A stretch of DNA of 62,253 bases. Origin: Arsukibacterium sp. UBA3155. GTDB lineage: Bacteria; Pseudomonadota; Gammaproteobacteria; Enterobacterales; Alteromonadaceae. The stretch lies in contig DEYP01000020.1 of assembly GCA_002364615.1 (NCBI GenBank), positions 1 to 62,253 on the forward strand, written 5' to 3'. The notes beneath the pieces were generated by a model. That model did not search any database, was not told the origin of the DNA, and was given only the letters and a program-made list of their open reading frames with translations. Made by a program: the position numbers and the translations under genes. Positions 1 to 62,253 of the stretch are shown piece by piece (position 1 is the stretch's first letter; every line of letters starts with the position of its first letter).

Positions 1-22
1 TCGAATCCTTCCCCCTCCACCA
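1..22 (+). tRNA. tRNA-Tyr, 3' end only (truncated by window start)
   Basis: The first 22 bases read as the end of a tRNA: most of a T loop (TCGAAT), the 3' T-stem strand CCTTC, a 7-base acceptor strand CCCCTCC, discriminator A and an encoded CCA. The T arm and an A discriminator before CCA match the usual gammaproteobacterial tRNA-Tyr end, which in E. coli differs by one acceptor base. The anticodon lies outside the window, so the identity is an inference. Bases 23-131 carry no feature I can recognise. Confidence 0.7.
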
Positions 23-131
23 TTGCCTGCTGCTATACCTAGCACCCACTGTCTCAACTGTTTTAATTAACTTGCTAAACCGCGCTATTTTTCCGACACT
101 TAGCGTATTCAGGCTATAGTGTAAGGCGCTA

Positions 132-1763
132 ATGCAAAATAAGACTTTGGAGAATCAACGGATATTAATTGTTGATGACCAGCGCGCATTCCAGTTAATG
201 TTTAAAGGTGTTCTTTACTCAATGGGCGCAACCAATGTCGCCTTTGCACCAACCGGTGAACAGGCTCTGGCTAAATGCAGCAATACCGACTTCGATATCC
301 TTTTTGTTGATTATCACCTGGGTATCGGGAAAAACGGTAAACAATTGCTCGAAGATCTGCGGGAAAAGAAGCTCCTTAAACCCCATAGCATATTTATGTT
401 AATTACCGGAGAAAACTCAGTACCGGTGGTGGTTAGTGCTGTCGAGCTTGAACCTGACGATTATCTGGTCAAACCCTTTTCTCAAAGTGTTTTGCGAAGC
501 AGAATAATTCGGATCCAGCACAAAAAAGAGCGGTTAGCTGGCTTATTTAACGCCTTATATGGCAATGACTCCGAGCAGGTTATTGCATTTTGCCAACAGG
601 AAATAGCAGAGACAGGTCGCTATCAGCAATTTTGCAAACGTGTTTTATCTGAGAATTTATTAGCATTAAAACGTTATAGTGAAGCAGAGCAGATTTTAAG
701 CAGCTGCCTTGAACTCAGACGCAATGGCTGGGCGCTGATATTGATGGCCAGGTTGTATTTTGAGCAAAAGCGTTTTTCGGAAAGTAAGACATTGTGTGAT
801 GAAGCGCTGGAAGATAACCGTTTATTCGCCGAAGCATATGATATTAAAGCACGTAGTTGTCTGGCTGAAGATGATCCCGAGCAAGCATTCGTTAGCATTC
901 AGGCGGCCACTGATATTGCCCCTTACTCTATGCATCGCCAGTATTTGTATATGGATATCGCTCACGCTTTAGAAGATACCACAGCTAAAGTACTCGCCAG
1001 CAAACAGCTTTATGAAATAACCCGCCGCTCTATTCGACAGGATGTAAGTCATTTACTCAATTACATTCGAAGTATCATCGCTGCCGCTACCCTTAGCGAT
1101 GATCCACAGCAACGCAATCGTTATTCTCAGGAAGTAGCAATTGCTTTACAGCGGGCACGACGTGATGACAGCTTAATCAGGGAAACTGACTTCGATCTTT
1201 TTGAAATTTTATGCCAAGCAAGGCTTGACTCAATAAGCGGTCAGCAGTATCAGGCAAAGAAAACTTACGCTGCGGTTGCACAACTTGCTGAAACACAGCA
1301 ACAGGTAATACCGGATACCGTACTACTTCTTAATCAGATTGGCGAGTTTGAACAAGCAGATCGGCTGGCAATGTTTATTGACGCAGACCAAAGAAACGAT
1401 CCGGTGTTGGAGCGACTATTATCAGAGCAACAGCGGCAGAACCAGTCTCATCAGCAACATTTTGCGCAATTAAACAAAGACGGGATCCGCCAATATAAAG
1501 ACGGACAGTATCTGGCTGCACTTGCTTTGTTTGAGCAAGCATTGGATTTGGCACCGATGAATACAGGCTGTGCTCTGAACGTTATTCAAACCAGCTTACA
1601 ATTGCTTAAAACCCATAGTAAAGCACCAGGTAGCAGTATGCTGGAGCGCTGTAAAAAAGCGTTTAGAATTGTCGATAATATGCCATTACCCGAACATCAC
1701 CGAAAACGCTATGAGGAACTGCTGAATCAATTTTCAAAGTTAAAACAGGAAAAGCGACGCTAA
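132..1763 (+). CDS. Response regulator receiver / TPR-repeat protein
   Basis: A 543-residue protein. Residues about 10-125 form a CheY-like receiver: acidic pair D15/D16, phospho-acceptor D60 in FVDYHLG, T92 in LITGE and K114 in VKPF are all present, so it should be phosphorylatable. The rest (about 140-540) is helical with TPR-like units, for example near residues 160-260 and the copy around 450-485 (GQYLAALALFEQALDLAP). No DNA-binding, GGDEF, EAL or kinase domain is seen, so output is probably by protein-protein contact. No partner histidine kinase lies nearby. It stands alone after the tRNA. Family members of this build occur in Alteromonadales and Vibrionales; the pathway here is unknown. 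Confidence 0.85.
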   Translation: MQNKTLENQRILIVDDQRAFQLMFKGVLYSMGATNVAFAPTGEQALAKCSNTDFDILFVDYHLGIGKNGKQLLEDLREKKLLKPHSIFMLITGENSVPVVVSAVELEPDDYLVKPFSQSVLRSRIIRIQHKKERLAGLFNALYGNDSEQVIAFCQQEIAETGRYQQFCKRVLSENLLALKRYSEAEQILSSCLELRRNGWALILMARLYFEQKRFSESKTLCDEALEDNRLFAEAYDIKARSCLAEDDPEQAFVSIQAATDIAPYSMHRQYLYMDIAHALEDTTAKVLASKQLYEITRRSIRQDVSHLLNYIRSIIAAATLSDDPQQRNRYSQEVAIALQRARRDDSLIRETDFDLFEILCQARLDSISGQQYQAKKTYAAVAQLAETQQQVIPDTVLLLNQIGEFEQADRLAMFIDADQRNDPVLERLLSEQQRQNQSHQQHFAQLNKDGIRQYKDGQYLAALALFEQALDLAPMNTGCALNVIQTSLQLLKTHSKAPGSSMLERCKKAFRIVDNMPLPEHHRKRYEELLNQFSKLKQEKRR

Positions 1764-1792
1764 TACCCTAATGTGCAAAATCGCAACGGGCG

Positions 1793-2527
1793 TTAGTACG
1801 TCGCAAGCTGCTCTGCTAACTCAGTAACCAGTGCGCTGGCCCCAATTCTCATCGTTGCGCTGGTGGCAGTGACTCCCGTTAACTGTTCATACAGGTCAAC
1901 TAATTGCAGCGCCTGGCCAACAGTGCGTACCCCACCTGAGGCTTTGAACCCTACCGGGCGATTCGCCGCCGCAATTATCGTTAACATGATCCGCGCCGCT
2001 TCCTCTGTTATTCCCACCGGCACTTTGCCGGTTGACGACTTAATAAAATCAGCACCCGCATCTATGGCCAACTCGGTCGCTTTAGCAACTTGCTGCGCGG
2101 TGATAAGCTCGCCAGATTCTAGAATGACTTTTAAACAATGTGCCCCGCATGCACGGCGAACGCCACTTAAAAACGTACTAACGTATTGGTGCTCACCACG
2201 CATTAGCGCCTGATACGGTATTACGCAATCAATTTCTGTGGCACCGGCGGCCAGGGCGCTGCTAATTTGCTGACAAACAACATCGAGCGGTGCATTACCA
2301 TCGGGAAAATTTACTACTGAGGCTAAACCAGCAGGATGTTCAGATTCAAACATAAAACGGCTTAACTGGGGTAAATACGCCGGGTAAACACAATAAGCAG
2401 CAACAGCAACCGGCAACGTCGGTAACTGCGCTAACCATTTCGCCATCTGCTCAGTATTATCCGCATCATTTAATCGGGTAACATCAAGTAATTTACTCAG
2501 TTGTAATAAACGTAATCGATTGGTCAT
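1793..2527 (-). CDS. deoC: Deoxyribose-phosphate aldolase
   Basis: Class I aldolase cleaving 2-deoxyribose-5-phosphate to glyceraldehyde-3-phosphate and acetaldehyde, in deoxynucleoside catabolism. The Schiff-base lysine motif ADFIKSSTGK and the second active-site lysine in VGFKASGGVRT are present, as is the C-terminal tyrosine (ends in ATY) that reaches the active site in the E. coli enzyme. I chose the ATG at 2527 (244 residues) because GGAAG sits just upstream and the resulting N-terminus (MTNRLRLL) matches family starts; the frame stays open to 2635. It is not beside deoA/deoB/deoD, unlike in E. coli, so it looks monocistronic. A probable small RNA starts upstream on the opposite strand. 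Confidence 0.93.
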   Translation of the reverse strand: MTNRLRLLQLSKLLDVTRLNDADNTEQMAKWLAQLPTLPVAVAAYCVYPAYLPQLSRFMFESEHPAGLASVVNFPDGNAPLDVVCQQISSALAAGATEIDCVIPYQALMRGEHQYVSTFLSGVRRACGAHCLKVILESGELITAQQVAKATELAIDAGADFIKSSTGKVPVGITEEAARIMLTIIAAANRPVGFKASGGVRTVGQALQLVDLYEQLTGVTATSATMRIGASALVTELAEQLATY

Positions 2528-2670
2528 GGTAACTTCCATTAACGATATTCTGGCCTGAACAACTGCAATACTGCGCATCGACAGCAAACTTTGACAGGCT
2601 AAATTTGACTGGAAGAGTAAACCAAATAAGCGCAAAAATGCAAAAAAGAGAAAAAAAATATTATTTTTGG

Positions 2671-2784
2671 AATTTTTTAGAAATTAGCGAGTCACAGTTA
2701 ATAGTTGTAATGTTGTGTTTACTTCTCTCCCTGAAATTGAGTTGTCCTTAGTTTATCGCCGGTTTTATACCGGCGCTTTTTTTT
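2671..2784 (+). ncRNA. gcvB: Probable GcvB-family small RNA
   Basis: A stand-alone transcript is suggested by an intrinsic terminator with no plus-strand gene ahead of it. Before the terminator, 2703-2722 is a G/U-rich single-stranded tract (GTTGTAATGTTGTG) closely resembling the GcvB R1 seed. Further on come CCCTG (2730-2734) and TGTCCTTAGTTTAT (2743-2756), which resemble the conserved 3' block before the GcvB terminator. GcvB is an Hfq-dependent RNA that represses amino-acid and peptide transporters in enterics. The 5' end is an estimate: a TATTAT at 2659-2664 could be a -10 box, but no good -35 box is seen, and the 5' hairpin of enteric GcvB is not obvious. It is not beside gcvA, unlike in enterics. 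Confidence 0.55.
2757..2784 (+). terminator. Intrinsic terminator of the small RNA
   Basis: Perfect six-base stem CGCCGG / CCGGCG with a 7-base loop, followed by C and eight T residues. The T run is on the plus strand only, so it does not serve the minus-strand gene at 2810-3490. Confidence 0.85.
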
Positions 2785-2809
2785 GTTCAGCTCAAGGCAG
2801 TAATTACCC

Positions 2810-3490
2810 TTACTCTACCAACTGCTGCTGAAAATAACTCAACCAGGCCTGTGCCTGTGGGTAGTCAGGTACATAACGGTTGATGATGCGCCAGAATTCC
2901 ACCGAGTGATCCATCACCTGACGATGAGCCAGTTCATGAACGATGACATAATCATAAACCCATTCCGGCGCCATAATAAGCCGCCAGTTCAGACCTATTA
3001 CACCATTGCTGTCACAATAACCCCAGCGTCGTTGCCACTGCCCCAGCCTTATTTCACAAAATGAAATGTCCATCACGTTTGCCCACGATAACAAACGTTG
3101 CTTAAATACAATATTAGCCTGTGCTTTTAGCCACTGCGCAAGAAGTTGATTTTGCCATGCCGAAAGATGAGTACTGCTAACCCGGTTACTAACCGTGATT
3201 ATTATCTTTTGCCCGGCAACAGCCACGTCACTTTTAGTTGCTCTGCAACATACTACTTCTAACGTGTTTCCTTTAAATAATATTTCTGCGCGTTGCTGCC
3301 AGCTCAATGCCGGGGGCTGAGACTGTTGATGTAACAAATGACGCTGTATCCAGGGCTGTTTAGTTTGTATCAGGTGTTCAATACGTTTGCTGTTGCATCC
3401 CACTGGTGCCCGAACCGTCACCTGGCCATGCCGTATAACAATTGCCAGGGTTCGACGACGACTGTATACAATTTTGTAGTCAGCCAGCAT
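2810..3490 (-). CDS. YgjP-like (SprT/M48-type) zinc metallopeptidase
   Basis: A 226-residue cytosolic protein of the DUF45/YgjP family of predicted zinc peptidases. The metal site is visible as VHELAH followed by MDHSVEFW, giving the HExxH plus downstream His arrangement of this family; WxYCxSxGxIxLNW-like residues just upstream are also typical. The physiological substrate is not known for the family. The ATG at 3490 is preferred over a TTG nine bases upstream: GGAG lies 10 bases before it. It is transcribed away from xthA, with about 90 bases between the two starts. Confidence 0.85.
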   Translation of the reverse strand: MLADYKIVYSRRRTLAIVIRHGQVTVRAPVGCNSKRIEHLIQTKQPWIQRHLLHQQSQPPALSWQQRAEILFKGNTLEVVCCRATKSDVAVAGQKIIITVSNRVSSTHLSAWQNQLLAQWLKAQANIVFKQRLLSWANVMDISFCEIRLGQWQRRWGYCDSNGVIGLNWRLIMAPEWVYDYVIVHELAHRQVMDHSVEFWRIINRYVPDYPQAQAWLSYFQQQLVE

Positions 3491-3583
3491 TGTCAGCAAA
3501 CTCCGGGGTCAGTCTGACTTACCGTCTGAGCGCTTCGCATGCTATGATGCAAACTTGTTCCAGGTTGAGGCATATAGTGCAAC

Positions 3584-4399
3584 ATGAAAATAATCTCTTT
3601 TAATATTAATGGTATCCGCGCAAGACTGCATCAACTGCAGGCGCTGATTGACAAACATCAACCCGATATTATTGGTTTGCAGGAAATAAAAGTCCATGAC
3701 GATGAATTTCCGATGACGCAAGTCATGGCAATGGGTTACCACGTATACCATTTCGGCCAGAAAGGTCATTATGGCGTAGCTATTTTAAGTAAACAAGCTG
3801 CCACCGAGATGCAATATGGTTTTCCCGGTGATGCAGAAGATGCCCAACGCAGAATGTTGATTGGCCGCTATTTGCTGGAAAATGGTAAAACCCTCACGGT
3901 TCTTAATGGTTACTTTCCCCAAGGGGAAAACCGCAGTCATCCGACAAAATTCCCGGCAAAAGAAAAGTTTTATGCTGACTTGCAGCATTATATAGAGCAA
4001 CACCACCGTCCTGACGAGTATCTTTCAGTCATCGGTGATATCAATATTTCGCCTGTTGATACCGATATTGGTATAGGCGAAGCCAACGCTAAACGCTGGT
4101 TGCGTGAAGGTAAAACGTCATTCTTGCCAGAAGAGCGTGCCTGGCTGCAACGGCTGAAAGACTGGGGTTTAATTGATACCTACCGTCAGCTGTATCCAGA
4201 CGAAAATAGCCAGTTCAGTTGGTTTGATTATCGTTCAAAAGGGTTTAACGATAACAGAGGACTGCGTATCGATGTCGTAATGGCCACCTTACCAATGGCT
4301 GAGCGATGCATTGAGTCAGGCATTGACTACGAGTTACGGGGTATTGAAAGGCCTTCAGATCATGCGCCGGTATGGTCAGTCTTTAATTTAAACAACTGA
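3584..4399 (+). CDS. xthA: Exodeoxyribonuclease III
   Basis: AP endonuclease and 3'-5' exonuclease of base-excision repair; removes 3' blocks at oxidised or abasic sites. The 271-residue protein matches the E. coli length (268). Catalytic residues of the EEP fold are visible: N7 in [11 protein letters not shown]34 in [14 protein letters not shown] in the middle, RIDVVMA, and the C-terminal SDHAPVW with the catalytic His. Single gene, divergent from the metallopeptidase and convergent with yfbV. Confidence 0.95.
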
Positions 4400-4414
4400 T
4401 ATTAGTTATTGCTA

Positions 4415-4439
4415 ATGCGGCCTATAGCCAGGGCCGCAT
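4415..4439 (+). terminator. Terminator hairpin between xthA and yfbV
   Basis: An 8-base perfect stem ATGCGGCC / GGCCGCAT, followed on the plus strand by AAATGTTTT. The T run is weak. The hairpin overlaps the last codons of yfbV, so the end of that gene doubles as the likely xthA terminator. Confidence 0.5.
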
Positions 4440-4862
4440 AAATGTTTTGTCCAGTTGTTTGTATGCTGCCGCCAATGTATTGGCCAAGTCTAAATAATTA
4501 CGTGGCTCGCTGGCCGTGTGGGGCTTAATGCCTTGTTCTTGCATCTGCATACGAATTTGCCTGCACCAGCTTACCAGCGCCGGGGGCAATTGTGTTGAAG
4601 AGCGAACCCCAAGCCAATACCAGCCTTGTAACGGCAGTGATAAAATAAACAACATCATTGCCAAAATTTGACCGGTAAAATTACTGCCAAGTAAAGTTAA
4701 CTGGAAAAATGCCGTCAGCACCGCCAAACCGGGCAAAAACCGCAAGCCAAGACGGGTAAGTTGAATAATTTTATTTTCAGGGAACAAGGCGTTAAGCTCA
4801 GGTTTAACAGGCCATGTCTGACTGTAATGACGCCCTTCCTGTAATAACGTAATTAATTTCAT
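4422..4862 (-). CDS. yfbV: UPF0208 membrane protein YfbV
   Basis: A 146-residue inner-membrane protein of the UPF0208 family (E. coli YfbV, 151 residues). The family pattern is clear: GRHYSQTWPVKPEL near the N-terminus, two hydrophobic segments (about residues 42-62 and 66-86), PLQGWYWLGVRS after them, and the C-terminal LANTLAAAYKQLDKTF. In E. coli YfbV has been linked to insulating the Ter domain from MatP; whether that holds here is unknown. Single gene, convergent with xthA. Confidence 0.92.
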   Translation of the reverse strand: MKLITLLQEGRHYSQTWPVKPELNALFPENKIIQLTRLGLRFLPGLAVLTAFFQLTLLGSNFTGQILAMMLFILSLPLQGWYWLGVRSSTQLPPALVSWCRQIRMQMQEQGIKPHTASEPRNYLDLANTLAAAYKQLDKTFMRPWL

Positions 4863-5434
4863 TGTTCAAGCCCCTCACATTACTACGGCCAACTTCTACT
4901 TTAGCATAATTATGATACGTTGCGCAGGCACAACTGTATCAATGCATCTGTATCAGTTTATCGTCGGCCGAGCTGCATAACCGATAAAAGCGCTGCCAGA
5001 ACATGGCAACTGTTCTTTTTAACTTAAATAGCATTAAAATTGACCATGTAAGATTAAAGCAACTTTCAGGCCAAGTAATTTATTAATAATTATCATGCAT
5101 TTAGCTTGAATCAGCTGTGTTACCAACAATCTTACCCACAGAAGCTGTGGACAAGTTTCATAGCTGAAACGCTTAACCACCAGCAGCTGTCAGTATTTTT
5201 ACCATTAAAAAACCACGTTTCGAAAAAAATTCATCATCAAGTCATCTTTCTGACATGTTAGGCGTAAGCCATTAAGTCAGAGCCCTTAATAAAGGTGCAT
5301 TTAGCTAAAACTAACTACAGAAAATAAATTATTATTACGATAGTATTGTTGCAGATAAGTGCTGCCTGCAGATCGGAAAAACACTGAGTGTTGATTTTAG
5401 TAATACAATTACTGCTGATAACGGAAAACTGTTT
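4863..5434. other. 572-base intergenic region without a recognisable gene
   Basis: No convincing reading frame on either strand. Structures seen: TTTATCG / CGATAAA arms around 4968-4990; a weak AGAACA / TGTTCT hairpin followed by five T at 4998-5020; and a palindrome at 5136-5150 (CCACAG-AAG-CTGTGG) in which TTACCCACA (5132-5140) and TGTGGACAA (5146-5154) are each one base from a DnaA box, in opposite orientation. The 3' part must carry the promoter of the yffB-dapE operon. No attachment site or tRNA was seen. Confidence 0.5.
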
Positions 5435-5782
5435 ATGATTAAAATGTACGGTATCAAAAACTGCGATACCATTAAAAAAGCCAGAAAATGGCTGGAACAG
5501 CATCAACTGGACTATCAGTTCATAGATTATCGCCAGGATGGGCTGACCGCAGAGCAACTCGCTGTTTTCTGTCAGCAACTGGGATGGCAAAACTTGTTAA
5601 ACACCCGCGGCACCACGTACCGGGCGCTACCACCAGAGCGCAGGAACAACCTGACAGAATCACTTGCGCAGCATCTGATGCTGCAACAACCGGCAATGAT
5701 TAAGCGACCATTGTTACAACGAAATGACAGCTATATTTTGGGCTTCAATGCCGAAACTTACCAACAACTACTGGAAGATTGA
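5435..5782 (+). CDS. yffB: ArsC-family reductase-like protein YffB
   Basis: A 115-residue thioredoxin-fold protein of the ArsC/Spx family. The N-terminal [18 protein letters not shown] with a single active-site cysteine (C10) is diagnostic of the YffB branch, not of true arsenate reductases, and the R-T-Y-R-LPPE region follows the family pattern. As in E. coli it sits immediately upstream of dapE: only one base separates its TGA from the dapE ATG. Its role is unproven; glutathione-linked reductase activity has been suggested for the family. An in-frame ATG at 5444 is an alternative start. Confidence 0.9.
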
Positions 5783-5783
5783 A

Positions 5784-6944
5784 ATGAGCTGGCTTGATCC
5801 ACAACAAAACCCGGTACTTGCCCTGGCAATGGATTTAATTTCAAGAGAGTCCGTTACCCCGTCCGACGCAGGATGTCAGCCATTAATGGCAAAACGATTA
5901 GCCTCAGTCGGTTTTGACATTGAGATGCTGGAATTTGCAGATACGTTAAATATGTGGGCCAGGCATGGCCGAGACAAGCCGCTATTTTGCTTTGCCGGGC
6001 ACACCGATGTCGTGCCAACCGGGCCTCTGTCTCAATGGCATACTCCTCCTTTTACCCCTTCTATTATTGGTGATAATTTATTCGGCCGTGGCGCAGCGGA
6101 TATGAAAGGCAGCCTGGCGGCAATGGTTATTGCCACCGAACGCTTTTTAACTGAGTGCCCTGATCCGGCCTTCAATATTGCCTATCTCATCACCAGTGAC
6201 GAAGAAGGTCCTTTTATTAATGGTACGGTTCGGGTAATTGAAACCCTCGAAGCCAGAAATGAGAAAATAGACTGGTGCCTGGTAGGTGAACCTTCCAGTG
6301 GCCAGAAACTCGCCGATGTGATCAAAAATGGCCGCCGTGGCTCTTTAACCGGTCATCTGACCGTGCATGGTATTCAGGGCCACGTGGCCTACCCGCACCT
6401 GGCAGATAACCCTGTGCATAAAGCTGTTCCAGCACTGGCAGAGTTGGCCAGTGAACAATGGGATTCCGGTAATCACTACTTTCCGGCTACCAGTTTTCAG
6501 ATTGCCAACATTAGCGCGGGTACCGGCGCCTCCAATATTGTGCCTGGCGAGCTGAAAGTCATGTTTAACTTTCGTTACAGCACTGAAGTTACTGCAGAGC
6601 AACTGCAACAACGGGTATATGCCATGCTGGACAAGTATGGGCTGAATTATCAACTAGACTGGACGCTAAATGGCTTACCCTTTCTGACAGATAGTGGCAG
6701 TTTAGTTGAAGCGGTGGTTAATGCTGTTGAACAGGTGCAAGGTTTCAGTCCACGACTGGAAACAACAGGTGGCACCTCAGATGGTCGCTTTATTGCGCCA
6801 ACGGGCGCTCAGGTCGTAGAGCTTGGCCCCTGCAACGCCACTATACATAAAGTGAATGAATGTGTTTCTATCCATGATCTAACGGTACTCGCAGATATTT
6901 ACCAGGCTCTGTTGCAACAACTTCAGCAAAAACTGTCAGTATGA
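5784..6944 (+). CDS. dapE: Succinyl-diaminopimelate desuccinylase
   Basis: Zinc hydrolase (M20 family) that makes LL-diaminopimelate and succinate from N-succinyl-LL-DAP, for lysine and peptidoglycan. 386 residues against 375 in E. coli. Metal ligands and catalytic residues are visible: [22 protein letters not shown] and the C-terminal NATIHKVNE. The ATG at 5784 is one base after the yffB stop; an upstream in-frame ATG at 5724 lies inside yffB and is unlikely. The next gene overlaps by ATGA, so yffB-dapE-M15 peptidase-small membrane protein form one translationally coupled operon. Confidence 0.96.
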
Positions 6945-7630
6945 ACATCCAGCAACCCAGCAGCGCCATATTAACCGGTTGTACTGAGGCCCATCTGGTA
7001 GCGCTGGAAGATGGTGCACTTATTCACAACCAGATGCAAAATGCCTGGCATAACCTGTGTCAGGCGGCTGCAACAGACGGCATCGAGATTAGAATTGTCT
7101 CTGCATTTCGAGGTTTTCGGCGTCAGGCCGCCATCTGGCAGGCGAAATGCGATGGCCTGCGCCCGACATATGATTTGCAACAGCAGCAAGTGGCTGTCAC
7201 CCGGTTGAACGGGCTGGCGAAACTACAGGCAATTTTATTGTACTCTGCCCTGCCCGGTGCCAGTAGGCATCACTGGGGGACAGAGCTGGATATCTATGAT
7301 GCTGGCGCAGTCGCATCAGACTACCAACCCCGGTTATTGCCAAGTGAATATGAGGCACAGGGCCCGTTTACCAAATTAAACCAGTGGTTAAGTACTGAGG
7401 CGGTTAAGTTCGGTTTTTTCCGACCATACCGCCAATACCGCGGTGGTGTTGCCGCTGAACCATGGCATCTGAGTTATGCCCCCATTGCCAAGCCTTATTT
7501 GCAGGAATTTAATATTGCGACATTAACGTCCTGCCTGCAACAGCATCCTATCGCAGAGCAACATTGCGTGCTGGCTAATTTACCGCAACTGTATCAGACT
7601 TACGTTACCAATATTTGCGAGGAAAGCTAA
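6941..7630 (+). CDS. M15B-type D-Ala-D-Ala / LD-carboxypeptidase-like protein
   Basis: A 229-residue VanY/LdcB-type zinc peptidase. The metal site is complete: [13 protein letters not shown] supplies the first His and Asp, and EPWHLSY supplies the catalytic Glu and last His; the upstream SAFRGFRRQ also fits. Members trim peptidoglycan stem peptides. No signal peptide or membrane anchor is seen, so it may act on muropeptides in the cytoplasm, as LD-carboxypeptidases do in recycling; that is inference. Start overlaps the dapE stop by four bases. Confidence 0.85.
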
Positions 7631-7827
7631 TGAATTGGCCACTATTCTGGGCGCTGTTGTTTGGCTTTGGCATGATCGTCGGCAACATTATGCTGGTTAA
7701 GCATTCTGCGAAGATGAAAATGCCAAGCCTAAAAGATGCTAAAGAAACCCAACCCAGGTCAGATAGCACTGCTGACAAGACTACTCGTCGTCAGTCTGAC
7801 GCTGAAAAGCCGAATAGCCCTGAATGA
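7630..7827 (+). CDS. Small single-pass membrane protein, DUF2897-like
   Basis: A 65-residue protein with one N-terminal membrane helix (residues about 3-22, WPLFWALLFGFGMIVGNIML) and a hydrophilic basic/acidic tail. The segment GNIMLVKHSAKMKMP resembles the DUF2897 family of small Alteromonadales/Vibrio proteins; I assign that with moderate confidence. The ATG at 7630 shares one base with the upstream TAA and follows GAGGAAA. Its last 47 bases overlap the end of yejK on the other strand. Function unknown. Confidence 0.7.
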   Translation: MNWPLFWALLFGFGMIVGNIMLVKHSAKMKMPSLKDAKETQPRSDSTADKTTRRQSDAEKPNSPE

Positions 7828-8824
7828 AACGTTGCAGCTGATCCCGTAAATTAGGTGGGGTACCTTTAATTATCAGGGTGTCAGTGCCTACATCATACTG
7901 CACCCTGTCACCAATGAGTTTTTCATCAAAACTCAACGATAATCCACCTCCCGCGCCATTAAACTTTACCATCTTCTTCAATTCTTTTACTTCTACCGGA
8001 AATTGCTCGGCGACTTCAAGTTGCTGTTCAGCACAATAGTGTAAAAAACCATTCTCCTGCTCTGGGTCAACCACCGCTGAAAGCTCAGCCAGTACTACAT
8101 CCTGACCTGCCTTGGCCCGCTCTTCACAATAATCAAACACCTGACGTCGGGCGGACGTTTTTTCACCTTGCTCAAATTCAGCCGCAGCAAAATATTCTTC
8201 AACAGAGGATAACACTTTCTGGCTGTTTTGCCGTGCGTCTGCGCCTTCCAGGCAGCCGAGAAAATCAAGGAAAAAATCAGCCACTTTTCTGCCCGCACGA
8301 CCCCGAATAAAACTGATGTAGTTACCCGCCTCGGCATTAACCTTATATTCCGTAAGATCTAAACGCGCCGCCAACTGCATTCTGGCGATATCAAGATGTC
8401 GTGACGTCGACAAATCCAATTGTTCAGTAAGTGCAAAATGATCCTTGCTACCAAGTAAACAGACTAACAAAAACTCGCTTGCCAAATATCGGTAATGCCC
8501 CAGTAATAAATAACCCGTTTCGGGCAATTGGTGGCTGCTTAACTGGCTAATTAAAGAATCGGTCATGGCTTTGGTAAAACCAAGATAATCGGTGTCGCCG
8601 CGTTGCCAGCTGGCGAGTGCCTGCGGTACGGCAGGATCTTTTTCCTCAGTAAAACTAGCGTATCCTTTAGCAGGCTTGCCATTGTAAGCCAGGTGCAATT
8701 GTTCCAATAAGGTTGAAACTGACCCGTCTGAACCGATCAATTGCTCACGGTAATGGGCACTGTGTTCCCCGCTGGCTGACAGATCAATATAATTAATCGC
8801 TAAATGCAGTACATCGACGGACAT
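7781..8824 (-). CDS. yejK: Nucleoid-associated protein YejK (NdpA)
   Basis: A 347-residue nucleoid-associated protein of the NdpA family (E. coli YejK, 335 residues). Recognisable blocks: YLDINHAD-like region (here HLDIARMQLAARLDLTEYKVN), FIRGRAGRKVADFFLDFLG, and the C-terminal KGTPPNLRDQLQR. The protein copurifies with nucleoid DNA and has been reported to contact topoisomerase IV in E. coli. It is divergent from yejL and yejM, the conserved enteric arrangement. The 3' end overlaps the small membrane gene on the plus strand. Confidence 0.95.
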   Translation of the reverse strand: MSVDVLHLAINYIDLSASGEHSAHYREQLIGSDGSVSTLLEQLHLAYNGKPAKGYASFTEEKDPAVPQALASWQRGDTDYLGFTKAMTDSLISQLSSHQLPETGYLLLGHYRYLASEFLLVCLLGSKDHFALTEQLDLSTSRHLDIARMQLAARLDLTEYKVNAEAGNYISFIRGRAGRKVADFFLDFLGCLEGADARQNSQKVLSSVEEYFAAAEFEQGEKTSARRQVFDYCEERAKAGQDVVLAELSAVVDPEQENGFLHYCAEQQLEVAEQFPVEVKELKKMVKFNGAGGGLSLSFDEKLIGDRVQYDVGTDTLIIKGTPPNLRDQLQRFIQGYSAFQRQTDDE

Positions 8825-8894
8825 AATTTTTCCTGTTTTAACTGAAATCTGATACTATTCTTTAGTCTTAATATCATCATAATCTGAGTGACGC

Positions 8895-9119
8895 ATGCCC
8901 ATTGTATCAAAGTATTCCACTGCACAAATTGAAAATCTGGTAAATCAGCTTCTGGATACCTTTCACGCCAACAATGCAACCACTGAGCTTAGTCTGATGT
9001 GTTTGGGCAATGCCGTTAGTCATGTCATTAACAGTAGTGTCCCCGCACCACAACGCGCCGCTGTCGCCAGCCATTTTAGCCAGGCGTTAGCTGACGCCAT
9101 CAGTACAAAAAGTAATTAA
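8895..9119 (+). CDS. yejL: UPF0352 protein YejL
   Basis: A 74-residue conserved protein matching E. coli YejL (75 residues) along its length: M-P-x-x-S-x-Y-S at the start, ELSLMCLGNAVSHVINSSV in the middle, and QRAAVASHFSQALADAI near the end. No function is established. It lies 70 bases from the divergent yejK start and six bases before yejM, so yejL-yejM are probably cotranscribed. Confidence 0.93.
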   Translation: MPIVSKYSTAQIENLVNQLLDTFHANNATTELSLMCLGNAVSHVINSSVPAPQRAAVASHFSQALADAISTKSN

Positions 9120-9125
9120 TCCACA

Positions 9126-10649
9126 ATGGTTATTGAACATAACTTATCGCTGGTTAAAAAAGTCAATCGGCTGCTAAGTTGGGGCCATTGGTTTAGCTTT
9201 TTTAATGTTTTACTGGCTTTAGCTGTCACCAGTATTTACTGGTTATCTGAACCCTCGCCAGCGACCCTTCTCGGTTGGATATACTTAATCTGTTATTGGC
9301 TGGGTCATACCGCTTTTCTTTGTTTTATGTTTTTTATCATTACGGTGTTTCCATTATCACTGATTTTCCCTTATCAAAAACATGTACGGGGTTTGGCGGC
9401 CCTGCTGGCTACCATTGGCATGGTGGTATTAATTTTCGATGCCTATGTTTATGCCAATCTCGGTTATCATATCGGTAGTACCTCTTACCATCAGACAATA
9501 GAGTTGTTGCAGCAGCAAATTGTCACAAATCTGCGTAATTTTATTCTTATTGTCAGTTGTGTAGCAGCCATATTGATCGCTGTTGAGCTTGTTATCAGTA
9601 ATTACTGCTGGAAAAAAATTGCCAGGCTGAAACAAAGCCAGATTAGTAAACCATTAATGGTGATCTTTATCGGTAGCTTTATGTTAAGCCACTTGATCCA
9701 TATTTATGCTGACGCCCGTTTAAAATGGGACGTGACCAAGCTGGATAATGTATTACCGTTCTCATACCCGGCGACAGCAAAAAGCTTCCTGGCAAGGTAT
9801 CAACTGGTCGATCTGGCAAAACGAGCACAGCGTCAGGCAGACAAACTCAGTATATCCAGCCCGGAGCTCAGTTTGCGCCAGTTACAATGTGCCACAACTC
9901 AGGTTGAACCCATTCAGATCATCATTGCTAACGACATATCGCATCAAACCATGGAGTTTATGCGCCAGCAGGGTTTACGTCTGCATCAGCAACACTTTGC
10001 GCCGAACAATAAGAATGAAGCACTTCTGCACCTGTTGTACGGCCAGTTTTTTCTGGCAGAAGACAGCCAGCAGCAACTGAATGAACCTCCTGCGTTTATT
10101 CAGCAACTACCGGCCGGCACTTTGCATATTGACAGTAAATCGTCTTCTATTAACATGCAGTTGCCCTGGATAGACTCTGAAACAAATGCAAATAACGCCT
10201 TAGTTAATATTGTGTTTGATGACTCGCCACAAGCGAATTGGGAAGAATATAAACACTATAAGTATATCGTGCTATTACCGCTAACCAGTAAACAGCCAAC
10301 CTTTGTTTTAGCACCGGTTACGTCGATGATCCGCTGGCCACAGCTACACGCACAGTTAACAAATTTAAGCTCGCAGCATCTTGATTTACTGCCGACATCA
10401 CTTAGCTGGGCCGGGTGCGTTACTGAAAAAAGCTGGTTAGGTGACAACCTGCTGCAAACCCCTACTTTACCTAAGCTCAGTATCAGCAAACAGGATATTG
10501 TCAGTATTCGCAAAGACAAAATGGTGGTACTGCGACAAGACGGTAGTTACGGCGTTTGGTCAGCAGGCACATTGCTACCGTTGAACGAAAAACTGGATAT
10601 TCCGATGCTGACTGACGCCTTAAAAAGGCTGGAAAACACGACAGACTGA
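9126..10649 (+). CDS. yejM: YejM/PbgA-like inner-membrane protein with reduced periplasmic domain
   Basis: 507 residues against 586 for E. coli YejM. The N-terminal DUF3413 membrane part (about 1-200, five hydrophobic segments, SWGHWFSFFNVLLAL near the start) is well conserved, including the SHLIHIYADA and PFSYPATAKSFL regions. In E. coli YejM binds LapB and restrains FtsH cleavage of LpxC, coupling LPS synthesis to LPS level. The periplasmic sulfatase-fold part is shortened and degenerate: the usual TVDGLNYSRF segment is here IIIANDISHQTM, and the T-rich NTTDNG and HGHLQVPL motifs are not found. So a regulatory membrane role may persist while the ectodomain has drifted. Context (yejK-yejL) supports orthology. 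Confidence 0.88.
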   Translation: MVIEHNLSLVKKVNRLLSWGHWFSFFNVLLALAVTSIYWLSEPSPATLLGWIYLICYWLGHTAFLCFMFFIITVFPLSLIFPYQKHVRGLAALLATIGMVVLIFDAYVYANLGYHIGSTSYHQTIELLQQQIVTNLRNFILIVSCVAAILIAVELVISNYCWKKIARLKQSQISKPLMVIFIGSFMLSHLIHIYADARLKWDVTKLDNVLPFSYPATAKSFLARYQLVDLAKRAQRQADKLSISSPELSLRQLQCATTQVEPIQIIIANDISHQTMEFMRQQGLRLHQQHFAPNNKNEALLHLLYGQFFLAEDSQQQLNEPPAFIQQLPAGTLHIDSKSSSINMQLPWIDSETNANNALVNIVFDDSPQANWEEYKHYKYIVLLPLTSKQPTFVLAPVTSMIRWPQLHAQLTNLSSQHLDLLPTSLSWAGCVTEKSWLGDNLLQTPTLPKLSISKQDIVSIRKDKMVVLRQDGSYGVWSAGTLLPLNEKLDIPMLTDALKRLENTTD

Positions 10650-10684
10650 ACCCGCCAGGCATTGCGAGAAACAAATAGCTGAGT

Positions 10685-11017
10685 TTATTGCAGGGTTTTA
10701 GGCGCTCTTATCTTCGGCCTTTTACCTGCAAGCTCTAACTCAGCTAAATGGAGTAAATTGGTATAAACAATGGGCGGCACCGGCTCATGAAAACGCTCCA
10801 GAAAGGCGATTTGCGCATCTTTGATTAACTGCTGACATAACTGATCATACTGGCTGTAACCATCATAAGAATAAGGCTCATCGAGGTCAGCCAACCCAAC
10901 TTCCCGCTGCCTGCGCATAAACCAGTTAAGTAAAAACTCATACTGTTTAATATCGAGCCATTGCCGACAATCCATCATGCTACTTAAACCCGTTAGTGTG
11001 TTGGAAAAATATTTCAC
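10685..11017 (-). CDS. Hypothetical protein, 110 residues
   Basis: A soluble, mostly helical protein without signal peptide, membrane segment or cysteine cluster. I do not recognise the family. It is rich in aromatic and charged residues (DCRQWLDIKQYEFLLNWFMRRQ) and ends in a basic KRPKIRAPKTLQ tail. The full frame starts at a GTG (11017); ATG codons at 10978 and 10975 are alternatives, and neither has a strong ribosome site. It is convergent with yejM and divergent from the CvfB-like gene. The coding call rests on length, composition and fit in the gap. Confidence 0.6.
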   Translation of the reverse strand: MKYFSNTLTGLSSMMDCRQWLDIKQYEFLLNWFMRRQREVGLADLDEPYSYDGYSQYDQLCQQLIKDAQIAFLERFHEPVPPIVYTNLLHLAELELAGKRPKIRAPKTLQ

Positions 11018-11020
11018 GTC

Positions 11021-11045
11021 ATAATCACTGCAAGGCAGTAATTAT
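11021..11045. repeat. Inverted repeat in the divergent promoter region
   Basis: Arms ATAATCACTGC and GCAGTAATTAT (10 of 11 paired) around a 3-base centre, directly upstream of the GTG of the 110-residue gene and 176 bases before the CvfB-like gene. It could be an operator or a leader hairpin. No known regulator is matched. Confidence 0.4.
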
Positions 11046-11220
11046 AGTGTTGCATAAAACATATCGCGTTAATTTGCGCAACACAATAATACGTTACGTT
11101 CGTCCCTCATCGCTCGATCAAATCCCTGTATCAACTTATGAAACGTGATGCTAAATAAGCCCTGCAGCGTGCCATAAAAGGAGTTACAATACGCCCATAG
11201 CAACTTAATTTGGATTACTG

Positions 11221-12054
11221 ATGATTGCACTGGGCACCCTGAACACGTTAACCGTTAAAAAGCAGGTTAAGTTTGGTTTTTACTTAGACGGGTTAAGTTG
11301 GGGCGAAATTTTGTTACCCAATAATGTGGCGCCAGCTGGTCTGGAAATTGGTCAGCAATTAGAGGTTTTTCTTTATCTGGATTCAGAAGATCAACTTATT
11401 GCAACGACAGAAAAACCAGCAATAATGGTTGGTAAAGTTGCTATGCTACCCGTTGTTGCGGTCACAAAAGTGGGTGCTTTTTTAAACTGGGGCCTGAAAA
11501 AAGATTTGCTGGTGCCGTTTAGTGAGCAACAGATCCCTTTAAAAGAAGGCCAGAAGTATCTGGTTTATTGCTACGTCGATGTCAGTAACCGAATTGTTGC
11601 TTCTACAAAACTAGACCGCCATTTGCATAAAACGGAACCCCGTTACAATATTGGCGATAAGGTCGATATCATTATCAGTGAGCAAACCGATATAGGGTAT
11701 AAAGCGGTTGTGGAACTGTGTCACTGGGGCGTACTGTATAAAAACGAAGTATTTAAGCCGCTGCGCAAGGGAGACAAGTTAACCGCGTATATCGTGAAGG
11801 TGCGGGATGACGGTAAAATTGATTTACGCTTAACTGCCACCACCTACAAACAGGCGTTAGAACTCACCACTAAAATACTAACAAAATTAGAGCAGAATGG
11901 TGGCAAGCTCGCATTAACAGATAAAAGTTCACCAGAGCTCATTTATCAGGCCTTTGGTGTCAGTAAAAAAGCCTACAAGCAAGCGATTGGTGCGCTGTAT
12001 AAAGATAAAAAAATTGTCATCTTAGATGCAGGTATTATGTTAGTTGGCAGCTAA
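11221..12054 (+). CDS. cvfB: CvfB/YitL-type S1 RNA-binding protein
   Basis: A 277-residue protein with the CvfB layout: S1-like beta-barrel modules over about residues 1-65, 66-135 and 140-210 (for example VTKVGAFLNWGLKKDLLVPFSEQ and GYKAVVELCHWGVLYKNEVF), and a C-terminal winged-helix segment (about 215-275, SPELIYQAFGVSKKAYKQAIGALYKDKKI). CvfB proteins bind RNA and affect virulence-factor expression in Gram-positives; in gammaproteobacteria the role is unclear. Its stop codon lies inside the start of the next gene, so the two are coupled. Confidence 0.85.
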   Translation: MIALGTLNTLTVKKQVKFGFYLDGLSWGEILLPNNVAPAGLEIGQQLEVFLYLDSEDQLIATTEKPAIMVGKVAMLPVVAVTKVGAFLNWGLKKDLLVPFSEQQIPLKEGQKYLVYCYVDVSNRIVASTKLDRHLHKTEPRYNIGDKVDIIISEQTDIGYKAVVELCHWGVLYKNEVFKPLRKGDKLTAYIVKVRDDGKIDLRLTATTYKQALELTTKILTKLEQNGGKLALTDKSSPELIYQAFGVSKKAYKQAIGALYKDKKIVILDAGIMLVGS

Positions 12055-13108
12055 ACGTACTGTAGAAAACACGCTTTCCAGGTTACAGCCAGCATTTAAC
12101 TGGCTTTTTGAGTTATTTCAGCGCCACGCCGGCTTGATGGCGGTATTAGCCTTTGTCTCTGGGATCGCCAGCTACGTACTGATAGATCGTAAAGAGTCGA
12201 TAGCGCAGTTTATTGCGGCTTTTATGCTGGTAAGCTGGGTAGTACTGGTTGCAGATAACTGGCTAACAACCACCTTGGAACGACGTTTTGGCTGGCGCTT
12301 GTCACCACTAGTGGTGCGCTTTCTAACCCAGTTAGTCCATCAGGAAAGTTTGTTTTTTGCCCTACCCTTCTTTTTAGCTGTAACCAACTGGGATCATGGC
12401 CAGGCGGTATTTACCAGCGTACTGCTGCTTTGTGCGTTAATATCCATTATTGATCCCTTGTACTACAAGCATCTCGCGACCCGATATGCGTTGTTTGTCG
12501 CATTTCACACTCTGGCACTATTTGTAGTGATGCTGGTCGTTCTTCCTTTATTATTGCAACTGACTACACAGCAAAGCCTTATTGCAGCAATTATTGCTGC
12601 ATTGGTTTTCAGTTTACCCAGTCTGGATCGGATTCTACCCCCGGCCCGCTGGTGGCGTTTACCACTTTTACTGACGATGCTCGCGGTGATGGCATTAGTG
12701 TTATGGCACTTACGTAGTTGGATCCCTCCTGCAGGTATGCGTCTGTCTGAAATTACTATCTCGCACCAGGTTGATGCCACTCAGCGCAGTGCTGGCAGCA
12801 ATATTACCGAGCTTGACGTTACAGAGTTGCAGCAAGGTCTGTTCGCCTGGACAGCAGTAAGTGCTCCACGTGGTTTAAAGGAAAAAATTCATCATGTCTG
12901 GCTGTTAAATGGCAAAGAAGTCGATCGGATTGTGCTGGACATAACCGGTGGCCGGGATGCCGGTTACCGGGCCTGGAGCCATAAATTAGTGTTTCCGCCC
13001 TATCCTGCAGGCAAGTGGCAGGTGCAAGTTGTAACGGAATCGGGTAGGTTGATTGGCCTGACCCGATTTACCGTAACGCGTGGCAATAACAATAAAGATA
13101 ACGATTAA
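12044..13108 (+). CDS. Membrane protein with C-terminal DUF2914 domain (DUF5924-type)
   Basis: A 354-residue inner-membrane protein. Residues about 28-230 hold six or seven hydrophobic helices; the last 110 residues form a periplasmic DUF2914-like domain (VWLLNGKEV...GYRAWSHKLVFPPYPAGKWQVQVVTESGRLIG). Family function is not known. The start is a TTG (12044) that overlaps the end of the upstream gene by 11 bases; the next in-frame ATG would remove the first 31 residues, leaving the first helix intact, so the exact start is uncertain. Terminated by a strong hairpin. Confidence 0.78.
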   Translation: MAAKRTVENTLSRLQPAFNWLFELFQRHAGLMAVLAFVSGIASYVLIDRKESIAQFIAAFMLVSWVVLVADNWLTTTLERRFGWRLSPLVVRFLTQLVHQESLFFALPFFLAVTNWDHGQAVFTSVLLLCALISIIDPLYYKHLATRYALFVAFHTLALFVVMLVVLPLLLQLTTQQSLIAAIIAALVFSLPSLDRILPPARWWRLPLLLTMLAVMALVLWHLRSWIPPAGMRLSEITISHQVDATQRSAGSNITELDVTELQQGLFAWTAVSAPRGLKEKIHHVWLLNGKEVDRIVLDITGGRDAGYRAWSHKLVFPPYPAGKWQVQVVTESGRLIGLTRFTVTRGNNNKDND

Positions 13109-13130
13109 AAAAGGGCCATCAGGCCCTTTG
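13107..13130. terminator. Bidirectional terminator
   Basis: Perfect 8-base stem AAAGGGCC / GGCCCTTT with loop ATCA. Read on the minus strand it is followed by six T, making a textbook terminator for the csbD-like gene; on the plus strand the T tract is only three bases. Confidence 0.82.
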
Positions 13131-13164
13131 AATTATAGTGTTAATAACGACTGCATCGAAAACG

Positions 13165-13356
13165 TTAGTCTTTGAGTCTATTAAATTCTTTTTCAGCTTG
13201 ATCCCGACTCATTCCGTAACGCTCTTGCATTTTGCCACAGAACTTCTCGAAATTTCCTTCAACCTGATCAACGTCATCGTCAGTTAACTTGCCCCATTTC
13301 TCTTGCACAGAGCCTTTCATCTGACGCCATTTACCTTCTGCAATATCACTATTCAT
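13165..13356 (-). CDS. yjbJ: CsbD-family stress protein
   Basis: A 63-residue hydrophilic protein of the CsbD family (E. coli YjbJ). The pattern GKWRQMKGSVQEKWGKLTDDD at the N-terminus and the Q-x-R-YG-x-x-RDQAEKE-like end are typical. CsbD proteins are abundant general-stress proteins of unknown mechanism. GGGAG lies 9 bases before the ATG. It has its own terminator at 13107-13130. Confidence 0.9.
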   Translation of the reverse strand: MNSDIAEGKWRQMKGSVQEKWGKLTDDDVDQVEGNFEKFCGKMQERYGMSRDQAEKEFNRLKD

Positions 13357-13548
13357 CTTCGGACTCCCTTAGATCATTAACATAGCCTTGCCGCAGGGAA
13401 ACTGTGTAACTTCATGCCGCGACACCTACAGTCTAATTGCTGCAATGGCCATACCAACAAAGCAGACTTAGCTATAACACTGAAATTACTAACTATATTT
13501 CAGAGAAGGATATAAAGGTTAACGTAAAATTAAAGAATAAAGCACAAT

Positions 13549-13587
13549 TTACCGGTCAGCTTGAAAAAATTGCAGGCTGACCGGTAA
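13549..13587 (-). terminator. Long hairpin after the cfa operon
   Basis: A 12-base perfect stem (TTACCGGTCAGC / GCTGACCGGTAA) around a 15-base loop, lying just after the cfa stop on the minus strand. A loose T-rich stretch follows, not a clean T run, so it is either a weak terminator or a 3' end stabiliser. Confidence 0.6.
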
Positions 13588-13595
13588 CCACAATC

Positions 13596-14843
13596 TTATG
13601 ACCAGTTACCTCGATTATCTGGTTTTGATAACACCATATGCACAGCACTGGTAGCGCGCTCCATAAAACCACCCTCGCAATAGCACAGATAAAAATGCCA
13701 TAGCCGGATAAAGTTATCGTCGTAGCCTAACTGATGCACAGCATCCCGATGATGCATAAAGTTATCACACCATAACTTCAGGGTTTTAGCATAATCAAAG
13801 CCAATATCCTGAACCTGACGTATCACTAAATCAGTTTTGCTGCTCACCGCTGTGGCCATCCTGCCAATGGAGGGTAAACATCCGCCTGGAAACACATAAC
13901 GCTTGATAAAATCGACCTCCCGAACATATTGTTTATAGCGTTGATCAACAATAGTGATTGCCTGCAATACCATTACGCCATCTGGCTTAAGCAAACTGGC
14001 GCATTTCTGAAAGTATTCATCCAGATAATCGTCGCCCACTGCCTCAATCATTTCTATCGATACTAACTTATCGTAATGACCGGACAAATCCCTGTAGTCT
14101 TCAAACAGCAGGGTTATCTTATCTTCCAGGCCTAAAGCCGCAACTTTTGCTTTAGCGTAAGCCAGTTGTTCGGCTGAAATTGTCGTCGTGGTCACTTTGC
14201 AGCCATAATGCTGGGCCGCGTAAATTGCCATACCTCCCCAACCGGTACCAATTTCAATTAAATGATCAGTTGGCTTTAACTGTAACTTGTCACAAATCTG
14301 TTTAAGTTTATATTGCTGAGCGTTGGCTAGGTCAGAAGTTTCTGTTGGGAAAACAGCGCTCGAATACATCATGCTGTCATCCAAAAACAACTGATACATG
14401 TCGTTGCCAAGGTCGTAGTGCGCCGCAATGTTCTTCTTCGCCTGATGTTTTGAATTACTGTTGCGCCAGTTAAGTGCTTTTAAAAAAGGTCGGCTTAATC
14501 TTGCCCAGGTAGAATCCATTTTATCCAGCAGTAGTAAATTTCGTCCAAAGATACGAACTAATGCGGTCAAATTGTCGCAGCGCCAATATCCCTGAATATA
14601 AGCTTCACCACCACCAACAGAACCTGCCAAAACTAACTTCTGGTAAAACGCCGGATCCAGTACCGTAAGGGTTACTTTTAAATCACTACCCTCTTCACCC
14701 AGTTGAAAACGTTGCTCTCCCTCGACGAGGGTAATATCACCGTGCTTTAACTGCCCTAAAAATGACAACGTAAATTTCCGGCAGAGCCGGTCAAACCAGC
14801 CCAAATTTGTAAAAACCGCCTGGTCGGTAAGCGATAAACTCAT
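13596..14843 (-). CDS. cfa: Cyclopropane-fatty-acyl-phospholipid synthase family methyltransferase
   Basis: A 415-residue SAM-dependent methyltransferase acting on unsaturated phospholipid acyl chains. The N-terminal lipid-binding region (about 1-120) precedes the methyltransferase core: AAHYDLGNDMYQLFLDDSMMYSSA, SAM motif LIEIGTGWGGMAIYAAQHYG, SIEMIEAVGDDYLDEYF, and the C-terminal HFYLCYCEGGFMERATS. It is the last gene of a six-gene operon with photolyase, so it may be a light-stress paralogue, or a UfaM-type enzyme making methylated or furan fatty acids; sequence alone does not separate these. Confidence 0.9.
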   Translation of the reverse strand: MSLSLTDQAVFTNLGWFDRLCRKFTLSFLGQLKHGDITLVEGEQRFQLGEEGSDLKVTLTVLDPAFYQKLVLAGSVGGGEAYIQGYWRCDNLTALVRIFGRNLLLLDKMDSTWARLSRPFLKALNWRNSNSKHQAKKNIAAHYDLGNDMYQLFLDDSMMYSSAVFPTETSDLANAQQYKLKQICDKLQLKPTDHLIEIGTGWGGMAIYAAQHYGCKVTTTTISAEQLAYAKAKVAALGLEDKITLLFEDYRDLSGHYDKLVSIEMIEAVGDDYLDEYFQKCASLLKPDGVMVLQAITIVDQRYKQYVREVDFIKRYVFPGGCLPSIGRMATAVSSKTDLVIRQVQDIGFDYAKTLKLWCDNFMHHRDAVHQLGYDDNFIRLWHFYLCYCEGGFMERATSAVHMVLSKPDNRGNWS

Positions 14844-14845
14844 AA

Positions 14846-15598
14846 CTACTTTTCCCTGGATTTTGGATGTTGATGCAGCGGTACCCGCTTAACAAAAAGT
14901 TTTAATGCCTGCCAATATATGCGCCACATTACCTGTACGTTCTGCCAAGGGTGGCGGATCAAGATCCGACGCCGGTTGGCGTTGTTCAGAGTAACGCGCT
15001 TGAGCTTAATCCAGGCACTGAACACTGCCTGCTGTGCTTTAATATTGGTAATACTACAGTACAACTCGCTGGCAGGCGCCGGTATTTGCCAACGATATTG
15101 CATATCCATTGGATTAAAAGGCGACACATGAAACGCCTTATCATGCTGATAAAAACCAGGATCACTACTTTGGCTATCAATTTTTTGCAAATAATAATGC
15201 CGTTCATTCCAGGGAGTGTTGCTTACCTCTGCCAACAAATAGCAAAAGGCCCCATCGCTGTCATAACAATAGTAAAGCGTAATCGGACTAAAATAATAAC
15301 CCCAATTTGCCAGTGGGGTCAGTAAATACACGCTGACGACCGGCTTAACGCCACCTAATTCACGTACTTTATTCTGTACCGCAGCTGATAATGTATTATT
15401 GCCCGGCAAATAGTCACGACGCCGATAACTTATGGCGCCGAAAACCTCATAATTAATACCAACCTGAGATAGACTTTCTGTCGATAAAGCCTCGCAATCA
15501 AGCCAATAAGCATGATAAGTGTAATGAAAGCCATGAGGTTTCGGAATAAAGCGTTTATGACCGACAACACCGCAATACACCGCATGTCCCGCTTGCAT
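14846..15598 (-). CDS. DUF1365 family protein
   Basis: A 250-residue protein of the DUF1365 family. Typical features: GVVGHKRFIPKPHGFHYTYHAYWLD at the N-terminus, SPITLYYCYD, EVSNTPWNERHYY, and KAFHVSPFNPMDMQYRW. Biochemistry is unknown. It nearly always sits between an FAD amine-oxidase-like gene and a Cfa-like methyltransferase, as here: it overlaps the oxidoreductase by one base (TAATG) and ends two bases before cfa. A role in modifying membrane fatty acids is the usual inference. Confidence 0.9.
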   Translation of the reverse strand: MQAGHAVYCGVVGHKRFIPKPHGFHYTYHAYWLDCEALSTESLSQVGINYEVFGAISYRRRDYLPGNNTLSAAVQNKVRELGGVKPVVSVYLLTPLANWGYYFSPITLYYCYDSDGAFCYLLAEVSNTPWNERHYYLQKIDSQSSDPGFYQHDKAFHVSPFNPMDMQYRWQIPAPASELYCSITNIKAQQAVFSAWIKLKRVTLNNANRRRILIRHPWQNVQVMWRIYWQALKLFVKRVPLHQHPKSREK

Positions 15599-16854
15599 TA
15601 ATAACTGACTCCAAACATTTCAGCAACATCGACCGCGCTTCTGGCACCGTCCTCGTGGAATCCGTTATACCAGTATGCGCCGCAAAAATAACTATGATTT
15701 TGGCCATTTATCACTTTGCGATGCAATTGCGCCGCCATGGTCATCATGTTGTAAACAGGATGGGCGTAATGAAAAGTCCTGAGGATTTTATCTTTATCAA
15801 TGGCGCCAGTGTCATTCAGAGTAACGCAAAACGTAACCGGAGCATCCAGGCGTTGTAATATATTCATATTATAAGTCAGGGTTGCACGGTCCCGCTCTGG
15901 CGCGTCTAAATTATAATTCCACGAAGCCCAGGCACCACGCCGTTTTGGTAATAAACCTGTGTCGGTGTGCAATACCACTTCATTTTTCTGATACGCAATA
16001 GCACCAAGAATCGACTGTTCATCCATTGTGGCGTCTTGCCCAAGTAACGCCAATGCCTGATCACTATGACAGGCAAACACTACTTTATCGAACTGCTGCT
16101 GTTGTCCGTCAGCAAATTTCAGAATAACACCCTGCTCATTACGGCTGACAGAGAGGATATGTTGCGATAATTTTAGGTTGTCAGTACCAAGCCTGGCAAG
16201 CAGCGCCTCAACATAACGTTTTGAGCCGCCCTTAATGACTGCCCACTGCGGCCTGTCCGTGACATTGAGCAAACCATGATTATTAAAAAAACGTAGAAAA
16301 AATCTTACCGGAAATGATGGCATCTCTGTTAATCCCGCAGACCAGATAGCCGCGCCCATGGGTAATAAATAGTTATCGCGCATCCCGCTGCCAAACTTAT
16401 ATTTAAGTAAAAATTCACCCAGTTTTAAATCAAGATCGGGATGATCTTCAGCAACTAATTGCTTACCTAACTTATTAAAGCGGACTATATCACGCAGCAT
16501 ACGCCAGAAAGAGGGCCGGAAAATATTCCGTTTCTGAGCAAAAAGACTGCCAAATGTGTTGCCATTGTATTCCAGATTTTGCTGCGAATTTTTAACCGAA
16601 AAACTCATTTCGGTATCGAGTTTTTCCACCGCCAGGTCTGCAATAAACTTATTGAATACTGGATACGTCCAATTGTTAAAGACAATGAAGCCGGTATCAA
16701 TAGCATAAGACTTGCCGTCCACCTCAACATCAACAGTAGCAGTATGTCCGCCAAGATAATCATTTGCTTCAAACAGGGTAACATCGTGTTTTTGCTGTAA
16801 TAAATACCAGCTGAGCATACCTGAAATGCCCCCGCCAATTACTGCTATACGCAT
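15598..16854 (-). CDS. FAD/NAD(P)-binding amine-oxidase-like oxidoreductase
   Basis: A 418-residue flavoprotein. The dinucleotide-binding motif IAVIGGGISGMLSWYLL begins at residue 3 and is followed by LFEANDYLGGHTATV, the amine oxidase/desaturase-type signature; the C-terminal YFCGAYWYNGFHEDGARSA is typical of this subgroup. It is coupled to DUF1365 and the Cfa-like gene. Related proteins in singlet-oxygen regulons take part in furan fatty acid formation; whether this one does is inference. Confidence 0.88.
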   Translation of the reverse strand: MRIAVIGGGISGMLSWYLLQQKHDVTLFEANDYLGGHTATVDVEVDGKSYAIDTGFIVFNNWTYPVFNKFIADLAVEKLDTEMSFSVKNSQQNLEYNGNTFGSLFAQKRNIFRPSFWRMLRDIVRFNKLGKQLVAEDHPDLDLKLGEFLLKYKFGSGMRDNYLLPMGAAIWSAGLTEMPSFPVRFFLRFFNNHGLLNVTDRPQWAVIKGGSKRYVEALLARLGTDNLKLSQHILSVSRNEQGVILKFADGQQQQFDKVVFACHSDQALALLGQDATMDEQSILGAIAYQKNEVVLHTDTGLLPKRRGAWASWNYNLDAPERDRATLTYNMNILQRLDAPVTFCVTLNDTGAIDKDKILRTFHYAHPVYNMMTMAAQLHRKVINGQNHSYFCGAYWYNGFHEDGARSAVDVAEMFGVSY

Positions 16855-16868
16855 TCACGCTTCCTTAA

Positions 16869-17345
16869 TCAGGCTTTTGCCATTTTGTGTTTAACTAATG
16901 AGGTTGCCCAACCGAGTACTGGTAAATGTTGATAAACCAACTCGGTAAGATCGTAATAATCACGATGATAACAAATATGCTGCTCCCGCCAACGAAGCTC
17001 GGTACAGCCATGGACTTTAATTGGTTTGCCTTTACCAATTGCAGGATGAGACAAGGTCATAATCCAGCTGATAAAACTTAGCTGATCACCATCAGTCTGA
17101 CTTATTGGATCAAATTGACAATAAGTCAGTCGCTGGTATGCATGAGAAAAATAGTCGGTGAGTTGCTTACGGCCGTCTATCTGGTGTACCGGATCAATAA
17201 AGGTTACATCTTGAGTATAAATTTCAGCAAGCTGGTTTAGACCATCATGTGATAAAGCATTATAGAAATTTAAAAAACGCGCTAATTTACTTTCAGTACT
17301 CTTAATACTCTCAGTACTTCCAGTGCTCTCATTAATTTCATTCAT
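16869..17345 (-). CDS. NTF2-like (SnoaL-type) protein
   Basis: A 158-residue protein with a cone-shaped NTF2-like fold over residues about 25-140 (FYNALSHDGLNQLAEIYTQDVTFIDPVHQIDGRKQLTDYF is the standard opening). The extreme N-terminus is a short Ser/Thr/Glu-rich repeat (residues 1-20). No catalytic residues can be assigned. The ATG at 17345 overlaps the photolyase stop by eight bases, so it is coupled. NTF2-like genes commonly accompany this photolyase-oxidoreductase-DUF1365-cfa cluster. Confidence 0.85.
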   Translation of the reverse strand: MNEINESTGSTESIKSTESKLARFLNFYNALSHDGLNQLAEIYTQDVTFIDPVHQIDGRKQLTDYFSHAYQRLTYCQFDPISQTDGDQLSFISWIMTLSHPAIGKGKPIKVHGCTELRWREQHICYHRDYYDLTELVYQHLPVLGWATSLVKHKMAKA

Positions 17346-18786
17346 CAGACTTTTTAACCTCAGTAAACAGGGCAAGCGTTATCTTGCGGGCTTCGCTGTG
17401 GTCAACTATTGCTGGCCAATAACTATCAGGCGTTGCTTTTTTATGCGGCCAGTGAATTTCTTTGTTACTCACATGTTCCAGCTCTGGCATGAAACGGCGG
17501 ATAAACTCCCCTTGCGGATCAAATCGTTCACTCTGGGTTATTGGATTAAAAATCCGAAAATAAGGGGCCGCATCGGTGCCGGTTGAAGCCGCCCATTGCC
17601 AACCACCATTATTTGCAGCAAATTCGCCGTCTATTAAAGTAGACATAAAATATTGCTCACCCCAACGCCAATCTACTTGCAAATCTTTTACCAAAAAACT
17701 GGCCGTGATCATGCGAAGTCGGTTGTGCATCCATCCGGTTTGGTTAAGCTGACGCATGGCAGCATCAACCAGCGGGTAACCGGTTTTACCATCACACCAG
17801 GCTTTAAACTGCTTTTTATTGTTGTGCCACTTAATTTTCGAAGTATCTGTTTGAAAGGGTTTGTGTTTTATCAATTCTGGATAAGCGACCAAGATATGTT
17901 TATAGAAGTCACGCCAGATAAGCTCAGATAGCCAGACACTGGCACCAGTTTTTTCCAGCTCAAGTTCTGGCCCTGCCTCCATTTGCAACCGATTAACACA
18001 TTGCTGGGCTGAGATGACGCCACACGCCAGGTAAGCAGATAACCCGGAGGTACCTTTTTTTGCTGGCAAATCCCGGGTTTTCTGATAGTCAGCAACATAC
18101 TGCTGACAAAACTCGCGCATCTTATCCAGCACTTGCTGCTCGGCCACTGGCCAGTCCGCCGAACTCTCATCTCCATCTGCCATAGCAGATAGCCCCAAAT
18201 GTTTAGCCAAATTGTCTGTAGAGAATTCTGCGGTGCCCTTTATTCTCGGGTAACAATGAACTCCCTGCTCCTGCAGCCTGCCAAGCCAGTTTCGTTTAAA
18301 CGGGGTAAATACTTTATAGGTATCCCCGCTTTGGGTCAGAATGCTGGCAGGGGGCATTATGCAGAGTCGATCGTACCAATTAACCTCCACCCCCTTCTCT
18401 TGCAACTGCTCTGTTATTACGTTGTCACGTTGCTGCTCTCTTAGCTCGTATTCAACCTGGCCATATAATGCCACCATGCCCTCGCTGGCCAAACTGGCAA
18501 ATATGGCTTCACAATCCTGATAGGTATCAGCTTCCAAAGCCAGTAATGGTATACCCTGCTGGGCCAACTCTTGATGCATTTGTTTAACGCGACGGCGGAT
18601 CAGGTCCTGTTTAATTGGCGCCATATTATGCTGCTGCCAGGTTGTCGGCGTGGCAATATAAAGTGCGACAACAGCGCTGCTCTGCTGCTCACGGGCGTTC
18701 TGTGCCGCATGGAACAACGATGCGTTATCAAATACTCTGAGATCATTTCGTAACCAGACAATATGTAAAGAAGTCGATTTCGACAT
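17338..18786 (-). CDS. phrB: Deoxyribodipyrimidine photolyase
   Basis: A 482-residue blue-light DNA repair flavoprotein that reverts cyclobutane pyrimidine dimers. N-terminal antenna domain (LHIVWLRNDLRVFDN) and C-terminal FAD domain are complete: TSGLSAYLACGVIS, ELIWRDFYKH, the MHNRLRMITASFLVKDL block and the WQWAASTGTDAAPYFRIFNP signature typical of class I CPD photolyases. I place the start at the ATG at 18786, one base after the upstream stop, not at 18804. Its order after a YbgA-type gene matches E. coli ybgA-phr. Confidence 0.94.
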   Translation of the reverse strand: MSKSTSLHIVWLRNDLRVFDNASLFHAAQNAREQQSSAVVALYIATPTTWQQHNMAPIKQDLIRRRVKQMHQELAQQGIPLLALEADTYQDCEAIFASLASEGMVALYGQVEYELREQQRDNVITEQLQEKGVEVNWYDRLCIMPPASILTQSGDTYKVFTPFKRNWLGRLQEQGVHCYPRIKGTAEFSTDNLAKHLGLSAMADGDESSADWPVAEQQVLDKMREFCQQYVADYQKTRDLPAKKGTSGLSAYLACGVISAQQCVNRLQMEAGPELELEKTGASVWLSELIWRDFYKHILVAYPELIKHKPFQTDTSKIKWHNNKKQFKAWCDGKTGYPLVDAAMRQLNQTGWMHNRLRMITASFLVKDLQVDWRWGEQYFMSTLIDGEFAANNGGWQWAASTGTDAAPYFRIFNPITQSERFDPQGEFIRRFMPELEHVSNKEIHWPHKKATPDSYWPAIVDHSEARKITLALFTEVKKSDE

Positions 18787-18787
18787 A

Positions 18788-19729
18788 TCAGGCTCGCAAT
18801 CCAAGTTGTTCAGGATAAGGATTTAAATAGCGTTGCGCTGCAATATACTGATTGGGATACTGACGTAAATAATGCCCCAGCAAAGTAAGTGGGGCCATCA
18901 GTGGTAAAAACCCCTGACGATAGCGATGGATCAAGTCCGTCAGTTCACTTTTCTCAGTGCTGCTTAGTGATTTTTTTAAAAAGCCCTGCAGGTGTTGCAG
19001 CACGTTAGCATGTTGCTTCCGACTGGCAATATTTTTCAGCGCCTGCATTAAATCGCAAAGATAGCGCTCAGCCAACTGCACAGGATTAAATAATTTTGCG
19101 CCGGCTACCAGTCTGCCAAGTTCACGATATGCTAGCGGACTATGCGCCATCACTAAAAACTTGTAGCGGCTATGAAACTGCACCAGTTTGGCAACACTAA
19201 AGCCATCTTGCATCTGTTGTTGATAGTCATGACAGGCAAATATCCGGGTAATAAAATTCTCGCGTAGCGCCGGGTCCAGCAGGCGACCATCTTCCTCTAC
19301 TGGCAACCACGGATAACGCTGCATAAGCTGGTGAGTGAAAATACCGGTTCCAACTTTTCCAAGTTGCTGCCCGGCAGCATCATAAACTCTAACCCGCTCC
19401 ATGCCACAACTCGGTGATTTCGCGCAAACCACATAACCACTTAAGGTTGTCAATGTCGGTAACAGTTTCTCGGTGTATTGCTGCATCTGTTCGGTATGGT
19501 CAATACGGTTGTCCCGGCTTTGTACCAGCCTGATTTGCTGATGCTCATCACGTTGTAACCGGATTGCCGGCCTTGGCACACCCAGGCCGATTGCCTGCTC
19601 AGGACAAATGGCAACGAATTTTACCAGTGGTTTGAGTTGCTGCAGGCAAAACGTTGAGGCTTTATGTCCACCGTCAAACCGCACGGGTTCGCCCAGCACA
19701 CATGCACTTATCCCAATTTTAATACTCAT
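18788..19729 (-). CDS. DUF523-DUF1722 fusion (TudS-like / YbgA-like)
   Basis: A 313-residue two-domain protein. Residues about 3-150 are DUF523: ISACVLGEPVRFDGGHK, CPEQAIGLGVPRPAIRL and CAKSPSCG keep the cysteines that hold the [4Fe-4S] cluster in the 2-thiouracil desulfurase TudS. Residues about 190-305 are DUF1722 (YbgA), with FHSRYKFLVMAHSPLAYRELGRLV. E. coli carries only the YbgA part next to phr. The fusion heads the six-gene operon, so the promoter must lie upstream of 19729; I see no recognisable LitR/CarH or ECF-sigma site there. Confidence 0.9.
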   Translation of the reverse strand: MSIKIGISACVLGEPVRFDGGHKASTFCLQQLKPLVKFVAICPEQAIGLGVPRPAIRLQRDEHQQIRLVQSRDNRIDHTEQMQQYTEKLLPTLTTLSGYVVCAKSPSCGMERVRVYDAAGQQLGKVGTGIFTHQLMQRYPWLPVEEDGRLLDPALRENFITRIFACHDYQQQMQDGFSVAKLVQFHSRYKFLVMAHSPLAYRELGRLVAGAKLFNPVQLAERYLCDLMQALKNIASRKQHANVLQHLQGFLKKSLSSTEKSELTDLIHRYRQGFLPLMAPLTLLGHYLRQYPNQYIAAQRYLNPYPEQLGLRA

Positions 19730-19851
19730 TACTATTTACTCTAAACATACACTCTCAACTCTACTTTGCTACTCAATCACTAAACACGGTGGTGACTCTT
19801 TTTCTTTACAAGCAAAGCAGGATAGCGGATCAGTTTTGGCATCGTTGCGAG

Positions 19852-19888
19852 CAAAAAAAAACGATAATTACCCAAAGGTACTTATCGT
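19852..19888 (-). terminator. Terminator of the pheST-ihfA operon
   Basis: Imperfect hairpin with outer arms ACGATAA / TTATCGT and inner arms TACC / GGTA. On the minus strand it is followed by nine T (the A run 19852-19860). It lies about 110 bases after the ihfA stop and upstream of the photolyase operon. Confidence 0.8.
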
Positions 19889-19996
19889 CTTTTTCATCAT
19901 GTGATTTACCAGCAAACTTTTAAAAGGAATACAACACCGTCTGGCCAGCTTACCAGCAATCTGCATTACCCGTGTCAGTATACTCGCCGGCTTAAA

Positions 19997-20293
19997 TCAG
20001 GCTTTGCTGGTGCCTGTTTCAACCCTGGATTTAAGCTTCTGACCTGGTCGGAATGTAACGACACAGCGGGCAGAGATCGGAATGTCTTCACCCGTTTTCG
20101 GGTTACGACCAGGCCGTTCATTTTTCACCCTTAAGTCAAAGTTACCAAAGCCAGATAACTTTACTTGCTCACCCGCTTCCAGCGCGGTACGAATTTCTTC
20201 AAAAAAAGCTTCTACTATCAACTTAGCATCACGTTTGCTAACGCCAAATTTGGTAAACAAACGTTCTGCTAAATCAGCTTTGGTAAGCGCCAT
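19997..20293 (-). CDS. ihfA: Integration host factor alpha subunit
   Basis: A 98-residue DNA-bending protein of the HU/IHF family, partner of IhfB. The N-terminus [24 protein letters not shown] and the DNA-binding arm [26 protein letters not shown], with the intercalating proline in RPGRNP, are diagnostic for the alpha chain. It follows pheT by two bases, the conserved pheS-pheT-ihfA operon of gammaproteobacteria. Confidence 0.97.
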
Positions 20294-20295
20294 TC

Positions 20296-22683
20296 TTAAT
20301 CCCTCAACGTTGCGTCGAATTCGTCTTTAAGCACGCTAACCACTTGATTTACAACAAGTTGGATGTCTTTATCCTCAAGTGTGCGTGTTTTGTCCTGCAA
20401 AGTCAGAGCAATAGCAAGTGACTTGTAACCGTCTGCTACACCCTGTCCGGTATATACGTCAAACAATTTTAGGTCAACCAATTGATTTACGCCAACTTTT
20501 TTTATACTAGCAGTAATGTCGGCAAAACGCACATCGGATTTAACTACCACAGCTAAATCGCGTCTGTTCGCCGGGTATTTAGATAAGTCTGCTGCTTCAA
20601 CAATAGCACGTTGTCCAAACGCTGCCAGTTCCAACTCAAACAGATAGGCTTTGCCTTTAATTCCCAGTTTACGTTCAGCTTCCGGATGCAAAGCTCCAAG
20701 ATAACCCACAGTCTTGCCAGCTCTGCTAATCAGCGCCGTTTGCCCGGGGTGCAACGCACTTTGCTCGCCACTGCTAAAACTAAATTCAGCCGCAGCGGAT
20801 GTCATACTGAGCAATGCCTCAACATCACCTTTAATGTCGTAGAAATCTGCTGGCCGCTCCGTCATGGCCCAATGTTCATTGCTTAGTGAACCCACTACAA
20901 CACCACCAATGACTTCGACCTGACGAACGCCGCCTGCGGCCGCTGCATCGGGTATAAACTTAAGGCCATACTCGAAAAAGCGCAGACGAGTTTGCTGCCG
21001 GTTTTGATTATGTTGTACTGCTTGCAGTAAGCCCGGCCACAGATTCAGCCGCATCGCCGACATATCAGCAGAGATCGGGTTTGGCAAGTCAAGTGACGGT
21101 TGTCCGGGGAATAATATCTGCTGCACTTTGGGGTCAACGAAACTATAAGTAATTGCTTCCTGATAGCCACGGTCTGCCAACAAATCGCGCATCCGCTGCA
21201 CACTAAGCTCTGCTTCACTAAACTTACGCATACTCAATGCAGCCTGGGGCGACACGTTTGGGATATTGTTGTAACCATAAACCCGGGCGATTTCCTCTAT
21301 TAAGTCTTCGCTTATCGAGATGTCAAACCGATAGCCAGGTACCGTAACCTGCCAACCCAGATCGGTTTCTAACACGGTTAACCCTAACCGAGTTAAGATA
21401 CCGGTCACTTCAGGTTTGGCAATAGCATGGCCCAGTAAACGTAATAGTTTCGCTTCTGAAAGGCTTATCTCAGCGGTTTTTGGCAAATGTTCTGCTGCAA
21501 CAGCTTCTACTACCGGGCCTGGCTCACCACCAACTATCTGTAACAGCAAGGCAGTCGCACGCTCGATAGCGGTCCGTTGTAACTGAGGATCAACGCCACG
21601 TTCATAACGGTGCGACGCATCAGTATGCAACCCGTATTGACGCGCTTTACCAGCGATTGCCAATGGAGAGAAAAAAGCGCTTTCGAGAAAAATATGTTTG
21701 GTTTCTCCCGTAACACCGCTTTGCAAACCACCAAAGATACCAGCCATTGCCAATGCTTTTTCGCTATCGGCAATGAGTAAAGTATTGGTTTTAAGCTCAA
21801 TTTCGGTTTCATCCAACAAAACCAGCTTTTCGCCTTCATGGGCATAACGAACATCGATATCACCCGATAGCTGATCTAAGTCAAATGCGTGCATCGGATG
21901 ACCTAACTCCAGCAAAACGTAGTTAGTTACATCAACCACTGGGTCAATACTGCGAACGCCGCAGCGACGCAGCTTTTCCGTTAACCACAATGGACTGCTC
22001 TGGCTGAGATCAACATCTCTAATTACCCTGCCAAGATAGCGCGGACACGCTTGCGGGGCCGACAGTGTAATGGCTTTCTGCGCGTTGATTGTTGACGTCA
22101 CTGCTGCCATCTCTGGCTGACAAACTGAGGAATTGTTCAGTACGCTAACTTCACGAGCCAACCCTTTAATGCCAAGGCAGTCAGCTCGGTTCGGCGTTAA
22201 ATCAACTTCTATGGTATGGTCATCCAGTTCCAAATATTGCCGGATATCGATACCTACCGGTGCATCAGCCGGCAACTCCATAATACCGTCCGAATCATCG
22301 GCCATACCAAGCTCTGAAAACGAACATAACATGCCATTGGAGGGCTGACCGCGTAACTTGGCCTTCTTAATGACGAAATCACCAGGAAGAACTGCGCCAA
22401 CCTTCGCCACGGCCACTTTTAAACCCATACGACAGTTCTTTGCGCCACATACAATATCCAGCAATTCCGGCTGACCGACATTGATCTGAGTAATTTGCAG
22501 TTTATCGGCATCGGGATGAGGACCACAGGCTACTACTTCGCCTACGACTACACCGCTAAATACGCCAGCAACGGGCTCAATGCCGTCTACTTCAAGGCCA
22601 GCCATCGACAGTTGTTCAGATAAGGTTGCAGTATCAATTGCCGGGTTAACCCACTGCCGTAGCCACATTTCACTAAATTTCAT
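20296..22683 (-). CDS. pheT: Phenylalanyl-tRNA synthetase beta chain
   Basis: 795 residues, identical to the E. coli beta chain length. Domains in order: an N-terminal tRNA-binding OB fold (residues about 40-150, [19 protein letters not shown]), B3/B4 editing domain (about 215-390), B5 (about 400-470), a degenerate synthetase-like core, and the C-terminal ferredoxin-like anticodon-binding domain (about 700-795, [15 protein letters not shown]). It forms the alpha2-beta2 enzyme with PheS and clears Tyr-tRNA-Phe. Confidence 0.97.
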
Positions 22684-22699
22684 GCTTAGAATACTCCGC

Positions 22700-23761
<1,062 letters not shown>

Positions 23762-23799
23762 CTAAGTGGGTTTTTTCGGCTAAAATAATACTTAAGTTG

Positions 23800-24495
23800 C
23801 TAAATGAGAATAGATTTAACGAAGGGAATGGTTAATTTACGCTGATGAACAATGGAAGCTTTATCCAGCTGATCCAGGATAGCGACTAAAGAGCGAATAT
23901 CCCGCTCATAGCGGTTGAGCAGAAAGCGCGCGACATCATCACCCAGTTCCATACCCCGCTGGTGCGCTTTTTGTTTTAAAAGTTTCTGCTTATCATCGTC
24001 AGTCAGTAATCGTAATTGTAAACTATGGCAGGCCTGCAGCCGGGAAACCAGATCAGCCAGTTTAAAGCCCAACTGAGGAGGCGGTTGGTTTGCCACAATA
24101 ATCAGGGCTTTTCCCTGTTCAACCATCCGGTTGTATAAATCAAATATTGCTATCTGCCAGCTAAGATCGTCGGCAATCGCTTGAATATTATCCAGGCACA
24201 CCACATCAAGCTGCTCTAAATTATCAAGCAAACGAGGGCTTAACTGCTGATAATCCTGTAGCGCCAGTAACTGACTGGTTAAACCATGCTCCTGAGCAAA
24301 AATACAGGAAGCATAGAGTAAATGTGACTTACCACTACCACTTGCACCAAACAAATACAGCGGTGGCTGACCGCCAGGTTGCTGCAGATAGCGCTTAACG
24401 ATGCTAACCGCTTCAGTCTGACCGGCAGCATAGAAACTATCTAAGGTCTCATCGTCTGGCAACGTCACCGCCAGGGTATATTGCAGCGGTTGCAT
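23800..24495 (-). CDS. hda: DnaA-homologous regulator Hda
   Basis: A 231-residue AAA+ protein that, with the DNA-loaded beta clamp, stimulates ATP hydrolysis by DnaA to prevent re-initiation. Walker A GASGSGKSHLL, Walker B VVCLDNIQ, sensor region ANQPPPQLGFKLADLVSRL and the C-terminal YERDIRSLVAILDQLDKAS match. The clamp-binding motif at the N-terminus, QLSLPL in E. coli just before LPDDETF, is here QYTLAV before LPDDETL, a weak version. The stop of the DUF2066 gene is directly adjacent, so the two are coupled. Confidence 0.93.
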   Translation of the reverse strand: MQPLQYTLAVTLPDDETLDSFYAAGQTEAVSIVKRYLQQPGGQPPLYLFGASGSGKSHLLYASCIFAQEHGLTSQLLALQDYQQLSPRLLDNLEQLDVVCLDNIQAIADDLSWQIAIFDLYNRMVEQGKALIIVANQPPPQLGFKLADLVSRLQACHSLQLRLLTDDDKQKLLKQKAHQRGMELGDDVARFLLNRYERDIRSLVAILDQLDKASIVHQRKLTIPFVKSILI

Positions 24496-25611
24496 TTAAC
24501 GTCTGATAAACACGTATCGGGCATCAGCTTGCGATACCAAATTTAATTCAACAGCAGACACTGCCGGCTCATTGACGCCTAACGATGCCATATGCGGTGT
24601 ATCCGATAATTGCAACGCCGTTTCCCATTGCAAAATACGGGTTAACTGGGCGAGTTCAATATGTAAGTTAACCGCAAACCGAGCCTCATTTGCTGAGTAT
24701 TCGCTTAACGTCACTGCGGCCACACCAAGCACCCGATTTAATAACGTTTCAACAGTTACCACATCGGCCAGGTTCAGCAAGTTACTGACTGCCAACTGAT
24801 ACGTTTTTTGTTCAGCTTGCAAGACCACAGCTTGCTCTGCTGCCAATTCAGCTGTTAATGCTACACCAAAGGCACTCATCAGCTCAGAGGGTTCTGCTGC
24901 GGTAATCTCATTGCGAACAATTCGGGTCTGGTTTGTCCCTTGCACCGGACTTTGTCTCTGCCAGCTTAACCTTAACTTTTTCTCACCATCCTGACTGACT
25001 TCATCAAATGCCAGGGTCATTACCATATCCGGCCGGTAACGGCTGCTCGCCTGACCGATGGCTTGCCAGAACCCCGCCCAGACGTCGGTTTCCGACAGCA
25101 GCATCAGATCATCCATATCATAAAGTGGCAGTGTTACCGGAATACCATGCTCGGCCAGACTTTGCCGCAACAATTGCACCAGCTCATTATCTGGCCGGCG
25201 CAAAAAAGACCGGTCGGCGCCTTGCTGCTGCACAATCCAGACTAATATTTCTGGACGGTGCGCTCCCCAAATAGCAATTTCCTGCTGTTGCAGTAACAGG
25301 TTAATCAATTTGGCATCGAGCAATACTTTTAAGCGACTTGTTCCATTCTGACGTACGGATTCAAATTGTTTAACATACTTACCGGCATTATTCAGCTCAT
25401 TGGTAATCGCCGGAAAGGCTGAAAGGTCACTGATGCCGGTCAAACGGGTGATAACCTGAGTAAGTGCATTACTCTGCCATTGACGCTGGGATTGCTCAGC
25501 GCTGACATCGGCGACATATAAGTTGTTCACTTCAATGGCAGATACCAGAGTACTGCAAAGCACAAGCACGGTTGCCAGCAACAATTTAACAGGTTGCATC
25601 TGAAATGCCAT
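24496..25611 (-). CDS. DUF2066 exported protein
   Basis: A 371-residue protein with an N-terminal signal peptide (hydrophobic 8-22, likely cut after LVSA at about residue 25). The mature part shows the DUF2066 pattern: AQSQRQWQSNALTQVITRLTG-type opening and VWAGFWQAIG in the middle. Function is unknown; the gene commonly sits directly before hda in Alteromonadales and Vibrionales, as here. The ATG at 25611 has GGAG five bases upstream. Probably periplasmic. Confidence 0.88.
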   Translation of the reverse strand: MAFQMQPVKLLLATVLVLCSTLVSAIEVNNLYVADVSAEQSQRQWQSNALTQVITRLTGISDLSAFPAITNELNNAGKYVKQFESVRQNGTSRLKVLLDAKLINLLLQQQEIAIWGAHRPEILVWIVQQQGADRSFLRRPDNELVQLLRQSLAEHGIPVTLPLYDMDDLMLLSETDVWAGFWQAIGQASSRYRPDMVMTLAFDEVSQDGEKKLRLSWQRQSPVQGTNQTRIVRNEITAAEPSELMSAFGVALTAELAAEQAVVLQAEQKTYQLAVSNLLNLADVVTVETLLNRVLGVAAVTLSEYSANEARFAVNLHIELAQLTRILQWETALQLSDTPHMASLGVNEPAVSAVELNLVSQADARYVFIRR

Positions 25612-25660
25612 CTGAACTCCTCAACTATTAATTTGCTGCCTGTACAGGGTGGTGTAACAC

Positions 25661-25688
25661 AACAAAGCCACCTTTCGGTGGCTTTGTT
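25661..25688 (-). terminator. Terminator after purC
   Basis: A 12-base perfect stem AACAAAGCCACC / GGTGGCTTTGTT with a 4-base loop, six bases after the purC stop on the minus strand. The T tract is built into the stem, which is palindromic enough to work in either direction. Confidence 0.8.
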
Positions 25689-25694
25689 ACAGCG

Positions 25695-26411
25695 TTAACC
25701 TAAGTTAACACCGAGCCGGTTAGCTACTTCTTCGTATGCTTCAACCACACCACCCAGTCCCTGACGAAAACGATCCTTATCCAGCTTTTTGCGAGTGGCT
25801 TTGTCCCACAGACGACAGCCATCTGGCGAAAACTCGTCTCCAAGTACTACCTGGCCATTAAACACGCCAAATTCCAATTTAAAATCAACTAACAACATAC
25901 CTGCATCGTCAAACAATGCCTGCAGCACATCATTTGCCATAAAGGTCAAACGTTTCATTTCTGCTAACTGCTCGCCAGTTGCCCAGCCAAACGATGTTGC
26001 CAGAGACTCATTTACCATAGGATCATGTAATGCATCGTTCTTTAAAAACAACTCGAAGGTCGCAGGCGTCAACGCAATGCCTTCTGTCACACCCAAACGG
26101 CGGACCAGTGAGCCAGCTACATAATTGCGAACCACACATTCAACCGGAATCATCGCCAGCTTTTTTACCAGAACTTCGTCATCTGACAATAAGGCTTCCA
26201 CCTGAGTGGGTATGCCTGCCTGCTCCAGTTTTTGCATAATAAAATAGTTAAATTTATTATTTATCATGCCTTTGCGATCAAGCTGTTCAATACGCTCGCC
26301 ATCGAAGGCTGAGGTGTCATTACGAAAGTGAAGGATGAGTAAGTTGTCATCAGTCGTGTTAAATACTGTTTTAGCCTTACCGCGGTACAATTCTGTCGTT
26401 TTTTGAACCAT
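25695..26411 (-). CDS. purC: SAICAR synthetase
   Basis: Phosphoribosylaminoimidazole-succinocarboxamide synthase, joining CAIR and aspartate with ATP in purine synthesis. 238 residues (E. coli 237). The N-terminal [12 protein letters not shown], the [15 protein letters not shown] stretch, [14 protein letters not shown] and [10 protein letters not shown]-type motif ([25 protein letters not shown]) are all present. Third in the dapA-bamC-purC block. A hairpin (TCGCCTG / CAGGCGA, 26424-26447) lies just upstream of its ribosome site; no PurR operator was recognised. Confidence 0.97.
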
Positions 26412-26497
26412 TACTCACTCCAATCGCCTGGCGAAAAAATCAGGCGAAAGTATAAAGATCTTTATGCTATTGGCAAATGACTTTTTCTGTCTAACAC

Positions 26498-27562
26498 TCA
26501 AAGTTCGACTTTTGCCGCTCTGATTGCCGCAACAAAAGGCTCATATGCAGCAACAATAGTGTCCGCTGCCAAAGGTTGGCCATCTTTGCTCAACAGGTTA
26601 ATTACTGTACCCGCGTCACTGCGCTGCAATACAATCTGATAGTCGCTGTCGGCAATTGGTAAAACCGGCGGTGCCTCCTTACCCATCAATGATGACCACA
26701 TGCCCCGACTTGGTTTAGTGTAGCTAACGTAATATGTGTAAACCGAGCGATTAATATCATTGACGGTAAAGTTAAGCTGCTCAAACACCGGCTCTAACTG
26801 CGACCAGGTGACATCTATTGATTGTGATGTAATAAACGCTGGCTCGCCTGCTTTATTTAAACCAGGTTCAAGTGCCACTTCCTGTACCCTATCCCGATTC
26901 ACAATAGCAGTTTCTATTTCAGCTACAGCCACCTGATTAATCAGTCCATTTAACAACATCACTTCATTATCCCTGGCGGCCGCGCTGCTCAGTTCAGCCT
27001 GCCGATCAAAATAACGATGCTCCAGCAAACTAACGGTGACAATCGCCGTTCTGCCGTGTGGCTTCGGGTCAACGGTTATCGCATAGCGCGCTTCATCTAA
27101 CTGCTGAGCATTTTGCCAAAACCAGAAGCCCTCTGTTTTAAAACGTTTAATCCAATCCGTTTCAAAACTAAGATTTGCGCTATCTGTGGCAGTAAGTTGA
27201 ATATTCTGGGCCGCAAAATAGTCACGAATTTCGCTTTGTAAAAAGGGTACCAGCTCACCGGTTAAATCGTTCCGTTCAAACATAACCCGGGCCAGCTTTT
27301 CAGCTTCATCGGTTATTCTGCTGCTGCTTGCGGTGGCCAACACTAACACCGGTGACTTATCTGCAACATCGCCCGCAGCGTTGCCTACTTGCGGAATATC
27401 ATATTTACCTGGCTGACGGGGGGTGGCCAAATCGGCAGGAATATCCAGGGTAACCTGTTGCCGTTGTATACGAGTGTCAGATTCATCCTTAAAAACAGAA
27501 CAGCCACTTACTAACATGGCGCTCAGCGACAATGTGATACAACTTTTTTTCCAATAATGCAC
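26498..27562 (-). CDS. bamC: Outer membrane assembly lipoprotein BamC
   Basis: A 354-residue lipoprotein subunit of the BAM complex that inserts outer-membrane beta-barrels. Lipobox LVSGC with the lipidated cysteine at 21; the next stretch (to about 75, RQQVTLDIPADLATPRQPGKYDIP) is the extended segment that contacts BamD, followed by two helix-grip domains (about 90-215 and 235-350). Translation starts at GTG 27562, supported by AGGAG eight bases upstream. The dapA-bamC-purC order matches E. coli. Confidence 0.93.
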   Translation of the reverse strand: MHYWKKSCITLSLSAMLVSGCSVFKDESDTRIQRQQVTLDIPADLATPRQPGKYDIPQVGNAAGDVADKSPVLVLATASSSRITDEAEKLARVMFERNDLTGELVPFLQSEIRDYFAAQNIQLTATDSANLSFETDWIKRFKTEGFWFWQNAQQLDEARYAITVDPKPHGRTAIVTVSLLEHRYFDRQAELSSAAARDNEVMLLNGLINQVAVAEIETAIVNRDRVQEVALEPGLNKAGEPAFITSQSIDVTWSQLEPVFEQLNFTVNDINRSVYTYYVSYTKPSRGMWSSLMGKEAPPVLPIADSDYQIVLQRSDAGTVINLLSKDGQPLAADTIVAAYEPFVAAIRAAKVEL

Positions 27563-27642
27563 CTGTACTACTCCTGAAAAGGTATTGCCAAAAACCCGGG
27601 TTATTTCGCCAGATTAATTTAATGAGTTACTAAAAACGGACA

Positions 27643-28524
27643 TTAAAACTGCAGACCCGCTTGTTGCAATGCCTGTTCGATTGTTCCGTGATGAATTGGT
27701 TCCAGCTGTGTCAACGGCAGGCGAATAAAATCTGATTCAATTAACGCCATTCGCTGTAATGCCCACTTTGTTGGAATGGGATTAGATTCAATAAATAACT
27801 GGTGATGCAGCCCCTGCAACATGTCATCCAGCGTCTGAGCTTCTTCAGTTTGCCCTGAGCGGGCCAACCGGCATAAACGTGCTAACAACGCCGGAGCGAC
27901 GTTGGCGGTAACTGAAATAACCCCATGTCCTCCCGCCTGCATAAAAGCCAGACTGGTGGCGTCGTCACCACTAAATAACGCAAAGTCAGCGGGACAACGC
28001 TGCTGTAACTCTGCCAGTCGTGCCAGCGAGCCGGTCGCCTCTTTAATGCCGACGATATTCGCTGTAGTAGCCAGTTCAGCAACAGTTTCAGGCAGCAGAT
28101 CTACCCCGGTACGGCCTGGCACATTATATAACAGCACCGGTTTAGCCGTCGCTGCTGCAACCTGTTGAAAATGCGCCAATAAGCCCTTTTGCATGGGTTT
28201 ATTGTAGAAGGGCGTTACGGTCAGAAAGCCATCAATTGCCAGTTTATCAAGTTGACGGGTACGCGCCACGCCCTCAGCGGTGGCATTGGTGCCATTACCG
28301 GCTAACACCGGGATCTGTCCACTTACCTGACCTGCCACCCGGGCAATTATCTCTAGCTGCTCAGGAAAACTGATGGTTGCGGCTTCAGCTGTGGTACCCA
28401 TGATAACCAGGCCATCTGAGCCTTGCTGCAGGTGAAAGCTAACGAGCTGTTCCAGCCCTTTATAATCAATTTCGCCGTCCGGCAACATAGGGGTCACTAA
28501 GGCAACAAAACTTCCACTGAACAT
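27643..28524 (-). CDS. dapA: 4-hydroxy-tetrahydrodipicolinate synthase
   Basis: Class I aldolase condensing pyruvate with aspartate semialdehyde, first committed step to DAP and lysine. 293 residues (E. coli 292). GTTAEAATIS, the catalytic tyrosine in KPVLLYNVPGRTGVDL, and the Schiff-base lysine in NIVGIKEATG are visible. The ATG at 28524 gives the family N-terminus MFSGSFVALVTPM; a GTG directly before it is an alternative. Divergent from gcvR with about 170 bases between starts. Confidence 0.96.
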   Translation of the reverse strand: MFSGSFVALVTPMLPDGEIDYKGLEQLVSFHLQQGSDGLVIMGTTAEAATISFPEQLEIIARVAGQVSGQIPVLAGNGTNATAEGVARTRQLDKLAIDGFLTVTPFYNKPMQKGLLAHFQQVAAATAKPVLLYNVPGRTGVDLLPETVAELATTANIVGIKEATGSLARLAELQQRCPADFALFSGDDATSLAFMQAGGHGVISVTANVAPALLARLCRLARSGQTEEAQTLDDMLQGLHHQLFIESNPIPTKWALQRMALIESDFIRLPLTQLEPIHHGTIEQALQQAGLQF

Positions 28525-28696
28525 CACAGTCACAGGCTCCACAACATACAAGGGTAATAGAATAAGGCGTCCTATGTTAAAGAGTGCTGCAGACAAACAC
28601 AAGCCGGCAATCCGATAATGCTAATAGTTCGTCTAAACGGCTTATGATAAACTTAACGCCTTCTTCGGCATCGTTAAATGTTCTGATCGGAGTTTT

Positions 28697-29218
28697 ATGT
28701 CGCAGCAACTTGTAATAACGGCTATCGGGACTGACCGCACTGGTATTGTCAGCAAACTGGCCCGGTTGGTCACTGACTATAATGCTAATATCATTGACAG
28801 TCGGATGGCAGTATTTGGTAACGAATTCACTTTTATTATGCTGATCCAGGGCGATCAGGCTGCTATTAGCAAAATAGAGTATCTGATCCCGTCGCTAGGT
28901 TCAGAACTTGATCTGACAACAATGACCAAACGTACAACTGCCCGGCCACGCACTCAAGTTGCTGCTCACTACGTTCTTGATTACTCAGGACCAGATCGGG
29001 TAGGCACACTCGGTGCAATAACCGGCCTGCTGGCCAGCCATAATATTTACATTGGCTCTTTGCAATCGGCCACTACCTTTAACAATGACAATACCGTGCA
29101 ATTACACAGCCAGATAACGGTCGAAATACCGCTGGGTATTAACCCCTCAGATATTGAAACTGCTGTGATGGCATTGCTAAACGAGCTTAATCTTATTGGC
29201 ACTTTTGTGATGCGATAA
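28697..29218 (+). CDS. gcvR: Glycine cleavage system repressor GcvR (double ACT)
   Basis: 173 residues with two ACT domains (about 3-80 and 90-170), the first opening LVITAIGTDRTGIVSKLARL and the second YVLDYSGPDRVGTLGAITGLL. In E. coli GcvR binds GcvA and, without glycine, turns it into a repressor of gcvTHP. No gcvA or gcvTHP lies in this window. Its position, divergent from dapA and followed by bcp, is the conserved gammaproteobacterial order. Confidence 0.92.
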   Translation: MSQQLVITAIGTDRTGIVSKLARLVTDYNANIIDSRMAVFGNEFTFIMLIQGDQAAISKIEYLIPSLGSELDLTTMTKRTTARPRTQVAAHYVLDYSGPDRVGTLGAITGLLASHNIYIGSLQSATTFNNDNTVQLHSQITVEIPLGINPSDIETAVMALLNELNLIGTFVMR

Positions 29219-29280
29219 ACCAGCCGCGGTGCATTCAAAGAACTGTCAGGCAAACACATCATTTATAATAAGGAGTTATT

Positions 29281-29763
29281 ATGCAAACATTAACCGCCGG
29301 CCAGCAAGCCCCGAATTTTACTCTGCCAGACCAACATAGCAAAGCGATCAGTCTGAGCAACCTGCTGCAGCAAAGTAAGGTACTGGTTTATTTTTACCCC
29401 AAAGCGATGACTCCGGGTTGCACCGTGCAGGCGTGTGGTTTGCGGGACATTCAGTCATCGCTTGCTGAACATGGTGTGCAAGTTGTCGGGATCAGTACGG
29501 ACGCCCCCGCCAGACTGGCGAAGTTTGCCGAGCGCGACCAACTTAACTTCACCCTGCTGGGCGACGAAGATCATCAGGTTGCAGAGCAGTTTGGTGTTTG
29601 GGGTACTAAAAAATTTATGGGTAAAGTTTATGATGGCTTACACCGGCTAAGTTTTCTGGTTAATCAGGATGGCACTATTGACCATGTATTTGATAAGTTT
29701 AAAACAAAAGACCATCATCAGGTCGTGCTGGACTATCTTCAGCACCGGGCGCCACAGCAGTAA
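29281..29763 (+). CDS. bcp: Thioredoxin-dependent thiol peroxidase (peroxiredoxin Q)
   Basis: A 160-residue peroxiredoxin reducing H2O2 and organic peroxides with thioredoxin. Peroxidatic C47 in the YPKAMTPGCT motif and resolving C52 five residues later place it in the Bcp/PrxQ class with both cysteines in one helix. AAGGAG precedes the ATG. It follows gcvR as in E. coli. Confidence 0.95.
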   Translation: MQTLTAGQQAPNFTLPDQHSKAISLSNLLQQSKVLVYFYPKAMTPGCTVQACGLRDIQSSLAEHGVQVVGISTDAPARLAKFAERDQLNFTLLGDEDHQVAEQFGVWGTKKFMGKVYDGLHRLSFLVNQDGTIDHVFDKFKTKDHHQVVLDYLQHRAPQQ

Positions 29764-29870
29764 TTTTATTTAAAAACGACATTTATCGTATCGGCTGGCT
29801 ATTCTGACTTGTCTTCCTGCCAATTGCCGATGCAATCGCTAGTATGGTGAAAAACTTAAATGGAGATGCA

Positions 29871-30992
29871 ATGAAAACGCTGCTCAAAATAATTTACGCA
29901 AGCACGGTGCTACTGGCGCTGCACAGCGTTAGCCAGGCGCAGACGCTGGAAATCAAAACAGAAAAAGCCATATTGCAGGTTGAGACAGTAACCGACGGAC
30001 TGGAAAACCCCTGGGGACTGGCATTTTTAGCCGACGGAAAGATGTTGGTTACAGAGCGCGCCGGACGTTTACGTTATGTCAGCGCTGATGGCAGCCTGAG
30101 TGAGCCAATCACAGGATTACCAGACATTACTGTCGCTGGTCAGGGTGGTTTACTAGACATTATTCTGCATCCCAGATTTGCTGAAAATAACCAACTATTT
30201 TTTAGTTATAACGAACCGGGTCAAAGTGGTAGCAGCACGGCAGTAGCCAGGGCCACATTAAGCGGTAATACCCTGACCGATGTTCAGGTAATTTTCAGTG
30301 CTCAGCCCAAAATCGACACTCGGCATCACTTTGGCGGTCGTTTAGTATTCGCCGCTAACGGTGATCTGTTTATTACTCTGGGTGATCGTGGTAGCCGTCG
30401 CGATGATGCCCAGACCCTAAATACTCACCACGGTAAAGTCGTCAGAGTGCAAACGGACGGCAGAGCGTCGGTGTTGAACCCTTATCTGCAGCGGGAAAAT
30501 GCCCTTGCTGATGTCTGGTCCTATGGTCACCGGAATATTCAGGGTGCAGCACTGCATCCACAAACCGGGCAGCTCTGGACCCACGAGCATGGCCCACAAG
30601 GCGGCGATGAAATAAACATTGCCCAGGCTGATGTTAATTACGGCTGGCCGGTCATTACCTATGGTGAAGAATATGGCGGTGGTAAGATTGGTAAAACTGA
30701 GCAAGCAGGAATGATGCAACCCTTGCACTACTGGGTACCGTCCATTGCGCCAAGCGGCATGACATTTTATACCGCCAATCTGTTTAAACCATGGCAGCAA
30801 AATCTTCTGGTCGGATCGTTGAAGTTTGGTCAGCTTGTCAGGTTGGAGCTAAAAGAAGATACCGTCATTCATGAAGAAAGAATCATGATTGGCCAGCGGA
30901 TCCGTGATGTCAGACAGGGTCCGGACGGTGCAATTTACTTACTGACCGATCAAAAGAACGGTCAGATTTTGCGGGTCACACCGAAAAAATAA
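29871..30992 (+). CDS. PQQ-dependent periplasmic aldose (sugar) dehydrogenase
   Basis: A 373-residue soluble quinoprotein of the glucose/sorbosone dehydrogenase family (E. coli YliI/Asd type). A signal peptide covers about residues 1-24 (ALHSVSQA before QTLEIKTEK). The six-bladed propeller shows LENPWGLAFLADGKMLVTER, HHFGGRLVFAANGDLFITLGDRG, YGHRNIQGAALHPQTGQLWTHEHGPQGGDEIN and YGWPVITYGEEYGG, which line the PQQ and Ca2+ site. It oxidises aldose sugars in the periplasm and passes electrons to the respiratory chain. I choose ATG 29871 (GGAGA upstream, clean signal peptide) over 29844. A PqqU-like receptor follows four bases on. No pqq synthesis genes are in the window. Confidence 0.88.
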   Translation: MKTLLKIIYASTVLLALHSVSQAQTLEIKTEKAILQVETVTDGLENPWGLAFLADGKMLVTERAGRLRYVSADGSLSEPITGLPDITVAGQGGLLDIILHPRFAENNQLFFSYNEPGQSGSSTAVARATLSGNTLTDVQVIFSAQPKIDTRHHFGGRLVFAANGDLFITLGDRGSRRDDAQTLNTHHGKVVRVQTDGRASVLNPYLQRENALADVWSYGHRNIQGAALHPQTGQLWTHEHGPQGGDEINIAQADVNYGWPVITYGEEYGGGKIGKTEQAGMMQPLHYWVPSIAPSGMTFYTANLFKPWQQNLLVGSLKFGQLVRLELKEDTVIHEERIMIGQRIRDVRQGPDGAIYLLTDQKNGQILRVTPKK

Positions 30993-30996
30993 CAGG

Positions 30997-33024
30997 ATGC
31001 CAGCTTTGCTTTGTTTTAAACCTATCGCGACCGCCAGTTCACTGGCGGTACTTTTTAATGCTTCAGTAATTTACGCTGATGAGCCCCTTGAAATCATCGT
31101 GGTTACTGCCACCAGTGAGCGCCAGAGCTGGTTACAAAGCCCGGCAAGTGTAGATATCAGCGACACACCACAGTCTGGCCTGCTGTTTGACAGCGCCCAG
31201 CTATTGCAGGGTATCCCGGGTGTGCAGGCTGACAGCAGAGCTAATTTTGCCCAGGATACCCGCCTGAGTGTTCGGGGCTTTGGTAGCAGAAGCCCTTTTG
31301 GGATCCGAGGCATATATCTGCAACAGGATGGTATTCCGCTCAGCGCACCAGACGGCCAGGGCCAGCTTGCCAGCGTGTTGCTAGATAACGTCCAGAGTAT
31401 TGAAGTATTGCGTGGTCCGTTGGCAGTGCTTTATGGCAATGGCGCCGGTGCCGTTATCTCACTGAACAGCCGTCAACCAAGCCAGAGCACGTTAGCAACC
31501 AGCATTGCACTGAGCGAGCGGCATCAACAGCAACACATTAACCTCGCGGCAGTAGACGATAAACAAAGCCTGCAAATTGCGTTAAAACAGTTTAAAACGG
31601 ATGGGTACCGGCCGCATTCAAGCGCAGAAAAAGATCAGCTACAATTTAACTGGCACCGGCAATTAACCAGCACCCTGCAGTTGCACTTACGTTATGACTG
31701 GTCGTATGACCCCTACCTGCAAGATCCGCTTAGCTTAAGCCCGGCGCAGTGGCGGGAAAACCCCCGGCAAACCGTGGCTGGCGCTGAGCTGTTTGATACT
31801 GAAAAGTCGGTCAAACAGCGCCAGACCAGTGTCAGTTTAACCGGTGAGGGTAACACCCCTTTCCAAATCGGCTTATGGCAAGGCCAACGAGATATCAACC
31901 AACGTCTGCCTTTTACGGGCTCTGCGATCACGTCCTCTGGTGGAGAAGTGCAGTTAAACCGCCAATATCACGGTATAAAAGGCCAATACCAATTTACGCT
32001 ATCAGATAGTGTTAACGCAGTAATTGGCGGCAGTGCGGTACAGACAGATGATCGACGGTTCGGCTTTATTAATGACTTTGGACAGCGTGGTGATCTGCGC
32101 CGGGACGAGGATAATCAGGCCAGTAATATTGATGGCTTTATCCGGCTAAACTATCAACCCACTGCTGCACTGAACTGGCACGGTGGCTGGCGCTATTCCG
32201 ATTTGGCCTATCAGATAACAGACTATTTTAGCGAGGGCGATAATCCGGATGACAGTGGCGTTCGCAACTACTATCAGCAAGCCTATGCACTGGGTGTAAA
32301 CTGGCAACTCAACCAGCAACTGGCCTGGTTCGCCAGTGCCGGTACCGGATATGAAACCCCTACCCTTGCTGAGCTGGCATATAGCCCAGCAGGCGGCATT
32401 AACCTGCAACTGGCTGCCAGTACTAACCACCAATGGGAAACCGGCCTGAAATGGCAAAATAGCCAGCAGCGTGCCAGTTTAAGCGTATTTGCAATCGCCA
32501 CTGACGATGAAATTATTGCTCAGAATAGCGAGGGTGGCCGCACCAGTTTTGCTAATGTCAGTGAAACCAGCAGGTTGGGTCTGGAGTGGCAATGGCATTA
32601 TCAACTGTCAGCGCAATGGCGCTCCGAGCTCTCTGGTCATCTGTTGCAAGCAGAGTTTGACGAAGGGCAGAGGGCCGGTAAGCAGTTACCTGGTGTTGCA
32701 GCGGTTGAAGTGGATTGGCAATGGCGTTATAGCCTCCGCCTGGCGATACCATTGCAGGTAACCCTGCAAGGCCATTATCGTGGCAAGGTTTATACCGATG
32801 ATAACAACAGCGATGCCGCGCCAGCTGCCATCTATTTCAGTGCCGCTGTGAACAGCCAGCAACAATACCAGCAATGGCAATTTAGACAGTGGCTTAGCCT
32901 GAATAATATTACCGACAAGCGCTACGTAGGTGCTGTGGTCGTGAATCAGGGAAATGGCCGATCTTTTGAGCCTGCAGCCGGGCGTGAATTAGCCGCCGGG
33001 GTTACCGTCAGTTATCAGTGGTAG
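30997..33024 (+). CDS. pqqU: TonB-dependent outer-membrane receptor, PqqU/YncD-like
   Basis: 675 residues: signal peptide (about 1-26), TonB-box-like EIIVVTAT, plug domain (about 40-150) and a 22-strand barrel ending in aromatic W. It resembles E. coli YncD, now PqqU, the PQQ importer, at many places: GVQADSRANFAQDTRLSVRGFGSRSPFGIRGI, SAPDGQGQ, VLRGPLAVLYGNGAGAV, GDLRRDEDN, GYETPTLAELAY, DDEIIAQNSEGGRT and VNQGNGRSFEPAAGRE. The stop-to-start gap after the sugar dehydrogenase is four bases, so enzyme and importer are one operon. The assignment to PQQ rests on this similarity and on context; other siderophore-like ligands are not excluded. Confidence 0.8.
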   Translation: MPALLCFKPIATASSLAVLFNASVIYADEPLEIIVVTATSERQSWLQSPASVDISDTPQSGLLFDSAQLLQGIPGVQADSRANFAQDTRLSVRGFGSRSPFGIRGIYLQQDGIPLSAPDGQGQLASVLLDNVQSIEVLRGPLAVLYGNGAGAVISLNSRQPSQSTLATSIALSERHQQQHINLAAVDDKQSLQIALKQFKTDGYRPHSSAEKDQLQFNWHRQLTSTLQLHLRYDWSYDPYLQDPLSLSPAQWRENPRQTVAGAELFDTEKSVKQRQTSVSLTGEGNTPFQIGLWQGQRDINQRLPFTGSAITSSGGEVQLNRQYHGIKGQYQFTLSDSVNAVIGGSAVQTDDRRFGFINDFGQRGDLRRDEDNQASNIDGFIRLNYQPTAALNWHGGWRYSDLAYQITDYFSEGDNPDDSGVRNYYQQAYALGVNWQLNQQLAWFASAGTGYETPTLAELAYSPAGGINLQLAASTNHQWETGLKWQNSQQRASLSVFAIATDDEIIAQNSEGGRTSFANVSETSRLGLEWQWHYQLSAQWRSELSGHLLQAEFDEGQRAGKQLPGVAAVEVDWQWRYSLRLAIPLQVTLQGHYRGKVYTDDNNSDAAPAAIYFSAAVNSQQQYQQWQFRQWLSLNNITDKRYVGAVVVNQGNGRSFEPAAGRELAAGVTVSYQW

Positions 33025-33030
33025 CCTTCG

Positions 33031-33068
33031 CTGGCCCTGCGACAGCGTTGTGCTGTGAGCAGGGCCAG
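33031..33068. terminator. Hairpin between convergent genes
   Basis: Outer stem CTGGCCCTGC / GCAGGGCCAG (10 bases) with an inner ACAGC / GCTGT stem. It lies just after the receptor stop and before the perM stop. There is no real T run, so efficiency as a terminator is uncertain. Confidence 0.6.
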
Positions 33069-33092
33069 AACATTTAATTCAAGGTGGTTAGT

Positions 33093-34187
33093 TCACAGAG
33101 AACTCGCGTGGGGTTCGTCGGTCTTTTCAGACTGTGGATGCACCCTGCTCGACCAGGCTTTAATCGTCGCTTTTACCAGTGATGCCAGCGGAATAGCAAA
33201 GAAGATGCCCCAAAAACCAAATAAACCGCCAAAAAACAACACGGCTATTATGATGAATACCGGATTAAGATCAACGACTTCAGAAAACAGCAATGGCACC
33301 AGTACATTACCGTCTAAGGCCTGAATAATAGCGTAGGCCAGCATCAGATAGCCAAACTCTGCGGTAAGTCCCCATTGAAACAACGCCACCAGAGCAATGG
33401 GTAAGGTCACTAATGCGGCGCCAATATACGGAACCAGCACCGAAAAGCCGACACACACGGCAAGTAATAAGGCGTAGTTCAGACCAAACAGGGTGAAAAC
33501 AACAAAACTCACCGCGCCGACAATCAATATCTCCAGAATTTTACCCCGGATGTAATTCATAATCTGACCGTTCATTTCGTTCCAGACCTGACTAATCAGC
33601 TTGCGCTCGGAGGGAAGCAGTTCAACAAAGCTTGCGCTTAATGAGGCCTTATCTTTGAGCATAAAAAACACCATCACCGGCACCAGCACCAAATAGATAA
33701 GCACGGCGACAACATCAAATATTGAGGCGAGCGACAATGACAGAATTTCCCGGCTGAATGTCATTAGCCGTTCATCAGCGGTTTGAATCATCAGGTAAAT
33801 TTGCTCAGCACTGACAATACCCGGGAATAACTCCGGCAGCTCCAGCAGGTAAGTTTTACCAGAGGCTATCATGCTGGGTAAGTCTTTTGCCAAATTGCGC
33901 CCCTGTGCCCATGCTGCCGGTATAATTGACATCACTATCAGGGTTATAATTGAAATAAACGTTATTACCACCACGGTAGTGCTAATCGTACGGCTAAAAC
34001 CCAGCCGGCTCAGGCGCGCTACCGGCCATTCCAGCAGATAGGCAAAAGCAATCGCAACCAATACTGGTCCCAGCATGCCACTTAACCAGTAAATGGCCAG
34101 AAAACCCAAAAAGAGCGTTAAAAACAGGGTTACCACCTGAGGATCTGAAAACTTATTGGTATACCACTTCTTTAACCAATCGAGCAT
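33093..34187 (-). CDS. perM: AI-2E family transporter PerM
   Basis: A 364-residue inner-membrane protein of the AI-2 exporter/PerM (PF01594) family with about eight hydrophobic helices. The N-terminus WLKKWYTNKFSDPQ, PVLVAIAFAYLLEWPVARL, and the late segment GFSVLVPYIGAALVTLPI fit the E. coli PerM subgroup. I choose the ATG at 34187, not the frame start 34220, by match to that N-terminus. Substrate is unknown. It is divergent from bepA, as in E. coli. Confidence 0.9.
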   Translation of the reverse strand: MLDWLKKWYTNKFSDPQVVTLFLTLFLGFLAIYWLSGMLGPVLVAIAFAYLLEWPVARLSRLGFSRTISTTVVVITFISIITLIVMSIIPAAWAQGRNLAKDLPSMIASGKTYLLELPELFPGIVSAEQIYLMIQTADERLMTFSREILSLSLASIFDVVAVLIYLVLVPVMVFFMLKDKASLSASFVELLPSERKLISQVWNEMNGQIMNYIRGKILEILIVGAVSFVVFTLFGLNYALLLAVCVGFSVLVPYIGAALVTLPIALVALFQWGLTAEFGYLMLAYAIIQALDGNVLVPLLFSEVVDLNPVFIIIAVLFFGGLFGFWGIFFAIPLASLVKATIKAWSSRVHPQSEKTDEPHASSL

Positions 34188-34429
34188 AGCGCCACTCCAA
34201 CCCTTTGCGAACAATAACAACGTAGTGTCTCAGTATAACTAACTTGGAACAAATTTTGTGGCTTATCTGTCAGACCCACAGCTGAATATGCTAAATTGGC
34301 GTAGTTTGCTGGTAAGTTAGCTAATTGCGTAATAATGCACCACTTAACTACTTACTTTTGAACTAATACTTCAGTTAACAGACCAAATATGCAGTTAACA
34401 TCATCATCTGACACGAAAGCCGGGGCAGT

Positions 34430-35878
34430 ATGTCATATCAAGCAATCCAGCAATTTTTCTTAGGATGCATCGCCAGTGTCAGCCTGCTGGTTAGCCCTGC
34501 CATAGCACAATCCGGCTTGCCTGATATTGGTGGCAATGCATTTTCGACCATCACACCTGAAAAAGAGAAGCAACTGGGTGATGTGCTGATGCGTCAAACC
34601 CGTGGTAGTTTGCCCATGGTCTACGATCCACTGCTTGACGAATATATTAATGATTTAGGAAACCGGTTAGTTGCCCGCGCCAATGACGTTAAATTCCCTT
34701 TTAAATTTTACTGGGTTAACAACAAAAATATTAATGCTTTCGCTACGTTAGGCGGAAATATTGCCTCACATACCGGCACGCTGGCAGTCTCAGAATCGGA
34801 GAGCGAATTTGCGTCAGTCATGGCCCATGAAGTTGCTCATGTCACCCAACGCCACATTGCACGCTTTGTTGAAGCCCAAAATCAACGCGCACCGGTATCC
34901 ATGGCTGGCATTTTAGGTGCCATCGTGTTGGCAACCGTTAATCCTGAAGCAGGAATGGCAGCCATGATGGCAACTCAGGGCGCCGCCCAGCAAAGTGCCA
35001 TTAACTTTACCCGCGGTAACGAGCAGGAAGCCGACCGGATAGGTATGAAAATTCTGGCAGATTCAGGCTTTGACCCTTACGCTGTGCCTGAATTTTTTTA
35101 TAAGCTCACTCAGCAAAGCCGCTTTGTTAATCAGCAACTGGCTTTCTTACAAACTCACCCCTTATCACAAGCGCGGGTTAGCGATACCCGTTTGCGGGCA
35201 GAGCAATTTGAAAAACGTTATGTGCCCGACAGCCAGGATTACATTCTGAGTAAAACACGGGTGTTAGCCAGATATCAGTACCAGAGCACTGAAACGGTAG
35301 AAGTTTTCCAGCAACGATTAAGCCAGCCCGGCGGCAATACCAGAGCCAACCTTTATGGTTTAGCGCTGGCTAAACTTGATAACAACCTGTTTGCTGATGC
35401 CCAGAAAATTATTGAAGACTTACTGCTGGAAGAACCGCACAATTTATATTATGTCGATGCTTATACCGATATTTTGCTTGGCCAGAATCAATTTACCAAA
35501 GCACTGGAAATTCTGGAGCAAGAGTACCTGATCAGACCCAATAACCAGGTTGTTACCTTAAACTATGCCAATGCCGCTATCAAAGCCGGCAGTTACCGCC
35601 TTGCCATTCATTTATTGCGTAATTTATTGTATTACAAAAACGATAATATTCTGGCTTACGATTTATTATCTGATGCCTACAAAAGGTTGGAAGACTATCC
35701 GAAATATTATGAAGCCCGGGCAGACTTATACTACCAGATGGCAAATTACCCGAAAGCAATTGATGATCTTAACGAAGCGCTGAATCATATTGGTGAGAAG
35801 TCCCGCCTCGAAAACAGACGGGTCGAGGCTAAAAAGCAACAACTTCAAGCCGAGTTTGACCGCCTGAAGCAAATGTAA
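34430..35878 (+). CDS. bepA: Outer-membrane protein chaperone/protease BepA
   Basis: A 482-residue periplasmic M48 metallopeptidase that helps assemble LptD and degrades stalled barrels. Signal peptide to about residue 26 (AIAQ). Zinc site HEVAH at 133-137, third ligand in the GNEQEADRIG stretch, and the regulatory His in LQTHPLSQAR. The C-terminal half (about 300-480) is a TPR superhelix with repeats such as YVDAYTDILLGQNQFTKALEILEQ. Followed by yfgD as in E. coli. Confidence 0.95.
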   Translation: MSYQAIQQFFLGCIASVSLLVSPAIAQSGLPDIGGNAFSTITPEKEKQLGDVLMRQTRGSLPMVYDPLLDEYINDLGNRLVARANDVKFPFKFYWVNNKNINAFATLGGNIASHTGTLAVSESESEFASVMAHEVAHVTQRHIARFVEAQNQRAPVSMAGILGAIVLATVNPEAGMAAMMATQGAAQQSAINFTRGNEQEADRIGMKILADSGFDPYAVPEFFYKLTQQSRFVNQQLAFLQTHPLSQARVSDTRLRAEQFEKRYVPDSQDYILSKTRVLARYQYQSTETVEVFQQRLSQPGGNTRANLYGLALAKLDNNLFADAQKIIEDLLLEEPHNLYYVDAYTDILLGQNQFTKALEILEQEYLIRPNNQVVTLNYANAAIKAGSYRLAIHLLRNLLYYKNDNILAYDLLSDAYKRLEDYPKYYEARADLYYQMANYPKAIDDLNEALNHIGEKSRLENRRVEAKKQQLQAEFDRLKQM

Positions 35879-35940
35879 GCAGGTTTAGCACTGACCAGAT
35901 ACGCAACATTACACCGATATCGCGAGTTAATGGAAGATTT

Positions 35941-36285
35941 ATGATTACGATTTATCACAACCCCCGCTGTTCAAAAAGCCGTGAGGCGTTAGCATTGCTG
36001 CAACAACATTGTGAACACATTGCAGTAATTGAATATCTGAAGACACCACCCACTGCAGCAGAACTGGCTGCAATCTTGATGAAGCTGAATATCTCAGCCA
36101 GAGAATTACTGCGTAGCAAAGAAGAAGAATACCGTAATTTGCAACTCAATAACCCGGCGTTAAGCGAACAGCAACTGATTAATACCATGGTAGAGCATCC
36201 CAGGCTGATTGAGCGACCTATTGTTGTCAAGGGTGATCAAGCCGCTATTGGTCGTCCCCTTAGCAATATAAGCGCGCTTCTCTGA
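35941..36285 (+). CDS. yfgD: ArsC-like (glutaredoxin-linked) reductase YfgD
   Basis: A 114-residue ArsC-family protein with the active-site cysteine C10 in YHNPRCSKSREAL, the LRSKEEEYR segment and RLIERPIVV, the pattern of glutaredoxin-coupled arsenate reductase types. In the conserved bepA-yfgD context it is probably not part of an arsenic operon: no arsB or arsR is near. Its stop overlaps the wrbA ATG by one base. Confidence 0.9.
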   Translation: MITIYHNPRCSKSREALALLQQHCEHIAVIEYLKTPPTAAELAAILMKLNISARELLRSKEEEYRNLQLNNPALSEQQLINTMVEHPRLIERPIVVKGDQAAIGRPLSNISALL

Positions 36286-36869
36286 TGAGTGCTCAGGTGC
36301 TGGTACTTTACTACTCAAAACATGGCAGCGTGGCTGCGTTGGCTGAAAAAATTGCTATTGGTATCGCTCAGGCAGGAGCCACTGCTGTTGTTCGCAGTAT
36401 CGCCGGTTTTGACAAAGAGTCGCCAGGCAGGCATCCGACGGTAACTCAGGCAGATCTCAGTCAATGTGATGGCCTGGCATTTGGCAGTCCGGTCCGTTTT
36501 GGCAATATGGCTGCTGAAGCCAAAGCATTCTGGGACAGCACCAGCAGCATTTGGCTCAAAGGTGAGTTAATTAACAAAGCTGCTGGCGTTTTCACTTCAT
36601 CAGGCAGTATGCACGGTGGCAACGAAGCTAATTTGTTAAGTATGATGTTGCCACTGCTGCATCACGGCATGGTGTTAATGGGTATCCCATACGCTGAGCC
36701 GGAGTTGCACAATACTCAAACCGGTGGCACCCCTTATGGCCCCACTCATATTAGTGGCTTGCAAGGCAATACTAAACTGAGTGTTGATGAACAGCGGTTG
36801 GCTGTTGCTTTTGGTAAGCGCCTGGCTCATCTGAGTATGTCTTTAAAATCTGCAGGGTTTGATAAATAA
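36285..36869 (+). CDS. wrbA: WrbA-type NAD(P)H:quinone oxidoreductase
   Basis: A 194-residue flavodoxin-fold protein. VLVLYYSKHGSVAALAEKIA binds the FMN phosphate; FGSPVRFGNMAAEAKAFWDS, GVFTSSGSMHGGNEANLLSM and GTPYGPTHISG are the WrbA signature. Reduces quinones by two electrons, sparing semiquinone radicals. Coupled to yfgD and to the DUF2069 gene by one-base overlaps. Confidence 0.92.
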   Translation: MSAQVLVLYYSKHGSVAALAEKIAIGIAQAGATAVVRSIAGFDKESPGRHPTVTQADLSQCDGLAFGSPVRFGNMAAEAKAFWDSTSSIWLKGELINKAAGVFTSSGSMHGGNEANLLSMMLPLLHHGMVLMGIPYAEPELHNTQTGGTPYGPTHISGLQGNTKLSVDEQRLAVAFGKRLAHLSMSLKSAGFDK

Positions 36870-37309
36870 TGAATGAACATACTGAAGTGGCGATGGCGCC
36901 ACGAACGAAAATCTACCTTTTGCTGGCACGGTTTGGTTATTGGGGTTTATGGCTGCTGATACCACTATGGTTACTCTGGCTCGCGCCTGCAACATACGGC
37001 AGTACCAGCCAGATAACCGGCAATAAATTAATCAGTACAGCGTTGCTGTGGCTGCCGTTATGGTTGCCGATGTATGGCATTATTAAAGGAAAAGCTTATA
37101 CCTTTGCCTGGGCTAATTTTATTGTGATGATTTATTTTTTGCACAGTCTGACTAACTTGTGGGTCAGCACCGGGCTGTATCAGATGCTGGCGTTTATTGA
37201 GCTGCTGCTGGCATCAATTATGTTTATAGGTTGTACTTACTTCGCCAGGCATCGCGGCATAGAACTTGGATTAAAAATTCCAAGACTGAAAGACGACCCA
37301 CGCCAGTAA
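36869..37309 (+). CDS. DUF2069 membrane protein
   Basis: A 146-residue protein with four hydrophobic helices (about 15-37, 48-68, 75-92, 97-120); the FAWANFIVMIYFLHSLTNLW segment is typical of DUF2069. Function unknown. The family is regularly found after wrbA in Alteromonadales and Vibrio, as here; the start shares one base with the wrbA stop. Confidence 0.87.
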   Translation: MNEHTEVAMAPRTKIYLLLARFGYWGLWLLIPLWLLWLAPATYGSTSQITGNKLISTALLWLPLWLPMYGIIKGKAYTFAWANFIVMIYFLHSLTNLWVSTGLYQMLAFIELLLASIMFIGCTYFARHRGIELGLKIPRLKDDPRQ

Positions 37310-37325
37310 CAGTATGTAACTGCCG

Positions 37326-38093
37326 TTATTCGAGCCTTTCGCCTTTATAACGGCGTAGTTGCCTGTCAATAAACTTGTTCTCCACCAAGGTATGCAGGCC
37401 CTGCATTAAACTTGCCGCAAGCTCAGGGTTAAAACGGCTGATAGCACAATAAACTGACGGCGGTGCAGACCAGAGGGGATCGGCTGCAAAGCTACCCAGC
37501 CCGCCATTTGCCATAAAAAAATAATAAGACAAGTCGACACTCATTACTGCATCCAGTCTTCCCTGCTCCAGGCGCTTCAGGTTGCTTTCCAAGGTATGTG
37601 CGTCGTCCCGGATAACATCGCCAAGTGCAAACACCTGTTCTAGCTCAGGATAAGTAAAACCACGGGTGGTACCCACCCGCTTGCCGACCAGATCAGGTAA
37701 GGCAATAATAGGCGAGCTATCGGCTCGGCGAATAAACAGCTGTTGCGTTGCAAACAACGGTGGACTCCAGTGAAAAAGATCTGGCTCTGCCACCCAATCC
37801 GGATTCAGAAAACAAGCGACATCAGCCTGGCCGTTCTCTAACCAGCCTTCGATTCTGGTTCTGGGTAAATCGAGATACTGAATTTCCAGTTTGGTTAATA
37901 ACGCCAATGCATCCAGAATATCTTTACTTAATCCCGCACTTAACTTACCTGCGTCATCAAATATGGCATAGGGCGGCGTATTGGTGTCACTAACCGCCGC
38001 TCGCAATACCTGTTGCTCAGTGGCTGCTGTGCCAGAACCTGTCGCCAGGAGCAATAATGACACGCTGACACATTGACGCAGATTTAATCGCAT
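37326..38093 (-). CDS. Periplasmic solute-binding protein (SBP family 3 type)
   Basis: A 255-residue exported protein: signal peptide to about residue 24, then the PBP type-II pattern RAAVSDTNTPPYAIFDDAGKLSAGLSKDILDAL, GRTRGFTYPELE-like GKRVGTTRGFTYPELEQV, and RLEQGRLDAVMSVD. Such proteins bind amino acids or related ions. No permease or ATPase gene is adjacent, so it may be an orphan receptor or signalling protein, as often in Shewanella-type bacteria. Ligand unknown. Confidence 0.82.
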   Translation of the reverse strand: MRLNLRQCVSVSLLLLATGSGTAATEQQVLRAAVSDTNTPPYAIFDDAGKLSAGLSKDILDALALLTKLEIQYLDLPRTRIEGWLENGQADVACFLNPDWVAEPDLFHWSPPLFATQQLFIRRADSSPIIALPDLVGKRVGTTRGFTYPELEQVFALGDVIRDDAHTLESNLKRLEQGRLDAVMSVDLSYYFFMANGGLGSFAADPLWSAPPSVYCAISRFNPELAASLMQGLHTLVENKFIDRQLRRYKGERLE

Positions 38094-38262
38094 AAGACCC
38101 TTTGAGCTGCGCTCAGAATAATGGCGTCGATCTTAAATTTATCATGAAATGTTAAAATAGCCAGAAAACCGGTTTCAAGATAAATTTTGCCAAAGCCGAT
38201 CTGATAAACCATGCAGGCCGTATTATTTTGCAAGTCAGAAACAAGTGGCAGTGAATTGCAGT

Positions 38263-38844
38263 ATGAGTAAACAATTAGCATTATTTCCATTGAGCAGCTT
38301 TATTTTGCCTGGCGGTAAAATGCGTTTGCGGGTGTTCGAAAAACGTTATATCAGACTGGTTAAAGAGGCCGGATTGGGTAAGCGCAGTTTCGCAATGGCA
38401 TTGCTTAACCCGTTTGCTACCCAACACCATCGAGACCGGATCTTACCACTGGCGACAGAAGCGGTAATCGATGATTTTGAACAACTTTCAGATGGTTTAC
38501 TGGGCATTACAGTCAGAGGGGTACGCCGGATAGAAATTATTGAGCGCTGGCAGGAAGAAGACAGCTTGAATGTTGCATCCGTGACTGAATTGAGTAGCTG
38601 GCCAGAGACCCGCTTAAGCCAGCGCTATCCCGATTTATCCCGTTCATTCCTCCAATTATTGGCAGACTATCCGCAACTGCAACAACTTTATCCGGAGCCC
38701 GAGCTTGATAACGCCAGTTGGCTGGCATCGCGCTGGCTGGAGCTGATGCCCATACAGCCGGGCTTAAAACAAAAACTGTCTGCAGAGCAAGACCCTTTTG
38801 TCTGTCTGGATAACCTGCAACACTGGCTGGAACATAATTCCTAG
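38263..38844 (+). CDS. LON substrate-binding-domain protein
   Basis: A 193-residue stand-alone Lon N-terminal domain: LALFPLSSFILPGGKMRLRVFEKRYIRLVKEA is the classic opening. No AAA or protease domain follows, so it cannot degrade proteins on its own. Role unknown; possibly an adaptor. I choose ATG 38263 over an upstream start at 38245 because the family begins with K-x-LALFPL. Confidence 0.87.
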   Translation: MSKQLALFPLSSFILPGGKMRLRVFEKRYIRLVKEAGLGKRSFAMALLNPFATQHHRDRILPLATEAVIDDFEQLSDGLLGITVRGVRRIEIIERWQEEDSLNVASVTELSSWPETRLSQRYPDLSRSFLQLLADYPQLQQLYPEPELDNASWLASRWLELMPIQPGLKQKLSAEQDPFVCLDNLQHWLEHNS

Positions 38845-38882
38845 CACTATTGCCGCCATCTGACAGTATTGCCGCCCGGCTA

Positions 38883-39551
38883 CTACTCAATACCAATGTA
38901 TTTATGAACCTGCACACTTAGGCGCCAATTGTGTTTTTTACAATAGGAAATGGCCAGTGCAGTGGCTTTTGCCTGCTGACTGATTGGCTGCAGATAAATC
39001 AGCTTCTTGCTGATATCAGTTTGCGCCAGCAGTTGCTGCAACTCGACCACATGTTTATCCATTGCCACCGGATGCTTAATTTCATCAGCCCGGTTCAGGG
39101 CACTTTGCAATACCTTGTAGCCGCCTTTCATATTTACTTTGGGTGAAACGGTTACCCAACTTTGTGGCGGGACTAAAATGTCAAAGGTGCCGCTGGTTTC
39201 AATCTGCGTCTGATAACCCGCATCGTGCAGCGTGGTACAAAGCGGGTTTAAATCATACATACAGGGTTCACCACCGGTTATCACTACATGTTTGGCCTGG
39301 TAACTGTTTTCACGAAATAGCGTCAGTACCTGCTCGGCACTAAGCTCTGCCCACTGTTCCGTTTCAGCCGATTTTGCCATAACAATTTTCGGTGTTACCT
39401 GCAAATCAGGGTTAATCACCCAGGTGTGCTTCGTATCACACCAGGAGCATCCGACCGGACAGCCCTGCAGCCGGATAAAAATAGCAGGCACCCCGGTAAA
39501 GCTGCCTTCCCCCTGAATCGTTTCAAATATTTCATTAACCTTGTATAGCAA
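38883..39551 (-). CDS. queE: 7-carboxy-7-deazaguanine synthase
   Basis: A 222-residue radical-SAM enzyme making the deazaguanine ring in queuosine synthesis. Cluster-binding cysteines C31, C35 and C38 in LQGCPVGCSWCDTKHTW; IQGEGSFTGVPAIFIRLQG before and VVITGGEPCMYDL after match QueE. Start is a TTG with AAGGA upstream; the N-terminus MLYKVNEIFETIQGEG fits the family, so the TTG is credible. Divergent from queC, the next pathway enzyme. Confidence 0.94.
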   Translation of the reverse strand: MLYKVNEIFETIQGEGSFTGVPAIFIRLQGCPVGCSWCDTKHTWVINPDLQVTPKIVMAKSAETEQWAELSAEQVLTLFRENSYQAKHVVITGGEPCMYDLNPLCTTLHDAGYQTQIETSGTFDILVPPQSWVTVSPKVNMKGGYKVLQSALNRADEIKHPVAMDKHVVELQQLLAQTDISKKLIYLQPISQQAKATALAISYCKKHNWRLSVQVHKYIGIE

Positions 39552-39647
39552 TCCGCGGGTTCCTTAATGACAAGCAGGTGATCTGACCGCAATGTTCAAG
39601 TACAATGCGCGGCCTGTTTACCCGCTATTATACAGAGAGAGGCAAAG

Positions 39648-40304
39648 ATGAGCCAAAAAGTTGTGGTTATTTATTCCGGAGGCATGGATTCCTTTACCAT
39701 ACTGCACAAAGCAATTGCTGCCGGCCACGACGTTTATGCTTTATCTTTCAACTATGGTCAGCGCCATGTTAAAGAGCTGATTTGTGCGGCTGAAGTCTGT
39801 AAAGAGCTGAATATTAATCATAAAATTGTCGATATTTCAGCCATTAATCAGCTAATCAGTGGCTCCTCGCTGACCAGCGACATTGATGTACCAGAAGGCC
39901 ACTACGCGGCAGATAATATGAAATCAACCGTGGTGCCCAACCGCAATATGATTTTACTGTCTTTGGCAGTGGGTTACGCTGATTCAATTGGTGCCCGCGC
40001 CGTCTATTACGGTGCCCATTCGGGTGATCACTTTATTTATCCGGATTGCCGGCCGGAATTTGTCCAGAAAATGAATGATGTCTGCCAGATTGCCAACTAT
40101 CAGCCAGTCGATATTGTCAGTCCCTACCTGTATCAGACTAAAATTGAAATTTTAGCCGATGGCCTGGCTATGAGCCTTGATTACAGCAAAACCTGGACCT
40201 GCTACAACGGTCGCGATAAAGCCTGCGGCAAGTGCGGCTCCTGTCAGGAGCGCTTAGAAGCGTTTAACCTGAATAACGCCACCGATCCCCTGCCCTATGA
40301 GTAA
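39648..40304 (+). CDS. queC: 7-cyano-7-deazaguanine synthase
   Basis: A 218-residue PP-loop enzyme converting CDG to preQ0 with ATP and ammonia. The PP-loop SGGMDS is at residues 10-15; the C-terminal zinc site is [18 protein letters not shown] with four cysteines. [21 protein letters not shown] is also diagnostic. No preQ1 riboswitch was recognised upstream. Confidence 0.96.
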
Positions 40305-40336
40305 CGGCGTATTCCTGTTTAGATAATTCAGAGTGT

Positions 40337-40360
40337 AAAAAAGCGGCCGGGTGGCCGCTT
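40337..40360 (-). terminator. Terminator of lysC
   Basis: Stem AAGCGGCC / GGCCGCTT with loop GGGT; on the minus strand followed by six T. It sits 16 bases after the lysC stop. The plus strand lacks a T run, so queC is not clearly served. Confidence 0.85.
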
Positions 40361-40376
40361 GGTACATTCGACGATG

Positions 40377-41726
40377 TTAACCGCTGAACAAACTTGAATG
40401 TAGCTGCTTTACCACCGCCGGCGCATCGGCATCCTGTACTAAAAAGCACAGGTTGTGCTTGGAAGCCCCGTGGCAAATAAGCCGCATGTTTATCCGCTCC
40501 AGGGTTTTAAACAACTCACCGGTTATACCTTTACTGCTATGTAAATGGTTACCAATAACGGCTACCAGACTCAATCCCTGCTCCACCACCACATCACAAA
40601 ATGCTCTTAGCTCCAGCAGCGCCGGCTCTACCGCATGACTAAACGCGCTGGTCATGCCGCCTTCATCTAAGGTCAGCGCGACACTGATTTCTGAGGTAGT
40701 CACTAAATCAACTGAGATTTGATGCCGGCTTAAAATATCAAATACCCGGGCTAAAAAACCGGCAGCATGCAGCATGTCCGGGCTTTTCACGGTAATTAGC
40801 GTTTGTGATTTACGCAGCGCAATCGCCCGGTAAGGTGGCCGCTGTTTTACCTCTTTGGCGATCCAGGTACCGCCTGCCTGTGGTTCACGGCTGGAACCAA
40901 CAAACACCCCGATATTGCGACGCATGGCCGGTATTAATGTTGCAGGATGCAGTACCTTGGCACCAAAAGTGGCCATTTCCGCTGCTTCATCGAAGCTAAT
41001 CTCACCAATACAGCGGGCTTGATCGGTTAAGCGAGGGTCGGTGGTAAATATGCCGACTACGTCAGTCCATATTTGTACGGTACTGGCTTGTAAGGCTTCT
41101 GCCAGCAAAGCCGCACTATAATCTGAACCGCCACGACCCAGGGTTGTGGTTTGCTCAAACTCGTCCTGACCAATAAAGCCCTGGGTTACGATACACTGCT
41201 CGGCAATTAATGGTTGCAAATGTACTTCAGCCAGTTGTGCAATTTGCTTTACCTGTGGCTCCGCCCGGCCAAAGCGGCTATCGGTGCGCATAATACGGCG
41301 AATATCGAAACATTGCGCCGCTAAGCCGCGCTCAAGCAACACCTGACTGAACAAGGCCGAGCTTAAACGCTCACCAAATGATTGAATAAGGTCTTTGTGG
41401 GCACTGCTGTAAACGGCACCGCCGTTTTCAATCAGCCCCTTAAGCTCGCCCAGCAGCAGCTCAATGGCCTGTGCAACCTGCTCTGGATGGTTTAAACGGT
41501 TTAGTACCGCCAGGGTAATCGCTTCGATGCCGGCGTAAGCGTCATAGCGCTCGGTAACCCGGGTAGTTTTGGTAATGTCGACTAACAGATTGGTAACACC
41601 GGAACTGGCGCTGACCACCACAACCCTGATGGCATTGTTGGCCAGGATAATATCGGCGCAGCGGCTCATGGCATCAAAGTCAGCGACACTGGTGCCACCA
41701 AATTTGGCGATAATAAGATTGGACAA
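40377..41726 (-). CDS. lysC: Lysine-sensitive aspartate kinase III
   Basis: 449 residues, exactly the length of E. coli LysC. Kinase domain with KFGGTSVADFDAM, TTLGRGGSDYSAALLAEAL and MATFGAKVLHPATLIPA; C-terminal paired ACT domains (about 300-449) with ISVDLVTTSEISVALTLDEGG and ICHGASKHNLCFLV. Catalyses the first step from aspartate to lysine, threonine and methionine. Start is TTG 41726, with AGGAGA seven bases upstream; the family N-terminus begins here. A lysine riboswitch lies in the leader, so it is controlled by RNA as well as by feedback. Confidence 0.96.
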   Translation of the reverse strand: MSNLIIAKFGGTSVADFDAMSRCADIILANNAIRVVVVSASSGVTNLLVDITKTTRVTERYDAYAGIEAITLAVLNRLNHPEQVAQAIELLLGELKGLIENGGAVYSSAHKDLIQSFGERLSSALFSQVLLERGLAAQCFDIRRIMRTDSRFGRAEPQVKQIAQLAEVHLQPLIAEQCIVTQGFIGQDEFEQTTTLGRGGSDYSAALLAEALQASTVQIWTDVVGIFTTDPRLTDQARCIGEISFDEAAEMATFGAKVLHPATLIPAMRRNIGVFVGSSREPQAGGTWIAKEVKQRPPYRAIALRKSQTLITVKSPDMLHAAGFLARVFDILSRHQISVDLVTTSEISVALTLDEGGMTSAFSHAVEPALLELRAFCDVVVEQGLSLVAVIGNHLHSSKGITGELFKTLERINMRLICHGASKHNLCFLVQDADAPAVVKQLHSSLFSG

Positions 41727-41820
41727 GGGTGTCTCTCCTTACAAAGAAAATAAGCAGAGCATGGCTTTTGCTAATTGCAGCAAAACGGGAATAGTACAGA
41801 CCGTTGCTATCGATAACAAA

Positions 41821-41992
41821 GGCCAGAAGCTCTCCACCAAACAAACAGGTGACAGTTGGCAGGATTCAGCCTGCTCAACCGAAAGCACCCCCAACTATAT
41901 GGCGCACTTTCTCGGCGTTAATCCCCCTGGCCCACGCTGCGAAGTATAGTCTTCTAACATGGGTTACCTGGTTAACGCGCCTCTTCTGGTCT
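41821..41992 (-). ncRNA. Lysine riboswitch (L box)
   Basis: The lysC leader carries the conserved aptamer. Read on the minus strand: P1 strand CCAGAAG then AGGCGCGTT and AGTAAC-like GGTAAC, GGGGGATTAACGCCGAG, GGGGGTGCTTTCGG, GGCTGAATCC, TGTCACC, and GGTGGAGAG before the closing P1 strand CTTCTGG. These are the blocks of the E. coli lysC leader in the same order. The remaining 94 bases to the TTG hold a TTTTGCT / AGCAAAA hairpin but no clear terminator, so control is probably at translation. Confidence 0.93.
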
Positions 41993-42156
41993 ATCAGATA
42001 TGATTGACGGCGGCCACTTTAACTCGTTAGCCGCCAGATAGCAATAGCCTTTTAGCCGTCTATCAGCTTAGCGCACGTCTACCGATTGTCATCGGTTATA
42101 ATGCGCCGCATGATAACAGTAATAACTGAATGCTGCCTTAGTAAGGATAACTTTAA

Positions 42157-42429
42157 TTAACTGTATTGGTTGTTAATGTGTTTAATCAGCTCGATAAATG
42201 TGTCCATATCTTTTTCGTTCTGAGCATCGCTGTGCCATTTATGATGAAACCCCAGCGTCAGCTGTACCTTGGCTGATTGGAAATAAACTTCGTAGCCGTC
42301 GAAGCCCTGGCTTACCGTCAACCCATCCAGGGTAAAACCGGCCCCATGATCAGTGTCTACCGCTTTGCCATGTTTTTCTACTTTGGCGTAGACATTTAAA
42401 AGCAATTTACCATCAAGTTCATTGTGCAT
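42157..42429 (-). CDS. Small conserved protein, DUF3081-like
   Basis: A 90-residue soluble protein. MHNELDGKLLLNVYAKVEKHG, GLTVSQGFDGYEVYF and VQLTLGFHHKWHSDAQNEKDMDTF resemble the DUF3081 family of Shewanella/Vibrio proteins; assignment moderately sure. The ATG at 42429 (AGGG upstream) is preferred; the frame stays open to 42630 but that extension has no start context. Function unknown. Divergent from the next secreted protein. Confidence 0.75.
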   Translation of the reverse strand: MHNELDGKLLLNVYAKVEKHGKAVDTDHGAGFTLDGLTVSQGFDGYEVYFQSAKVQLTLGFHHKWHSDAQNEKDMDTFIELIKHINNQYS

Positions 42430-42571
42430 AGTCAGCCCTTTATCTTTGGTTGTGCGTATTTCTGTGATGCAGAGTATTCTGAGGTTGGCTTTTAGCATAG
42501 CAGTTAAAAGCCATTGGTTTGATGAGTTTACGTAATGCAGGTATAGTACGGTTGTCTTACAGGAGAAAAAA

Positions 42572-43168
42572 ATGCAAAAGACGCTTATCGCTTCCGTCCT
42601 GCTCTTTAGTCTTGGTGCCAGCGCCAACATCGTGCAGGATGCGCCGTTAGTTTCTATCGATACCCATGACGCCTATTTTAATCAGCTAAAAGCCCTCTGC
42701 GGTAAAGCGTTCGCCGGTGAGATTGCGGTCGACAACCCGCCCGCTCCGGGGTTTGAAGGTGCGTTAATCATGCATGTGCGTAAGTGCACCGACAGTCAGT
42801 TGCAAATACCGTTTCATGTTGGTAATGACCATTCACGTACCTGGATTATCACGAAAACCGGCTCAGGTTTAACATTAAAGCATGACCATCGCAATGCCGA
42901 TGGCAGTCATGATGAGCAAACCATGTATGGCGGCCAGACACTGGATGCGGGTTGGGCCAATGCCCAGTCGTTTCACGCTGATCAGTATTCAAAAGAACTG
43001 TTTACGGCGCGGGGGATACCACAGTCAAATACCAATATCTGGCAGATGTTTATTTACCCTGAGAAATTCAGCTACCGGCTGATCCGGGAAGGTCGCGAAT
43101 TTAAGGTTGATTTTGACCTGACACAACCTGTTGCTTTACCGCCAACACCCTGGGGCTATGCTGACTAG
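42572..43168 (+). CDS. Secreted protein of unknown function, 198 residues
   Basis: Signal peptide of about 18 residues (LLFSLGASA before NIVQ), preceded by AGGAG at a good distance. The mature part has two cysteines (in KALCGKAF and HVRKCTD) that could pair, and is rich in His (HVGNDHSRTW, HDHRNADGSHD). The ending LPPTPWGYAD is notable. I do not recognise a family; the His/Asp-rich stretch could bind a metal, which is speculation. Confidence 0.8.
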   Translation: MQKTLIASVLLFSLGASANIVQDAPLVSIDTHDAYFNQLKALCGKAFAGEIAVDNPPAPGFEGALIMHVRKCTDSQLQIPFHVGNDHSRTWIITKTGSGLTLKHDHRNADGSHDEQTMYGGQTLDAGWANAQSFHADQYSKELFTARGIPQSNTNIWQMFIYPEKFSYRLIREGREFKVDFDLTQPVALPPTPWGYAD

Positions 43169-43215
43169 CATTTTTACTATAAAACTAAAAACAACCTTCA
43201 ATAACTGGAGCCACT

Positions 43216-44913
43216 ATGAAAACGTACCTAAAGTTTTCACCACTATTTATGATCCTGGCAGGCGCGCTTACCCTTAGCGCTTGCTCCAAACAACCGGCAG
43301 CACCGGTTGACGACAGTCCGGCTGAACCCGAAACCACAACTGAACTGGTTGATACCGATTTTAACCCTCGCTTAGGCGAGTATATTAAAACGCTGGCCTC
43401 TGATGAGTATCAGGGCCGGGCGCCAGCGACTAAAGGCGAAGAGCTTACCGTCGCTTATCTGGAAGAAAATTTTAAGCGGATTGGTTTAAAACCAATCGAC
43501 GGTGACAGTTATAAGCAACCGGTGTCACTGGTGCAGATTGATCCAAAACAAGTATCTGATATGACATTATCGGGTGAAAATTTACCTGAAAACTTTAAAT
43601 ATCGCGACGAAATGATTGCCTGGACCACCCGGGTTACCGATCAGGTAAGTGTAGAAGAAAGTGAAATGGTATTTGTCGGCTATGGCATCGTGGCGCCTGA
43701 ATACAACTGGAACGACTACGAAGGCCTGGATGTAAAAGGTAAAACCGTAGTGATGTTCGTAAATGACCCCGGCTATGCAACTCAGGACCCAGAGCTGTTT
43801 AATGGCAATGCCATGACCTATTACGGCCGCTGGACTTATAAATTTGAGGAAGCTGCCCGTCAGGGCGCGGCGATGGCGCTGATTATTCATGAGACCGCAC
43901 CAGCCAGTTATGGTTGGGGTGTGGTCGCCCATGGCTCGCCAATTAAATTTGATCTGGTCAATGACAACAAAAATATGGACCGGGCTAAAGTTGAAGGCTG
44001 GCTGACAACTGAATCTGCCGAGAAATTATTTGCCAATGCGGGTACCGACTTAGCCACCATGCATAAAAAAGCGCTGGAGCCTGATTTCAGCCCGGTACCG
44101 CTGAAGGCTAAAGCTTCGGTTACGGTTAATAATAACCTGCGCGAACTGACCTCCAGCAACGTGGTGGGCTATATTGAGGGCAGCAAATATCCGGATGAAT
44201 ACGTGCTGTATATGGCGCACTGGGATCATCTGGGTATGGATTTCTCCAACCCTGATAACAAAGTATTTAACGGTGCGCAGGACAATGCCAGCGGCACCGG
44301 CGCGGTTATTGCACTGGCCGAACACTTTGCTAAACAGCCGCAACCCGAGCGTTCAATTGCCTTTGTATTGGTAACAGCAGAAGAGCGTGGTTTACTGGGC
44401 TCAGCCTGGTATGCCGCCAACCCGGTATTCCCACTGGAGAAAACCGCTGCGGCTATTAATATGGACGTTATGAACATGTATGGGCCGATGAAAGACATGG
44501 TTATTGTTGGTCTGGGCAATACTGATGTTGAGAAAATTCTGGTGAAATATACTGAGCAGCAAGGCCGCTATGCCGTCCAGGAGCCGAATCCGGAAGCAGG
44601 TATTGCCTATCGCTCAGATCATTTTAACTTATCGAAAAAAGGCGTGCCTATTCTGTATGCAAAAGGCGGTAACGATCATTATCAGCAAGGTGCTGAATGG
44701 GGCGCAGCGCAACGTGCAGAATATAATCGCTGTTGTTACCACAAAGTACAGGATGAATGGCGTGCCGATTTCGACTTACGTGGCGCTCAGCAAGATTTGT
44801 TCCTGTACTACCGGGTAGGCAATGAGCTGGCCAATAGCCGGCAGTGGCCAAACTGGTATGAAGGTAATGAATTCCGGGCTATCCGCGATGCCTCAGCCGA
44901 CGCCCGCCAGTAA
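43216..44913 (+). CDS. M28-family zinc aminopeptidase, lipoprotein
   Basis: A 565-residue lipoprotein: lipobox LSAC with C23, then a linker rich in P, E and T (24-50). The M28 site is complete: MAHWDHLGM, DNASGTGAVIALAEH, VTAEERGLLGS, INMDVMN and YRSDHFNLSKKGVP. A PA-type insert (about 150-280, GYGIVAPEYNWNDYEGLDVKGKTVVMFVNDPG) precedes the catalytic part. Likely releases amino acids from peptides in the periplasm or at the outer membrane. Single gene with a strong terminator. Confidence 0.92.
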   Translation: MKTYLKFSPLFMILAGALTLSACSKQPAAPVDDSPAEPETTTELVDTDFNPRLGEYIKTLASDEYQGRAPATKGEELTVAYLEENFKRIGLKPIDGDSYKQPVSLVQIDPKQVSDMTLSGENLPENFKYRDEMIAWTTRVTDQVSVEESEMVFVGYGIVAPEYNWNDYEGLDVKGKTVVMFVNDPGYATQDPELFNGNAMTYYGRWTYKFEEAARQGAAMALIIHETAPASYGWGVVAHGSPIKFDLVNDNKNMDRAKVEGWLTTESAEKLFANAGTDLATMHKKALEPDFSPVPLKAKASVTVNNNLRELTSSNVVGYIEGSKYPDEYVLYMAHWDHLGMDFSNPDNKVFNGAQDNASGTGAVIALAEHFAKQPQPERSIAFVLVTAEERGLLGSAWYAANPVFPLEKTAAAINMDVMNMYGPMKDMVIVGLGNTDVEKILVKYTEQQGRYAVQEPNPEAGIAYRSDHFNLSKKGVPILYAKGGNDHYQQGAEWGAAQRAEYNRCCYHKVQDEWRADFDLRGAQQDLFLYYRVGNELANSRQWPNWYEGNEFRAIRDASADARQ

Positions 44914-44943
44914 AAACAAAACGATGTTGTAATTCGTTAGACG

Positions 44944-44972
44944 AAGGGCAGCCATATGGTTGCCCTTTTTTT
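44944..44972 (+). terminator. Terminator of the M28 peptidase gene
   Basis: Stem AAGGGCAgCCA / TGGtTGCCCTT closed by a short loop and followed by seven T on the plus strand. Confidence 0.88.
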
Positions 44973-45102
44973 CCGGGTATTACTGGTTATTCTCGTCTTA
45001 GCCAGCTAATTTGCTAATTCAGAACTTATTCAGGTAGGGTTATCTACATTGATGATCATTGATCTTAATGAATAACTTTATTCTGGCTGCTATGGACATG
45101 CT

Positions 45103-47775
45103 ATGCGACGTTTTTTAAAAGCAGTGCTCATTTTAGTGATCGGCTTACCGGTAATAGCAGCCGCAGCTTATTGGTATTTGCAGCAAAGTATTGCAGCAGC
45201 GGGAATTAGTCAGCTGCAATTGGATTTCAACCGATTGACCCTTCACAGCGTCTCTTTTCACCGGGTCCGGTTTCAGCTGCAACAGAGCGACGCACAGCAT
45301 CAGTTTGATTTACAGAATGTTGAACTCCGGTGGCTGTGGCCACAGGCTTTTAAACCACAACTGCAATATATCGGGTCAGGCCCGGGTAAAATTATCGTTG
45401 GTAAACCAAGCAAGCCTGCAACCGCAAATGATGCCAGTCCCTTGCTTGTCCCTGGCCAGTGGCAATTACCAGATTGGTTGCCAGAGCATATTAAGCTTGC
45501 CGATACTCAGCTTGTGCTGCCCTGCCCGGCCGGCCAGTGCCCGCTGCAGTTAACGGGTTATTTGCGCTACCACGCCAGTCAGGCTCAGCTAATCTCCGGG
45601 GAAACGAATACCACCGAAGATAACGCTGCACCACCTTATTGGCAAAGCCAGTTTAGCATTAGCGAGTTTCAACCACTCGAGCCTGGCCAGGCCGAGCTGC
45701 TTATCGACTTGCGATATCAGCCGACACCGCAACCGTCACTGGAATTAACGGTACAGCAAGCGCAGCAACTTGGGTTTAGTTTAAAACAGCATATTAACCC
45801 CGACAGCCGGCAGGCCGAGACTGAGCTGGTGTTAGCGCTTTCCCCGCCCTCACCGACTAACCAGCGTTTATTTCAACAATGGGGAGTAACTTTACCCGAA
45901 GCCTGGCTGGCTCAGTTCCAGCAACCGGTGCAACTGTATAGCAAGCTGCAGTGGCAACTGCCGGCGGATGGTAATCTGTCCAACCTGTTAAGCAGTCATG
46001 ATCTTAATGGTATTGTCGTTGCCCGGGTACCCGATCCATTCTATTTACCCAAACTCGGCTTAATCCAGGGCGAGTTAACGGCAGATTTACGACTTAAAAA
46101 TCAAATAGTAGAGCATTGGCAGCTCAATGCCAGCGCGGTGCTCTCTGAGCTTGAATTACCCGAAGCCCTGACGGCCATGGGCATTCACCTAAGCCCAATC
46201 AACGTTGTACTTAGCGCTAAAGCAAATGAAAAGCCAGATTTGAAGGCGCTACCCTTGCAACTCAACCTGAACAGTAGTGGTGAAAATCGTTTTACCCTGG
46301 AAAGTGAGCTGACCCTTGATATCAGCGACAACCCGGGACTGACGATTAAAAAGGCAGTAGTAAGCGCAGCGATTGCAAAACTGGATCTTGCCAACGAACA
46401 GAGCAGCACACCTAAAGTTAAGCTTAGAGACATTGTGCTAAGTAGTGCGCTCAGTGGCGACTGGACACCAGAGAACTGGCAACTGACCCTGGCCAGCGAC
46501 ACTCATATCCGCACTGGCGTCTCGTCAGATCTGCTGCAGATAGGCAGTCTCGACCTCACGGCAAGTAACAGCACTATCACAGGTGACAACAAGGGTGTCA
46601 CGGCCATAAACACCGATGTTAAGCTCAGTGCGAATAGCGTAAGCCACTCGGCACTGCTTAGTAAACACTGGCAATGGCAAGGCACTGTCCGTCTGGAGGC
46701 AGAAACCCTGGCGCTAGACAATGCCCAGCTGAGCAACGATGCCGGGCTGATGCTCAGCCATCAGCTGAGTTTTCAGCCAGAAAACAAAGCGATAGCGCTG
46801 CGCTGGCAGCTAGCAGAGATATTTTTGCTGGCAGGAACCCCTTTAGCAACCTCATTTAACAACTGGCCGCCGCTTCTTAGCGTAAATCGGGGCAAAATTA
46901 CCGCGTCTGGCGAGGCTAATTATCGTGGTAGCGCATTTACCAGCGCCAGTCAGCTACAATTTGGCGATGTCGCCGGTATTTATGACCGAAGCCTGTTCAG
47001 TGGTTTAAATGGCATAGTCGACGTCGCGGTTAGCAGTGACACACTGCAACTAAATACCAGTAATCTTACCCTGAACCGGCTGAATCATGGCATTGAAATG
47101 GGTCCGCTTACCGTCAAAGCCTCTGCCACTATGCCACTGCTGGCCCCCGGGCAACTGCAGATTGATTTGCAGCAAATTGAAATGCAGATCATGCAGGGTA
47201 TGGTTAGTGTTAACGAGCAGCAACTGGATTTCAGCCAGCCAGAGAACCAGCTTATCCTGCACTTGCGGCAGATTGATTTAGCCAGCCTGCTGCAGCAGCA
47301 CCCATCCAGTGACTTAACAGGTAACGGTAAACTATCTGGTAAAGTCCCCATTACCATCAATGCCAAAGGGGTAAGTGTTAGCGACGGCAATATTGCCGCT
47401 GAAGCACCGGGTGGCCGCTTGCAGTACCAATCAGCGAGTGCCGGTGCTATGGCGAAAACCAACAGTAATATGAAACTGGTGTTAGATGCGCTGGAGAATT
47501 TTCAATACACCGTGCTTAGCAGCACGATCAGTTACGACACCAGTGGCAAACTCAATCTGGGTTTAAGATTACAGGGCAGCAATCCCAACCTGCAGCAGGG
47601 CCGCGCCATTAATTTAAATGTTAATGTGGAAGAAGACTTGCCTGCCCTGATTACCAGTTTGCAGTTAACCAATAAATTAAATGAAGTCATCACAAAACGA
47701 GTACAACAATATCTTAAACAGCAACAGTATCTTAAACAACATAAGGCGGCTGCCGCCAACGGAGAAAAACCATGA
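45103..47775 (+). CDS. ydbH: AsmA-like intermembrane phospholipid transport protein YdbH
   Basis: 890 residues (E. coli 879). One N-terminal membrane anchor (about 5-26, AVLILVIGLPVIAAAAYWYL) followed by a long beta-rich periplasmic groove. The C-terminal part (LDFSQPENQLILHLRQIDLASLL, GNGKLSGKVPITINAKG, GRLQYQ) matches YdbH. With TamB and YhdP it carries phospholipids toward the outer membrane in E. coli. It overlaps ynbE by ATGA, giving the conserved ydbH-ynbE-ydbL operon. Confidence 0.92.
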   Translation: MRRFLKAVLILVIGLPVIAAAAYWYLQQSIAAAGISQLQLDFNRLTLHSVSFHRVRFQLQQSDAQHQFDLQNVELRWLWPQAFKPQLQYIGSGPGKIIVGKPSKPATANDASPLLVPGQWQLPDWLPEHIKLADTQLVLPCPAGQCPLQLTGYLRYHASQAQLISGETNTTEDNAAPPYWQSQFSISEFQPLEPGQAELLIDLRYQPTPQPSLELTVQQAQQLGFSLKQHINPDSRQAETELVLALSPPSPTNQRLFQQWGVTLPEAWLAQFQQPVQLYSKLQWQLPADGNLSNLLSSHDLNGIVVARVPDPFYLPKLGLIQGELTADLRLKNQIVEHWQLNASAVLSELELPEALTAMGIHLSPINVVLSAKANEKPDLKALPLQLNLNSSGENRFTLESELTLDISDNPGLTIKKAVVSAAIAKLDLANEQSSTPKVKLRDIVLSSALSGDWTPENWQLTLASDTHIRTGVSSDLLQIGSLDLTASNSTITGDNKGVTAINTDVKLSANSVSHSALLSKHWQWQGTVRLEAETLALDNAQLSNDAGLMLSHQLSFQPENKAIALRWQLAEIFLLAGTPLATSFNNWPPLLSVNRGKITASGEANYRGSAFTSASQLQFGDVAGIYDRSLFSGLNGIVDVAVSSDTLQLNTSNLTLNRLNHGIEMGPLTVKASATMPLLAPGQLQIDLQQIEMQIMQGMVSVNEQQLDFSQPENQLILHLRQIDLASLLQQHPSSDLTGNGKLSGKVPITINAKGVSVSDGNIAAEAPGGRLQYQSASAGAMAKTNSNMKLVLDALENFQYTVLSSTISYDTSGKLNLGLRLQGSNPNLQQGRAINLNVNVEEDLPALITSLQLTNKLNEVITKRVQQYLKQQQYLKQHKAAAANGEKP

Positions 47776-47960
47776 GACGATTAGCCACAGTGCTGGCAAC
47801 AGCTTGCGTACTGTTGCTCGCCTGTACGCCCAAAGTTCAGGTAGAGCTACCTAACGAGCCGATAAATATTAATCTGAACGTAAAAATTCAGCATGAAATT
47901 TATATTAAGGTAGATAAACAACTTGATGAATTATTCAGTGAAAATAGCGGCTTATTCTAA
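47772..47960 (+). CDS. ynbE: Outer-membrane lipoprotein YnbE
   Basis: A 62-residue lipoprotein: lipobox LLAC with the lipidated C18, then the strongly conserved PINININVKIQHEIYIKVDKQLDEL-type stretch (here EPININLNVKIQHEIYIKVD) and a C-terminal FSENSGLF matching E. coli YnbE. In E. coli it extends the YdbH groove by beta-strand pairing to the outer membrane. Four-base overlap with ydbH. Confidence 0.94.
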   Translation: MRRLATVLATACVLLLACTPKVQVELPNEPININLNVKIQHEIYIKVDKQLDELFSENSGLF

Positions 47961-47970
47961 GGAGACGGTA

Positions 47971-48348
47971 ATGAACAGTAATATTAATAATCCCAAAAAA
48001 CGCTTTGGAAAAGCCCGTCTGTTGCTCGCCTCCCTGGTATTGGCAGTAAGCTTGCCGGTGCTGGCGATGAATTTGCAACAAGCAATGGCCGCGTTAAGCC
48101 AGGCGAAAGTTCAGGGCCTGGTGGGGGAGCAACCTAATGGATATCTGGGCGTAGTAGAAAGCTCGGCAGATACTGAAGCAGTGGTAAAACTGATTAACGA
48201 TGCCAGACGGGCAGAATACGTCAGAATGGCGAAGCAAAATGATATTGCCGTCGCCGATGTTGAAGCTATTGCTGGTCAGAAAGCCATTGAACGAACTGCC
48301 AGCGGCCATTTTATTCTGATCGACGGTAAGTGGCTGCAGAAGCGTTAG
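47971..48348 (+). CDS. ydbL: YdbL family periplasmic protein (DUF1318)
   Basis: A 125-residue exported protein (signal peptide to about residue 32, LPVLA before MNLQQ). The DUF1318 pattern AKVQGLVGEQPNGYLGVV, INDARRAEYVRMAKQND and the ending GHFILIDGKWLQK matches YdbL, a chaperone that keeps YnbE from multimerising wrongly. GGAGA precedes the ATG at 47971, 10 bases after ynbE; an upstream in-frame start lies inside ynbE. Confidence 0.93.
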   Translation: MNSNINNPKKRFGKARLLLASLVLAVSLPVLAMNLQQAMAALSQAKVQGLVGEQPNGYLGVVESSADTEAVVKLINDARRAEYVRMAKQNDIAVADVEAIAGQKAIERTASGHFILIDGKWLQKR

Positions 48349-48364
48349 TAACAGCCCGGTTTTG

Positions 48365-48392
48365 CGCCAGCCTACCCTCAGGTTCGCTGGCG
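48365..48392 (+). terminator. Hairpin after ydbL
   Basis: Stem CGCCAGC / GCTGGCG with a 14-base loop, 16 bases after the ydbL stop. Only TTAGACTTTAG follows, so it is a weak terminator at best between the ydb operon and cstA. Confidence 0.45.
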
Positions 48393-48473
48393 TTAGACTT
48401 TAGTCGCATCCCCCTCGTCCTCTTCCTGATGTACTATGCTTAGCATTCCTGGTGACTGGTCAGAGCGTGTTGA

Positions 48474-50156
48474 ATGAATGCGATATTTTTGATGTTGATG
48501 GGTCTTGGCGCTATGGCGCTGGGCTATTTTGTCTACGCGAAGTTTATCTGCGAGAAAATCTTTAAAGTCGATCCACACTTTCGCACGCCTGCTCATGAAA
48601 TGCAGGATGGCATTGATTATGTGCCCACCAATAAATACATTCTGTGGGGCCATCACTTTACTTCTGTTGCTGGAGCTGCACCAATAATTGGTCCCGCCAT
48701 TGCCGTTATCTGGGGTTGGGTGCCGGCGTTTTTATGGGTGGTATTTGGTACCATATTCTTTGCTGGTGTGCATGATGCCGGTGCCATCTGGGCCAGTGCC
48801 CGCAATAAAGCAAAATCGATTGGCTCATTAACCGGCGATATTGTCGGCAACCGGGCCCGCATTATTTTTATGATTGTGATATTCCTGGTGCTGCTGATGG
48901 TTAACGCCGTGTTTGCAGTGGTAATATCCAGTCAGCTGATTAAATTCCCCAGTGCCACCCTGCCAGTTTGGGGCGCCATAGTGGTCGCACTTATTATCGG
49001 TCAGCTTATTTACCGCAAACTGATTAGCTTACTTCTCGTCACTATTATTGGTGTCGTGGCGTTATATGCAATGATTTACGCAGGCCCATTGTTGCCTTTA
49101 GCACTACCGGAAACACTGGGACCCCTTAGTGACAATCAGAGCTGGATTATCCTACTATTTGCCTATGCCGCCATCGCCTCGCTATTACCGGTGTGGATGT
49201 TATTGCAACCCCGCGATTACATTAACGGCATTCAACTTTTTGTCGGCTTAATCTTACTTTATGGTGCGGTACTTATTTCAGGGCCGGAATTAGTCGCACC
49301 GGCGTTTAATACTAATGTGCCAGAGGGCACGCCTTCGATCATCCCGCTGTTATTTGTAACGATTGCCTGTGGTGCTATTTCTGGCTTTCATGGCTTAGTG
49401 TCCAGCGGTACTACCTCTAAACAATTAGATAAAGAGCCGGATGTGCGTTTTGTCGGCTACTTTGGTGCTGTCGGTGAGGGCTCGTTGGCATTGGCTGCCA
49501 TCATTGCCGCCTGTGCCGGCTTTGCCAGCCTTGCTGACTGGCAAGCAATATACTCCAGCTTTGGTCAGGGCGGTGTGTCGGCCTTTATAAATGGCGGCGC
49601 CAATATTTTGCAGGCCGGTATCGGCATGGATACCGTGCTGTCACAAACGCTGCTGACCGTAATGGTGGTGTTATTTGCCGGTACCACCATGGATACCGGC
49701 TTGCGCCTGCAACGCTATATCTTCCAGGAATGGGGAGCCATTTATAATATCAGCTGGATGCAAAAAGCGGCTCCCGCTACCTTTTTAGCCGTCGCAAGCT
49801 GTTTATTTCTGGCATTTGGCGCCGGTGGTGATGGTGCCGGTGGCATGCTTATCTGGCCATTATTTGGCACCACTAACCAATTGCTGGCTGGCTTAACCTT
49901 GCTTGTTATTACGGTAATGTTGGTTAAAAAACGCCGGCCAATGTGGTACACCCTGGCACCCCTTATCTTTTTGCTGTTCATGACCACCCTGGCATTGCTT
50001 ACCCAGTTAAAAACCTTCTATGACAAAGCAGACTGGTTTTTGTTTGGACTGGACTTAGTTGTGCTGGCTGCGGCTATTTTAGTATCACTGGAATGTGCCG
50101 CCACGTTAACCAAACAAATCAAAACCAACAAAGCTAATCCGGTCAGTGACTCGTGA
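48474..50156 (+). CDS. cstA: CstA-family carbon starvation / pyruvate transporter, short form
   Basis: A 560-residue inner-membrane transporter with about 15 hydrophobic helices. CstA-family landmarks: VPTNKYILWGHHFTSVAGAAPIIGPAIAVIWGW, GVHDAGAIWASARNKAKSIG, and GFHGLVSSGTTSKQLDKEPDVRFVGYFGAVGEGSLAL. It is shorter than E. coli CstA (701). In E. coli CstA and BtsT import pyruvate and need a small cytosolic partner (YbdD/YjiX). Here the stop overlaps the start of a different small protein ending in Cys-Cys, then an ArsA-type ATPase follows. No strong ribosome site is seen before the ATG. Confidence 0.92.
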   Translation: MNAIFLMLMGLGAMALGYFVYAKFICEKIFKVDPHFRTPAHEMQDGIDYVPTNKYILWGHHFTSVAGAAPIIGPAIAVIWGWVPAFLWVVFGTIFFAGVHDAGAIWASARNKAKSIGSLTGDIVGNRARIIFMIVIFLVLLMVNAVFAVVISSQLIKFPSATLPVWGAIVVALIIGQLIYRKLISLLLVTIIGVVALYAMIYAGPLLPLALPETLGPLSDNQSWIILLFAYAAIASLLPVWMLLQPRDYINGIQLFVGLILLYGAVLISGPELVAPAFNTNVPEGTPSIIPLLFVTIACGAISGFHGLVSSGTTSKQLDKEPDVRFVGYFGAVGEGSLALAAIIAACAGFASLADWQAIYSSFGQGGVSAFINGGANILQAGIGMDTVLSQTLLTVMVVLFAGTTMDTGLRLQRYIFQEWGAIYNISWMQKAAPATFLAVASCLFLAFGAGGDGAGGMLIWPLFGTTNQLLAGLTLLVITVMLVKKRRPMWYTLAPLIFLLFMTTLALLTQLKTFYDKADWFLFGLDLVVLAAAILVSLECAATLTKQIKTNKANPVSDS

Positions 50157-50428
50157 TAAAACTCGATACACTAAAGGCCTGGTATCGCCAGGCCAGTTTT
50201 TATGCCGAAGAAGCGTATAACGCCCCTTATCGCAGCGCTATTGCCCGTGCTAAGCGAGAACAGGACGATTTGTTTATGTTGCTAATCTTCTCTGAAATGA
50301 TGGGAGTCCCCAACCCAGCCAGTTATTACACCCTGGAACTGCAACCGTTACTGATGGAGCGATTTCACGACTGGCATACCCGGATAGGCATGGAGCACTC
50401 ACCGCTGGATAATATTAAATGCTGTTAA
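50153..50428 (+). CDS. Small cory-CC-star-type protein ending in Cys-Cys
   Basis: A 91-residue helical, hydrophilic protein: YRQASFYAEEAYNAPYRSAIARAKREQDDLFMLLIFSEMMGVPNPASYYTLELQP, ending in NIKCC. This is the pattern named cory-CC-star in protein family collections; biochemistry is unknown. The GTG start overlaps the cstA stop by four bases and its own last ten bases overlap the ATPase gene, so translation is coupled on both sides. The terminal Cys-Cys recalls YbdD and YjiX, the small partners of CstA and BtsT in E. coli, though the rest of the protein is different. Confidence 0.85.
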   Translation: MIKLDTLKAWYRQASFYAEEAYNAPYRSAIARAKREQDDLFMLLIFSEMMGVPNPASYYTLELQPLLMERFHDWHTRIGMEHSPLDNIKCC

Positions 50429-51423
50429 CCGATAAACGGTTGTTATTGATTGGGGGTAAAGGCGGTGTCGGTAAAACCACCACCAGCTCTGCGCTGGCGT
50501 TGTTAGCCACCAACCGCGGTAAAAAAGTGCTGTTGGTCTCTACCGATCCGGCGCATAGCCTCAGTGATGCCTTTAACCGGCCCATTGGCGATACCATCAC
50601 CCGCTTAGCCCCTGATCTGGATGGGCTGGAGCTGGATCCGGATCGTGAAGTTGCCCTGCACTTAGCTAAAGTCAGCGCGCAGTTAAAGCGCTTTACCCGA
50701 CCAGAAATGTACCGTGAAATTGAACGCCAAATGCGCCTGACCGCGCTGTCGCCGGGGGCCCAGGAAGCGGCAATGCTCGAACGCATGTCTAATGTCATTG
50801 AACTGGGATTACGTGACTACGATCTGGTCATTTTTGATACCGCCCCTACCGGTCATACCTTACGATTACTAAGCTTGCCTGAGGCGATGGCCGCCTGGAC
50901 TCAGGGCTTACTTAATGCCAACAAGCGCTCTGAAAAGCTTGGCGAAGTTTTGGCGCATTTAACGCCTAAAGGCGGTCGCGATATCCCCAACCCACTGGCA
51001 AATCCTAATGAGCACGCTACTGACGGCATGGATGACCGCAACAAAGCCATTACCGAAACCCTGCTGGCCCGCCAGCGTTTATTGCAGCGCACCCGTGAAG
51101 TACTGACCGATAAACAGCAAAGCGCGCTGTTATTTGTACTGACCCCGGAAAAGCTGCCAATTCTGGAAACCGGTCGTGCCGTGCAAAGCCTAATGCAGGA
51201 AAACCTGCCATTGGCGGGTCTGGTGGTAAACCGCATTTTGCCAGACCACGCCGATGGTGATTTTCTGGCGGCTCGTCGCAGCCAGGAAAAGCAGCATTTA
51301 GCGCAGATAGAGCAAGATTTTGCCAAATTGACCCGGTACAAAGTGCCACTGCAAGCCACTGATATTCAGGGGCTTACTGCATTGCAGCATATGGCAGGCT
51401 TATTGGAGCAAGCAGGTTTATAG
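50419..51423 (+). CDS. ArsA/Get3-type ATPase
   Basis: A 334-residue P-loop ATPase. Deviant Walker A GGKGGVGKTTTSSALA at about 12-27, VLLVSTDPAHSLSDAF, switch II DTAPTGHTLRLLSLPEA and a late VVNRILP match ArsA/Get3. There is no cysteine anywhere in the protein, so neither the arsenite site of ArsA nor the zinc CxxC of Get3 can exist. No arsB, arsR or arsD is nearby. Position after cstA and the Cys-Cys protein suggests it serves those proteins, for example as a targeting or assembly factor; that is inference. Confidence 0.9.
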   Translation: MLLTDKRLLLIGGKGGVGKTTTSSALALLATNRGKKVLLVSTDPAHSLSDAFNRPIGDTITRLAPDLDGLELDPDREVALHLAKVSAQLKRFTRPEMYREIERQMRLTALSPGAQEAAMLERMSNVIELGLRDYDLVIFDTAPTGHTLRLLSLPEAMAAWTQGLLNANKRSEKLGEVLAHLTPKGGRDIPNPLANPNEHATDGMDDRNKAITETLLARQRLLQRTREVLTDKQQSALLFVLTPEKLPILETGRAVQSLMQENLPLAGLVVNRILPDHADGDFLAARRSQEKQHLAQIEQDFAKLTRYKVPLQATDIQGLTALQHMAGLLEQAGL

Positions 51424-51479
51424 CTGATTTTAAGCCAGAGATCGGCTATGGTAGCGTTTTTAACAACAGGTCTATTTGC

Positions 51480-51824
51480 ATGAAAACCCGCTATCTGCTG
51501 CTTACCTTTTACCTTAGCTGCTCTGGCAGCAGCCTGGCCGCTTATGCCACCAAAGCGCCGCAAGCAAGTGACACAGATAGCGCCGCTTTTAAAACTGCCA
51601 TCATGGACAGCTATTTGCAACGTTGTGTTGAGGTGCTTAACAACAAAGGCTATAGCAGCGACGCCATTAAAGCCGAATGCAAATGTGAGCTGGATCAGAT
51701 TGATCAGCACTTTGCTGTTTTTCAGCAAATGCTTGCGGCTGATAAAACAGCCAACCTGCAGCAGATTAATGCGTTAAAAAAACAATTACTACAGTGTAAA
51801 ACGACGCCGCAGACCACGCAGTAA
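51480..51824 (+). CDS. Small exported cysteine-containing protein
   Basis: A 114-residue protein with a signal peptide of about 20 residues (LLLTFYLSCSGSSLA). The mature helical part holds four cysteines: QRCVEVL, AECKCELD (two, CxC) and LLQCK. Such spacing suggests disulfides or metal binding, but I do not recognise a family. It lies 56 bases after the ATPase gene on the same strand, so it may belong to the cstA operon. Convergent with DUF3667, four bases apart. Confidence 0.72.
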   Translation: MKTRYLLLTFYLSCSGSSLAAYATKAPQASDTDSAAFKTAIMDSYLQRCVEVLNNKGYSSDAIKAECKCELDQIDQHFAVFQQMLAADKTANLQQINALKKQLLQCKTTPQTTQ

Positions 51825-51828
51825 CCGG

Positions 51829-52788
51829 CTAAGCCCAAAGAATGCTCAGCACAACAAGGCTTAACATAGCGCTGATAAACAGCACGGTATAAATCGTACT
51901 GGTTAAACAGAACTTTAACAGCGTTTTGCCCCAGCTCTGCTGATAGTAATACTTCTGACAAAGCAACAAATACAGTGGGATCCACCAAAAAATGGCGGTT
52001 TCCAGCCCCGCTAAAATCAATCCGGTCGCCAGCCAGTTCCAGCTTATGCTTTTTTCGAGCAAGTCAATAGCAAGAAAAATAACTAACATTTGCAGAATAA
52101 AAGTGTGGCTATGCAACGCCACAATCAGGTGCTCCATATAATATCGACTGGAGCGGAGATACAGCAGTTTCAACAACAGGGCGAAAATGGGCAGCAACAG
52201 AAACATCATTTGCGGCGCCAGACTGAAAAACTTACTGATCGCCAGTTTGGGGTTAGCCAGGATCGTATCCAGTTTGGCAGTAAACTCTTGCTCTGCTTCA
52301 TCAGACAAAAAAGAGAGGCGGACACCAGGCGCAGACTCATCAGGTGTCGTCTGTGATTGACTTTGTGCAGTATCATTATTCAGCTCAGCTGCTAAGTTAG
52401 TCAGGTTTTTACTATCTGGTATCGCATTGTCAGTGCCCAGTACCACCACATTGTCTGGCCCTCGGGTAACCGGCGGGGTGTCCGGCACCAGCCGGGCAAA
52501 AATCAGAAAGGCAATAATCGACGTAAACAGATACAGTCTTAGCGGCGGTACATAAGGCACCCGGTGACCGGCAACATAACGACAGCTTAAAAAAGCAGGC
52601 CGGAACCATAGCGGGATTAATGTTTGCCAGAGCCGGGTATCCCAGTTGCTGAACTCCCCAAAAAACTCAGTTACTACTCCACTGACATTACGGATATAAT
52701 TTTTCTTTTCCTGACCGCACTGATGGCAAAAATCACCGTGTAACGCAGTATTACAGTTGTCACAGTACTTCGGTGTCGTCGGATCCAT
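51829..52788 (-). CDS. DUF3667 membrane protein with N-terminal zinc ribbon
   Basis: 319 residues. Residues about 6-28 are a zinc ribbon (YCDNCNTALHGDFCHQCGQ, two CxxC pairs). Then GEFSNWDTRLWQTLIPLWFRPAFLSCRYVAGHRVPYVPPLRLYLFTSI, the DUF3667 signature, and four or five hydrophobic helices, with an acidic loop between about 115 and 175. Function unknown. I take the ATG at 52788; a TTG six bases upstream is possible. Confidence 0.87.
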   Translation of the reverse strand: MDPTTPKYCDNCNTALHGDFCHQCGQEKKNYIRNVSGVVTEFFGEFSNWDTRLWQTLIPLWFRPAFLSCRYVAGHRVPYVPPLRLYLFTSIIAFLIFARLVPDTPPVTRGPDNVVVLGTDNAIPDSKNLTNLAAELNNDTAQSQSQTTPDESAPGVRLSFLSDEAEQEFTAKLDTILANPKLAISKFFSLAPQMMFLLLPIFALLLKLLYLRSSRYYMEHLIVALHSHTFILQMLVIFLAIDLLEKSISWNWLATGLILAGLETAIFWWIPLYLLLCQKYYYQQSWGKTLLKFCLTSTIYTVLFISAMLSLVVLSILWA

Positions 52789-52866
52789 CGTCAACTCTCA
52801 ATTTAGGACTTAACATCGATTTTAAAACAGGCAAGTGTGTTATCAGTATACAAAAAAGTGTGGGCG

Positions 52867-53193
52867 CTACTCCCACATCAATCCGACATTAGCCTCGCTG
52901 GCTTTTTGCAGTAGTTTTAGCAGCGGCTCTGCCCGCTGTTTCAAGCTTACCCGCTCGGGCTTGTCCTCATCATCACTCTGCTTTTTTTCAGTGCCGGTTT
53001 TATTTTCCCTGGCCACTTCATCGTCATCCAGCTCTGCCACGGCCTGTTGTAAGCGGGATAACGCGTCCGGCACATCATCAGCAAACATGGCGCTTGGCAA
53101 CTTAGTATCACGTCCCATCATTTTCAGTAATTGCATGCCCACATTGGTATGGTAATCAACATCCCGGCTTGCTTTGCTTTTAAAGGTAACCAT
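52867..53193 (-). CDS. DUF1840 family protein
   Basis: A 108-residue soluble protein. MVTFKSKASRDVDYHTNVGMQLLKMMGRD and the C-terminal RAEPLLKLLQKASEANVGLMWE are the DUF1840 pattern, joined by a charged linker (about 55-80, DDDE and KKQSDDEDKPE). Function unknown. Divergent from glpK. Confidence 0.88.
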   Translation of the reverse strand: MVTFKSKASRDVDYHTNVGMQLLKMMGRDTKLPSAMFADDVPDALSRLQQAVAELDDDEVARENKTGTEKKQSDDEDKPERVSLKQRAEPLLKLLQKASEANVGLMWE

Positions 53194-53272
53194 AGTATTG
53201 CTCCATTAATAGTATTGCCTGGTTATATCCTGCTACTCTGATAGCAAGCATAACTTACTTTTCAGTATTAAC

Positions 53273-54775
53273 ATGGCAACCACTAAGAACGCTCATTATA
53301 TTCTTGCGATAGATCAAGGCACAACGTCCAGCCGGGCGGTTATTTTTAATCAGCAATTACAGCAAATTGCTGCGGCTCAACACGAGTTAAGCTTAAGCTA
53401 TCCGCAGTCCGGCTGGGTAGAGCAAGATCCACAGCACATCTGGCAAAGCGTGCTGGACTGTATTGTTGAGGTTCTTAGCAAAGCCGGATTATGCGCTGCT
53501 GATATCAGCGGTATTGCTATTAGCAATCAGCGGGAAACAACGGTGTTATGGGATAGACACACCGCCAAACCGATTTCGAACGCTATCGTCTGGCAAGATC
53601 GGCGAACAGCTGCCTTTTGCAAAGTATTACAACAACGCGGGTTAGAAGACACCATTAGTCAGAAAACCGGCTTACGCGCCGATCCATACTTTTCAGCCAG
53701 CAAAATTGGCTGGTTGCTCGATAATATTGCCGGTGCCAGAGCCAAAGCAGAAGCCGGCCAGCTGTGTTTCGGTACCATAGACAGCTATCTGCTATTCAAG
53801 CTTACGGCCGGCAAGGTACATGCCACCGACGCCAGTAATGCCAGTCGCACAGCGCTGTATAATCTGACCAGCCAGAACTGGGATCCAGAACTGCTGCAGC
53901 TTTTCAATATTCCAGCAGGCCTGTTACCGACAATTAAAGACTGTGCCGGTGTATTTGGCACCACCTCGACCGACGTATTGGGCGCTGAAATTCCGGTAAT
54001 GGCGATGTTGGGCGATCAACAAGCAGCGTTGCTGGGTCAGGCATGTATAAGCCCGGGTATGCTGAAAAGCACCTATGGTACCGGCTGCTTTGCCATGGTT
54101 AATACCGGCGATAAGATAGTACGCAGTAAAAATCAGCTGTTAAGTACCCTCGCCTGGCAGTTAAATGGCAAAGCCACCTATGCGCTCGAAGGCAGTATTT
54201 TTATGGCGGGCGCCACCATACAGTGGCTGCGCGATAAACTGGGTATTATCAGTCAGGCCTGTGAAACCGAAGCACTGGCTGCACAAAGTCATTATCAGCA
54301 AACTGAATTACTGGTACCGGCATTTACCGGCCTGGGCGCACCCTACTGGCAACCTGAAGCAAAAGCAGCACTGTTTGGTATGACCCGCGATACCGGCAAA
54401 ACGCAGCTGGCTGCCGCTGCGCTATGCAGCGTGGCCTATCAAAGTGCCGATTTACTTAGTGCCATGAACCTGGATGGTATTGACGTTGCACAACTTAGAG
54501 TAGATGGCGGCATGACCAGCAACGACTGGTTTTTGCAGGCACTGGCTGACTTATGCCAGCAACCGGTGCTGCGCTGTAATACCGCTGATGCCACCGTGTA
54601 TGGTGTTGCGTTTCTGGCAGCACTTAGCCTCGATTACTACCCTGATATCGACGCAATAAGTCAGTTGTGGCAAGCCGAGCAGCAATTCACCCCACAACTG
54701 GCTGCCAGTGAACAGAACAAACTTTATCAACGCTGGCAAACAGCAGTTGCTGCAGTGCTCAGCCAGCAGCTATAG
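53273..54775 (+). CDS. glpK: Glycerol kinase
   Basis: 500 residues (E. coli 502), phosphorylates glycerol to glycerol-3-phosphate. FGGY-family signatures: AIDQGTTSSRAVIF, SGWVEQDPQHIW, AISNQRETTVLWDRHT, NAIVWQDRRT, TDASNASRTALYNL, GDQQAALLGQ and STYGTGCFAMVNTG. It stands without glpF, glpD or glpR. No catabolite or GlpR operator was identified in the 79-base upstream gap. Confidence 0.96.
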   Translation: MATTKNAHYILAIDQGTTSSRAVIFNQQLQQIAAAQHELSLSYPQSGWVEQDPQHIWQSVLDCIVEVLSKAGLCAADISGIAISNQRETTVLWDRHTAKPISNAIVWQDRRTAAFCKVLQQRGLEDTISQKTGLRADPYFSASKIGWLLDNIAGARAKAEAGQLCFGTIDSYLLFKLTAGKVHATDASNASRTALYNLTSQNWDPELLQLFNIPAGLLPTIKDCAGVFGTTSTDVLGAEIPVMAMLGDQQAALLGQACISPGMLKSTYGTGCFAMVNTGDKIVRSKNQLLSTLAWQLNGKATYALEGSIFMAGATIQWLRDKLGIISQACETEALAAQSHYQQTELLVPAFTGLGAPYWQPEAKAALFGMTRDTGKTQLAAAALCSVAYQSADLLSAMNLDGIDVAQLRVDGGMTSNDWFLQALADLCQQPVLRCNTADATVYGVAFLAALSLDYYPDIDAISQLWQAEQQFTPQLAASEQNKLYQRWQTAVAAVLSQQL

Positions 54776-54828
54776 TAGTAACTAAATAACAGTAATAACT
54801 AAATAATATTAATAACAGAGGTTTGAAC

Positions 54829-55464
54829 ATGGCAAAGGTACTAATAACCGGGTTTGAACCTTTTGCCGGTGAATCTATAAATACCTCGTGGCAGGTTGCC
54901 AACGCGTTACACCACTGGCAATTGGATGACGAGGTCAGTGTGGTTGCCCAGCAACTGCCGTGTGTGTTTAAACAGTGCCTGCTTAGCCTGGAGCAAGCCA
55001 TAAATCAGCTTAAACCTGCGGTGGTTATCATGCTTGGCCAGGCTGGTGGTTGCGCACAGCTGCAACTTGAAAAAATTGCCAGTAATTACATTGATGCTCA
55101 TATCGCTGATAACGCCGGTCAGCAACCACGCAACTCCCTTACGGCGTCACATGGCCCGGCGGCCTATTTTAGTAATTTGCCACTGCACGCCTCGCTAAAC
55201 GCACTGCAGCTGCAACACATTCCGGCTCAACTGTCGTTATCTGCCGGCAGCTACGTCTGTAACCACAGCTTTTATGGTTTAATGCACCTGATTAAAAACC
55301 AGTACGCCAGTATTAAAGGTGGTTTTATCCATCTACCCTATTTACCTGAACAGGTAATACATAAACCCAATACACCAAGCATGGCACTGACTACGTTGAT
55401 CTCGGCCGTGCAAATTGTCATTGAAACCAGCTTACAGCAACGCCCTGACCAGCTAGTGACCTAA
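54829..55464 (+). CDS. pcp: Pyroglutamyl-peptidase I
   Basis: A 211-residue C15 cysteine peptidase removing N-terminal pyroglutamate. LITGFEPFAGESINTSWQVA is the family start; the active site is assembled from the Glu in LEKIASN, the Cys in SYVCNHSFYGLMH, and the His in GFIHLPYLPEQ. The Cys and His motifs are standard; the Glu motif is divergent from the usual TPERVAIN. ATG 54829 has AGAGG upstream. A short repeated TAACTAAATAA lies in the leader. Confidence 0.9.
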   Translation: MAKVLITGFEPFAGESINTSWQVANALHHWQLDDEVSVVAQQLPCVFKQCLLSLEQAINQLKPAVVIMLGQAGGCAQLQLEKIASNYIDAHIADNAGQQPRNSLTASHGPAAYFSNLPLHASLNALQLQHIPAQLSLSAGSYVCNHSFYGLMHLIKNQYASIKGGFIHLPYLPEQVIHKPNTPSMALTTLISAVQIVIETSLQQRPDQLVT

Positions 55465-55536
55465 ACAGCCAGTGGTCTGATCAGATTGCGATAACTTATT
55501 CAGTTCTCACCATAAAAAATATTTTAGATTTAACGC

Positions 55537-55565
55537 TTGCATAAATATTAAGCATTAATTAAGAT
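55537..55565 (+). promoter_or_regulatory. Promoter of the riboswitch-controlled gene
   Basis: TTGCAT and TAAGAT separated by exactly 17 bases fit a sigma-70 promoter. The predicted start, near 55572, falls just before the riboswitch aptamer. Confidence 0.6.
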
Positions 55566-55573
55566 GCGCGAAT

Positions 55574-55656
55574 TCGAAAGGCAAGACATCTGAAAAGATG
55601 ATCACGCAAAGCTTCAGGTCTAACGGGGAAACCCTATGATAGCTGGGCTGCCGTCG
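55574..55656 (+). ncRNA. Cyclic di-GMP-I riboswitch (GEMM-I)
   Basis: Hallmarks in order: GGCA (55580-55583) able to close with TGCC (55649-55652); a hairpin CATCT-GAAA-AGATG with the conserved GNRA tetraloop (55587-55600); the invariant ACGCAAAGC (55604-55612); then a second helix with GGTCTAA and ATAGC on either side of a GGG-GAAA-CCC loop. The region from here to the ATG (110 bases) has a TCGC / GCGA hairpin followed by a T-rich stretch (55654-55680), a possible expression platform. Whether c-di-GMP turns the gene on or off cannot be told. Confidence 0.9.
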
Positions 55657-55766
55657 CAAGTTGCGATGTTTATTCTGTTTCGTCCAGAGTTAAACGCAGA
55701 CCTTTCGTGTACCGCAACCCCGGTTGCTAACAATGATCGTCAACTGACTCAATTCGGAGCTTGAAT

Positions 55767-56138
55767 ATGAAAACCAAATTTATCGCTATAGCCGCTGTTA
55801 TCGCTGCCACCTCTTTTGTAAGTGCTCCTGTTGCCGCCGACGATCAATTAGCCATCTCTATTTGCTCTTACGTTGCTTCAGACAGCCGTAACAACCTGCG
55901 CAAAGTATTAAGTGACAACCGCATCCGCTTATCAGCTGTTTACAGTGGTGTAGTATGTGACGGTTTGCCGTTAGTGCGTCATGCCATTAAACACAATGCC
56001 AATGAAACAGCTGAGTTTATGATTAAACAGTTACCTGGCAGCGTTGTTGCCGCCTCTGGTGATGCTGAGTGGGCTCAAAGCAATGGTTTTGCTGCGTCAC
56101 CGGTAATTAACGCTATTAAAGAGCGTAGCGCCAGCTAA
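55767..56138 (+). CDS. Secreted DUF3718 protein under c-di-GMP riboswitch
   Basis: A 123-residue exported protein: signal peptide of about 26 residues (APVAA before DDQL), mature part about 97 residues with two cysteines (SICSYVASD and GVVCDGLPL) likely forming a disulfide. DNRIRLSAVYSGVVCDGLPLVRHAIKHNANETAEFMIKQLPG fits DUF3718. ATG 55767 is preceded by CGGAGC. Function unknown; control by c-di-GMP suggests a role in attachment, biofilm or the sessile switch, which is inference. Confidence 0.88.
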   Translation: MKTKFIAIAAVIAATSFVSAPVAADDQLAISICSYVASDSRNNLRKVLSDNRIRLSAVYSGVVCDGLPLVRHAIKHNANETAEFMIKQLPGSVVAASGDAEWAQSNGFAASPVINAIKERSAS

Positions 56139-56183
56139 GCTGCGTCACAAAATCCAGCTTTTTAAAAAGCTATCTGTTTACCC

Positions 56184-56210
56184 ATAAAGGCGCCTTATCG
56201 GCGCCTTTAT
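56184..56210. terminator. Bidirectional terminator between DUF3718 and the antiporter
   Basis: Eleven-base perfect stem ATAAAGGCGCC / GGCGCCTTTAT with a 5-base loop. CCTTTTCC follows on the plus strand. The antiporter's stop codon lies inside the right arm. Confidence 0.8.
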
Positions 56211-57766
56211 CCTTTTCCGGTGTTACTGCTAAAACACTGTTGTTTAACGTGTTCGGCAATACCTACTCCTGCTTCTGACATCGTTAAATAGGTTTCATCA
56301 GCGCCAGCGGCGATAATATTACGGGCCTCGTCATTGTGCATGCTGTGCGAGACGATAAAGCCATTAAACCCGGATGCCCGCAACTTTTTAGCGGCAATAA
56401 CCTTAGCTTCCACGTCATTCATGCTAAGGATTACGGCCTGCACATTGCCATAGTCCAGGCCCTGCCAGAACACCTGATCTTCAGCGTCGGCATAAAAAAT
56501 ATTGATCCCATGTTGTTGATGATCAGCAACTTTAGCCGGATCAGAATCCATGGCAATGATTTTTCTGCTGGCTTTCAGGTAATTATAAGCGGCATTGCCG
56601 GTGCGTCCCATCCCCATAATAAGCACATCAGCGTCACCTAAGGACACGGGTTGCTCATCCGGATGATGAATATTGCGCTCTAACTTCAGCAACCGGTTAC
56701 ATAATCGCTCGTACAGTGGGTGTGCCAAACGGTTTAGCGGTGCTGAAATAACAAATGAAATGGCCACGGTTAACGCTAGTGGTACCATCCACTCGGGTAA
56801 CACCACACTGGCCACAATTAAGCCGAACTCACTGTAATTGGTCAGACTCAGACTGGCCAGAAAGGCACTGCGCGCCCTGAGTTTAAACAACACCAGCAAT
56901 AAGAAAAACAAGATAGCCTTCAGGGGCAGAATAAGGGTCATTACCCCGGCAAATAGCCAGGCATTGGCATCTGGCAGGCCATCAATACCAATTTGTAAGA
57001 AGAACCCGACCAGAAAGAATTCTTTTATACTCCACAGCGATTTTGATAACTCGCCTGCCCGCGGGTGTTTTGCCAGCATCGCCCCAAATACCAGCGCACC
57101 AAGTTCAGAGCTTAACCCCACCAGCTCAAAACCCTGCCCGCCTACCACCAGTGCCAGCAATAAACCAAACAGGATCAGCAGATCTTCGTGGCCACTGGCA
57201 TCAAGCAGTTTAAACAACAGTGGCCGAAGCAGAGGTAAGGCAAACACCAGCAGCGCCCAGGCCGATGGCACCGTGCCGCTGGCCAGGCTCATGACCAGTA
57301 GCGCCAGTAAGTCCTGCACTATAAGGATACCTATGGCCACCCTGCCGTGAAATGCCCGTAGTTCCCGCTTACTCTCCAGCACCTTCGCCGCCAGTACCGT
57401 GCTGGAAAACGCTAAGGCAATGGCCAGCATTAATGCCTGATACCAGCTAACCTCAAAAATAAATAACACGGCAGGCAGGGTCAGCAAAATGGATAGACCA
57501 AAATGCAAGGTGCCGCCTCCCAGCACCTCGGCTTTTGCCAGGCTGCGTACGTTTAATTTTAAACCGACGGTAAATAACAACAGCAGCACGCCCAGATGCG
57601 CCACATGATGAATAATCGACGGGCCATCCGCCGGCAGGTTCATTTCACTGGCGGTAGCGGAAATAACAAACCCCGCCAGCAGGTAACCAATCAGTGGCGG
57701 TAACCCAATTAACCGGACCAGCAGGCCCAGTGAAAACGCAAATCCTATCCAGACAGCTTCAAGCAT
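56207..57766 (-). CDS. Kef-type cation:proton antiporter with TrkA-N domain
   Basis: 519 residues. About 1-380 is a CPA2 antiporter membrane domain with a dozen helices (PPLIGYLLAGFVIS, HLGVLLLLFTVGLKLN, LALAFSSTVLAAKVLE, GIAILIVQDLLALL-like GILIVQDLLALLVM). About 395-515 is an NAD-binding TrkA-N/RCK domain (VLIMGMGRTGNAAYNYL). The architecture matches YbaL/KefB. It should exchange K+ or another cation for protons; glutathione-adduct gating as in KefB/C is not established. Third in a minus-strand group with MgtC and DUF1289. Confidence 0.88.
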   Translation of the reverse strand: MLEAVWIGFAFSLGLLVRLIGLPPLIGYLLAGFVISATASEMNLPADGPSIIHHVAHLGVLLLLFTVGLKLNVRSLAKAEVLGGGTLHFGLSILLTLPAVLFIFEVSWYQALMLAIALAFSSTVLAAKVLESKRELRAFHGRVAIGILIVQDLLALLVMSLASGTVPSAWALLVFALPLLRPLLFKLLDASGHEDLLILFGLLLALVVGGQGFELVGLSSELGALVFGAMLAKHPRAGELSKSLWSIKEFFLVGFFLQIGIDGLPDANAWLFAGVMTLILPLKAILFFLLLVLFKLRARSAFLASLSLTNYSEFGLIVASVVLPEWMVPLALTVAISFVISAPLNRLAHPLYERLCNRLLKLERNIHHPDEQPVSLGDADVLIMGMGRTGNAAYNYLKASRKIIAMDSDPAKVADHQQHGINIFYADAEDQVFWQGLDYGNVQAVILSMNDVEAKVIAAKKLRASGFNGFIVSHSMHNDEARNIIAAGADETYLTMSEAGVGIAEHVKQQCFSSNTGKG

Positions 57767-57825
57767 TGCTTAATCCTAATCTTGCCTTTATCCATACCAT
57801 CATATCTAAACCCTCAAAACCGATG

Positions 57826-58380
57826 TTAATGTGGATCATCAATATCGGTTTTCCCTGGCGGCGGAACATCGCCTTGGCGACGTTTAAACAGACCATTATT
57901 GGCCCGTTGTACCCACTCATTATAAGTGCGGTGCACCCCCCGGCGCATTGAGGAAGACGAGCTTTCCAGCACCCCCACCCCCACCAGTACTGCTACCACC
58001 AGCACTGACAGCTTTATCGCGACTAAATCGTGGCCGACACCAATACAGACACCAATAGCGGCCAATACCCAAATGGTTGCCGCTGAAGTCACGCCCAGTA
58101 CCATACCGTCACGGCTTAGCATGACGCCGGCGCCGAGAAAGCCAACGCCGGTGATTACCTGGCCGATAATTCGTGACGGATCGGTCATCTCGGAATTGAC
58201 CGACATCGATACCGCGATAAACACGTAGGTACCCATAATAATCAGAATGGAGGTACGGATCCCGGCCGGCTTACCGCGTAATTGCCGCTCCAGACCAATG
58301 ATAAAACCACAACATAGTGCAGTAAGCAGCTCTTGCCAGCCCAGCGGATCTATTGCGATGATGGTTTGCCAATCCGGCAT
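57826..58380 (-). CDS. MgtC/SapB family membrane protein
   Basis: 184 residues, four or five helices in the N-terminal 140, then a short basic tail with a proline-rich end. CGFIIGLERQLRGKPAGIRTSILIIMGTYVF and GFLGAGVMLSRDGMVLGVTSAATIWVLAAIG are the MgtC/SapB signature with the conserved acidic and charged residues. It lacks the C-terminal ACT-like domain of true MgtC (about 230 residues), so it is the short type. Magnesium-related or stress function is possible. Confidence 0.88.
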   Translation of the reverse strand: MPDWQTIIAIDPLGWQELLTALCCGFIIGLERQLRGKPAGIRTSILIIMGTYVFIAVSMSVNSEMTDPSRIIGQVITGVGFLGAGVMLSRDGMVLGVTSAATIWVLAAIGVCIGVGHDLVAIKLSVLVVAVLVGVGVLESSSSSMRRGVHRTYNEWVQRANNGLFKRRQGDVPPPGKTDIDDPH

Positions 58381-58390
58381 ATGGTTTCCT

Positions 58391-58651
58391 TTATTTTGCT
58401 CTTACGATGGCTTTTGCCGCCTGCCATTCTTGCTGGGTTATAGCCGTTGTTTCTTCATCAGCAGCCGGCTGTTGCTCTGCTTTACATTTTCTCTGAGCAA
58501 CCTTTTGTAATATAGCGTAATTTTCAGCGTCTGACCGCCTGTTCCAGTCAACAATTTCAGTGATGTGCCGATAACAGCCCACACATAGCTTTTCACTGTT
58601 TAAGCGACAACAGGCAACACAGGGTGATTCCGGCGCAGGCAACACGGACAT
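58391..58651 (-). CDS. DUF1289 small cysteine-rich protein
   Basis: 86 residues. SPCVACCRLNSEKLCVGCYRHITEIVDW is the DUF1289 motif: an N-terminal C-x2-C...C-x2-C-type arrangement followed by the E-I-x-x-W stretch. It may bind zinc. Function unknown. The C-terminal half is a charged helix. It lies 10 bases upstream of mgtC and is probably cotranscribed. Confidence 0.87.
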   Translation of the reverse strand: MSVLPAPESPCVACCRLNSEKLCVGCYRHITEIVDWNRRSDAENYAILQKVAQRKCKAEQQPAADEETTAITQQEWQAAKAIVRAK

Positions 58652-58774
58652 ATTCTATCGACTCCTTCAGCACTCTGGTCGTATTGCTTGCGACCAGCGC
58701 TTAACTTTATCAGCACTTTATGCCAATCTGGCAAAGTACATAACTATAACGAAAACCGCCACGGGAACCTACCA

Positions 58775-61700
58775 ATGACGAAACTTAAACCTTGTTTACT
58801 GGCGCTGGCTATTGCCAGTGTAACGCTGCAAGCGGACGAAAAAGCCCCTAGCTGGGATGTAAATGCGCCGCAAGGCCAGTTCGAAACCGTCGATATTAAC
58901 GTGCAGCAGGGCAGCTGGATGAATATTACGGTAAGCCCGGATGGTAAAACCCTGGCTTTTGATTTATTAGGTGATATTTACACCATGCCTATAGCCGGTG
59001 GCAAGGCCACCGCGCTGACCAACGATATTGCCTGGAATATGCAGCCGGTGTTCAGCCCGGATGGCAAAACCATTGCCTTTACCAGTGACCGCGATGGTGG
59101 CGACAATATCTGGTTAATGAATACCGACGGCAGCGAGCCGCGTGCCGTAACCAATGAAACCTTTCGCTTGCTGAACAGCCCTGCCTGGAGCCCCGACGGC
59201 CAGTTTATTGTCGCCCGTAAACACTTTACGGCCAGTCGCTCGCTGGGCGCCGGTGAAGTATGGCAGTACCATATCAGTGGTGGCAATGGGGTAATGCTGA
59301 CTGAGCGGCAAAATGATCAGAAAGATTTAGGTGAACCCGCCTTTTCCCGTGATGGTAAATATATCTATTTTTCTCAGGACGACACACCGGGCAAAACCTT
59401 CCACTACAGTAAAGATTCAGAGTCTGGCATTTATGTCATTAAACGGTTTGAGCGTGAAACCGGAAAAATTGAAGAGCTACTCGGTGGAGCGGGTGGTGCC
59501 ATTCGCCCTACGCCTTCTCCCGACGGCAAATATTTAGCCTATATTCGCCGGGTAGATTTTCAAAGCACCCTGTTTTTGTATGATTTAGCCAGTGGCGAGC
59601 ATATTAAACTATACGATGGTCTGGACCGCGACATGCAGGAAACCTGGGCCATTCACGGGGTTTACCCTACCCTGAGCTGGACGCCGGATAATAAAGCCTT
59701 GCTGTTCTGGGCCGGTGGCGACATTAAGCGGCTGAATATTGCCAGCAAACAAGTCTCGACCGTACCGTTTGAAGTGAATACCAGCAAGCAAATCCAGACC
59801 GCACTGCGGGTAAAACAGGATTTAGACAGCACCGACGTTGACGTCAAAATGCTGCGTTTTGTTAAAGTATCCCCCAATGGTAAGCAGGCGGTATTTACTG
59901 CATTGGGTCATTTATATATCACCGATTTAAACGATCCTAAACCGCGCCGGTTAACCAAGCAAACTACCGATTTCGAATTTTATCCCGAGTTTTCGCGCGA
60001 TGGTAAAGAGCTGGTATTTGTCAGCTGGAACGATCAAACACAAGGCGCGGTAAACCTGTTGAACTTGCGAAATGGCCGGGTAACCAAACTGACCAGTGAG
60101 CCGGGAAAATACATCGAGCCGACCTTGAGCCCGGATGGCAAAACCGTGGTCTACCGTAAAATCGGTGCCGGGCGCTTGCTGCCCAGACAGTGGTCACTCA
60201 ATACCGGTCTGTATAAAATCAGCAGCCGCGGCGGTGACAGTGAACTGATTGCCCGCAATGGCTATGCACCGATGTTTGGCGCAGCTAATGATAAAGTTTA
60301 CGCCATGGATTATGGCAGCGCCCCGAGCTTTATCAGTATCGATTTACAAAAACATAGTCAGAAAACCTTATATACCGCTAAATTTGGCACCGAATTTAAA
60401 CTATCGCCTGACGGTAAATATCTGGCGTTCGCCGATCGGTTTAAAATATTTGTTACCCCTTTTATTGAACGGGGTAAAGCGATTGATATCAGCGGCACCG
60501 ACAAGCAGCTACCGGTAAAACAACTGTCTGTCCGTGCCGGCGAACATATCAGCTGGAGCGGTGACAGCCAGAATCTGTACTGGAGCCTGGGGCCTGAGTT
60601 ATATCATGCCGGCATTAATGGCTTGTTTGAGTACAGTGCCAAAAGCGATGATTTTAAAGTAGAAAACGGCATTAATCTTGGCTTTAAGTTTCCGGCTGAT
60701 ATCCCACGAGGCACAGTAGCCTTTGTCGGTGGTCAGGTGCTAAGTATGAAAGGCGATGAGGTTATTGCCGATGGCGTGGTTATTGTTGAAAACAATAAAA
60801 TTAAAGCGGTAGGCAGTCGCGGTGATGTTGCCGTACCAAGCAATGCAAAAGTGTTTGATATTACCGGTAAAACCATCATGCCTGGGATATTCGATGCGCA
60901 TGCCCACGGCAGCCAGGGTAATCAGCAAATTACCCCGCAGCAAAACTGGCAAAACTACGCCGGTTTAACCTTTGGCGTTACCAGTATCCACGACCCGTCA
61001 AACGATACCCGGGAAATTTTTGCAGCCAGTGAAATGCAGCAAAGCGGCCAGATCGTCGGACCGCGTATTTTCTCTACCGGTACCATTTTATATGGTGCAG
61101 AAGGTGCAGGTTATACCTCGCATATCGACAGCCTGGAAGACGCTAAATTCCACTTAGAACGTTTGCAAAAAGTCGGGGCGTTCAGTGTTAAAAGCTATAA
61201 CCAACCACGGCGTAACCAGCGCCAGCAGGTAATTCAGGCAGCGCGTGAACTGGGTATGATGGTAGTACCGGAAGGCGGCTCGTTAATGCAGCACAATTTA
61301 ACCATGATTGTCGATGGCCACACCACCATCGAACACGCCCTGCCGGCTGCAAAAGTGTATGACGATATTAAGCAACTGTGGCAGGCCAGTGGCACCGCGT
61401 ACACCCCTACCCTAAACGTGGCCTATGGCGGTATCTGGGGCGAAAACTACTGGTACGATAAAACCGAAGTGTGGAAACACCCGCGCTTAAGCCAGTATGT
61501 GCCAATGGACGTGCTGGCGCCACGCAGTATGCGCCGCCCTACCGCGCCAGAGCATCACTACAACCACTTTGAAGTAGTAAAAACGGCCAAGCAATTACAG
61601 GATGTTGGCGTAGTCACCAATATCGGTGCGCATGGTCAGCGCGAAGGCTTAGGTGCACACTGGGAGATCTGGATGTTTGCCCAAGGCGGCATGACCCCGC

Positions 61701-61948
61701 TGGAAGCGCTGAAAACCGCTACCATTAACCCGGCTAAAACCTTTGGTATGGATCATCAGTTAGGCACTATTGAACCGGGTAAGCTGGCTGACTTAATCGT
61801 GATAGACGGTAACCCACTGGCTGATATCCGGGTAAGCGATAAAGTTATTTATACCATGGTAAACGGTCGCTTGTTCGATGCAGAAAGTATGAATGAAATT
61901 GGCCTGCGTGAACGTCAACGCCAGCCATTTGAGTTTGAACCCAAGTAA
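58775..61948 (+). CDS. Exported TolB-propeller amidohydrolase
   Basis: A 1057-residue exported protein: signal peptide (1-20, SVTLQA before DEKAP), then a beta-propeller of TolB/PD40 repeats (about 50-660; VSPDGKTLAF, FSPDGKTIAFTSDRDGGDNIWLMN, SPDGQFIVARKH and many more), then an amidohydrolase domain (about 675-1040) with GKTIMPGIFDAHAHGSQ carrying the HxH metal site and the C-terminal ATINPAKTFGMDHQLGTIEPGKLADLIVIDGNPL. Related enzymes cleave amide or dipeptide-like bonds in the periplasm. The ATG at 58775 gives the signal peptide; the frame opens at 58688 without a credible start. Confidence 0.9.
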   Translation: MTKLKPCLLALAIASVTLQADEKAPSWDVNAPQGQFETVDINVQQGSWMNITVSPDGKTLAFDLLGDIYTMPIAGGKATALTNDIAWNMQPVFSPDGKTIAFTSDRDGGDNIWLMNTDGSEPRAVTNETFRLLNSPAWSPDGQFIVARKHFTASRSLGAGEVWQYHISGGNGVMLTERQNDQKDLGEPAFSRDGKYIYFSQDDTPGKTFHYSKDSESGIYVIKRFERETGKIEELLGGAGGAIRPTPSPDGKYLAYIRRVDFQSTLFLYDLASGEHIKLYDGLDRDMQETWAIHGVYPTLSWTPDNKALLFWAGGDIKRLNIASKQVSTVPFEVNTSKQIQTALRVKQDLDSTDVDVKMLRFVKVSPNGKQAVFTALGHLYITDLNDPKPRRLTKQTTDFEFYPEFSRDGKELVFVSWNDQTQGAVNLLNLRNGRVTKLTSEPGKYIEPTLSPDGKTVVYRKIGAGRLLPRQWSLNTGLYKISSRGGDSELIARNGYAPMFGAANDKVYAMDYGSAPSFISIDLQKHSQKTLYTAKFGTEFKLSPDGKYLAFADRFKIFVTPFIERGKAIDISGTDKQLPVKQLSVRAGEHISWSGDSQNLYWSLGPELYHAGINGLFEYSAKSDDFKVENGINLGFKFPADIPRGTVAFVGGQVLSMKGDEVIADGVVIVENNKIKAVGSRGDVAVPSNAKVFDITGKTIMPGIFDAHAHGSQGNQQITPQQNWQNYAGLTFGVTSIHDPSNDTREIFAASEMQQSGQIVGPRIFSTGTILYGAEGAGYTSHIDSLEDAKFHLERLQKVGAFSVKSYNQPRRNQRQQVIQAARELGMMVVPEGGSLMQHNLTMIVDGHTTIEHALPAAKVYDDIKQLWQASGTAYTPTLNVAYGGIWGENYWYDKTEVWKHPRLSQYVPMDVLAPRSMRRPTAPEHHYNHFEVVKTAKQLQDVGVVTNIGAHGQREGLGAHWEIWMFAQGGMTPLEALKTATINPAKTFGMDHQLGTIEPGKLADLIVIDGNPLADIRVSDKVIYTMVNGRLFDAESMNEIGLRERQRQPFEFEPK

Positions 61949-61984
61949 CCGCTTTACATTAAACACTTTACACCAACCTCTAAT

Positions 61985-62012
61985 AAAAGCCCCTGCCAAC
62001 GCAGGGGCTTTT
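61985..62012 (+). terminator. Terminator of the amidohydrolase gene
   Basis: Twelve-base perfect stem AAAAGCCCCTGC / GCAGGGGCTTTT with loop CAAC. The T tract forms part of the stem, followed by TCC and TTT. Confidence 0.88.
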
Positions 62013-62253
62013 CCTTTACCCCTTTCAACCTGTTTAAGCCAACCGCAACTACTATTGAGTTTTCTATTTGCAACTCGCGGGCTTTCATCTCGTATTTTAC
62101 TGACGCTAAATTGTATACAACAAAAAAACGCTTGATTTACATTCAGGTACAAGAATAGACTCAGCCAACTAAAAAAACTCAGAGGAAGTTCCGTCTGCAA
62201 CTTGCCGGGGCAGAGCCTTTGAATAAGCTGTTATAAGCCATGGAGGCTTCAGT
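62013..62253. other. Unassigned end of window
   Basis: No gene is recognised in the last 240 bases. A perfect palindrome TTGTATACAA is at 62111-62120, of the kind bound by GntR-type regulators, and TTGATT at 62132 with ATAGAC 17 bases later is a weak promoter candidate. The last bases include ATGGAGG running off the edge; whether this starts a gene or belongs to a structured RNA cannot be judged. Confidence 0.4.

Follow-up and report, generated by a model that had tools for sequence, protein, structure and literature searches.

The window analysed here, a stretch of 62,253 nt from Arsukibacterium sp. UBA3155, holds a three-gene module that is real and conserved and not yet explained: a short CstA-type permease, a small cory-CC-star protein (cory below) ending in Cys-Cys, and a single-domain ArsA/Get3-type ATPase. 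The three genes recur together, nearly always in the same order and mostly closely coupled; every cory protein that we read ends in Cys-Cys, and the active-site motifs of the ATPase are conserved. The association of the three families, put forward in the earlier note on this DNA, is genuine but not new: such gene sets have been on record since 2010, when an energizing ATPase was also proposed (Castillo and Saier 2010; PMC2963123, available in part). The interpretation given in the note is borne out in part. Gained here are the Cys-Cys ending in every cory read and the tie between small partner and CstA clade; in addition, YbdD was missing from every cory genome searched for it, and the idea of an ATPase-free variant did not hold up.

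Table 1. Features of the cstA-cory-ATPase module, in window coordinates
Feature	Position	Strand	Evidence
cstA, short CstA-type permease, 560 aa	48474..50156	+	PF02554, 464.7 bits, 6.4e-139
Codon of CstA Cys299, inside TIACGAISGFHGLVSSGTT	49368..49370	+	Residue comparison across CstA groups
cory, cory-CC-star small protein, 91 aa, GTG start	50153..50428	+	NF041419
cory C-terminal tail, residues 78-91, ends Cys-Cys	50384..50425	+	AlphaFold model, without secondary structure
Terminal Cys-Cys of cory, codons TGC TGT	50420..50425	+	Same end in 108/108 related loci
cstA/cory overlap, 4 nt, GTGA	50153..50156	+	Sequence
cory/ATPase overlap, 10 nt, ATGCTGTTAA	50419..50428	+	Sequence
Single-domain ArsA/Get3-type ATPase, 334 aa, 0 Cys	50419..51423	+	TIGR00345, PF02374
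ATPase P-loop GGKGGVGKT, residues 12-20	50452..50478	+	>=97% per residue in 106 cory-linked ATPases

The gene overlaps of 4 and 10 bases that the earlier note had described are present, and a small Cys-Cys-ending protein does stand beside a short CstA (Table 1). YdbH-like, YnbE-like and DUF1318 genes lie upstream of the module, and a short ORF and a DUF3667 gene downstream. The claim that no arsenic genes are near also held, ars families being absent from the neighbours scanned (three in one scan, ten in another); no second full ArsA was found in the window's genome.

The small protein clearly belongs to cory-CC-star NF041419 (135.1 bits against a cut-off of 80, 5.9e-40, profile positions 3-80 of 80), an entry that gives no function as far as seen; the Pfam scan returned no family for it. 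Its two Cys are both terminal. Within the window Cys-Cys ends 3 of 656 stop-to-stop frames of at least 40 codons, the cory frame counted. The AlphaFold model, of moderate confidence (mean pLDDT 76.8, pTM 0.42), has helices at residues 4-49, 55-59 and 64-77 and is without secondary structure after residue 77. In this tail, which may be flexible, the pLDDT is 73 over residues 81-90 and drops to 52 at residue 91. A Foldseek search with the model gave no relative (best E 4.1).

Scanning species genomes with a six-sequence cory alignment gave at least 574 relatives, of which the best 80 were kept, with titles that name Pseudomonadota. These 80, three plasmid loci (Cytobacillus, Pseudochrobactrum and Paracoccus) and 25 further genome loci make up the 108 loci read, which leave out the window itself, three other Pseudochrobactrum plasmid records (H2-H4) and further matches from a search of the window's family. 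No two of the 108 are identical in both cory and ATPase. Many of the hosts among the best 80 of at least 574 have names suggestive of salty or alkaline places.

An ATPase ORF is found in 107 of the 108 cory loci read (80 of them the best of at least 574), one of these being largely masked (L200), and CstA is found in 106. The exceptions are one locus without the ATPase (L155, in genome G171), one without CstA in the 2.85 kb upstream (L065) and one at a contig edge (L076); a further locus, L041, has the order cory-ATPase-CstA. The ATPase gene overlaps cory in 34/107 loci and follows it with a gap of 0-100 bp in 58/107, and the corresponding figures from CstA to cory are 35/106 and 49/106, all of them approximate as start codons were chosen by script; three of the 35 overlaps (L041, L018 and L198) are artefacts, produced by the gene order or by the start chosen. 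The pairing spans Gammaproteobacteria and extends, on plasmids, to two Alphaproteobacteria and one Bacillota. Co-occurrence on this scale bears out the idea of one functional module, and makes it very improbable that the genes are co-transcribed while their products work separately, given that the pairing is kept over these groups and on plasmids. Fusions of CstA with cory or of cory with the ATPase were absent from the loci examined for them.

The Cys-Cys end is present in all 108 cory loci read (80 of them the best of at least 574). Exactly two Cys are found in 99 of the 108 and three in the other 9. Arg or Lys precedes Cys-Cys in 87/108, so that this residue is not invariant, and none of the 108 has Cys-TGA in place of Cys-Cys. 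We considered that Cys-Cys could be an accident of the overlap with the ATPase ATG; this was ruled out, since the ending is kept where the ATPase start does not overlap cory.

The genome G171 has cory and CstA and lacks the ATPase, and its cory tail FPEAGVCC could be read as a lost ATPase contact, which would make it a natural ATPase-free variant. This was rejected. In 16 other cory genomes of the same order the ATPase lies downstream of cory in every case (L200 largely masked); 14 of these belong to G171's family, and as all 14 share FPEAGVCC yet have the ATPase, we treat G171 as a single exception.

The ATPase of the window matches the GET3/ArsA/TRC40 profile TIGR00345 (269.2 bits, cut-off 135) and PF02374 (1.5e-73). 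Membership of the arsenical pump equivalog TIGR04291 was tested as 650 bits, two domains and metalloid-binding Cys; the protein reaches 149.3 bits with one domain and no Cys, in agreement with the earlier warning that the ArsA label misleads, and an 'ArsA' annotation here should not mean arsenic resistance. The nearest solved chains are ARSA1 5zme, 3zq6 and 3ug6. The closest single-domain ones, 3zq6 and 3ug6, were deposited as arsenical pump-driving ATPases and are, we take it, archaeal Get3 proteins. The stretch SDCEFCNARR of 3zq6, whose CxxC is presumably the Get3 zinc site, aligns with ADGDFLAARR in the window, where the CxxC residues are replaced. The P-loop, STDPAH, DTAPxGHT and Asn271 are each kept at 97% or more in 106 cory-linked ATPases (window included). 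Freedom from Cys, which the earlier note had stressed, is true of the window's ATPase but of only 53 of 107 related ones, the remaining 54 having 1-3; no Cys column is conserved among cory-linked ATPases, none having Cys in more than 11 of 106 rows.

In a tree of 44 ATPases the cory-linked proteins cluster together (74%) and are separate from the two-domain ArsA (91%). Single-domain ArsA of at least 150 bits adjoins cory in 5 of 274 Gammaproteobacteria genomes and occurs elsewhere once (G134). The other full-length ArsA in these genomes are two-domain proteins, in 7 genomes (two P-loops checked in 6 of the 7), and G249 has both kinds.

The permease is a CstA family member (PF02554; cut-off 27 bits) of 560 aa against 701 aa in E. 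coli, and fails the equivalog of the E. coli-type pyruvate/proton symporter, NF011590 (242.3 bits against a cut-off of 1188). In E. coli, CstA is reported to be proton-gradient-driven and pyruvate-specific (PMC7730263, available in part). Deletion of ybdD resembles deletion of cstA for pyruvate uptake, and YbdD is needed for pyruvate uptake by CstA (PMC5847655, in part); cstA supplied on a plasmid brought uptake back in an E. coli mutant which may have kept ybdD (PMC7730263). The earlier note held that both E. coli permeases need their small partners. This stands for CstA and YbdD, but a need of BtsT for YjiX was not found in the literature, seen in part.

The 274 Gammaproteobacteria genomes include 6 with cory, 22 with YbdD (PF04328) and 42 with CstA. 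Long CstA is present in all 22 YbdD genomes, within the fetched ybdD flank in 20 and outside it in two (L098 and L101), and short CstA in all six cory genomes. Short CstA was likewise found in 35/35 cory genomes searched, 9 of which also hold a more distant CstA. The rule has exceptions. A short CstA of similar score is present without cory in G236, G121 and G116, and long-type CstA fragments at contig edges without YbdD in G013, G070 and G200; the remaining CstA genomes have lone, fragmentary or more distant CstA. In a tree of 57 CstA rows built by a quick method, the labels cory, YbdD and none found need two changes, which is the minimum, and the window's CstA falls in the cory-linked group. 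Support is full for the YbdD group and 77% for the cory group; neither this value nor the 74% of the ATPase tree reaches the customary level, and some long branches were flagged. The choice of small partner thus follows the CstA clade.

The mutual exclusion with YbdD that the earlier note had raised was found in each set searched: cory and YbdD occur together in 0 of the 274 genomes, and in 0 of 118 genomes of the window's family, where cory is in 11 (one a contig-edge fragment below cut-off) and YbdD in 2. YbdD is also absent from 50 cory genomes (taken from the best 80 of at least 574), which at the class rate would have a chance of about 0.015 if genomes were independent, which they are not. 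The module is patchy, since 2 of the 4 listed genomes of the window's genus have cory. Among 14 control genomes searched, Haloferax volcanii alone matched, below cut-off.

A partner for the Cys tail was sought in Cys299 of CstA, which is kept in 91/91 cory-linked CstA (longer than 400 aa only, window included) and in 24/24 YbdD-linked CstA. The candidate was dropped; Cys299 does not discriminate partnered CstA, since 10 of 13 partnerless ones have it too.

That the small protein is unrelated to YbdD and YjiX agrees with our searches, in which cory matched neither Pfam (PF04328) nor KCU-star (NF033934), and hhalign aligned cory with YbdD over the last four columns only, the cory profile being shallow (Neff 1.7-2.3). 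Remote homology of the two is unsupported, though conceivable with so shallow a profile. By eye, an F..R helix precedes the tail in both. E. coli YbdD itself scores 70 bits against KCU-star (cut-off 85), and one YbdD-family protein, L111, ends in Cys-Pro-Cys. In the YbdD family (DUF466), proteins of Helicobacter hepaticus, H. cinaedi and Campylobacter lari have a C-terminal Sec after Cys, which the authors took to indicate redox activity (PMC4607533, in part), and KCU-star is a row of a list in PMC13188914, cited with Cys-Sec-ending family members. The cory tail probably works as a thiol in the service of CstA, because the two small families share little but Cys-Cys and because YbdD relatives ending in Cys-Sec have been published. 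As two families without detectable homology end alike and have CstA as common partner, it most likely acts on CstA. With alike endings in two families that each go with a CstA clade of their own, the tail would seem to be the part that matters, which swapping or trimming it would make testable.

We favour, at about an even chance, a reading in which the module takes up a small carboxylate by a CstA-type permease with a Cys-tailed cory subunit, the permease being switched, assembled or set by its own ATPase. The short permease would carry a small carboxylate, pyruvate as first guess. A dedicated soluble subunit, cory would serve this CstA clade as the unrelated YbdD serves the E. coli clade, and its tail would offer the terminal Cys-Cys to the permease, presumably as a thiol. 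The Get3-like ATPase may be a nucleotide switch that docks cory in a physical complex and, with ATP, could turn the permease on, assemble it or set its activity without being its sole motor. By analogy with E. coli, a role as switch or assembly factor is more likely for the ATPase than one as the sole motor: it would probably not be an obligatory energy source, because E. coli CstA runs on the proton gradient and has no ArsA gene adjoining. The reading draws on the near-constant Cys-Cys end and ATPase at cory loci, the match of small partner to CstA clade, the tail common to two families, the published Cys-Sec relatives, the E. coli ybdD deletion and the yjiA gene beside btsT-yjiX. Against it count G171, the short CstA of three genomes that lack cory, Cys299 in most partnerless CstA, the scarcity of YjiA-like genes at YbdD loci, the uptake regained with cstA alone on a plasmid, the moderate confidence of the cory model, the modest support of the cory groups on both trees, and a scan sample made up of the best 80 of at least 574 loci.

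It is possible, though doubtful, that the ATPase is instead a motor that energizes CstA as ArsA does ArsB, with cory as coupler, giving a primary active importer as proposed by Castillo and Saier (2010), who argued for co-evolution and suggested that CstX couples CstA to ATP hydrolysis by ArsA (PMC2963123, in part). Near-invariant pairing with an ATPase of conserved catalytic motifs speaks for this, as does the published co-evolution argument, and host names hint at salty or alkaline habitats, in which proton-coupled uptake may be weak. E. coli CstA, driven by the proton gradient (PMC7730263) and with no adjoining ArsA gene, weighs against it, and so does G171 with its CstA and cory and no ATPase. 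Tests of the tail would also show if a carbon transporter can be under the control of an ArsA-type ATPase, as put forward in 2010.

An unlikely reading is that the ATPase is a Get3-like assembly or targeting factor, acting as chaperone or insertase for CstA or cory and dispensable after the transporter has been built. The solved single-domain chains nearest to it, 3zq6 and 3ug6 (archaeal Get3, as we assume), fit this. However, cory has no clear transmembrane stretch, no 19-residue span reaching a mean hydropathy of 1.6 in any of the 108, so it is unlikely to be a tail-anchored client; the residues aligned to the 3zq6 CxxC are not Cys; and the long-type CstA at E. coli cstA has no such adjoining gene.

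It is very unlikely that the Cys-Cys tail binds a metal delivered by the ATPase, as with metallochaperone NTPases. The idea draws on E. coli YjiA, which belongs to COG0523, putative metal chaperones (PMC2770081, in part), and is encoded beside btsT-yjiX. The lack of a conserved Cys in the ATPase counts against it, and the Cys-Sec ending of some YbdD analogues (PMC4607533) points to thiol or redox chemistry.

Returning to the switch reading, it may be carried further. CstA could have recruited, at least twice independently, an unrelated thiol mini-subunit ending in Cys-Cys or Cys-Sec together with an SIMIBI NTPase that sets the tail and switches the permease, an ArsA/Get3-type enzyme here and a YjiA-type one at E. 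coli btsT; we consider this unlikely. Both NTPases are presumably of the SIMIBI class. If it were true, a Sec-ending cory would be expected in selenium-using hosts. The P-loop NTPase gene yjiA lies 10 bp downstream of btsT-yjiX in E. coli. The idea that YbdD loci in general have an adjoining YjiA was rejected: in a search by E. coli YjiA only, a YjiA-like gene adjoins 5 of 20 YbdD loci examined (drawn from 30 places), all five in one family, and is absent from the other 15, and no YjiA-like neighbour was found at the 22 class YbdD loci within flanks of at most 1.5 kb.

The literature covered leaves most subscription papers and preprint servers outside. In it the name cory-CC-star was not found, nor an experiment on any cory system; CstX together with CstA led to PMC2963123 alone, and CstA or carbon starvation with ArsA, anion-transporting ATPase or Get3 led to the same paper or to none.

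Among known systems, the window most resembles the CstA-CstX-ArsA operons of that paper, available in part, which reports 26 CstA-ArsA associations, 24 with small CstX, and single-domain ArsA proteins without the arsenical Cys. They share the three-gene content, an ATPase with one domain (about 330 aa), a small protein (about 90 aa) and the lack of ars genes; the window likewise has a small protein beside CstA and a single-domain ArsA, and no ars genes. The seven ATPases of its cluster 18, from Idiomarina, Pseudomonas stutzeri, Psychrobacter and Alcanivorax, include four that could be checked, all adjoining CstA and CstX (PMC2963123). We liken CstX to cory by size, place and genera, not by sequence comparison; CstX of the archaeal cluster 14 is called a one-TM protein, whereas cory has no such stretch, and a Cys-Cys end of CstX is not mentioned in the available part of the paper. 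With the ArsA-ArsB arsenite pump the window shares the ATPase family, but its ATPase has a single domain and no conserved Cys, its permease is of another family and no ars genes are nearby. Get3/TRC40 is like the window's ATPase in its single domain and family motifs and unlike it in the CxxC residues, which the latter lacks. The E. coli pairs CstA-YbdD and BtsT-YjiX, where the role of the Cys-tailed partners was itself called unknown (PMC5847655, in part), also have a CstA-family permease with, next after it, a small protein whose end is Cys-Cys, often after Arg or Lys in both cory and YbdD, and btsT-yjiX has an adjoining P-loop NTPase gene as well. They differ in their long CstA clade, in a small protein without detectable homology to cory, and in the NTPase, which in E. 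coli is a GTPase of another family and is found at the btsT locus only.

Only one of the cory loci read, L155 in genome G171, is missing the ATPase gene. The gene is present in all 16 other cory genomes found in the order to which G171 belongs, so either L155 lost it recently or the assembly is faulty there. Several ATPases in relatives of G171 (at L202, L204 and L206) have a His-rich stretch at their N-terminal start.

Of the genes flanking the window's cstA-cory-ATPase trio, the YdbH-like one has a Pfam description of intermembrane phospholipid transport. The short ORF on the other side encodes a signal-like N-terminal start and several Cys, and profile searches gave it no family match over the cut-off. 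The YjiA-like match near one cory gene stands at 34% over 132 aa.

Features in the window and at comparison loci (L numbers)
Feature	Location	Source	Setting
YdbH-like, YnbE-like lipoprotein and DUF1318 genes, consecutive	45103-48348	window	immediately upstream of cstA
Short ORF	51480-51824	window	just 3′ of ATPase gene
Additional 95-aa hypothetical gene	L113:4190-4477	Cytobacillus	between cstA and cory
Partial YjiA-like match	L160:32-427		edge of a cory locus, ~4.6 kb from cory
btsT-yjiX-yjiA	L217:2910-6280	E. coli K-12	tightly packed gene run

One YbdD-family protein, at L111 (G007), ends in Cys-Pro-Cys in place of Cys-Cys.

The E. coli run, which encodes a pyruvate symporter (btsT), a small protein with a Cys-Cys end (yjiX) and a COG0523 GTPase (yjiA), is an analogue of the window's trio.
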